This document shows, one piece after another, positions 1-64,000 of a stretch of DNA of 64,000 bases. The notes under the pieces are model-generated. The model ran no database searches. It was not told where the DNA came from and saw only the letters and a list, made by a program, of their open reading frames with translations. This stretch comes from Albula goreensis (lineage: Eukaryota > Chordata > Actinopteri > Albuliformes > Albulidae). The position numbers were made by a program, and so were the translations under genes. The first letter of the stretch is position 1; each line of letters opens with the position of its first letter. The DNA lies in contig CM040765.1 of the NCBI GenBank assembly GCA_022829145.1, forward strand, positions 15,573,292 to 15,637,291, given 5' to 3'.

Positions 1-365
1 CTGCTTCTTCAACTTTATTGGAAGTGCTTGTGCAGTTGGTTATATTTGGGAATGGCCGTTAAGGATTAGCTTTTAACCGTAATAAGTTATCAAACTGATA
101 ATAAGATGCGAAACAGAAAAATATTTAGCTGAGATATCATTAAATTTGTTTAAAAATATATCATTTATTTTATTTCTATAAGTTGTTTTTTGCTGGAGTC
201 GTAATCTGTGTTTTTAATGTATTTAGGAGTACACAGATAGAATATATTTATATAAAATGACAACGCTCAGTTTTAAAACTTGATCTTTTTTAAGTTTACT
301 TTGTTGTTGGTGATAGTTGACGGTTGCAGCGGTGAAAAGTACGATAAAAGTACTATGCGGCAAAG
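1..365 (+). promoter_or_regulatory. kcnj8: 5' flank / probable promoter and 5' UTR of kcnj8
   Basis: AT-rich sequence directly upstream of the kcnj8 start codon. A TATAAAA motif lies at 251-257, about 110 bp before the ATG, and would fit a transcription start near 280. Alternatively, a pyrimidine-poor AG near 330 could be the acceptor of a 5' non-coding exon, because mammalian KCNJ8 has one (from memory). The sequence does not decide between these, and no other promoter element is clear. Confidence 0.3.
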
Positions 366-2342
<1,977 letters not shown>

Positions 2343-3417
2343 CAGGAGGCTTGGGCCCCCCTGGCAGTGGTGATCTGTTGCCTGGGGACCTTAGGGCTCC
2401 ACACAGCCCTCTTCGCTTAGATAAAACTGACCCTCTACTTCCCCTTTATTTCCCACCGCCATTAGCAGACCCTTATATGATACAAACATATTCACTTACA
2501 CTACATCTACATTCACTGAATCTACATTCACACGTAAATATAGCCCAAAGTCATGCACGGGAAAGGGATAGTAGGTGCATTCCAAAGTGCTACATGTTAC
2601 TATCCATCCTCACTTCAATCCACCAAGCCTTAGAGAGACTGCTTACTAATGTCATCACATGTAACATGAAGAGTAACCCTTGATGAGGGCTTGAAGGTTT
2701 ACGGAGTAAACTTTGGAATGCAGCCTCTACAACTTTTGAACTTTTACCACACAGGTCTTTGTTTTTACTTTCCTTTTTTTACTTCAAAATCAGAGACCAG
2801 TTCACACCTGAGAAACAAGGTGAGGTGGGTGAACTTGAACTGTGCAATCAACTGCTGTAATGGAATGAGTGCTGAATAATGATGAACACTGACAGATTCT
2901 ATGGCTCTCGAGATTCAGTCATATCACAGTCAGTAATACCAAAAGATTGGGAATTTAAACTGAATCTTCATTCCTCCGTTTTTCATCTACGGTGGATTTT
3001 TTTGTCTGTTTTAGTTCTTCATTCACAGCACTGTTATTCCAATATAATTATATTTGTGTCCAGAAAAATACATATTCATCTTCCACACATTTAAAATTTT
3101 GTATGTAATAGGTGTGGTCTAATTTATCTGTAATCAAGTATTTACACATGAAATATATAATCCTGACAGGTAATATAATGTTTTAATTGTAAACCACTGT
3201 TTTCTTCATATACAAAATATATTTGTCTCTGTTTTAATGTTGTAGTTACTTATAGTAACACATGGTAGTGGCTTGAGCACTAAGTTATTGTAAAACAGTA
3301 GCCGTGTTCATTATGTCCAAAATACAGTCTCAGATTGCCTGCAGACAGAACCTTTTGCCACAGTATGTATGGCACAGTAAACTTGAATGGATTGGACAAT
3401 TCTGTAGAAACCACAGC

Positions 3418-3423
3418 AATAAA
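3418..3423 (+). terminator. Candidate poly(A) signal of kcnj8
   Basis: AATAAA about 1.08 kb after the kcnj8 stop codon, giving a 3' UTR close to the length I would expect for this gene. The sequence 2343-3417 is AT-rich with no conserved ORF. A second AATAAA at 4312-4317 could give a longer 3' UTR. Confidence 0.45.
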
Positions 3424-4930
3424 TATTATCCTTTGACATAAACATGCAGTTTTTGTTCACTTGTTTAATCGAAAGTTTTGATATCTCCTTTTGTCTGAAA
3501 AAATATTACCATACAAATATTTCCAAGTGCAATATTTCCATGTCCCCTTTAATCATATCTTACAGCTAAAGCTTCTTAAATTCAACACATTTTCAACTTC
3601 AACTGACAAGGTCATGTCACAGAAAATCAAATGCAAGACTTCTGTTCACAGATGGATGTCCCTTATTAGCCTCAGGTGGTATAAGTTCATGGTAATTGCT
3701 GAAGAAATACTTAAATATGTAAAGCCTGTTTTATTTTCTCTTAATTTAAGTAAAAGTTCAAGGTTTCATAACTGTGATCATTTCCCATGACCTACCAATG
3801 AACTGCAAAGTAGGGACAGCAGCTGTTTCTCATGAAAATGGGAACTCAGCAGCCACTCTCAGCAGGGAGCAACTGCTTTTGTGGTTCAGAGTGACATATG
3901 TTTGAAAACCCAAAATATGGTATTCCAGGGACAAATGGAAAATGCAAAACTTGTCAAAAGAATGAAGAGAGATGCCCAAACTTGTTTGTATAAACTGTAA
4001 ATGAGTTTTATTGTGTATGTAGAAAAGCAAGATGAAGTTTACGGCTGAATGACACCTTATGTGGGAAGATGTGTCTGAGCATGAGTGTTGTGTTAGCCAC
4101 CCGTAACAGCGTGTGTCATCCTTATACAAATATGCATGGTGAAAGCAAACACTGACAAAAATTAGAATTTGGGCTGCTTGGAAGGTCTGCTTTCCACATT
4201 TTGGCATAAATACCCGTGACAACTGTCACTCACCTGCCTGTTTAGTGCAGTCAGTGTGACTAGGAGGAATACCCCTTAACTGTACGATGTCAGAAAGTGG
4301 CAGATGAACAGAATAAAACTATCATTAATAAGTCAAGCCAGGCCCTACCTGATAGCATCTAGTGCAAATCTGTAGCACTGGCAATTTTACAAAATGTGGG
4401 GATTTTTCCAGTTTCAACATACTTTTAAGAGGTCATACATGTTCAATTTCAGCTTGGTAGTAAATTCAATACCTCATCAACACCAGGAGCTGCTGAAAAC
4501 TACACTGACCACAGATACCCCCTTTCCTCATGCAATCACACAAAATTCTGATTCCTTGGGTTTAGAGGCCCCGAAAAAAACGATACAGCAATCCTAAATG
4601 CCACTACATTTCCCCTCAGACACTGAACATACTTGTAAATGAAAAATGTCACTCCTTCTTATTTTTACAGAAATTCTTCAGCGATATTGGTTCAAACGAG
4701 CGGAAGTTGATTGATAATTTAATAAGCCTGTGCTAGCACTTCACCGGTTATGCTGGCTGTGTCGTCGATTAGCTGTTAACAACAGGAAGCCTAACACATG
4801 TATATTGTTATAGTATGTCGAAAACGTGCTGCCCTTCCATTTACAGAGTGAGTTTGTGGAAAATCCGTTCCATCGAGAACAAGGAAGGATGCATGGAAAA
4901 TATTCATGGGTAGGTCAGCCTTGGTCGGTT

Positions 4931-4967
4931 ACCTCACAACGTTAGTGATGGCTAACGTTTGTGAGGT
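4931..4967. repeat. Inverted repeat (hairpin), 15-16 bp arms
   Basis: Left arm 4931-4945 (acctcacaacgttag) and right arm 4952-4967 (ctaacgtttgtgaggt) are reverse complements except for one extra T, separated by 6 bp. Flanking bases (ggtt before, taac after) partly extend the pairing. It could be a mobile-element terminus or a structured RNA element. No product is assigned. Confidence 0.6.
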
Positions 4968-6332
4968 TAACTACTGTTAACTGAAATTGTGAGTATGGTA
5001 ACTATTTATACTCTTCCAACGCGCACACCTATTTGAAGCCAACGTCCAACAGGCGTTGTGAATTCCTAACGCATCCATCAGTTAGGTCATGGCTATGGGA
5101 AGACCAGAACGCCATTGTCGTATTATCAATTTTAGGACGTTTGTGCATGTGTGCGTAATTGTATTTTGACTATCTTAAACTGTCTGCTTATTTGGTCTGC
5201 AATACAATATAAACACTATGCGTCAGAGATGTACACCACATGTCCACAGCAGCGAAAGATTGTTATTTTCAGGGTAAATTTACAATTATTACTATATTAT
5301 TGCAATGGCTACGTTGGTCTTGGCCCTTATTCCTGCCGTCTAGCCTGTGGTGAATGAGTGCCATCTAGTGGTGAATACCAATCTTGCCATCTTCTAAACC
5401 TGAATAATTCATGTCATGTAACAAATGGAGTTGTTAAAAATTTAAACAAAGATAAACCACGGATTATACTGATAAATCAAAGATTATACTGACTTGAAAT
5501 GCTGTTCCAGGATGCTGTATTGTAAATGTCGGTATATTGCTCACCATCGCCGTCAACTTTGCCTGTAGGTGGTGTTTGTTCACTTTACCCAGTTAGAATA
5601 ATTGTACTGTTGCCTCGTGTAACGGTGGCTACGTCTACTGGTTGATGGGATAAGTTATCCTGGAATTATGGTAGCATGTGTTTGAATGCAGCAACCAACC
5701 CAAGATATTGGTTGGTATTGATTGGTAGCATAGAAATAAGGTACTCAACGTAATTGGCCAGCGGACTCGGCTATGTGAAATTTCAAATGTTCGCTGAATT
5801 TTATTTTAAGTAATGCTACGTTATGTAACTATGTAACGATAAGCCACTGACAGTGGGCTTTAATATTTAACTTTAATTTGACATCTGTTGTTCCAGTGCA
5901 TTAAATTAATGACTGTTGTGCGGAAACCTATCTGAAATGTGCTAGCTACATGTTATACAGTTGTTTCAAGTGATGCGTGTATCACTGCGCGTACTATGTT
6001 GCCAGTCATCTGTAGATTTACAAAGTAGCTGATTTCTTAAGTATGAATTGGAGCTGATAGTTGTATCTCTCGCTTCAAGAAGTCTTTGCTGGCACAGTAT
6101 TCACAGATCCTTGGTTGGGTTGTATCAGACGGAGCAGATAAAATGGGATGCTTTGTCTAATTGATTTTACTAGTTTTAGTGGTCAGCAAGGAATTGATGG
6201 GTCCTTGTGCACATAGCTGCGCATTTTTTTTTTATCTATGGACTTCATATCGGTTTAAATTGAATCAATCCGAGGCGCCTGTGCAAATCAGGGTTATAAT
6301 CGTGAACCTGTCGATGTACCTAGACACTATGA

Positions 6333-6340
6333 ATGCAAAC
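6333..6340 (+). promoter_or_regulatory. Octamer-like distal element of U4
   Basis: ATGCAAAC lies at about -250 relative to the U4 start, one mismatch from the ATGCAAAT octamer that is a standard part of distal sequence elements of vertebrate snRNA genes at about -220 to -250. I saw no clear ZNF143 site next to it, so this is tentative. Confidence 0.3.
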
Positions 6341-6524
6341 TCTGTTCTTGAGTGTGATGTATCCCGTCATGCAACGCGGTTGGCTACATTGTATATATTT
6401 TTAACTAACGTCGTGAAACAAAGTATTTGACGTTATTTGTAGCTTTACATGCTTACATCTGTTAGCCTCGCAGAGACCCTGCTTTATATACTTATCAGGT
6501 TGTAGAATAATAATCCTCGTAACA

Positions 6525-6540
6525 ACACCGTCGACTTGAC
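6525..6540 (+). promoter_or_regulatory. Proximal sequence element (PSE) of the U4 gene
   Basis: acaccgtcgacttgac lies at -61 to -46 from the U4 5' end, the position at which SNAPc binds in vertebrate snRNA promoters. It resembles the CACCGNGACTTGA-type PSE of human U2 (from memory). No TATA box lies at -25, as expected for a Pol II rather than a Pol III snRNA promoter. Confidence 0.65.
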
Positions 6541-6585
6541 AGTTATGTGTTACAGACAATACCTGTCCAGTACTGAGAGAAGGTT

Positions 6586-6729
6586 AGCTTTGCGCAGTGG
6601 CAGTATCGTAGCCTATGAGGTTTATCCGAGGCGCGATTATTGCTAGTTGAAAACTTTACCCAATACCCCGCCGTGACGACTTGAAATATAGTCGGCATTG
6701 GCAATTTTTGACGGTCTCTAAGGAGACTG
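6586..6729 (+). ncRNA. U4 spliceosomal snRNA
   Basis: A full-length 144-nt U4 small nuclear RNA, part of the U4/U6.U5 tri-snRNP that delivers U6 to the spliceosome. The 5' end AGCTTTGCGCAGTGGCAGTA, which forms U4/U6 stem II, is unchanged from human. Then come the 5' stem-loop kink-turn (ATGAGG...CCGAGG), the GAAAACTTTACCCAAT linker, the central GCCG...CGGC hairpin, the Sm site AATTTTTGA and the terminal hairpin GGTCTC-TAAG-GAGACT. Differences from human U4 that I can see are A29 to T at the kink-turn, A61 to G, T73 to A, a loop change also found in human U4-2, and a G-T wobble replacing an A-T pair in the last stem. None destroys a helix or the Sm site. With a PSE 46 bp upstream and a 3' box 10 bp downstream this looks like an expressed gene. 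Confidence 0.95.
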
Positions 6730-6738
6730 ATAATCAAA

Positions 6739-6752
6739 GTATAAAACAAGAA
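6739..6752 (+). terminator. 3' box of the U4 gene
   Basis: gtataaaacaagaa begins 10 bp after the mature U4 3' end and fits the snRNA 3' box consensus GTTTN0-3AAARNNAGA with small departures. In vertebrates the Integrator complex cleaves snRNA precursors using this element. Confidence 0.6.
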
Positions 6753-7358
6753 ATATGGTAATATGTGAAGGTTGCGTTTACACGTACCTCAACAGTTAAT
6801 TCATTTCACATGTGAAAGACTAATCTAAAATCTTCTCTAACAATAGGCAGGCGCGGATGGAAAATACGGAATGTGCAATAGTACACTGAAAATGTATTGA
6901 TTTGAACTGATGTAACATGTATCCAAAATATCATTTTTTCAGTATTACCTCTCAAGTTTTTTTATTTATTGGGAAAATACATAGATGACCTTTCTAAATA
7001 CGTATTCGCTTTAGTTATGTCTGGTTTCTGAGTTCAGTTCATTTATACAAACAGATAATTTCGAACAAATATCCTGTTTTCCGCATGCCATACTGAAATG
7101 CCATGTGCGCCTATCTCTCAGTTATTACGGTAGATGATGACGTATGTGTAGGAGGGTCCCGGTTCCTGTGTCTGGGCAGCGTAGTTGTACTACAAGCAAT
7201 GAACATTGTGTTTCGAATGCTGCTCTTCCACTCTCACCTTATCGAGATTCGCGATAAGTTTGTGATAGTCTTCAATAAAGTAAGTGCGTGCTCGCTTGCA
7301 AGCGGACAGTGTACACGGATGCGCAACTAAGTCCCGGAATTTCACACGCCCCCGATAG

Positions 7359-14768
<7,410 letters not shown>

Positions 14769-15450
14769 CGCTAAAGACCAGCCCAGCCCTTATTTCTCCC
14801 ATGCAGGTTCATCTCACATAGGGGTTATTGTTTAGGACTGCAGGAATATAGCTTGTTTTATGATTTTAAACTCATAACCAAATATGCAGTGAAAATGTGC
14901 CATCCTACCTTTACCGTGCTCCGCTATTTCTCTACCACTACAGACAAACTCTGAGCTCTGTTTCAGGAAATGAAGTTTAGTCTACTGACATACAGACAAC
15001 CAGTCTGCGTCCGATGGCACTATGTGAGAGACGATCACTTTGGTGATGAGTGTTCGACAAAGCATGAATCTTAACTGACACTATAAGGCTGGAGCCAGCC
15101 TGTTCTCTTCATTAATACTGAACTGCTCTAAATGATAGACTTGTTTGAGTAGTTTACACAATACTACAGTCTGAATGAATGTGCTGGATTTTTCCTGTCT
15201 TTTTTGTGTGCCATTTTACAATCAATGAAGTTTTTTGTGCTGTCTTCCTGATTTGGTCGGTACTGAAAGTGGGTGATTTGGGTAAATTATTTTAAAATGT
15301 GTTTATTTTATTGCACAATGGAGAAGGCTGTTTTTTTATTATTTTAATGTTGAATCTTAAACAGCATTTTATTTTGTTTTAAAATTGAACCAAATCTGCT
15401 GAAAAAGAAGAAAGACTGTGATTGTGAATTCATTTTGAATGTGAAATTTA

Positions 15451-15456
15451 AATAAA
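15451..15456 (+). terminator. cmas: Poly(A) signal of cmas
   Basis: AATAAA 683 bp after the cmas stop, followed within 20-30 bp by a T/GT-rich stretch (ttttctggtgcctttaacttttgtgact), the usual form of a functional cleavage site. The 3' UTR 14769-15450 has no other AATAAA that I noticed. Confidence 0.7.
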
Positions 15457-16360
15457 GCAGATTTTCTGGTGCCTTTAACTTTTGTGACTTCTCACCTTAA
15501 GATCAAGCTTTTGTGATATTTCCAGACCATGATTCAGATAGACCATTTGAATCTTTGTCACTGCATAGATCAAAGTAAAGGGCCTTTTTTATAGACTATA
15601 GTTTCTAGCTGTGTCTGTTTATACTAGCTATATTATAGCTCTGTCTTTTTGAACAAGAGAATCATTATCAGTTTGCCTTGTGTTCTGAACAAACCAAATC
15701 TTTGGCCGGTCCAGCCTAACTCTTCTATCCACATCCATTCATTTTACACACAACAACCTTGAAAACATACAGTACCTCGAGCAAATGTATGAACCTCATA
15801 AATGTAGAACTTAGTTCTTCTTAAGCACTTTTGTCTAAATTAAAACTTCATATTTTTGCATGTTTCCAGTTATCGATAAAGTAACGGTTTCTGCGTAATC
15901 ACATTTTATGTTCAGCTTGATAGCTAGTTCCTGGTTGTTTACAACCCCAGTAATAGTGCCAAACAGGTACACAGGCGTTCACTGCAAATGAGATGTAATA
16001 CAAAGACTAGATCTTCTTACATTTATGCTTCAAAAAAATGTGTTCATTAAACAATGTTATTTTTTGTCAAGAACTCTGTTGATAGGGTTCATATATCTGC
16101 CAGAAGTTCATTTTCCAGGTTGCTTTTTGAGAAATGAGTGAAGGAGTCAGCATGGGACCTAAACAGACCAGCAGGAGATTGGGTTCTTTTGGAGTGGAGG
16201 ACAAACAGAAAATGATCCTGACTCGTTCATGAAGACACACCAGAGGGAAGGAAAGTATAGAGCTTCTCTTTTAAAAAAAAGTGAAATGGCCCTTCAAGAG
16301 CTGTGGTGCTTATTTTAGTTCCCTACCTTTTGTGGGCTTTGTTAATTCAGCGGTAATCAC

Positions 16361-16637
16361 AGGTGTGGAATACCAGAGTTTCAGTCCACCCTGCATACCT
16401 GTCAGGCCTGCCAGAGGTCCTGCAAAACCGGTTTGATCAGGCTTATTCAGCCACCGGTGACAGTATCCGTAAGAGACACACAATAGGACACTCCCAAAAG
16501 CCTAAGAGAGGTGTGGTATGTACCGGACACAGGACAGAGGCATGTGGCTGGAGCTCCTTTCAGCCCCTGGGCAAAGTTTATTTTTTCTCTTCTCAGAGGT
16601 GGACGTCATCTACAACACCCAAGCTGTGAATGCATGA
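16361..16637 (+). pseudogene. Decayed duplicate of cmas intron 2 and start of exon 3
   Basis: Bases 16597-16625 match the first 29 bases of cmas exon 3 at 23 of 29 positions, directly after a tttctcttctcag acceptor like the real one. The frame would read EVDVIYNTQA, then diverge and stop at 16635-16637. Upstream, 16400-16500 matches cmas intron 2 (8510-8615) in order: tgtc..ggcctg, ggtcctg.aaaacc, tcattcagccA-type and ggacactccca.aagcc blocks. The similarity may start at the exon 2/intron 2 junction (cag|gtg at 16361-16366). This is best explained as a remnant of a tandem duplication of cmas sequence. It cannot code for a protein. Confidence 0.7.
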
Positions 16638-17256
16638 TGGTGTTGCTTCTGTACTGGAAATAGTGCTCCTATCATTTATTTGAACTGTAATGGCCAATTT
16701 TGTTGTAATATGGCATTATTCAGAAATTAATAATTGGTACGCAGACCAATATTAGCAAGTATGTTTTCATAGATGTATTAAACATATATGTTGCTCGCAA
16801 GTAAGTAACTCGGTTTTTAATGTCATTAAACTTTTTATTGTTGAGATATAGTACATGACCTGCAAAGGTTTCTGTATTCAAAATGAATTGAGCTGCCTGT
16901 AGAGGGCGTTATTGCTCCACTGTTGTGCAATTAAAAGATTTTACTGGGACACACGACAGAGCAGTGGCACATAGCTTGGTAAGGCTCAGGGGGGCTAGGT
17001 AGAGATGGGAAAGCTATAAACAAGGGGATATGATGATGACAAAGATAATCTGTTCTGATAAAGATAGCCCTGCTTATTTCACAGATAATTAAACACCCCA
17101 AAAGAACCAGAAATATTCAGTGTATGTGTGTGTGCCCTCAATCTTTAACTTGAAACCAGTGTCTGTGCCTGTTTTCATTTACTGTACTTGATCAGGAAGC
17201 ATTGCAAATGTAAAATATGCAGAAATGAACCTCATTCAAAAGGTGTGAAAAAACAA

Positions 17257-17294
17257 GCGCACACACACACACACATACACACACACACACACAG
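17257..17294. repeat. (CA)n microsatellite
   Basis: About 18 CA units with one TA interruption. Confidence 0.95.
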
Positions 17295-19404
17295 ACCTTG
17301 TTCCATCAATATCCATTATCCTAGTTGCAGGAGCAATAGAGCCAATGTAGTCTGACAGGAACATGAATCAATGGGCACTGCATCACACAATGTCCTTGTA
17401 TCCTCTGATCCACTAATGTAATGACAGCAGACTCATTAGACATCTATGGTATCCACTGCATGTCTCTGCTATCAGCTGTTAAAGAATAAAGGGAAGTCAA
17501 TGGAAGGTGTTATTAAAAATGTTGTGCTTGAGTTTGTGCATCAAGACAAGCCCCATCAGTACTCCACTCAGAATGCTTTTGTTACATCTCCATTTCATTA
17601 ACATATTATTTAGCACAACCCAAGGAGGAGAAAACTATTCTATATTTAGCCCATGTTACTGTCAGGCTATGAGCAGATTTAGACAATAGCATTCCCTTTG
17701 TACTGCACTTTGAAACAAACTAGCTAATTAAATCACCGCTAGTTGCTTAGCTCCTTGGTAACCATGTGATGCTGCAGACTGTCACTATGGTAACCCAGTT
17801 CCCCCTGTTATTTCTTTTTACATCTCTTCAGCTGGACCATTGTTACGACCAATGGGGCGTCATTCCTCGCATGAGCATTAAAGGATGCAATTCTGACATT
17901 TTACACAACAGCACACAAAAGGCGATAATTCAGGAAAACCAAATACTCTGCTATTTCCTCTGTGGTCCTTCAGTTTATTTGGAGGCTGTGAATGTGTTGA
18001 ATGCTTAAAAAAAGAAATGTCCTCAAAAATGTTTCTATATTGATTTTGCAGGAATAATCTATATAAATGTACATAGTTTACAACAACCATCTCAACTCTT
18101 TCAAGGGACGTGCAGAGCCAACGATGTAATACATGAAGCAAAACCTTTTATCATCAAACAAAAAGAATAAATCTGTACTGTAAGACCATCTTTGCTTTGT
18201 AATGAAGGTATGTATTGCCTTACATATACAAGACATATACATCTCATGCATCTGAAGACTGACAGAAATTGAGAATAAGGAAATGTTCGTAAGGAAATGA
18301 CTCTGCTGAGAGATCTCTCAGGCTTGGGTTCAACCTCAAATGGAATTCAGTCCATCATAAGTGAAATTCCGGAACATTTAAGAAAGGATGCCACATATGG
18401 GTTCAATTACTGCATAGAGATCAGTGTGGACGTGAAACTACCTTAGAATTGACCATAAATAACCAACCCATTAAAGCTACTGACCTCTGGAAATGAAGTT
18501 ACCATGCAACAATGAAAATTCAATTATCCATCAACAGCCATTAGACTTACATATTTCAGTTAAGTACGTTTTTTAATCACCATGCATCAAGATAGAGGCT
18601 GCCCTCAATTACTCTACATAAGTGACACTTTGCCATATCATGACATGGATGAGCTATCTCGCTAAAATCAGTGAATTACATTAAAGGATGTTTATACACG
18701 TGTGCGTATGTTCATATTGTGATATGTAGAAATAAATGACCTTGTGTACAGATGAATTACACAACATTTACTCTTACCGTGTCCAGTGACTCTTCATGGA
18801 TAATATTTCCCTCATTAATATTTTACATTAAGAGGAAATGAGCTTAAAAACAAAAAAATTAAGGGTCCGACTTAAAATGTTCCTTTGAATATACCCTCAT
18901 TAGGGCCCTCATTAGATTAGTTTCTGTTCTTCTAACTTATTAGTCATAACTTCAAATTATTCCAATGAAGAAATAGAGAGAGCTACAATTATCAGCCATT
19001 AACAGCAATTTTCTCTTTTCTCCCAAAATACCACAGAAACGAAATGTTATTTTCATTTATCTGAAGTGTTTGATTACCTCTTTTTTCTCTAGGAAAGATT
19101 CCAACATGTGGGATGCAACAACAACAAAAATTCAAGGTCTTGTTATAAACTTAAGTTTTCTGTTCACAGTAAAAGCATTACTTTAAAAGTTTTGGCATTC
19201 TTAGTGTCATTTTTTTAATCACACAGAAAATATGACCTGTGGAAATGCAGGGTGTTGTGGAAGAGATATAACTAATTATACTTGTGTATGATATCACTAT
19301 ACAATGATTATATTCGGTTGTGTAAAACATGAATTTTCAGGAAGAATTCCTCCAGGGAGCCATTTCAAATGTACAGAAAATTCTAACAAACTACTCACAA
19401 ATTT

Positions 19405-19520
19405 ATGAAGTAACATTTGCACGCCATTTAGCAGATGTCCTTATTGAAAGAAACCTGCACAGTGGCTATTCAATTACCACACCTTGTTCAAACGTGCGAG
19501 TGCAGCATCCTAGCTGGGCA
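19405..19520. repeat. Relic of a dispersed teleost repeat (GCATTTAGCAGAYGCTC family)
   Basis: gccatttagcagatgtcctta near 19422-19442 matches the common fish repeat core (GG)CATTTAGCAGACGCTCTTATCCAGAG, and later gggcattgaacctgc matches its GGGAATCGAACC-type segment. The copy is strongly diverged. Confidence 0.5.
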
Positions 19521-19756
19521 TTGAACCTGCTATATCTGAGATGCCTGTGAAGCCATTTATTTTATGTCTCATTTATTTTAATAGGCTTGGCTGTGTTCCC
19601 ATGAACCTGCAATGAAAGGTGTTGAATTAAATGTACAGTGACCACTCCTGTTCTGACCTTGGGAATCTGGGATTAGAACTGTTTCTGGAAAAAGCTGCCA
19701 ATTCTGTTGACAAGACAATGTATCACTCCACATTAATATGGAGGAAAGAAGAGATT

Positions 19757-19779
19757 GATCTCGTCTGATCGATCGGAAG
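19757..19779 (+). repeat. Short match to 5S rRNA, possible 5S-derived SINE relic
   Basis: gatctcgtctgatc (19757-19770) followed by tcggaag equals the conserved box of 5S rRNA (GATCTCGTCTGATCTCGGAAG) with two extra bases. The flanks do not align convincingly with the rest of 5S RNA, so it is either a worn 5S-derived SINE of the kind known in zebrafish or chance. Confidence 0.3.
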
Positions 19780-21827
19780 GAAACCAGCTCAGCATGGATA
19801 CTACATGTATGAGCTGAGGTGCCCTTTCACCTCTCAGCTGGACTATTGACTTCAGCTTTCACCTTTCGGGTTAAAGTGACTGGACGGGGGTGAGGGGGAG
19901 CAGCTAGGGGGCTACAGGCAGTAATGTGCGGTGAAATCTTTGCCTGCGTAGGCAGTGACCTATCAATGTGGCATAATGTCTACATTCAATTAACGCAATG
20001 ACCGCCGCTGTTAAGCTATCCGCCAAAGAAATGCCAGCAGCTAACCGGGAAATTATGAATATGAAGAAATGATCAATAGATACAGCTATCATGTAATCTC
20101 AACATTTCTTTTTAGCTTTTTTAGTTTTAGGCACTGCATACCCTGCCTAACCTGACTGTACATCCCCCAGCTACAGGTGTACGCTGACAGACACAGAGAA
20201 TAAGAAGCATTCTAGGAATCACTCCTTCCAAATGAGTTTCCAAAGTATCTGCCTTCCATTTCCCTCTGGGCCAAGGTCTCCTTAATTGGATTTGGTTTAC
20301 AGGACTCGGAGCAGGCCAAAGCAAACACACCTCACAGATAAATGCTTCAGAGGACAGGCCTCAGATGGAGGTTTCTGGAAGATGAAAGATGTTATGGTGC
20401 AGGGAGTCATTTCCCTCAAGGACTGTCAGAAAAATCTGAACTGGTTTGTGTGTAATTAGCACTATATATTAGCTTGAGAATTCACATATTTGTATATGCT
20501 ATTTAATTTGTTATTAATTTACAGTTTATCCATGTATTTTAATGAAATGAAACCCTTGAGACTGATAGATTCATTAAGTACTATCCACACACTACGAAAA
20601 ACATCATCAAGTGGAAATGGAAATGGAATGGAGGCACACCACAATTTCTGAGGTGTTTGAGGGTAATTGTATAACGGCATTGTAGAAAATTTCCTGTTAT
20701 GGTCTTAAATATTCATACTTTTATTGACATCGAATACTTTTCACCACCACATCATTTTCAAACATCAGGAAAAAAGTCAGAATGAATCAAATGTGCCTTT
20801 AAATAATAATAAAAAAAGAATAAAATAATATTTTCTATCATTCTCATGCTTCATGCATAGGTTTGAAGCTGAGTTTTGATCTTTTAAAGTTTTATTAATG
20901 TGCCTTGTATACATTTGGAATAAACTTCTTGATTACTCATTTGTTAATTAAAACATTATCAAAATAATCAGTGTGTAAAATAATATGCAGGTAAACATCT
21001 GTTTAATTGGATAAAATGTAAATTACAGATTGCTCCACCCAAGATATCTGAATTGTTTAGTTGCTTTTTCAAGCAAATAATAACTGAAATTGCAAAGCAT
21101 ATCAGAACATTAAAATATTCCATTCTGATCTGTGCGGTTCTGTAAATTCTGTGAAGAACAGATAAGAAAAATCTGAACTTATCTGAATTTAATACAGGGG
21201 CTTACATGCACTTACTTTTGGATTCCATGTTCGCATTTATGAATATATTTGCATGTTGTCTGCAGCTATCAGCTCCTGAGGCGAATTTTAACGGACATTC
21301 TGGGAAAGACTCGTCACGGTGCCCTTTGCCTGAGCCATCTCACAGTCTAAAGACAGCACAATAATATCTCAAATGATGATATTCCTGCAAAATTTCCAGA
21401 ATGAAAAAATTTCTGAATGAGGCAGTCAACATATAGTAACCTTTCATAGTGATTTATTGTGAAGATAAAAGAACTGTGATAAAATCATGATAAAAAGGTC
21501 TGGATTCAATTAACATTTGAGTTTCACTCTGATTTGAAAGCAGATGCAAGAGTGGTCACAGAAAAAGAAAATATATTAATAAGGCTACTGAGTTAGACAT
21601 GTAGTAGATAGAGAAGAATTTATTTAGTATTGTGTTTTCTTTTTAGGGCTGGCATTACACACACTGATTTGATCTTTTGAATAATTATTAAGTTTCCTTG
21701 ACAGACCAATCAACAGGTTCTCTACTCAATCTCTTGTTTTAACATTACCTGGTGTTTGGGACCATACTTCCTTACTCCAGATTATTGCTATTCTTCAACC
21801 CTGATCTATGGGCTCGTCCTCACTGTT

Positions 21828-21859
21828 TGAATAAGATCATCTGCTAAATGCCTGAAATG
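21828..21859 (-). repeat. Relic of the GCATTTAGCAGAYGCTC repeat, reverse orientation
   Basis: gaataagatcatctgctaaa followed by tgcctgaaatg is the reverse complement of the same dispersed-repeat core seen at 19405-19520 and, in part, at 22687 (catttacatttaggca). Confidence 0.5.
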
Positions 21860-24800
21860 GAGTGTATATAAAGAGGGCTTTCTACAAATCTGTGAATGGG
21901 GTTTGAATTGGTCTCAGAACCCTCCTCAGCTACAGAACCTCGTTAATTTCCTCCTTTAATGAAAGAGACGATGACTCTCTCGGTGAAGTCATTGTTCCCT
22001 TTATTGGCGGAAACCTGACGGGGGACGCTAATCTCCACAGAGGTGACCCGCTGCAGCATTTTTCATGGTGTTCTTTCAAATACTTCATCCGCACTTCACT
22101 GAGTCTCGCTAAACTGCATTATAATGAACAAAAGTTTGGACAGCCTAATCTAGGTAGTGCTACTGTGCAAAAAAAGATCCCTTTCTGTCCTCTCTTGCCT
22201 CTCCTGAAACATTCAACCTGAATGTGTCCTGAATATGTCTTTTATCAGCCCTCATTTTGAAGCCCTGCAAATGTAAATTCCGGCCTTCATTTGAAAAGGC
22301 ATTCAAATGGCTTTGCTGTGACCTTCATATAGAGCGCTCTTTGGGTGTAACAGGCATTGAAAGTACTGAGCATGATGTAGAGTATTGGACCATGGATAGT
22401 GGAGACGGCCCATGGTCATGACAGTGTGAACATCCCTATCACTTTCCAAGGCAAGACCAACATGATGGACACGATGGCTCAACCAACCATTGGGGTGGAC
22501 AAAACAAAAGGGCTTCCATAAAGCTCAGCTTACGTTCCTCCTTTTCATCAAGGAAAAAGAGCCATGCCAGTGTCACACCAGTTACACCCTTCAATACCTG
22601 AGGCAAGGCCCTCAGGACGAACACGGCGGATTGGGACAGAGCTGACCTCGGGAATATTATGCAGTAAGTATTCCTGAAAACAGACATGCCATTTACATTT
22701 AGGCATCGGGCACACAGATAAAGCAACTATGCATTCATATTTCTCCATACATATTTAGGCCTACAGACAGCCAGAGCTCTGAACAGTGGTGTGTCTATTT
22801 TCTCACCCTGCAACACTCCTCTCAGCATTGTCTGGGACAGCAGCCTGAGAGCACTGGGCAGTTACATTCATCCGGGAGACTAATAGCAAAGTTAATTAAG
22901 GCTGATGATCTATGCGGCCCTTAGCTCTCATTTCCCAATGCAGTCGTCCATTCAGATAGAGCTTCCCGGGCTAACTTATGATCATGGTATTTTAGGAAGG
23001 TGTCATTTCCACTTCAGACTCAGCAGTAAAATTACAGCCCTATGTATCTCATTTATTGGGCTTTATGTTATTGGTCCAATGGTGAAAATTGTGTATTACC
23101 TTGAGTGACTGTTTCTGTTTTTATTGTAAAACTGTAGCTTCAGTTTTCAGTTGCCTGCAATGGTTCCAAGCTACTACAAAATGATTTTTGCCCTGATACA
23201 GACAGATCATACAAATATGGGTTTCCAAAAAATGATGGATAGTTTTTTTTTCAATACAATACAACTAAACTCTAAACTCTACTAGCCAGCAGTTGTACAT
23301 AAGCACATTAAACTGAGCGATACAAACTGACAAAAAAGATACCAATAGTATACATTTTCATTAATTGTAATTGTAAGCATAAGCATTTCATTGAACAATG
23401 ACATATAAATCTCTTTGAATGCTCTTACAAGGTTATCTTTTTAATCCGGTTGTGACAACACTCAGAATAAAACTGATATCATTATGCAAAGTCTGCTTTT
23501 GTTGACAGCCTGAACAAAAAAGTCTGAACCAAACCTGAATTTTTCCCAAACATGCTTTGGAGATTCTTTACAAGGTCTTGAGCACAAGGCTTGCAGCAGT
23601 GATGAGCGAGCTCTCCTGAGCTCCTAAACTCTACTGTGTGACATAATTGCCAGCACCTGTGAAACAAACAACCCCTCTGAGATGGGAAGATTATTTCCAC
23701 AATATTCAAAGCAACAAACTTTTCAGTTTTTCATAACAAGGACCACATGGGTGCAAATTATATTGAAAGATAATGCTAAATCGAGAGGTAAAACATGCTT
23801 TTGTGTTAATTGCTGTTAAATCCAACAATTAACATAATTTGAATTTACATTTTCACGGCTGAGAACGCTGGCAAGGATTTTTCACATGTGAAAACTCTGT
23901 GTCAGGGAGCTCCCTTTCTACCTAGGTGTATAGTATTACCTCCAAAGTTTGCAGTCTCCCACAGTCACTTTTTGTTTGGAGTGTAAAATGCCATGAAGAA
24001 TGTATGTAATATTTAAACTGAATGTCATGAATAATAATATACAATGTCTCATTTTTGCATTAACAGCTGTCAGAGTCCAGAAAAACCCCAATAGCTTCTA
24101 AAAACCTTGAACATGTTAAAATGTTCTTTCATTTCCAGATCCTATCCAGGACTCTCATGATCCTGTTCCTCTAGTGACATTTTCAAATATATCTTAAATG
24201 AAGGACATTCTAATTAACTAATATTTTGTATAGACACTGTTCATCAAAGTATTATGCAAGTTATCTAAACTAATTAAGCAGCTTTTGTCAACTAGTTTGT
24301 TTCTTAATTGGTGTTATTTCCTTAGAACAGTATCTGTGTTTTTGCTTTAGCTTCCTCTAATTAAGTTAGGGCATAGATCTTCTTGTCCCTGACAGATTCT
24401 TGTTCAGAAATAAAGCTACACACCAAGCATTAGCGCTCTTGGAAGATGTGCACATGATTGAAACATTCCCATGGTAAACGAATGTCTAAAGTGTATGGGT
24501 ATCTAAAGCTTGGCCTCATGTATTTTCCCCTGCTTTTTCTTCATCTTCTCAACTTAACTATTAAAAATATTTTTACATTGCATTTTGGCTTTGAAAGCAT
24601 TATGATTATTAAAAAATATTATATTTGAAAATATACAGTATCAGGGTGCCAAAAACCCCCTCACACTGTGCCAGATTCAGTATATGACAAATACCCCACA
24701 GTTATGTTACTGTGACTCATGTAATTTTTATATTTTTGACAATTTTTTTGGAGCAAATCTCAGGATTAATTGCATGAATGTTTTTACTCTTTTCAGCATC

Positions 24801-27800
24801 ATCTTTTCAACTCACATTCTTATCGGAGCAAAATACTATTGTGGATGGAAATTTTGATCATTGAAAATGTTTTTTTTTTTTTAAATATCGTTCTAAATTC
24901 AGATACATATTTGCACAATTACTTTAATTTAGTTCATATGCCATGAATAAATCTAAGCATGGCTTTTCAATGATCCTGTTATTTTGATGGACAGAGGTTA
25001 ATGTGTGTGCTATGTGGGCACTTTATGGCATCCTGGAAGTGTAAATAATGGCACATTGCAGATTACTCTAATGCATTAAACTCAGAACCAGGTGAATTAG
25101 CCCCTTTTCACAGATGGTCCTTTTATTCTTTGAAAGCTTTTTGCTCAGAGTTTCCCTCATTTTACATGCTGAGACTCTGAGTCCTCGGTACAATTCATTT
25201 TCCCCCTTCTGGTCAGTCCCCGGGGCCTTTTTTTTTAAAAAAAAAAAAAAAGACCCTTGTGTTCATATTTGGTTTACAAAGCCATTTCTTTTGTGCAGAG
25301 GGACATCTGGTGCAATTTTAGCTAAGGCCAAGAGCTTCTCTAAAGTGTGCCCTCGCAGCTCTCTGAGTGGTGATAAAACAGGCCCAGTCATTATGACCCA
25401 TTAGCGGAGTTATCTCAGATTTACTGGTTGACATGTGGCGTAATACAGGAAGCTCCACTGAGGCCATTTTGTGCCGGGGATGACTGATGTTTATGTTCTC
25501 CTCCAGCTTGGGTTTCCGGAGCCTGTTAGAGCAAAACTCTGGGGGCTGGAGGAATCTTTATTCTAACCCATTTTCTGGGAGTGAGAAAGCTCCCACCAGG
25601 GCAAACTCCTGGCAAATCCAGCAGGGTGTGAAAGAAGGAAGTCCCATTTCACCACTTGGAGGCATTCAGTCGAGCATGCTTTGAGTTAAAGGTACATTCT
25701 CCTTTCGTTCCACATAACTTACAGCTTCAGTGTCTATGCTTGCTTATAAACTGAAATCATTCAATCTTTGATATACGATATCTTAATTCTCTAAAATGAA
25801 TGTTTTTAAATTTGTTTTGCTTATTTTTGTTGTGCTGATGTTAACTAAAGCTTACTTTTGTGTATTGTATTGTATATTACTTATATTGTATGTTAGTGCT
25901 ACTCAGTTCTAGCCATTGAGGGTTATGGTATCAGCAGGTATTTGTTCCAGCCACACACAAAACCATCTGATTTCACTAATTAGCTCTCCTCAATGATATC
26001 AGGGGGTTGCAATGCTGTCAATGTGGCCTAAGACCCAGGCATGGAGCTTAATAGCCTGGCCCTATGTCATGTCCGCTGCTTGATTTCCAGTTGACTGTGC
26101 GCCAAAAAAACACTGATGAATAATTGCTATGCATCATTAAGAAAAAAAGCCTAATTTGCTACAGTAAAACAAATAGAGAAATCATTGAATTCATTTCACT
26201 GTTATCCAGCTGTTCACCTTTCTGGGTGCCATACACAATCTACATTATTAATACAGCTATAAATGAACGGATATTTAAAAATACCGGTAAACACATCCCA
26301 GATTGTTCAAAAAGCACAGCAAAGCATGCTCATAATTTAGTCAGAATTTAAACTTGTTCTACAATTTCATACAGACTCTTATTTATAAACAATCCCATCG
26401 CTCCTTGGCTGCCCTTGATAATATCTCTGCCAGACACGAGTCCATCGAGGTCAGCACAGTTCTGGGAAATTGTTCATGGTGAACAGATGACAAAAAGCTA
26501 TTTTCTGAGTGTGAGTGAAGTAGAGGGGGAATCCCAGCATCCAGCATGCCTGAAGCCAGGTGCCTTAGTGCCCTGCCTGAGACAGAGCCCATGCCTGAAT
26601 AATGCAGACACCACGCTCTGCTGGTACCAGGGTCCGAGGGGTTCTGCTGTCCATTGGATATTGTGTTTTTATTCTGAAATGTGATGTAAGTAAGTGTCAA
26701 AATCTTCAGCTGTAAAATATTTTCAAGGAAATACTTTTTAGGGGGTTGGCTGCTGAGATTGGTAAGAGAAACAGTGAAAAAATATATAAAATGACATCAC
26801 ACAGTCCTCATGGAGTGAGCTAGGTGACTCCCCCAAAGTGAGAAGTGCTGAGTTTTGCCACTTGTTCAAATTAACATGGCTGGCTTTTGTGACTTAACAT
26901 TTCTTTGGTCAGGGTAGCTCATTTAGAAGACATCTAGTCTTCCATGTCAACATGATCTCAACTGCAAAGTCAGACTCATTGTCATGTTGCTTTCAGTAAT
27001 GAAAGCCCTCTAATAATGCAAGTGTCATCCCTCATCCGTACACCCATGTTCTACACACTGATAAATAAATATACACAAGACGTGTATAGCCAAGTCCCAT
27101 GATCATGACACCAATTTCCATGTTCAAAAGTAAACCCACAAACAAACAGACTTGAACTTCCCTCACATGGGGTCTTTAAGAACTAAAACAGAGCAGTTAC
27201 CTCACCCAGTTAGCATTTTCAAATGGCAATTTATCTTTCTGCTAACCGACAGTTCTTCATACCCATTCCTCGGCTAGGGTCGATTATTTTATCTGCCTGA
27301 CCTTTTGGGGCTTTCCTGTAATTGTTCAGTGATTTAAAGTAGGCAGTTTTAAGTCAACACTTTCTCAACAATGATTCACAGGCAGACGAATTTGTTTCTC
27401 AGAATATACATTCAATATACAAGTCTGAAATGTCAAGAGGCATGAGTGTTGAAATCAATGGACCTGCTGCCGAGCTATCTATAATTCAGATCTTTTCTCA
27501 TTCTCTGTAACTGAAAAGATGTGGATATGCTTTGATTTCCCCCCATCACAAATATTTGAAAGCTCCAAGATATTTATCATCTTTTATAGTTCATCAAACC
27601 AGCAGTATTAAAAACCATCATTGCTCTAACAAAAGACACACAGTGTGTCCATAGGAGAGCTGTTCTTTCCTCTCATGGTCCATAAAATTACATTACAAAC
27701 ATTTATTTCCCTGCATGGTTTTTAATGGTTTTTAGACATGACAGGAGAACTATGTAATCCCTATTATTCTAGTAGAACATTGTCTCCAAGGGGCTAATTA

Positions 27801-29055
27801 ATTTATGTCACTGAACAGTTGCTGTCTCTGCAGTGTAGAGGGAAATGGAACAATTCTGACAAAATAACACAATGTACGACTGTTATTGATATTTTAAAAG
27901 CACTGAAAATGACTAATACACAGATATGACCCAAAAATGAAATTAGAGAAGGCATGCTGCATTGTGTTTGCAGAATCATGTTGATATTAACAGCATGTTC
28001 ATAAACCTTTTCACATTAATGATGCTTGTCAGAGATCGCCCCCATCCTAACACATCCGCTCACATCTTCTCATCTGAAGCCGGAGCATTCATATAGCTGG
28101 GAGAGTCAATAAACCCATTTCTTTTCTTTACTTAATGGCCTACTCAAGACTTATTGGAGCATTAATGGCTGTCTCTAATTCCAAAGCCAGCTCTACCTTC
28201 AAGGCAGAGCTGTAGCTGAAAAAATGACTTTTTGAAATATCTCTCTTTTTTTTAACAAGCTTAATTAGGTTTGATTGAACTTTTAATTGAATACTGATGT
28301 TTGATTTATTTTCAGGGTTTTTGTGTAACATCACACCTGAATAAACTGATTTGGCTGTATGTAGCTAATCAGCTAATTAACTAAACATCTTTTCAAATTT
28401 TAATTAACTTGGGAATGGTAAGTTTTGACAGGAAAGAGAAATTGTGAATCCACATTGAAGGACAGATTGCAAAAAAATGACAATTGGCATGCAGAAAAAG
28501 AGTCAGGAAAAAAAAATGCAAAATCACAAATACCGCTGTTGACATAATGTGCCAAAATTCAGGGAGATCAGAGATAGGAAAATGAATGGAGCACAAAACA
28601 TACTTCATCTGCACTATATTTGAGCATCTGAAGCAACTACAAATAGCATGAACACCTCACTAACCTCACCAATCCATTTACGTTGCATTCACTTCCAAAA
28701 ATCTGTGCAATTTCATTGGCAGGTACATACTAAATCAGCACACAATGGCAACACTCAGAAACCTGCCTATAGGAAGGACATTTGGGATGCACTACATGAA
28801 TACTACTACATTTCCTGCAATTACAACAAGGAACAGCATATGTGCAAGTTCAAAATCAGTTCTATTTTCCTTGAGTAGAAGCTTCATGAGTGAGCATGCA
28901 TATGAGGGTGTGTGTGTGGGAGGATAAGCACATACAGCAATGATGCTGTGCCCATATATATGGTAATCTCCAAAATGATCAAAGTTTAATAACTCGAGTT
29001 ATCATTTCACAATCATAGTAGGTTAATTGCATGAATTAGGAATCACTTGATCCTT

Positions 29056-29096
29056 ATTTGCATAGAAAAAGAGGACTAATTCATGTTAATTTGCAT
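29056..29096 (+). promoter_or_regulatory. Paired POU octamer motifs, possible enhancer core
   Basis: Two exact ATTTGCAT octamers (29056-29063, 29089-29096) lie 33 bp apart start to start in the same orientation, with ctaatt and gttaat between them and an NRF1-like gcatgcgcag about 10 bp after. No nearby gene is in view, so any target is unknown. This is inference from motif density alone. Confidence 0.3.
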
Positions 29097-30857
29097 GTAC
29101 CCAAAGCATGCGCAGTATAATTAAATCTCTCGTTCTTTGCATAAAAATAAAGTTCATTGCTAAATTTAGTGTGCTGTCCTTGAGCATTTATTCTCTAGGA
29201 TCTTAAGAGATTTTCCCCTTCAGGTCTAAATAACCGATGCTGTACATGACAATGTGATTCTTAATATGGCATTTTTCAGACAAAATAAAAAAGGGACTTT
29301 TTCTTAAAAGAAAATATGGAGCTGCAGCTCTATATTCTTTTTAAACAACTGCTGACCTTGGAAAGTGCATTCATCCCAGGTGTGTGTCAAGGTGTATAAC
29401 CATTTCCCAAGCTTTGAAATGGTTCTGAAGTTTCCCTCTACTCAGTCGTTTCACATTGTTTCGGCAGTCATTCAAGCTGCCATACCAAGAGTAAGCAAAC
29501 AACAGCCAAGAAGTCTGGATCGGATTCCTTCAACTTGCCAGTTTCATTGTATCAGAAAAGATGGAGTTGGGCTTTTTTTGTCACTATGATTATTTTGCAA
29601 GATTGTCCTGACCTTTTGACTTTTGTCTTTCAAGTCTGTCCCATCATATTATTTTATTAGTACAAGGTCATATCCTCCCCTGGAAAATAAAATTATAGTT
29701 TGACTAATAGCTTAATCACCACACCAGACCAATGTATGGGCTAGCATTGCCATTTACTATGGGTTTTATAAAGAGAACTACCCCCAGGTAGGTCCAATGC
29801 TTCACTATGGCATCAAAACACCAAAACCTGGGTCCAATACCCCAGCTCACATAAGCAGACTTTCCTGCAGCTCTCTGATGCACACAGGAGAATCAAACTG
29901 CCAAGGGGCATTAAAAAATGTACTGATATATTATCTCCTCATCCAAAAACTGACAGGACATCTTAAAAATAGGCCTTTATCTTTTTTATGGCACCCGTAT
30001 ATTTTTAACACAACACACTCTAGCTTGAAGATGATTTTTACTGTTACATTAACTAGACCACTAAAAGTTGTTATCATTTTTAATACATACTCAAGAGCTT
30101 AAATATTTGGCCAATTCCAATTAAAATAGAGAACATTCTCTTTTAAACCACACATGACAATTGACAATATGTCCAAAACAGTTTGAGTTTTATTGCATAT
30201 GGACCCCTGTTTGCCAGTGTAGCATAAAAAATAAAAATACATTTTTGGCTGTACTACAATGTTCAGATGGGATGCAATTTCCATGAATACCTTTTGTTTT
30301 TCCCAGCATAATTATGAATGTAAGTGTGATTCTACCCTGCTTACTACCAAACACCACTGTCATAAAACAAATTATCATAAAAAACATGCATTTTGCATAA
30401 TCAGCAATCTCTGTTACACTGCTGAGTTAATTGCATTCGCTCTGTGTTGCTCTGATGCAATCAGTACTGTTTTGCAGCTAAAATGAAGATTCAAGATTCA
30501 TTATAACATTAGCTTTCCTCAACAGATACCTGATGCAATGATTCTGTTCCAAAGTCAATAACTGGAAATAAACAATATAACAGATACAGTAAATACAGAT
30601 AATCACTTTTATATATATGAATTTCATATCTCACCCTGCATGCATTTTTATTGTTCAATGCAAATATGGCTCATTATCCACTGTGTAAAGGATGCGAGGG
30701 ACTATATTGATTTTTGTGTTTTGTTTTATATACTCAGAGCTCTGGAATTTTAATAAGCTATACACATGTGTACAACATAAACAGCAAGTACATTATTGTT
30801 ATGTTGCTGGTTGTCTTCACTGTTGGGGGGGGGTTATCAATATTTTACTGAGCTATG

Positions 30858-30860
<3 letters not shown>

Positions 30861-30915
<55 letters not shown>
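30861..30915. repeat. (CA)n microsatellite
   Basis: An uninterrupted run of about 27 CA units, preceded by a short G9 tract at 30825-30833. Confidence 0.97.
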
Positions 30916-30917
<2 letters not shown>

Positions 30918-31954
30918 GCTGTTCATTAACAGGATTAATCCCATTCTAAGGGAGAGAGACAGAGACAGACAAACAGACAGGACCAATATTTACCAGGCCT
31001 GCAGAGCCTTGCTAATGGACCTTCTGCATCCCTCACTTTACCTTTATCATGTTCGTCATGAGTACCTTGACCACCAATGGGAACAAATCAAACATGTAAT
31101 TCACCTTCCAGGTAGGTGATAAAAACAGACAGCTTGAAGTACAGTAGCAGTAATGACTGGAACTTTCAGAGATTTTGCTGTAAATCCACAATACTCACAC
31201 CAGTGGAACCCAGGAAATGCTGGCAACGCCATTAATCAACAGCAAGTTCAATACTATTTGAGATATATTCTTAGAGACATGAGATATATAAACAAACAAG
31301 GGTTGAATTGTACCTACTGGCTGTCCTGTTTTTTCGAGCCAGGATCACTGATGGTAAATCTTAATTACACAAAACAAAAGTATGTTCCAACATTATGGCT
31401 AAGCAGACACACAAATATAAATGAAACATAGAAGAAAGAACACTTCCACACTGTACAGGAATGGTGAATTTTGGCAATTGCAAGTCATTGCTTATCTCAA
31501 ATAACATCCATAATCTTCTCCCCTGGATATCTCTAAGAGGCTGAGAAGCAAATACTCTCCATTTGAAATTGTAATCTCTAATGCCAGTGTTCTCTCCTTC
31601 TAGCAACAATTACACAGCCAGTTCAGTGATCCCACAGTATGACTAATTCATATTAAAGACTTGCTTTCCTTGGGCTTTAAAACAAAACAAAACAATTATT
31701 TTGCGATTTAAGTCAATAATCATAAAAGCACAAGGTAGGTAATTTACATCAAAAACGAAATAATCCTGCAGATATTTCCTGTCTCAGAGTGGAAGTATAA
31801 TAAAAGCACAGGTGTGGTTTAATACAGATGTGTACATATGGGCGGGTGATTTTGAGATGAGTTTGAGATGATTGCTTCACATGCATTTCATCCCTTACCA
31901 TGATACTTTGTAAATCTAGCAGTGAACCTTAAATCTTGCTTTAACAGCTAAGAC

Positions 31955-31978
31955 AAAAAAAAAAAAAAAAAAAAAAAA
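31955..31978. repeat. Poly(A) tract, 24 bp
   Basis: 24 consecutive A. No retroposon body or target duplication is evident beside it. Confidence 0.9.
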
Positions 31979-32915
31979 CTGGTCAACTGAGAAAAGCATG
32001 CCAGTCTCACATGACACATTTATTACTCTTCAGAATATTATTAAGCATCTATATATGTACAAGTATGTGATAAAGTTGTATGGTTATCCACTAATGTTGA
32101 TGTACTATAACACACGATATTTGTTACCTAATTGGAAAGACGAGAAAGGAAAACTCACAGTAGATCTGGTCAATGTGCAAACTGCTTAGCTTCTCTTCAA
32201 TGCAGTTGTGAACAGACACCATCAATAAGCCATTCAGAGAATACGCACTGCGGAGACGGCCTCTCTTCGTTCTCCGTGGAGAAATGTATTTCTGTTGTCT
32301 CTGAGCTCTGTGTGGGCCCCATTTTGTTTCTTGATGAAATTTGGTGTGAAAAACAAATTAACAAAGATCAATTTGTACTCGATCTGAGGAGGTTTGCGAA
32401 TAATTAATTCCAATTTTCTCATTTAGAAAATTTGATTCTCCTCAACAAGTGGAGGGGAAAGAACACTTAATTAAACTGCAGACAATTAAAGAGTAATCCA
32501 TTTTTTAATCTTCACATTCATGGACTGCTGGACCGAGGAAAATGCAGAATATTTGATTCTTGACTGAATGATTCTGCAACATACAAAGGTTACTCTGCAC
32601 AGTTTGTTGCCTTTTAATTTAAACTACATCATCGTTAATGACAACCAAAGGAGATTCATATCAATTTGAAGACGCCCATGTAGTTTATATCCACATGAGA
32701 CATGTCTATCTTTTTCAAGTTTCCTTTAAACTGAAGATTTAACAGCAAAAAATGTAATCTAAAATTGACACATGAAAGTTTTTTAATTTTACCAGACTGC
32801 TCTCGGCATGTAGACTCTAATCAGATTTCATTGCCAAAGGAAAGGCAGCTAAAGGCGAACAATTTGTCCTGCATCTGAAAATTCTACACAAGAAAAAGCT
32901 TCAGCACAGGTGGCT

Positions 32916-32950
32916 ACATTACATTACATTACATTACATTACATTACATT
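32916..32950. repeat. (ACATT)7 pentanucleotide tract with dispersed-repeat flank
   Basis: Seven exact ACATT units followed by ttaggcctttagcccagacc, a diverged form of the ACATTTAGGCATTTAGCAGAC core. In fish genomes an ACATT run often heads this repeat, so the tract is probably its expanded end. Confidence 0.75.
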
Positions 32951-33240
32951 TTAGGCCTTTAGCCCAGACCCATATTCAGAGATATTTATATTTTACTCTA
33001 CCCATTCATACACTTAAATACTCCCTACCTGGAAACTGAGTCTGAAAACTGACAATTACATACCCATCTCTCTAGCTATCATACCGCACTAAGAATAACA
33101 CCAATAATGATACTGAAGAAGTAATAAGTGAAATAAATTAACACAACGGCTGTTCACTGGCTTGTTTGTGTGGCACGAGACACAAAAGATGGATACCCTT
33201 GTGTACTGTCATTAAATGTAGCACCCATCAGCTAACCAGG

Positions 33241-33288
33241 TAACCAGCATCACTTTTACACAGATAACCAGCATCACCTTTAACTTTA
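33241..33288 (+). repeat. Two-copy 24-bp tandem repeat
   Basis: taaccagcatcac recurs with a period of 24 bp (33241 and 33265), each copy followed by yttta. Confidence 0.7.
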
Positions 33289-36101
33289 TACAAAACATAT
33301 ACCTGACACTACAAATGGAAGAACACAACTGCAAACCATAAGCTTGAACATATACACACACTGCTACAGAGTCCATGATAAATACATGAATGCAAGCAGG
33401 AAGATAAGGTCCGAGTACCTGTGCTTTTGCAGATATTGGTGGGCAGATATTGGTAACACACTCAAAGAAACCTCTTAAAAAGTACAAAGAAAGACATGAA
33501 ATGTGAAAGTTGAGAGGAAAGACTTAAGATACTTAATCTATTCATGCTCTGAACACTGAGACGGTGGGGGTTGGGGGTTGTTTGATTGAGGTTTTTAGAT
33601 TCATAAAAAGGATTAACAAAATGCAATGTGAAAGGTTTATGGCAAGGCTAAAATCAGTAGAACAAATAGGAATCAAGGCAAACTAACTAAATGTGAACTC
33701 TACCAATTTTAGGAATGTTTAATATGGCACTATCTATTGTGTGTTTACAAGCATTGTGCTAAGCAGTTTTTTATATAAATAAAAAAGCATGCTATCAACT
33801 TCTCATATGCGACTGATCAGACAAGAAACCTGTACAGGTCCAACAGAGGGGCAATACATCCACACATTGAAAATGTCTCTCTTTGATATTGTCAGTGCAC
33901 ACACAGCAGAGAAGCAGATGGACAGACATGCTTGCCTTTGCAGCTCAGACACAAAATGCACACAACATATATCTATATAGCTCCAGTCACCTATTTCCAC
34001 AACCAAACTGTTGATTAACAAGCTGATTTAAAGTTCTTTCCCTATAGTATTTTTGTAAAGAAGTATATTAAAAATCCATACATATTTTAGTACAAATCTT
34101 AACAATGCAGTTAATTTATTATGCTCTTCATCGTTATCTACATTACTATTGTAACAACTAACTAAAGTTAATTGTTTTAGTCATTGAAATGCAGATTTTT
34201 AAAACAATTATGTCAATTTCTCTGTCATAAAGAAAAAGATACTGAAAAAGTGAACTTAGTTTTACATGTTAAAAGCTAACAATTTCGAGTGAATCAAACT
34301 GGAAAACATACTGATCTAGCATTTAGCCACTTCCTGTGGTGGGAGTTTGAGGAAAGTGGTTATACCATTTGTGCGATGGTGCCTTGAAAATATAGGCCAG
34401 GGTGTCAACTGTCAAAACCCCCAGGATTTAAACCAGCATCTGTCCTTAAATCTTACTCACAGTTATGAGAAGTGTTCCTTTTTTCCTCTCCATGATGCTG
34501 GCGAGTACACCAAACACCAACATTAACTAAATAAATTGTGTTTGCATTAAAAAAGAAACACATTTATCGCCACATAAAAGTTAAGAGCAAATGTGTACTG
34601 GATCCAGGGCCCGGTCTGTCTGATGTTCACTTTGCACTTTGATGTTGGACTCCCTCTCCATCAAGGCTTAGCTTGTATTTATGCTTTTCTGGAAAATATC
34701 TCTCCATGTCACACTTCACATTTTTTATGCCTTTCAACATCTTCCAAAGATCTGCAGATATGATGACAGGCTGCCCTGAAATGCTTTGTAAAGAGCTCAA
34801 ACGTTTCATACGTCCGTAAATCATTTCATAAGGAGGTTTGGCCACTATCCTTCAGACTGGGCTTACCAAATGAAATATTGGGTATGGGTCGTCTTGAAAT
34901 TGGTAATAAAAAAAAAGAAAAAATCAACACTCATCAGCGTTTAAAACAATCTCTTATGATTCTTCCACGGAGTGGGCGATTTATCGGACAGATGGCGCAA
35001 TTACTGGGTAAGTACCCATCTGTTCTGTATGTTTCTCTCCTGTCCATTAAAAATCCCATTAATGGGGATCTGAGGTAAGTTACCTGGTCTTTTTACATCA
35101 ATTAGGATATAGATTTATAATAAATCAGTTCCCAAACACCTGAGTGGAACAAAGGTAAACAGAGTACGATAAAAATGATTACGAATTTCAGCATGAAATT
35201 CTTAAGTGGGGAAAATCGGAAAGAACTGAAGTTGGTTTACAGTCTCACATGGCCTGTTTAAGGGGAAAGTGCTGTAAACAAGAAATGTTCATTAAAATGA
35301 ATGCGCTAATGAGACATGGTGTCAGAACTTGTATCTGTGGGGGAAAAAATGCGATTAATGCCAGTTTACTAAAACTGTGAACTCTCGATTTGTTCCACTC
35401 GGGCTGAAATGTGTGCCATAGAATTGATTTACCTGATTAACTGCAGTAACAAGTGAAGAGACATTTGGAGACACTCAGGTGAGGGGAGAGAGTGAGAGAC
35501 AACAGCTCAGTATATCAGAGTATTACATACATACCTAATCACAGCTGGATGGCTGGGGGTTTATGGTTTCTGCTCGAGTATAGGAACAGATACTTCCCAT
35601 GACCGGTGCTATGAGAGTCATTACTCCAACATCCACTCCATTGTGCATTTTCTATTCAGCTTCTCATTTACCCTTGTGGTTTTTCCAATACAATGAAACT
35701 TAACACTAGGCTCATCAATTTGACCTATAAGGGGTACTTATACAGGACACTGATGGTTTTAATACATGGTCATTACTAAATCTATGAATTATGTAGGTAC
35801 AATAAAACATGCATGGATCGTTTCATTATCACTTCTTTCTTATCTGTGCCGAATTAGGATGAATCTGAGCAGTAGTCATTGGGTCTCACCAGTCACATGG
35901 GTAACTGTATCAAAGCAGGCTGATGTGAAAACAGCTCTGCATCAGATATAAATGCAATTTATGTACTGAACCAGGCTGCAGAGGAATTACAGCGGGGGGT
36001 TGTCTTTATCTGGAACGCAGCAATTCTTTAAAATGTCAAAAAGGGCTGATTGCTTGAAGGGGGTCCTCCACAGGCCAAAGAAAACTGATAAGATAAAAGC
36101 A

Positions 36102-36149
36102 TACACACACACACAACACACACACACAAATTCACACTCACACACTCAC

Positions 36150-36180
<31 letters not shown>

Positions 36181-36188
36181 AATTCACA

Positions 36189-36273
<85 letters not shown>

Positions 36274-36406
36274 TCACTCTCACGCCCACATACATGATCA
36301 CCACATATGCACCTCAACAAGTGCACACATGTACACCCATAGCACTCATATACACACATTGTCAAACACACACACACACACACACACAACACACACACAC
36401 ACACAA
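36102..36406. repeat. Compound (CA)n minisatellite-like tract
   Basis: About 300 bp made almost only of CA units broken by two copies of an aaattcacactcac interruption (near 36127 and 36179) and a 36271-36360 stretch of degenerate CA. The duplicated interruption points to segmental duplication inside the tract. Open frames across it on both strands are repeat artefacts. Confidence 0.95.
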
Positions 36407-39400
36407 AAGGTGTCCAGGTCTGTAAAGCTTTGCTTTTAATATCCTGTCTGAATGAGATCTACCAGTCGTTAACGAGATCGGATGATGAGTTGAGGGAACA
36501 GTCCTCTCAGAAATGCGATTCTCTGTGGAAACCAGAGAACCTGGCCGTTCGATTGGAGAGCACGCAGCTGCAGAAACAGAAAACTGCAACCTGGTTCAAT
36601 TAAGAGTGTGATTGAAACCAGAGCAATGAAAGTCCGACTACAGAAGAGGACAGAAATCCAACAGCCATTATATTCCAGTAAAGGAAATGTCCTCCGCTAT
36701 AAGAAGAAAATGTGACTGGAAGCACAGAGGAAAAGAAAATTGTCAATGAGAAGCAAAAAATCGCTCTAATCAATCACTTCAGGCATTTTATATGGACAGC
36801 GTGCATCAATGGAACTGGCTGATATTGGATGTGGCTCAGAACGCCTCCGCTGGCATTCAGGGTTCAGAGCAACGCAGCAGAAAAAAAAGGCCATTCCCGT
36901 CAAACGAAGGTTTGCATTAACATCAACATGAAATATAGATGCAATCTGGGAGTGAAACACTGTGGGAATATGACATGGTTCAGCAGAAGGTAAAAATAGC
37001 ACTAAACATTGAAATCTACTTTACTGTATCAAGCCTATGCATTATGTTATGAGTCATGGCAGAACAATGAGGATCGCTCCCCTCCCCAACAAAACCCCAT
37101 TGAGGCTCTATGTTTTTTCTGCTTCTGTTAAACTGACATTTCAAATGGCTTGAACTTTGCTAAACCTGATTTGCTGATTTACCCTTTTGGTTAACGTTCC
37201 TGGGTAATATATTTCACATGTGACTGCTAGAAGACTTAAATTAAGCATCACAGAAGATCTGAAATGATTTTTCCACTACGCGTACAGTGTTCAAAGGATG
37301 ACATTTGCCAACAGAGAAGGCCCTGAGTTTGAATGAATAATGAAAACTCTTGTAAATTGAAGATCCAGTGCTCCCAACCATCCATATGAATGCACTCATA
37401 TAGCTGTGCAGTGGTACTGTAAGGAGGACACAATGTCTTTGCTTTTACAGTGTTTGCTTGTAACAGACAGTGCAGCATACACTGTTTAAAAACAAGCTTT
37501 CTGTCCTAACCATGAATTCCATTATTGTCTAATAAACAATCATTCCCACCTTACATACAAGAGATGGGGCATATGGAATGGCTTCCATATTGTGGTGAAG
37601 CCAAGTGAATAAAGTCAGGTTTCTGTCCTGAGTGACCTCTGCTCTCCTCTGTATGCTGCGCTCCCATCTCTGGAGAGGAGGTGGGCGCTGCATGCGGCTG
37701 GTCCTGAAATATGCGCACGCAGACACAGCAGTTGCTATGAGGCCCTGGTAATACTGCAAGTCCTGCCAGTGTGATGGTTTAATTATACAGTCTGCCTGCG
37801 TCTATTTATGGACAATTTTACTAAATATGTGAGAGAGATGAGCATTCAGAATGTCACATATGCATATGTACCACAGAGCAAATAAATCTACGCAGCCTGC
37901 CAATGGTACCGTTCTCTGCATCTAAGTGGACTGGAGTTTTTCTTTTCTCTCTCTTCACCGTATAAAATGAATTTAGATTAATGGCTTTCTTATGGAGAGG
38001 GAAATGTACAGTTTGTCATTGCCATAGTTCACAGTGTAAACAGTAGTTATTGAGATGATTTATGGGGAGAATGCTGCGGCGTAACAGGGAGGTAAGCTGG
38101 CACATTTTAGACAAATGTACTTCAAGCAGAAGCAGTGGATGATCAGGGAACACATAGTTAAGGAAGAATCGAACGTCTGCTTGCCGATGGAAGGAATATT
38201 AATCAGAAAGTTCTGGGGAGTCAGTTTTGGTGGGTGTTTATCTTGAGACCTGAGCAGGTGAGCGGAATGTTAAGGGCCATACAGTTAATTTGGGAGAAAG
38301 GTGAGGTTTTTATCTTTGAAAATTTAAGCAGGTGTGGGTATGTGGGCATTGGGTGACTGATGTTGCATGTGCAGAATGAGAAATAGTGAAGGTTAGTTGT
38401 GCAGGTCCTTCTGCTTGAGTCTGTGGGGGAGCTTCGCAGTAGGTTGGGCTGACAATATCATTCAGTTCAGGTAAGAAAAAAAGACTGAAAAAAGTAAAAG
38501 GAAAACATGGGTTACAGTTTCCGGATGTTTCTTCCCATTATAAAGCTGGATAAGCATTGAGAATATTCTTTGCCACGTCAGCCTATTTGAAAAATACCTT
38601 TCAAAGTGAAATACAAACAAAAGACAAAGTAGGGGTTGTTTTATTTAGAAAATTTGCATGCAGCACATCAGAGCGACTGCTTTGTCGGCATAATTTCAGT
38701 GACTGGCACTTGTCTGAGGGCTGAACTTCATCACATTGTTCAATGGGCTCACAGCACACTCTCATTTCAGACCTGCTGAATATCAAAGTGCCTGTCAAAG
38801 TGATCCCACAAACCGTGTCAGAGCACCTCTATAATTTATACCCCAGCTACTGTGCCGGGATCAATTTCCTCATCCAATTAACCAGCAGGGGAAAAAACCC
38901 CAACCTTTTCCCATGCATTTTCACTTTCCCCTTGTCTTCTTATTTTCAGGCTGAAGCCGACACCTGAGACGACAGTGTGGAATACCAGATGGCTTGCAGC
39001 TTGCAGATATGGCTGTTTACTAGATGAGATTGGATTAGGCGCTAATAGCTGTCCAAATTAAGGTAGTGAGATGCAGGGTGTTTGTTCGATGAGACAGTGA
39101 TAAATAAATACTACTACTGACCAGGTCAGGCCTCATTGTAAACAGACGTCCACAATATGGCCAGAAGTCTATGCACACAGTACAGTAGAGGACAGTTATT
39201 AAATTAGAATAAGGCAGTGTATGAACTCAGCTCTGAACCACACAGGGGAAAAAGCCACATTCCTTACAGTGTTCTGCTCACAGAGCCTTCTGTTATAAGA
39301 TGTGAAAGTGCTTTACAGTGTAAATAATGCATGCTAAGTAGCATTTTAGGTGTGTGTCTTTTTTCATAATTTACTCAAAAGAATGAGCAGCCACTCTGTA

Positions 39401-39423
39401 CACAGGGGAGTGAAAGGGAATTT

Positions 39424-39435
39424 CACACACACACA

Positions 39436-39500
<65 letters not shown>
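39424..39500. repeat. (CA)n microsatellite
   Basis: About 38 CA units with one CTCA interruption near the left end, followed by tcagagagagag. Confidence 0.97.
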
Positions 39501-39501
<1 letters not shown>

Positions 39502-41633
39502 CAGAGAGAGAGAAAGTGCTGGACAGTTTGCATTTTGGATTTTTCCTTTCTCGTGTTCCCTGTCCGTAGGAATCCATTTGAATAAAAATCACCCAAAACT
39601 TTTCCCCATTTTACTTTACTGAAATTGATGTTTTCATCATTTTTTTTAAATGTCTCGATGGGGAAATCCTCTGATTGGAAAATCTCAACAATGACAACTT
39701 CATGAATAAAATTCATGAATTCATAAGCACTGGGAAATCAGTGTTTGTACTTTATCTCTCTGGTGTTATGGGAAGAATGTATAACTCAGCTGAGACAGGA
39801 AACAGGCAGTGATCAATAAACAAGTGTTCGTGTTTTGTCGAGGTGCTGGGAACTGGCCAGGAGACAGAGACAGGTTGCAAAGGAAATAAAAATGTGATCA
39901 ATACAAACAAATGTATGCTGGCTATACAGTAAATGCCAAGAGGAATGGCACTACCAGTGACTTATTGACGAGGCTTATATCTCTCTCAGCTAGCATGTTA
40001 TGGTAAAGCTTTATTTTTTATCATCCTTAAAAAATATGTAAAATATTTGTATGATGTATTTAATTTAAAGTTTTTATGGGTCTTCCTTAAAACCAGCCAA
40101 AGGCCTCACCACCCTAGCTAAGAAGATCCTTGCAGAAAAGAAAGTAATCCTGTATTACTTTCATTATCAGTATGAAGGGTTGTGCCAAAAGACAGGAAGG
40201 TGGCGCTATAGTAAGCATATGAAGTTATTAACTTTGAGTCTAACTTTAACTTTGGGTCAACCCCATGGCCTTTTAATCACCTGGTAGCTTTCACTGAGGT
40301 CACACAGGGCATTTAATGTAACATTACTTCTGATTTACAGAGATTTGTTAAATAGACCCTTAATTTTAAAAGCACCATAAATGCATAGAGGTCTCACATA
40401 AAATAATCTAAATGGATAACTTGGTTTTGTTCCCTGAGGGCTGTGTCATTAATTAAACCTTAAATACATAAATAATGATTTCTGTGCTGCTCTCGAGTGT
40501 GTAACCAATAAAGGAAGTGAAGATGCAGAATAACAAATACAAAGAGAGAAGGGGACTCATTAACCAGCGTCCGTTTATATTCCACAGTTCCCACAATGCA
40601 CTGCTGCAGTTTCAATTAAACAAAATGATCAGTGTTATCTGGTCTTCATTACTGCTGAGTCACTGTCATTCAGAGAAAGTATATACCAGCAGGAACACTG
40701 AGAACTTTCAGAAACTTTCTGAAATGCTATCATCATTATGTAATATGAATGAATTATGGTGAAATATGAAATATGGGGACTCACTGATAAGCCAGATAAG
40801 GCAGATTAAAAAGCCCACGATGCCACTTTCGGTAAGGTAAGGTTTGGTTCAGATAAGGTATGCTGAAGCTCACTGCAGCGTCTGTGCTATTAGACGGGAC
40901 ACAGCCATATTCAGGTGCCTGCCTGGTGGCCTGACCTCCATCTCAGCTGAGAATAATGCACTGAGGGATTGTTACTCAGGTACTCAGCTGAGCTGAGCCA
41001 TGACAGAGCAGGCTTCAACACTGACAAGATGACAAGAGTAAGAGGAGGTCCCCAGCCCGTTGTATAGCTCTGGTTGTGTGTGTACTTATACCATGTTGTG
41101 ACTCTTGTTGTGGAGAAGTAAGAGGGGTGTTTTTTTTTTATTTTTTACTGCTGCAAGACAATATTTTGTAGAACTGCTGCAACTCCCTGAAGGGGAGCAT
41201 AAAGATCAGTTGGATTTAATTATACTCAAGTGCCAAAGATCATATGTTTAATAAAAAAATATTCAGAAATAAACAAATCATAAAGTCACTGACTCTGTCA
41301 TGAACATAATCTATTGGAAAATTTCTATTCTATTCTGCACTAACACACACAAGCTCCTTAAGAGATGATAATATATTCTTCATTGAAGCATCTCCTGCTA
41401 AATCACTAACCACACCATGGTACAGAGGGGTCTCCCTGATGTTTAGCCTTGCAAATATGCTGCAGCTCTTGTGATTTTGTACGTCGCATTTGACTGGAGC
41501 CTGAACGGCCTGCAGCGCACTAACAGTGAGCATGCCCTTGGATCAGTGTGCTGACGGACTGAGACGGGCCGCAAGGGGAGCCAGGCACCAGGGGGGAGCC
41601 AGGCAGAGCCTGCAGCTGCCTCTGCCTCCACAA

Positions 41634-41646
41634 CCCCCCCCCCCCC
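41634..41646. repeat. Poly(C) tract, 13 bp
   Basis: A C-homopolymer inside a GC-rich island-like stretch (41500-41870). A second C17 tract lies at 41840-41856. Confidence 0.85.
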
Positions 41647-41839
41647 ATCCAAACCCCTGCCCCCCCAAGAGGCGGGATTTCAGCGGGGTGTCATTGAACT
41701 TGCAAGCGCATGGCAACCGGCTGCTTATCGAGGTAATTTAGCGGAAATGGGTTTCCTACTGTTTGGCGGGTGAGTCAGACCAGGTCGGGGAAAAGATAAA
41801 GGCATTCGTGGCCCTGAAAGCACTGTGGTCACGGTAACA

Positions 41840-41856
41840 CCCCCCCCCCCCCCCCC
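41840..41856. repeat. Poly(C) tract, 17 bp
   Basis: A C-homopolymer about 200 bp after the first one. Long C runs are error-prone in sequencing, so the exact length is uncertain. Confidence 0.85.
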
Positions 41857-44561
41857 GCTCCCCGTACCCTTCAGGGGGGCTGCGTGTCTGCATGGTTTTA
41901 ATAAAAATACATTTTAAAAAATGCCATAATTAAGCAATGCAAAAAAAGCATTAGTCTAGCCTCATAAATTCTTAGGCATTTTCCCATTGCCATCTACTGT
42001 AGTGGGCAAGGCTATTAAATATGAACTAGGTTCAATTACTGAGCTCAAAAGAAAAACACACACTGTTAACAGCAATACAAAAACTTTAAAGGCTGCATAG
42101 GATACCTATGATAGCATTATGCAGAATGTTTCATCTATCTAACTGTAATGGTTCATGGGCAACCTAACCCTTTTCAAATAAAATGTCAACTATACACTTT
42201 TCAAAGATAAAAGTGTGTTGTAATCAAACAAGCATTCATTCATTCAACCACTTCATTCAATCATCTTTTTTCAGATCAATTTGTTTCAGTCAAAGATCCC
42301 AATTATAAGATCCATAATATAATGTAATATTATGAAAAGACGCCAAATAAAATACAATGAAAATACTGATGAGATGTCGGTTTGGAGAGTGCAGTTTGGC
42401 TGTGAAGGCTGTGCATGCTGCCAGCGGTCCCATTTGCTGGCTGAGTTCCCAGGTTGTCGTGTACAGGCCCTTTCCTGTCAGAGGGGACACAGCCAGAGGC
42501 GGCACGGTCACTCTCCCCCATGTCTTCCCATTACCTAGCCATCTGTCTTATTCTGTATGTGCTCCGCCATTATTAAACCTCTTTTTCCACCCTTCTCCCA
42601 GCCCCAGCATGCGTGATGGGGTCCAGCCCCCTAACCTCCATTAGAATGAAACCCATGGATCACGTGATGCTTAGAGATTTGGGGAGGGGGCAGAGAGTGG
42701 GACTACAATGCACAGAAAGGGGTCTGAGACTCACCCCTCCGAAAACAAACACCAGATGAAAAACACTTGAAAGGCGAGGGAGGAAAGGTGGATCACGAGC
42801 GCGAGTCATCGCTATCTCACTCTGCCGCCGTTTCACATGTTCGTCCTTTTTTAGAAATCAGACAACTCTGGGCGGTTATTTATGGGCACTTATTTATCTA
42901 TTACTTTGCACAACAATATGCTGTGTTTTAATTGTGTTTACTTCTGTGGTTGCCCATGGTGATTGGAGCAAAAGACTTTATGAGGACAGAAGGCAAGCTC
43001 CTGCTGAAGAGGGGATGTGCATAACAGACATTCAGGAGCAGATTTTTTTGTTACCTGTTGAATTGAAAACAGGCAGCTATTTGCAAGGTGTTTTTCAAAG
43101 TAATCACAGCACAATCAAAGCCAACAGGCTTTGAAGACAGGGGCTGCATGTATGAGGTTTTCTTTACTGGTGAGAAATGCACCACAAGTAGCTCCTGAAA
43201 ATGCAGAAAGCTTCCTGGTCATATTTTAAATTCAAACACAGACACAGCAAAAAAATAATCCTTAACACAATGTACAAAGAGGGTACATCCTGTCTTGTGG
43301 GCTTTGCATTCACTACAAATAAGTGAGACTTGTCCTCTCTGAGATGCCAGCTTTTAGAGCAGAGCCCATACCAAATCTCAGATGGGCATACGGACCTCAG
43401 CTATACTCACTCACTCTGACAGCTGAAGGTCAGTTAGTGATGGACATAATCCCCTCATTTCACTTTCTTACTGTTTTGATGGATTGGGCTGGGTGCGAGG
43501 GAATATGTGGGCCTCCATTTTGGATCCTGCCTCACTCTCCGCTCAAGTAATCTTGTAAATCACCATGTCGAACATTTGACAACCTCATCAGGTGAGTTAA
43601 AAAAAAGGTTGTCTGTGTTATAAGGCAGAGCAGCCAAGTGATTTATGAGTTCTACCTCAAAATTCTTCTCATCTACTCATTTTGACTCATAAAATATAAT
43701 GTCAATTCATATCGTGTCATATCATATTGTGTTATGTCCATAAGAGAATTGCATAATTTCATAATAGAGAGGGTCACTGGTCATTCCATAATTATTGACT
43801 AAGTCCTGGTAGCAAAGAAATCAGAATGCATATAATTTTATCATCCTATCACTAAAATGTACTGAAGCAAAACCACATTCTACAGCGGAAAGCTGTCAGA
43901 AGGCTGTGACATACATTCTTTTCGTGTATACATTGACATTTCCTATCATAGCCTTGAGAGCAATGTGAATAATCCTCTGTACCAAATATTGAGCTAAAAT
44001 GTTCAAGAAAAAAAAACAATCATTTAATGACAATGTTTAGGGTATTTGACTCATCTTTGTTATTGACTGGGAATGGTGCCAATAATTAACAGTCTATAGA
44101 CTTTACATATTTTTTGTAATATTCAATTGACTGATTGATCAAGGTTGCGCTGTGGTCTTCATTTGAAAATATTTTTAAAGTGTTATTTTGTAATGAATTG
44201 AAAAACAGAGACAAAAGTAGAAGAGTTTTTATGCAGATATAAAATCCCAGTGCTCCTCTGTCCTAGCACATTGATTTTAATCTCTGCCAGGAAAAAAAAA
44301 AAAAAATCTCTGCTCCTTGTACTTTCCGGAAATAATGGGGGACGTTGGCATCTGAGTCCTCTGCTCTAACCCACACCGCTGATGGAGGGATTGTGAGAGA
44401 CTGCTTGATGATCACTTCCAGTCTGTTCTTGAGAATCACTTAAGGTCTGCACAAAAGTGCACCTGATGGGGCCTGACATTTCACAGAGCTGCACAAAAGT
44501 AACAGTCTCTATAAAATGAACAGGCCTCGGACAGACCTCGCAAAGAAAAATATGTATTTAT

Positions 44562-44591
44562 ATCCGATTGGAACGATACGTCCAATCGGAT
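44562..44591. repeat. Perfect inverted repeat, 11-bp arms, 8-bp loop
   Basis: atccgattgga (44562-44572) and tccaatcggat (44581-44591) are exact reverse complements around acgatacg. No poly(T), promoter or ORF next to it indicates a role. It could be the tip of a decayed palindromic element. Confidence 0.75.
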
Positions 44592-46109
44592 GTAGGATTT
44601 CAGCCATTTAATGTGTGATCCAAGAGTAATCTGGCTTGTCTCACTGCATATTTTTTTGGAATAATGTAAAACAGAACTGCTAAAAAAGGTTTAACAGTGT
44701 GCCATTTATTAGAACTAACCTCTGACTGTGTCTTTTTGTTAGAAAACTATTCACAAATATAATACTGGGGGATTTTGATGTGGCGTTCATAATCTATAAT
44801 CGTGAGAGTATAAAGCTGAAATGAGTCATGTCATTCTCACCTAAGCCATTTCAGATCAGAACAGAACAGGTTGGCGCAGGTGCATGAGTCTTTGTAGATC
44901 AAAGAAATGTTGACACCATGGAAACAAGGACTCCTCAAAATCTTGATTATGGGTGTTTTTCACAAAGCTCTTTCTGTTGAAATGCACAGGGCTGGTAGGG
45001 GCCAGTTGTCATGTGACTGAAATCAGAGGGGCTTTCAGTCCAGTTAAAAATGAATGATGCTTTATTTTAGGTACCTTACAGCCTCACCTTTCAGGACACA
45101 ATAGTGACAAGGATGTAGTAACACTGAAACGTTGCTTAGGACCTGCAAGGTGGTCCGTTACACTGTGTGTGTGTGCTACTCACTTTAACAATAAATCAGA
45201 ATGGCTCTCGGCACAGTGTACACTTATGTCACCCTTCATGTTCGTCTTTTATGGCCATTTGAAATGAAAAGACCCCTCTCTTTCTGAGGGGGTCTGTCAT
45301 GGAGACCATAAAGTCAACACATGTATTATTGCATAAATAAACATGTGTGCACACACACAGACACACAAATACACAATTTCAGGTATGAACACTCTATTTG
45401 GCTGTTCCAACTTCAGAGAAATCATGGTTATGAACTATGAGATAATGAGTGGCACTGGGATATGAATCAAACGGCATAGTTTTTAATATCATGGAGACTA
45501 CAGTGTGTTTACATTAACTGCAGGTTGCCGTTAACAATCAAAAGCTGGTTTGATTGACATAGTCCATTTCCAAATGTGTTTTCTTTTTCTCCACAGTAGA
45601 GCTGCTACCTGCTGGGTTCTTTTGCTCTGAGAATAAAGGCAGATGAACAAAACTGGAGTGGTTCTCAGAAATAAGGCTTGGTGGTGAAGCTTATTATTGA
45701 TACAGCATCTTGTGTGAAAAGTGACAGGCAGACTCTCCCCTTAGCAAAGCCGTCTCAATTCAGGGCATATGTGGTGAAACCAGACAGCAGAGGCGACTCA
45801 ATTATCACCTGCAGCTGGGTACCTGGCCAAATTACCCTGTCACCTCCCACCTGGGAGCGGCTTTTCGCTCTAGTGTGGGTAGACTTATCAGACTCACATA
45901 GAGTCTCCGCACTTCAGAAGGGATGGTGTGGGGGCGTGCAGCTGTGGATGTAGCAGTGAAACAAAAAAGGAGGGACAAAACTCCTGCAATATGAACATGC
46001 AGGTTTGTCTTAAAGAAATGTATTACAATGAAAAACCCTGACAACTAGTGTAGAACAGTGGAAGGTGGACTATGGAAAATAGAACATTGAAAAAGAAAGG
46101 ATTTGGTAC

Positions 46110-46110
46110 A

Positions 46111-46142
<32 letters not shown>
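46110..46142. repeat. (GA)n microsatellite
   Basis: A GA run with one GACA interruption. Confidence 0.95.
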
Positions 46143-48874
46143 TGGTAGAGAGATGTGCTGATGGTCACTGCGGTTGGAAGAAAGACTAATAATTGCCTGT
46201 GATTCTCTGTCATTGTCCATCTGAGCCAGCCACAGTGTGAGGTAAACCTGGGCAAACACAATTCAATTGCACAGTTTAATCATTATTATTATCATTATTC
46301 TCTATTGTTTCACATGGAGCACAGCATAAGGGGCAAAAGCAACATAATGGCTGAGTTTCTAACTGCAAGACAGCTGCCTGCTGTGTCTCTGATGGCAAGA
46401 CAGAAAAAACAAAACATCTTAAAGGGGAAAAAAAACATTTCACACGGAAGAAATTATGCCGAAGTAACTTCAGAGAATATGCACCACACAATAGATCAGC
46501 ATGCCTGACTGACAGTAGATGGGTTTATGATTAGACAGCTGACAAAAATAATCTGTATGATTCATAACAATGCTAACCTAGCCTGTAGAGTTAGACAGTT
46601 AATGTTTAGTTACTGAGCTGGCGAATGGGAAGCTTGACAGGCTCGGTTAATTGCTCGCACGTGTCATCATGACAACATGAAATGGTTTCTGTATCCCACC
46701 AATAAAGCAGTTTTAATACATAATTTCTTGGGGTGTCACAAAGACCAAAGGTCATCTGAAGAACGATGCATGGAATGCCGGCATGAGGCGCCTTCAGCAG
46801 ATAAGGCACCTTTTTGATGACGTTAGTTTGGTGCACGTTTTAAAAGGGCAAGTATACAAAAGTGTCCAAATGTTGCTTTCAAATTCTGCCTGGGTAGGCA
46901 GCTGTCCAGTGCCTGAAACACTGCTGCTTATTCCCACATGTCTGTCAAGCACTGCGTACACTATCCTGTACTGTTTAGAACCTGTGCAGAAAAGCACACA
47001 TCGTCTGAGCCTCATTATCTCAGCCTAAGCCACGTTTTCCTTTGGACTGGGTCCATTTCATTTCAGTCCCTTCTCAGGCCGTGGCTGGCAGCTTTGGAGA
47101 GCTGAACGTGTGAACATGACTTAAATGGACTTGAGTTCTCCCCATTCATATGGCTGGGTGCATGCAGTGTATTCCAGCCATCAGGTAATTTTGGGACAGG
47201 TTTGCAAATGACGCACGTTCCCAGGTGGCACAAGGAAGCTAAATAATGACCACCTGCTCTGATCATATTGCCAGGTGCGTGTCAGTGATGAGACAAATAT
47301 CCCCTCCAGGTCTGTCTATGATGTAAGGGTTTCTAATGCAGGATGTGGTGCAGGAGTGTTATGGAGGCCCGTACTGACAGACAGCTGGAAAACGCATTGG
47401 CCCAGGGTCCCTAAACTTCCTTTACCTGAACTGAAGGCACATCTCAGTGACAGACATTTAAAAAAAAAGCTTGAAAAACCCTCAAGTGAAGTTATGTACT
47501 TTATACAAAGAAAGAAATGTTGCATGTGGAAAAAAGTGAAGTCGCTTGGAGGGCAAGGTTGTGATGATATTCTTGTTTCTTCTGTCAATGTAATTGGATG
47601 CCAGTTCTTCAATCTTTTATTAAACTGTACAAAGAATGACTAGAGGCTTTTTGGGAAAGGATTTCTTTCACCGTTTAGAGAAATATTGCACTTGAAAAGT
47701 ATCTGATCTCAGGAGGTTCCACAATAATCTTATTTTGCACAAAAATAACTGTCTGAGCATCAAACCACTTAAAAATCATCTCCAATCAGCTGACAATTCA
47801 GTGTCTTTAGGGTATGTGAAAGCATTAGGTTATTACAAGCAGTCCCAATGAAATGGTTTCTTCCTGTTCATATGCCTCAAATCTGACCCTCTGTCCTATC
47901 TGGAAGGAAGCCCACTTACTAACTGGGCCGCTTGACCCAGGTGCATCTTGGGAGGTAGCAGCCACGATGAGCTTATAGTTTTCTGTAGCTCACAGAAGTG
48001 CACTCAGATATCAGCTGGGGATGTAGCATGGACAACTTTCATTCGACACAAGACAATACTGAGTGTCACAGGCTGAAATTTTAATGAACTCCTCAAAATG
48101 AATTATGCAGGGTACATTTCAGATTTACATTCTAAATTAAGCTGTTACCATTTCAATAATTCATCACCAAAAGTAATTGACATTCTGCATTAAAACCCTT
48201 CCCATTATGACAGACATTTGGTTGACTGAATCTTTCACTCACCCCTGACAGCTCACAGTCTATATACTGTAATTTTGTTAGATGTAATCTACCAAATGCA
48301 CCAGTAAAATAACTAAAATCACTATATTTTTTACCTGATTCATGAATGCATATTGTCACCATTTGTATTCCCATGAGTAAACTTTTTTTTAGAATCTCAC
48401 CTTCCATCCATGTTATTCTGACGTCTGATGTAAGGCAGTTTTAAACTGGAGGCAGCAATTCAATCAAACCACACTGTGAGGAGGTGATGTGAGTGAAGGC
48501 TAAGCTGCCACATGTCTGGGGTGACCATGGCTGAGCGCTTAGCACCGTCCCTAGGCCGAGAGGTGACAGAGTTGAGATATGACTTACTGTGCTCTGAAAC
48601 TGCCATTTCACAGCCATCTGTCATGGACCACACTTCTACACTGACAGTCGAACTTATTTTAAATGCATATCCCAATAACATAACTGCGATGGCCTGTGAA
48701 CCTTAGTCACAGCCTAACTGACCTTAAGAATGATCAGAGGTTTGGTGGCGGAATTTCACAGAACCATATCAGTGAAAAGAGAGAGTGAGGAAGAATGTAA
48801 TATGAAATAAGAATCAAATTAAAGTGAGCTCAGACTCTGGGGAGTTCAATGAATCAATTCAGAAAATGAAATTG

Positions 48875-48965
48875 AGAAACTTATAAAAACTTAAATGATG
48901 AGCTGAGATGGGCTGAACGGCCTAGTGTGCTGATGTTAATGTACAGTTATTGTGCTGTTAAATAG
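48875..48965. repeat. Possible LINE 3' end relic
   Basis: gatgagctgagatgggctgaacggcct followed by tgatgttaatgt resembles the GCTGAATGGCCT...CTTATGTT 3' ends of CR1/L2-type retroelements in fishes. The match is short and from memory. Confidence 0.3.
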
Positions 48966-51900
48966 ATCTGGTGAAAACAGTAAAACGTAATGGCCTTTCA
49001 ATGGCAATGTAGAAATACCTGCAAGGACAGCAATGAATTTTTACTATTCAGCTGCATTAGAATGAAATAGTGTAGTTTTCAGCTTTAGTTTTCACATGTC
49101 TGTGTTCTTTATATTGTGCACACATATAGACACATTTCAACTTCAAAACTACAACAATCACTGTTATACTAAGGACTAAAAGGGAAGACCTGAGTTTGGT
49201 TTGCGCTGTAATAAAATTTTAGCACACACCCCTCAAGGACATCCTGCTAAAAGCCTTTTGTGACACAGTCCTCCCTATTCTGCAAAACACAAACACACAC
49301 AGATAAGAAGTGCCTTCACCATGTATGTAACACAGCCTTCTGAAAAAACGCTAACAAATTAATCTACTAGTTTTATTGTCTAACTCTACTCTGATCTATT
49401 CCTCCAACCAAAACTTCTTTCATGATTCTCCCATAAAGATCCAAATAAATGCTCCAGAAGAATAAAACTAAATTCCAATCTGACATGTTCCCTCCCAAAA
49501 ACCTGAGGGGTTTAGAGGAGGTCAACAGACTAGCTGTTTGCTGAAGGAGAACATGGCTGGCAGAACTGTCTTTGTCGTTCCACAGGTGACGGTGACACAG
49601 AGGAGATAATGGGTTTGTGGGTCGTCACCACAGCCTGACATTCTGAGCAGAGTGTTTTCCTGTCCTGGATCTTGTGGGGGGATCAAAGGCTCCAGACAGG
49701 GCCCCTGGTGGCTCAGACCTCACCACTCACAGCGTGATGCTCTCAGATAGGAGAGTGTGAGGCAACATGAGAGATACTGCACCATCTGGAGCTCTGTTAT
49801 GGTCCTGCAGGCGCAACGCGGGCTTGTGGTAAGACCCCTCTCCATCTCCCACACCTTCCAGTGTCGAACGGTGCGGTTCGTACGATACAGTGACCTAGAT
49901 TCACTCAGCATTCATCCTTAGCAGGCCTTAGTGGGCCATACCTCACTGGCATTCACAGATGGATGGGGGAGGAGCTTTTAGCTGTTCTGGATTTCAATAT
50001 CAAGCCATAGCAAAAGTGCAGTTTCAAATGGTTCTTTGAAATCAAGCCATATGACTTGTTGAACTTGGTGTGCCTTGATCCTGGTGTGCCTGTTCCTCTA
50101 AGCTTGGAATTTGATTTACAAAATGTAATTTTACATCTTAATTAGATTTAGCTGTAAGTTAAATTTAAGGACAAACTCTGACTGAATCAAAGCTAACCTT
50201 GTTATCTTTATATATAAATCATATACTGTCCATTTTTGCTCATTTTGCCTTGACTGAGCAGCCTTATGATTTATTCAGCTGTTGACTCATAATTTTACTT
50301 TTCCTTGACCAACGCACCTCTAAAATACAGAAAAATAAAACCAGTTTTTCAACTGCCTCAGGTGGTATAAAACAGGCTGTTTCCTGACCTGACAGGACCG
50401 CCTATGTTAAAGTCGAAAGGGTGAGCAGTTAATAACCAGCATAAGCACCAACTGAGTGAACCGACGCGTCTCCCTGGAAACATTGTTTTACTTCACAAAT
50501 CTGAGTGATTACTGTAATTATAAAATGAAGCATTTGTTAAGGTAAAATAAATAGCATAACACTTTGCTGTCAACATGTCAGTGCCTAAGGACCAGCACAG
50601 CATCGTGTGTACAGCAATACAGATATGGTGTTAAGGGGCAACGTTGGGGAGCAGGGCAAGGTATTATTGCAAGGTTCCAGTAATAGCGTACAGATAGAGG
50701 CGGAGGTGAAATCAGCTTTCTCGTCATGCCCTGTGGAAGAAGCCCCAGGACACTTCCCTCCGTCAAACTGTATTAATGTCTACCGAGCCCTCTGTGACCA
50801 AACGCACGGACATAACACCATTCTAATTAAAGGGGGGGATATTTTGGACCTCTCAGAACAGTGACGGCCTCCATAATTGATGCTCGGTTGAAATGTCAAA
50901 AACCAACTCCTGTTCCCTGGGATAACTCTTCAGAAAATTGTCTGTCATAAACAGAGTCTGAATGAAAATGAAGCATTATTCCGTCCAAGCCAATCACACC
51001 CCTGGGAGACATAAAATTATGGTTTCCATTACAACAACAGTGACAAGGACGAAAAGTTTCCTGCTGTGCCTATCTTGTGGTAATACGAGGACAGGAAGTA
51101 GAGGACAAGATTCTTCATATTAGAAAAAAAAAGACATTCATATTGCTGCGATCCATGCTTCCATGCAAGGTGCAAATGTTAATTATTGATTTAAATATGA
51201 TGCATTTTGCTGTCAGTGGCATATGAGTTGCCGCATGTAGACAGGGAAACACCAGCTGTGACGCATAATTAGAAAATCACAGCTGCTCTCCGGGTCTATT
51301 CATTGGCCAGGCCACTCCTCTCACAGGGGAAACCGTGTCTGAGGGATCAATAAAGCCCCCCTCCCCCCCACACACACACAAAATCATCAAGGTGTGCGTA
51401 ATGCCCCCTAGATGGGGGCCATCACTGCAGTGCAGTCAGCTGTGCCCTCTTCCTCCCCTCACTCGCACCCGTCCACCCATCCCGGCCCTCGCCCTGTGGG
51501 GCTGAATTGCTGCAGGCTCCTTTTACGGTTGGTTTAGTTGTCAACTAGAGAGGTACCAGTGGAGAAGGCTGCACTAGTTTCTGAGCTACAGTCTTTAAGG
51601 ACTAAGAGTCAGGTTTACTCAAGCTTTGCTCAACCTAAAATTTTTCAATCATGCGTTCTGTTTAATTCTATAACCCCGGAAGCATCACACCATTTATATG
51701 ACAACTCTAAAACTAACCCAAATTTTATGGCTGAGAACTGTGAGCCTGACAAACTTCTGGGATTTTCTTCATTAATACACTAATTGCCAGTTACTGCTTC
51801 TGACTTATCCCAGTGTATTGTTGGCAGAACCTCAATTGGTTCTTTGCTAGGAAATGTGGACATAGACAAACTTGGCTGAACAAATAAACCCTTGGACATC

Positions 51901-54219
51901 TGAGGGTGCCAATAGCTTTGCAGCAAATTAATGGTAAAAAATGTATGGAAGTTTATCAGATACTGGATGCAGATCCTAGATCAGTGATTGAGCACATGGA
52001 GTCCAGACCGCTCTGACAGATGATGCAAACTGAAATGTATTAGTGGAGCCCTCAGCGGACTCTCTGCCAGTACTATAAGCGGCCACTCATGTTTTGTGAT
52101 CACCTCAAGTCCCACCTGAATTTAAGCCTCAATTTCATGGTTAAAGTGACAGTTTGACAGATATATGATGGCTAAAAAATGAGAAATGGAAAATGATTTC
52201 TTAGACCTGCCAACAACATTACTCCACTGCTCACACTTGATGTTTATCCTAACCATGCTTATTTTTCTTGTAGCCAATGAAAAAGTATATATATTTATTT
52301 TTTTTTAAAGTTTCATTTGCAGGAATATGAATTTCAGTATTCATAAAGTTGAGAAATACCTGTCAGGGACATTTTGTGAGTACTGTCATCAGCAAGGTTG
52401 CAACTCAGATCCCAGTCCCTGGGTAGAGAGCATTTGCATACATTCTGCAGTCTAGACTCTATCAAGTCTGAACATGGAAATTGTGTCTGACATGCTGCAT
52501 CACCTCTGTTTTTTTAATTGAGTAATCTTTATTACAATAAAATAATAATCCTGTACAAACCTGAAAGTCTTTCCAAAAAAAAAAAAAACACCCAGACAGA
52601 AGTAACATTTAAGAGAACTGTTGATTGGCAATGATTTTTACAACAGCAAACAAAGAGACCAGAATAGATTCCCGGCAGTGTGGCAGGACAGAGCTGGAAA
52701 TTGAGACGCGTTGGAGGCTCTCCGGGGGGAACGCTTTCAGCGCTCGGGCCGGAAAGGTCAGGCCTCCGACTCTGAATGCCTCAATCAGAGCAGCCTCCTC
52801 TCCAAATGCTCTCACCAGAGAGATATGGGCATCACGCCCAACAGGGCGAGGGTGCCCAGGCAGACCATCCAGCGCTTTGGGCGAGCGCTCTGCCCTGTGC
52901 CCTACAAATGACTCTTCACTTTCAGACACATTTTAATCAGATAAAGCAAAACAAAGATTTTCATTCAAGACCTGACTCCCTGGAAATCATCGAGCTGAAT
53001 TAGTCTTGCTACCAACTTTGAAAACATCTTCGTCTATGGCAGAAGTGCTCAGCCCAGTCTCTTATGGGAAACTAGTCTCTAGGAAAGTCTAGATATAGGA
53101 ATGTAATATTTATTCATGAAGGAAATATTAAATGAAAACAATTACAGACCACAGCTGGCAAAACAAATGATCTGCTTTTGTCACATTTGGTGAACATTTT
53201 TGATTCACATCCAAATAGTTCATGAGGCCTATGCAAATCTCAGATAACACCATGACATGCATTGGAATTTGCTTTATAAAGCAAATACATACCATTAAAA
53301 TGCTTATAACTGTGTTGTATATGACCAGACAGAATGTATGAATGAAAAGAGGAAACCTGTACTTGGTGAGTGAGGGATGACAGTGTTTTGATTATTGAGT
53401 GGTGCCAAGCGTGACACAGAATGCAGAAGTAGCACTCAAAAACGGAGAGTGAACAGGCAATCAATGGCTAGCTGCTAGCACTCAGTGTGACACACAGCTA
53501 CATCACCGGCTGAATAAGGCCAGATGGGCTGAAACACGTTTCTTTAGGCTGCTGAATGCAAGGGGCCAGCCATTGATTGCTTTTCTCTGTCTGGCTGTGC
53601 TGAGAGCTGCTCTTGGAGGCTTACTTCCACACAACAATGCACACACATCGATCATTAAGGGAGAGGTTGATTGTCTTGTTTCAATACGGTTTGTACCTCT
53701 TTTTCCACCTGTTGAGACACCTGCGGCTCTCTGTCATTGTTCTTGCACATTGAAGTGAATCATGCATATTTCACGTTTGAGAGAATGTTGTATGTATCAC
53801 AATCATAACTGTACATCAAACGTTATAAAACACATTTACCTCACAACTACGTGTCATCATTTCAGCACGGTTCAAATGCAGCAGTTACATGACTGCAACA
53901 GATACATTCCAAATTCATTTTGCCCTGACACCAATATCACTCAAATCTAGGTTTTCACATAAATAATGCAACAATAATTTATTCAGGATATCACAGTGTT
54001 TTTTTAATCAGGGAACCACAGATTTGGGCTTTAAAAAAAAGATTGATATATTTTTACATCGTACATAAAAATCTGATTTTCAGAGATTCACAGATGATCC
54101 ATTTCATTCTTGTATTCATCCTCGTAAACAGGTGCAGGGCGGAGTTTCTGATCCTTCAAGGTGTTTCTCATCTTGGCATGTCCCTTTTTTGATCCCTGTC
54201 AGACTATAAGTGGACTCAT

Positions 54220-54560
54220 CAGTGAACATAAGTCACGCTTGCTTTGACGAGGCAATCAGCAGCTGTAATTAACGAGGGCGGGCAAGCCGCTCTGATTGCG
54301 TATCATCTTCAGCGCCCTAACGAGCACGCGGGGCTGAGTCAGGTGAGGAGGCTTCTCAGCAGCCACACTCCTGCCTATCGCTGTCCTGACAGCCAGGCTG
54401 CGCTCCGCCATTAATCAGCCGGATCGCTGCGAAATAAGCTGTGCTGGGCCCTGTTTTGGCCTGTTAACACTGTCAGAGGGAACAGATGTCAGCGTTAAAT
54501 GTGCGACAGGTGCCTCCTTCCTCCTTGTCGGCTCTTTGTGCGTCACCTCATTAATTTATA
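54220..54560. promoter_or_regulatory. GC-richer block with homeodomain motifs, possible conserved non-coding element
   Basis: A 340-bp stretch with clearly higher GC than its surroundings, containing taatta (54266-54271), ccattaatcag (54408-54418) and cattaattta (54549-54558). It has no sustained open frame and no repeat signature. A distal enhancer is possible, but this rests on composition and motifs only. Confidence 0.25.
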
Positions 54561-54773
54561 GTTGCTCCAAAAATACTAGCGGTGGGTGTCTGTGATTATT
54601 TATTTGATATGTATAGTGGCATTTAAAGGTTTGGGAAGCTGAAACTTTTAAACTAGTTGAGATGGGGTTTTAAAACTTTTAAGTGACACTGTATGGGTTA
54701 TTAGACTGAAATAATACCAGATCAAGTACGAATCATACCAGATTACTCACTCTTTTACTCACTCACTCACACA

Positions 54774-54777
54774 ACAA

Positions 54778-54856
<79 letters not shown>
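54774..54856. repeat. (CA)n microsatellite
   Basis: About 40 CA units with CTCA and CGCA interruptions. Confidence 0.97.
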
Positions 54857-54858
<2 letters not shown>

Positions 54859-56639
54859 TGTGTGTTTGTGCATAAGTATAAAGGTATGAGATATGATAAA
54901 TTCTGGCAAAACAAAACATGGTAGAGTGTGAAGTCAAGTTTTTGTTCTTGACTTCACATGCAGAAATAAAAACGGTTTGTTTCATGTTTGCTTGTGAAGT
55001 GCTGTACCTTTCGCTGTTGTGATCTCCGTTTGCATTCTTTTAACTCGATGTGTGGTTTGTGTGTGTATACATCGTGCATTGGGAATTTGTGATCTGTATG
55101 GCTGGATCTGTCTCAAAGGGCCCCATTGCAGTCAAACAGTGGGCCTCAGGGCTTGGCTCCTCTGCTGCTTTGAGTCTCTGTTTATCCTGCAGAGGTGCAC
55201 TGCGCTCAGGAACATTCCCTCTCTATAACGCCTGGGGCTGCTCCGCACTGACAATGAAAGGCAGCACAATGCACGCTGTACCTATGGCGAACGATAAGTC
55301 AAGAAAGTACACAACATAGCAAGAGAAATCCTCTTCAAAAGATCCAGCTGACCATGAACAGTAATGGGCATGTTCATCAATCAAATTTGGTAAGAATAAA
55401 GTATTAGTGCAACCACAGTCAAATGCTGGATAGATGGCCAGCTGTAACTTTCAGCTGCTTGCATAAATAAACACGACAGCATGCATACATACACACATGC
55501 ATGAAGTATGAACGGATATATCTCTCTGCAAAGGAGCCATGGTTACCAGGATACAATAAACATGTGTATTAACAATGTAATAATGTAAGCTGCATATGAA
55601 AAGTCCAACATGATGCAAAGATATGATATTTTCCCACCCCAACTCATATAGAAGATTATAACTGATGCATGTTTTTCTCTCCTTCACCTACATGGTTTTT
55701 TTTTAGACATTTCGGAAGCAACTATGTCATGGAATTTTCCATTTCCATTTTTTAATGGCAGGAGGTTGAATGTTATGCCATTACCCTGTGGTGTAAACCA
55801 TTACTTTAATGGCTGTGAGTGTCACACTCGTCAAGCTTAGATTAAGGGGAGTGAGAAAGAGTGAGAGATGATTAAATTAGAGGATGAGTTTTTAAAAGAC
55901 ATTTAGCACTTTGGCTTTTCTGATTAATGCCTAAGCCATCCAAAAACTCAGCGGTCATTTTTTAGCGACGGGTCGTTCGACATTTCTTTAGTTTAATCAC
56001 ACCCTTTATCCATCTCTGTCTCAAACATATTATTCTTGTCAGTTTGCTCAGCAGCCCCATGGGGAATCGCACGGTTCTCATTTGGCATATTATCCATTAA
56101 TGCGACTAACTGTTTGAGGAGGCATCTAAGGGCAGAAGACCTTACAGAACCCAGGGGCAATGCCCCCACAAAGTCCCCTATGAGCCTAGATCTTTCACAG
56201 GGCAAGTCTCCATTTCTCAAACACTCAAAGCAACAGATAAACAAAGACAATCATAAAACTAACATAAAACGCTGTGTTTTTTTTCTCACTTGTTGCATTT
56301 AAGAACAGCTAATTACATTTTATCCCAACGTGCTTTTCCTCCTCATCTAGCCATGCTTATTGTTTCTTCTTTGAGCTGCTGTATTCCCCATGCATTATAA
56401 ACAAAATCATATTGCATCCTATTGCTTCTATGTTTCATCCTCTTGCCTCTTCCCTCCACTAATTGTGTCTCTTTCCTCTTGCTCCTCTGGTCTCCTGTCT
56501 GGGGCTGAAGCTGTAGTTTCTGATTAGGCAGCCCAGTCTGGCTTCCTGGTTCAACATTCCAGCCATCTGAAACCAAATACTGGACCTCCCTGCAGGCCTC
56601 TGCTGACCACAGAGACGTTTATCTCCGAATTTCCCCTTA

Positions 56640-56835
56640 AGACCTCCCAGTGCTGGCTAGAAGCAGAATGCCTGTCCCTCTGAGATTGAGGTTTCTTCCT
56701 ATCATAATGGAAGTTTACCCTTTCCACTGTTCCATTGGGCCTGCTCTGGGGGGATCAGACCACAGATCTATGTAAAGATGGTCTGTGACAATGTCGTCAT
56801 AAAAGAAGCACTATACAAATGTATAATTTAATTAA
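56640..56835 (+). mobile_element. Degenerate retroelement 3' tail
   Basis: The order ctctgagattgaggtttctt, aagtttaccctttccactgt, tctgtgacaatgtcgtc and agcactatacaaatgtataa follows the common fish LINE 3' end (GAGGTTTCTTCC, GAGTTTTTCCTTGCCACTG, CTTTGTGACAATGTC, AAAGCGCTATACAAATAAA). No coding part remains. Confidence 0.6.
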
Positions 56836-58115
56836 TGTACAAATCAACACATTAAATAATCAATTTTCTGTTAGCCATCAGTGTTTCAGCCATGTTGTAG
56901 GTGACAGGCATTCAGCACTGCTACAGCATAAAATATAGCAAGTCATGTGATCTGAGTGTCTTCAGACAAGTTCCACTCCGCAGACCTCAGTGAGCAAAGG
57001 TGACACCTCTGTCTCCATAAAATCCTAACATACCGCTGTCTCATAATCCCACTGGCTTGACCAATTGACCACAAGGCAAACCACAGTGTGACACTTTGTC
57101 TCCAGAAAGTAACTTGTAAGTGTCAAGCTAAGCCCCTGTGCCAGAGTCGATAGTGATGTCCGACTCTTCGGCTCATGAAATGCGATGTCACCTTACCTTT
57201 TCTCCATTAGGGGCTGTGTTTGGACAGTCTAAATCTAGTTGTGCGTTGATAAGAAGACCATATTATATTGACTACGGGCTTCACTTTTGAAAACACATTT
57301 GTATGGTTTCTACATCAGGGAAAGTTCATTTTATAGCAGGTTATAGCAGCCACAAAACTGCCACACTCTACTTGTCTGAAATTAATTCCACATAGCTTTC
57401 AAATAAACATGGCAATAATTAATCAGGGTTATATACATTTGATTTTAACCACAGCATGCTGGGTTTGGACCATTGTAGCAGAGCCCTAAATGTTTTCTCA
57501 AATGAAATATTTCATTTTTAATCAGGATTTGAATTAGGAAAAATTTGCATTAGGACAAATTAAACAAGTATCTGCATAAAGCATATGGCACAGCAGGGAG
57601 TTTACTGACAGGCTCTCCAACCCAGACACTGATAGGGTGTAATAATGCTTCATCCACCTGCCCCTGTGAGCTCAGTGTATTTGTGTAAGCTGTAATTCTG
57701 CTGTAATCGGTGTCACTATGAAGCAGCTGTTAAACTGAAGCGACTTGACCATTCTTCACAAAGTTAATGTTTAACTGCTAGAAATTTGGCAAAAATCTGC
57801 AAGCACTTCAGGGCATGGTTGCAGACAACTGAGCCAAGTACAGGAGGTATGTAAAGACCTTGGGTGGAGTTGGGGGAAACTGAAATATAATTGCTAATCT
57901 ATTACGTTGTTTATGGGCTAGATGAAAACCACAGATCAGCATTGCCCTGGCTTTTCTTACCAGAATGAATGTGTTCTTAACCCCACCCAGCCCCTATAAG
58001 CCCATCCCACATACTAGGCCAGAATCCAGTCACGCTTCCCCAAGACTTAATGTGCTCAATGTGTGTGGCTTGACCTTTCAGGCTGTGGAATGTATTCACA
58101 GAAATTGACTCTGCA

Positions 58116-58171
58116 CAGAGAGAGCGAAAGAGAGAGAGAGGGAGAGGGAGAGAGAAAAGAGAGAGAGAGAC
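58116..58171. repeat. (GA)n microsatellite
   Basis: A purine tract of GA units with several GG and AA interruptions. Confidence 0.9.
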
Positions 58172-59435
58172 TACCTTTCCAAGCACTTAATATCTGATTC
58201 ATGAAGCAAACCTCAAGTAAAATCACCAAGGCCCAGCCCCTTAATTTCAACACCTTTCATGGGACAGGCAAATGCAAAAGAAATAAACTAGGGACACATT
58301 CTTATTGTGCTTTGAGTAAACTTGAAATCCAGAGGCTAACCTTTTCTGCGAGGACATGACTGAAAGCACAGAACATGTGGCTGTGAGAAAGGTGCAGTTG
58401 GTACACATTTATAGTGAGGCTTCAGACTTGCCCTGATACAGGATCAAGAAGAACGGGCCATAGCCTTCCTCCCTCAGATTCTCAGGGGCTGTTGCACTTT
58501 CATTCTGTTTGGTCCGAAGGTCAAACCAGTTCCTCTATTTTTAAGTGGAATACAACTAATCGAACCATGAACGTCAATTACGAACACTAATTACACTGTC
58601 ATGAATGCGATTATGAATAAATTGCTGAGGACCCCATACTCACCAATTGTCTCTGTCCCTTAAATCTAGACTATTAAGTAAGGCATAAACATAATCTAAC
58701 TTCAATGCACTTTATCCTTGACTGTGAAGGACAAAATTAAGCAAGTGTGACTTTTTCCATTACTGATAACATTAGGAGCTCAGCAGTTACTATACTTTTA
58801 TTTTTCGGGACATCTAAATATCGAGCAGGGAAAATAAAAGTGTCTGATACAGATTTAATTCAGGTTGATATGAGATTGAATATTACACCTCGAGCTTGCA
58901 TTGGGTGCCTTTGCGTTTGGGTGTCATTAGCTGAGTTAATGCGGTCCATACTCCCTGGTGTTCCCTCAGTTCCGGCTGTCCCCCAGGACTAATCAAAAAA
59001 TGAAATGAGCTTCTGACTGTCACTCCTCAATCACTCCCAGCAGACTGCCATGACTGATGTCTATCAGAATCACACACACAGGAAAATCAAACTTAATTAA
59101 GTCCTATGGATCAATAAACAGACTCCGCTTAAGTCCCTGGGAAGGTGATTAGCATTTGCCAGTGCATGTCGTCTCAGGTGAGTCTGCAATTTCCGCTTCG
59201 CTCAAAAACAACCATTAAGGGCTACATAAATATGCAACCAGACACACATCCCAGAGGAGGAATTAACTCTGAACATCACTTTTAGTGACTGAAAGTGAAG
59301 GTGAATTACCGTCCCTCGACCGATGGAATTTTCCAGGCATTATTGATACCCCATTTTTTTCAGCCATGTTTCAGACACAACTCAAATTTTTGTATGTGAA
59401 AACCATTAATACACCTGAATATTTGAAGGAGGAGA

Positions 59436-59549
59436 TTTAGGTAAGTGCCATGCTCAAGGCAGCAATCGCATTCTCTCACCTGGGAATCAAACTTGCAATC
59501 ACTTAGTTACATGACCAGTTTCATAACCATTTTGCTACACTGTCACCCC
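59436..59549 (+). repeat. Dispersed teleost repeat relic
   Basis: aagtgccatgctcaaggc, cacctgggaatcaaacttgc and ataaccattttgctacactg occur in the order found in a common fish repeat (AGTGCC.TGCTCAAGGGCA, CACCTGGGAATCGAACC, CTAACCATTATGCTACACTGC). It probably belongs to the same family as the GCATTTAGCAGAYGCTC relics, here its 3' part. Confidence 0.6.
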
Positions 59550-62500
59550 ATTCCCCTAAACCCATGACCTGCCCATGGTTCCTTTCAAACATGAGCACTT
59601 TAAAGTCCCCTAGCATCTCCTCATAACCCACAGCCTCTCCACCATTGGCTATTCACCCCTGAAGGGGCGGGGTCAGGAACATTCTTCAGTTCATCCTCAG
59701 AATGTTATGAGGAGGAGGATTCCTTGGGTGCGACCTGCTGAATCTCTGTCCTCATGACATCCAGTGCAACCAGCTGTGCTTGCTCCTGCACTTTCCTCAA
59801 GTGTATTGTCAGCCGGCTAAAAGCATACTCCAGCACAGACTGTCCTCAGCAATCGTGACTGGTGTTAGATGTGAATGCCTCTCTATGGAGGCAGCAGTCA
59901 ACACAGTGTCACATTGCAGATGTCCACCATGCCTGCGAATTCTCAGATCATAAGCAGAGGCAAAAATTTCACAGCCACCGCACTCAGTAACAATACACAC
60001 AGTAACAATATGAGATCATGTTTGGTTGAATATGTTATGATATTCTGCAGCAAGTTCAGCCACAAAGATATTTTTAAATCTTCATAACTGTGTAAAGCCT
60101 ATAGATTGTCAAATTTTTGGGACCAATTCTGTCATCTCTTTTCAGAAATCTTGCGAAAGTTTTACTAGACAGTGTTGCACCTATACAGTTTATATTTTTC
60201 TATAAACTGTATATTTTTCACTTCTGTTCTATAAAGTATCTGTCAGAGGCAGTATACATACTGCATATTCCATGTTACCTCAGATTCCCTCAGTGGAGAA
60301 TCCTCATTTGTTTCTCTGGGCAGGTGTGAACAAAACAGCAAATATATCTGAAGGCCTGTCGCTTCCTCCTTGCGGTTAGATTAAGGATGTGAAGCTGAGC
60401 ATTTTCAGTGGCTTAACCACTTCCTAAACGCGAGGCTGATTCCTCTGGATGGCTGAGGTGCAGACTCTACCTCTCCGCCCAGGCTGGGCTCCCCCTTCCC
60501 TAACATGACCCAGGTCACTACCTCACTCCCTCTCTCGCACCGCTGGCAGGTCACACACCGCGGTGCCTGGGAAAACAAATTACAGTGTTTTGTGCGTCCT
60601 TGCTTACTGTTCAATGCTTACCATATGGCCGAGCGAGGCCTCATTTGTATTAGCGTAGTGTTGTGGTGATTGTTAGCATTAGTCATGTTCAGCAGGGTAG
60701 AAACAAACAATAACCAAAAAAAGTATAGTCTGGCATATTCAGTATTGATGTTAAGTGCAGCTGAGGTTTACCAAGTTCCTGGGAACAGGAAAATTGTTGC
60801 AGCTTAATCTACTAACAGGTTGCATCTGAAGGTCAGCTCATTCCTCTGTGGAAGGGTTCCCAGCAGAGTATTGGCAGATATTAGCTTATGAATAATTTCC
60901 CAGCCTCCATTTAAAATGGGCTCGGTGGGAAAAGGTCATTCCTTGTAGCTCTATGCATTGTAATGTCTCTGGGTATAAAACAAGGGTCAGTGTATAAAAT
61001 GGAACAAAGTATTGAGATTGAGATTCTGATAGAGAAGTCAGAATCTACCCCAGGAACTGCGTTGAATGACAGGAGTCCCGCTTGAGTCTAGGAATTGAGT
61101 CAGACCAAAGTTGCAAAGAATTTGCAGTTACTTAAGATGTGCACATTGAAGGACGCTAAAACAGCACCCTCTCTCTTATGCTTATGTTGCATCTATGAAG
61201 GTACTATGTAGTCCTTATGAAGGTCGCATGGAGATCTGAAGCGGTATTTTTTTGTCTATCCTCTCCACAGTGTGATGATCTCATGACTCATTTTGTGAAT
61301 TAAGTGTTTGTTTATCACACTTTGGCTTGCACTCCTGATGTGTCACTTAATCTTTTGATTACTCTCTTTTATATGCTCTGAATGGATCAGACAGCCTCAC
61401 AGTGGGCTTGTGCTTGTGTATGTAAAAGCTATGGTGTGAAATGGATTTCCTGTGAGTAAAAGATAATCACACAGCAGGCTGATTAGGAACTAAAAAAAGA
61501 GAATCAAAGACTCGCCAGATAATGAATGCAGCATGATTTGTCAACTAGAAGATGACAACAGTGACATATGCTCCACTAGTGGCCATCTGAGTTACTGCAC
61601 TGGATTCTGAGCCTTTTTTGCTTGTATATTGAACAGGGTTAATCAAGTTTCTCAGCAAGTTTCTTGCCAGCAATGCCACCCTATACTCCACACGTACGCA
61701 AGCGCTTCCAGAGTCAAAACGTAGCTGTGAGTGTGTGTGTGCATGTCCGTGTGAAATTTGACCAGCCCCTGCTCTTTGAAAAAAAAAAGTGTTACCTGAT
61801 CCTCACAGAGCAGTTTGAGTCAAGAACTGAATTTATGATCTCACCTAAAGGCTGTCACCTTTTACTCTGCACTACCCAAGCTGGAGTATTTAGAGTGAAT
61901 AGTGATGTAGTCATTTTCAATACTATTTTAAAACCAAGTCAAGCAAATCTAGGGCCCAATGGTATGATTCCTAAAGAGGAGGAAGATAAAATGGGTGCAA
62001 ATGACAGACAAATTACAAACCTAGGCTGAATGGAAAAGCCTTTTCTTTTCCTCTGCGTTTACCCCGCTCATCTCTGAAGCCATGTACTGAAGCTACACGA
62101 GAGGCAGTAAGCGAACTTAGCGGAAACCTGGCAGAGCGGAACTGACAACGTTCCTCACAGAAGTGGAAAGAGGACTGAAATCCTTTCACATCGATTCCCC
62201 GTGCTCAAGGAGAGACGACTGTTTTCCTTTTTTCTCCCTAGAAAGGAGCACTGAAGCTTCAGGCAATAGATCAAGTGGCACTAAAGGAAAGCACAGAAGT
62301 ATAAGAGAAGCACATTTTCTCTGGCTATCTGTCACAGTTCATTCCATCTCTCCATTCACGTCTTTCACCAGCGCACTGATGAGCAGAGAGACCCAACTAC
62401 ATTATGGGCTCGTAGAGACAGGAGCATCTATGTGTTGATGACACAGGTTTTGCGATCAGAAATCTCGTTAGCCTCCACAAATCTGACATCTCCATGTCAC

Positions 62501-64000
62501 GCGTCCTGGGATGTGTCCGTCGGTGAAAAGCTTCGTCACATTAGAAATGCAACACGCTTGTGTGGGTCTGTGTCCGTGTGTGTATGTGTTTGTGTGCTGT
62601 GATGACCTTTATCCATTTCATTTGATATGCAGAAATGTTGGTGCCTGTCCCAAGTGGAATACTTAATTTAATCTATTTTCAGTCCAACGCAAACATAATT
62701 AGCCAGCTCATCTGCAGCTCTCGGACCTTCACTTCCTTTGAATTTTAGTTCATTCAGGGGACAAAAAATCAGAGTGGAAAGGTTATGGTTGGAGGGCTTT
62801 CAGTGAAAACTCAATGAGATAATTGCATTTGGTAAAAAGGTAAAAACTCTAAAAAAAAAAAAATAAACTGCCTTTTTGGTTTATGATGTTTGAAGTGCAG
62901 GTTTCTTCCATGTAAAAAATAAATAAGATAAATAAATAAGATAAAATAAAATCCTGCAGAGCTCTGTTGACAATTTTCTTGTGCAATCATGCACATTAAG
63001 CTGTAATCTTCCAAAACTTTATACATGGACTTTTAAGTCACACAGAGAGGATATCTGAATGACTCCACATTGAAGTAAAAACGTCCTCTTAATTAAAAAT
63101 CAGACATGCTCACTCCTCAAAATGGACAACCCTTCGCATTGTCAGTGTTGTGACAGATCACATCACTGATGAAGACATTCAGGAAATTTAATTTGGAAAA
63201 ACCTAACCATGCATATTCAACCAGTCACAGACCGACCTCCTGCAGTTACCATATGTGTTTACAGGCTGAACTAAAACGACAGCGCAAATTCCATGAAGCA
63301 GGTTCTATTGTCATGCATATTCCACTGTATGGAAGGGCGGAGCTAGCCAAGCCCAGTGTGGTGGATCTGGTCCATTGCCCAGTGCAGGTAGCTGATGTCT
63401 GGGGAATGACAGACCATCCCTCCGTTATCTGCCTGCGCAGACCCCCGCCGTAATGTCTTCATACCATGGATTTGGATTGGCATGCCGGGTTATTGTGCAG
63501 CCATCAGCCAGATTAGAAGGGAGGAACAGACCTATTATTAAGTGGGTGAGTGGGGCCAGTCGGTGCTATTATGGCACTGTCAATTCCCCGCTATCAACAG
63601 AGCCTAGGTGCAGTCAGATGTGGCATTTAGCTGCCGGGGGCCCACTGTCCCTCCTTTCAGTGGAGAAGGAAGAGTAACGGCTTTGACTTTTCTTATTATA
63701 GCAAAAGCACAATGCCTTTCTGTCCAGGCTAAACTCTGACCTTTATGTCACAATGTTTATCCCTTTTTTTCAATCTGGCTTGTTGCTTATTTGGGTCTCT
63801 TCCCCTCCTCTTTTTGTTCGGTGTACCTGACTGCACACTGATCGATACTGTGAAATACCATCTGTCATTCTCTATTGCCTTTTTTTAGCATCACCATTTA
63901 TAGCATACAGTCACTTTATACCAAGGAAAGAAATAAATATGTTGTACATGTTGGAGATGTATCTTACAAGTGAGTTACCAGAAAATAAATATACTTCATG

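What the first reader, a model, noticed from the sequence alone, without database searches (positions are those of the whole stretch)
6525..6752. Complete U4 snRNA gene with PSE and 3' box between kcnj8 and cmas
Most U4 matches in vertebrate genomes are promoterless retro-pseudogenes. Here a full-length U4 with an intact Sm site and U4/U6 pairing regions has a PSE at -61 to -46 and a 3' box 10 bp downstream. The unit is only 656 bp from the cmas start codon and is hidden among shadow ORFs.
Basis: partly seen in the sequence, partly recalled or inferred. Interest (0 to 1): 0.75.

Follow-up and report, generated by a model that had tools for sequence, protein, structure and literature searches.

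The report
Ordinary U4 snRNA gene, bonefish
This is a normal-looking gene for U4, a small RNA of the machine that cuts introns out of messages, in a bonefish genome; it has the standard switches of its gene class and is a routine, expected find.

Summary
Rfam's U4 model matches window 6586-6726 (+) over its full length, 128.6 bits against a gathering score of 46; it is the only gathering-level RNA match in the 64 kb. The neighbours are kcnj8 and cmas. The kcnj8 protein points to the bonefish Albula goreensis or something nearly identical.

STAF site, octamer and PSE at this spacing occur together at 0 of 126,661 other anchors. There is no poly(A) tail or convincing target-site duplication.

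Most likely this is an active RNA polymerase II U4 gene. The 'rare among pseudogenes' argument is mammalian: a review names teleosts as lacking snRNA pseudogenes. New member of a known kind, low interest. Expression, copy number and conservation of the locus could not be tested.

The parts
6333..6340 (+). Octamer (POU2F1/Oct-1 site), ATGCAAAC, -253 to -246, part of the DSE
   Evidence: 7 of 8 match to the octamer. Octamers with up to one mismatch are not enriched in the window (124 found, 132.29 expected); it counts only by its position beside the STAF site.
6360..6378 (+). STAF/ZNF143 (SPH) site, TATCCCGTCATGCAACGCG, -226 to -208, part of the DSE
   Evidence: 16 of 18 specified positions of the published consensus YYWCCCRNMATSCMYYRCR (PMC5493778); 3 places in the 64 kb reach 16 in either orientation. 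A looser pattern with up to 3 mismatches is not above chance as a count (8 found, 4.75 expected, 13 of 100 shuffles reach 8); this site is one of 2 with a single mismatch.
6525..6543 (+). Proximal sequence element (PSE) candidate, -61 to -43, SNAPc site
   Evidence: 10 of 12 specified positions of TCACCNTNASNNNAAWRN with a one-base gap, 7 of 12 without; best ungapped match in the range is 9 of 12 at 6531
6586..6729 (+). U4 snRNA, 144 nt
   Evidence: RF00015, 128.6 bits over 6586-6726; fold with 5' stem-loop, 3' stem-loop and terminal stem-loop; stems I and II form with U6
6703..6711 (+). Sm site AATTTTTGA, n.118-126
   Evidence: direct reading with the region coordinates of PMC13253345
6739..6751 (+). 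3' box candidate, GTATAAAACAAGA, Integrator processing signal
   Evidence: 2 edits from GTTYN0-3AARRYAGA, 9 nt downstream of the RNA

Best explanation
A functional, RNA polymerase II-transcribed gene for the major-spliceosome U4 snRNA in a bonefish (Albula goreensis or something nearly identical), lying on the same strand between kcnj8 and cmas. Inferred mechanism: Oct-1 and ZNF143 bind the DSE at about -253 to -208 and help SNAPc bind the PSE at about -60. With no TATA box, Pol II starts at 6586. Integrator cuts the nascent RNA at the 3' box, and the trimmed 144-nt RNA assembles with Sm proteins at n.118-126 and pairs with U6 through stems I and II, holding U6 inactive until the spliceosome is activated. 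Shown here: the RNA sequence and fold, the motifs and their spacing. Inferred from family knowledge: transcription, factor binding, processing and function.
For: Full-length covariance match, the only gathering-level one in the window. Fold energy z -2.14; 2 of 200 shuffles fold as well. Stem I (-8.4 kcal/mol) and stem II (-23.8 kcal/mol) form with a recalled U6 sequence. Against a recalled human RNU4-2 there are 6 differences in 144, none in stem II, the T-loop, stem III or the Sm site; n.61 G pairs with U6 as G-U and n.128 G pairs as G-U in the terminal stem. STAF, octamer and PSE together at snRNA spacing: 0 of 126,661 other anchors. Published consensus sequences and layout (PMC5493778; PMC3499247). 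No poly(A) run after the RNA, longest flanking direct repeat found 7 bp, no other place in the window sharing a 12-mer with the U4.
Against: PSE, octamer and 3' box are each weak alone and were scored with human consensus sequences; the one-base gap in the PSE match was allowed after seeing the site. A looser STAF pattern is not enriched in the window, and the joint null rests on only 3 STAF-like places. One difference, n.29 A-to-T, lies in the k-turn, in a stretch (n.27-33) where changes are depleted in human RNU4-2 (PMC13253345); the main text of that paper gives no value for this change. No expression or comparative DNA data.
Confidence: 0.93

Rival explanations
1. A recent U4 pseudogene: a copied U4 sequence that looks intact but is not transcribed.
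For: The 3' box and PSE match only weakly; one difference falls in the k-turn; most metazoans studied carry snRNA pseudogenes (PMC5493778).
Against: Promoter elements lie outside the RNA, so a retro-copy would lack them, yet a STAF site, octamer and PSE candidate are present at snRNA-gene spacing. No poly(A) tail, no clear target-site duplication. Teleosts are reported to lack snRNA pseudogenes.
Confidence: 0.05
2. A special case of the best explanation: a stage-specific U4 variant gene (for example egg or embryo against adult) whose RNA differs in use through n.29.
For: Six differences from recalled human RNU4-2, including k-turn and stem I positions. Variant U1 genes with distinct promoters and embryo-biased expression exist (PMC5493778).
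Against: n.61 G matches the Rfam consensus, so it is common across U4 genes and not private. No second A. goreensis U4 copy was available for comparison; the genome search did not complete.
Confidence: 0.1

Closest known systems
U4 spliceosomal RNA (Rfam RF00015; human RNU4-1/RNU4-2)
   Same: Full-length match and fold, U6-pairing regions, T-loop, stem III, Sm site; 138 of 144 bases equal to a recalled RNU4-2
   Different: n.29 T, n.61 G, n.73 A, n.88 G, n.128 G, n.136 A against the recalled RNU4-2; a single unit in this window, between kcnj8 and cmas
Vertebrate Pol II snRNA gene unit (DSE, PSE, 3' box; no TATA)
   Same: Candidates for all three elements near the published positions (PMC5493778) and no TATA seen
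   Different: The PSE needs a one-base gap against the human consensus; the 3' box carries two edits

Membership tests
U4 snRNA (RF00015) | Covariance match above the gathering score over the full model | tested here: met
   128.6 bits against 46, model 1-138 of 138
U4 snRNA (RF00015) | Stem I and stem II complementarity to U6 | tested here: met
   cofold with a recalled U6 sequence; duplex energies -8.4 and -23.8 kcal/mol
U4 snRNA (RF00015) | 5' stem-loop k-turn for SNU13/15.5K | tested here: inconclusive
   The tandem G-A elements and flipped-out U read intact (k-turn anatomy recalled), but n.29 is T against A in a recalled RNU4-2 and in the Rfam consensus; binding not testable
U4 snRNA (RF00015) | Sm site between the 3' stem-loop and the terminal stem-loop | tested here: met
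   AATTTTTGA at 6703-6711
Vertebrate Pol II snRNA gene | DSE with octamer and STAF/ZNF143 site near -250 to -200 | tested here: met
   6333-6340 (7 of 8) and 6360-6378 (16 of 18); motif match only, no binding data
Vertebrate Pol II snRNA gene | PSE near -60 | tested here: inconclusive
   10 of 12 gapped, 7 of 12 ungapped; 984 of 42,320 anchors do as well as the gapped score
Vertebrate Pol II snRNA gene | 3' box shortly after the RNA | tested here: inconclusive
   2 edits; 655 of 6,396 40-bp stretches do as well
Vertebrate Pol II snRNA gene | No TATA box near -25 (which would mean Pol III) | tested here: met
   6550-6570 reads TTACAGACAATACCTGTCCAG, no TATA (by eye)
Vertebrate Pol II snRNA gene | Transcription by Pol II | not testable with these tools
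   no RNA or ChIP data held
Retro-pseudogene | Poly(A) tail and target-site duplication, no promoter elements | tested here: not met
   no A run over four in the 30 bases after the RNA; longest flanking repeat found 7 bp; DSE present

The most novel reading that the evidence does not exclude
The U4 unit points at cmas with only 656 nt between the RNA end and the cmas start codon. Pol II is reported to keep transcribing for a few hundred bases past snRNA 3' boxes, so U4 transcription could run over and influence the cmas promoter, tying output of a splicing RNA to a sialic-acid gene. The copy's k-turn change at n.29 might also mark a U4 variant with specialised use. Nothing here tests either.
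Probability: 0.07. Interest if true: 0.4.

Novelty: new member of a known kind. Interest (0 to 1): 0.1.

Why it matters
It adds one well-formed U4 locus, with its promoter candidates, to a deep-branching teleost genus. Such loci are useful when defining fish PSE and 3' box consensus sequences and when reading which U4 positions tolerate change (here n.29 and n.61), a question made topical by RNU4-2 disease variants. By itself it changes no view.

Tried and rejected
Whole-genome U4 copy number: the genome search on the window's own assembly did not complete. Exact scans for a U4 core in genome contigs and viral contigs, hoping for stray vertebrate contigs to compare, found 0. A fixed PSE pattern modelled on a recalled human U2 PSE did not find the site within 3 mismatches (12 hits elsewhere, 14.54 expected); the published consensus, with a gap allowed, was used instead. 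A second snRNA gene in the window: none at gathering level; six other Rfam matches up to E 1 are all below their gathering scores. ARAGORN found 0 tRNAs.

Papers. Passages seen: PMC5493778, PMC3499247, PMC13083260, PMC13253345, PMC4378963. All other papers were seen as search listings (titles, starts of abstracts) only, PMC9652321 among them. The 2008 study behind the review's teleost statement was not read. One search for a U4 gene with cmas and teleosts found no paper holding 3 of its 4 terms; that is the only ground for saying that I found no print record of this locus.

Full report
Observation. The sequence at 6586-6729 on the + strand is a U4 snRNA. Rfam's U4 model matches 6586-6726 end to end at 128.6 bits (gathering score 46, E 5e-29), and it is the only match at gathering level among 4,227 families in the 64 kb. 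With permissive filters six further matches up to E 1 appear, all below their own gathering scores. The 144-nt RNA folds with the expected 5' stem-loop, 3' stem-loop and terminal stem-loop (z -2.14; 2 of 200 shuffles as stable).

Where it is. A KCNJ8 protein of Albula goreensis (P0001, 397 aa; named, fetched) maps to the window at 100% over residues 1-121 and 287-397 and 99.4% over 121-286. It shares the odd residues HAATW that arise where the window's kcnj8 frame breaks, whereas the A. glossodonta protein (P0002) differs there. The window is therefore A. goreensis or something nearly identical: an elopomorph teleost. Downstream, the ORF at 7386 matches the cytidylyltransferase family and a solved cytidine monophospho-N-acetylneuraminic acid synthetase (1qwj, E 4.5e-16), and its first 82 codons find fish N-acylneuraminate cytidylyltransferases among the named hits, so cmas is right. 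kcnj8, U4 and cmas all lie on the + strand.

The RNA. Using the region limits of a saturation-editing paper (PMC13253345, passages), stem II, T-loop, stem III and Sm site are identical. The differences are n.29 (k-turn), n.61 (stem I), n.73 (between T-loop and stem III), n.88 (3' stem-loop), and n.128 and n.136 (terminal stem-loop). n.61 G equals the Rfam consensus and still pairs with U6 as G-U (duplex); n.128 G pairs as G-U. A cofold with a recalled U6 forms both stems. The change that gives pause is n.29: it also departs from the Rfam consensus, and changes in n.27-33 are depleted in the human assay; the main text of that paper gives no value for this one.

The promoter. Consensus sequences were taken from a review (PMC5493778, figure legend seen). 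The best ungapped match in the range is in another register, 9 of 12 at 6531, reached by 1,357 and 1,392 of the same anchors. The 3' box at 6739 needs two edits and is matched as well by 655 of 6,396 stretches of 40 bp; with the other published consensus (PMC3499247) by 437 of 6,396. So neither element would convince alone.

A STAF/ZNF143 site at 6360-6378 matches 16 of 18 specified positions; two other places in the window also score 16, near 40587 and 50717. It starts at -226, and an octamer (7 of 8) starts 27 bp before it, at -253: the published DSE layout. Controls against: a looser STAF pattern is not enriched in the window (8 found, 4.75 expected, 13 of 100 shuffles reach 8), nor are octamers with up to one mismatch (124 found, 132.29 expected), so the case rests on match quality and spacing. 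With the U4 locus left out (plus-strand anchors within 150 bases), 455 of 126,661 anchors have such a STAF site at that distance; 23 of these also have a PSE of this quality, 53 also an octamer, and none all three. This null is coarse because it rests on 3 STAF-like places, but it makes a chance promoter unlikely. I saw no TATA box near -25 (by eye), consistent with Pol II.

Gene or pseudogene. A retro-copy should lack upstream elements and carry a poly(A) tail and target-site duplications. The first 30 bases after the RNA hold 17 A's but no run longer than four; the longest flanking direct repeat found is 7 bp; no 12-mer of this U4 occurs elsewhere in the window.

Mechanism, shown and inferred. 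Shown: RNA, fold, motifs, spacing. Inferred from the known class: Oct-1 and ZNF143 on the DSE, SNAPc on the PSE, Pol II start at 6586, Integrator cleavage at the 3' box, Sm assembly, pairing with U6. A possible local consequence, untested, is that Pol II running on past the 3' box (a few hundred base pairs by PMC5493778; termination within 1.5 kb by a section title of PMC3499247) crosses the cmas promoter region, since the cmas ATG is only 656 nt beyond the RNA.

Verdict. A complete, probably active, ordinary U4 snRNA gene: a new member of a known kind. Not tested: expression, copy number and conservation of the locus, since no vertebrate DNA was reachable (genome search did not complete).

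Noticed in passing
window 1900-1945: The kcnj8 reading frame breaks here: homology to A. glossodonta KCNJ8 ends in one frame at about 1929 and resumes in another at about 1923. The deposited A. goreensis protein lacks the residues just after the break, as if the annotation spliced around it. Probably an assembly or sequencing slip, but a real lesion is not excluded; the A. glossodonta and Anguilla rostrata proteins are continuous there.
   Followed up: partly
window 40587-40605: A second STAF/ZNF143-like site (16 of 18) with no RNA family match near it; I read 40400-41000 without seeing what it serves.
   Followed up: partly
window 2196-2272: Short tandem repeat (period 18/36) in the kcnj8 C-terminal coding region, encoding repeated NSMR-type units.
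   Followed up: no
window 366-7386: kcnj8 and cmas are neighbours on the same strand with about 5 kb between them, too little for abcc9; in human, as I recall, ABCC9 lies between them and KCNJ8 is on the opposite strand to CMAS, so the block seems inverted here. From memory, not tested.
   Followed up: no
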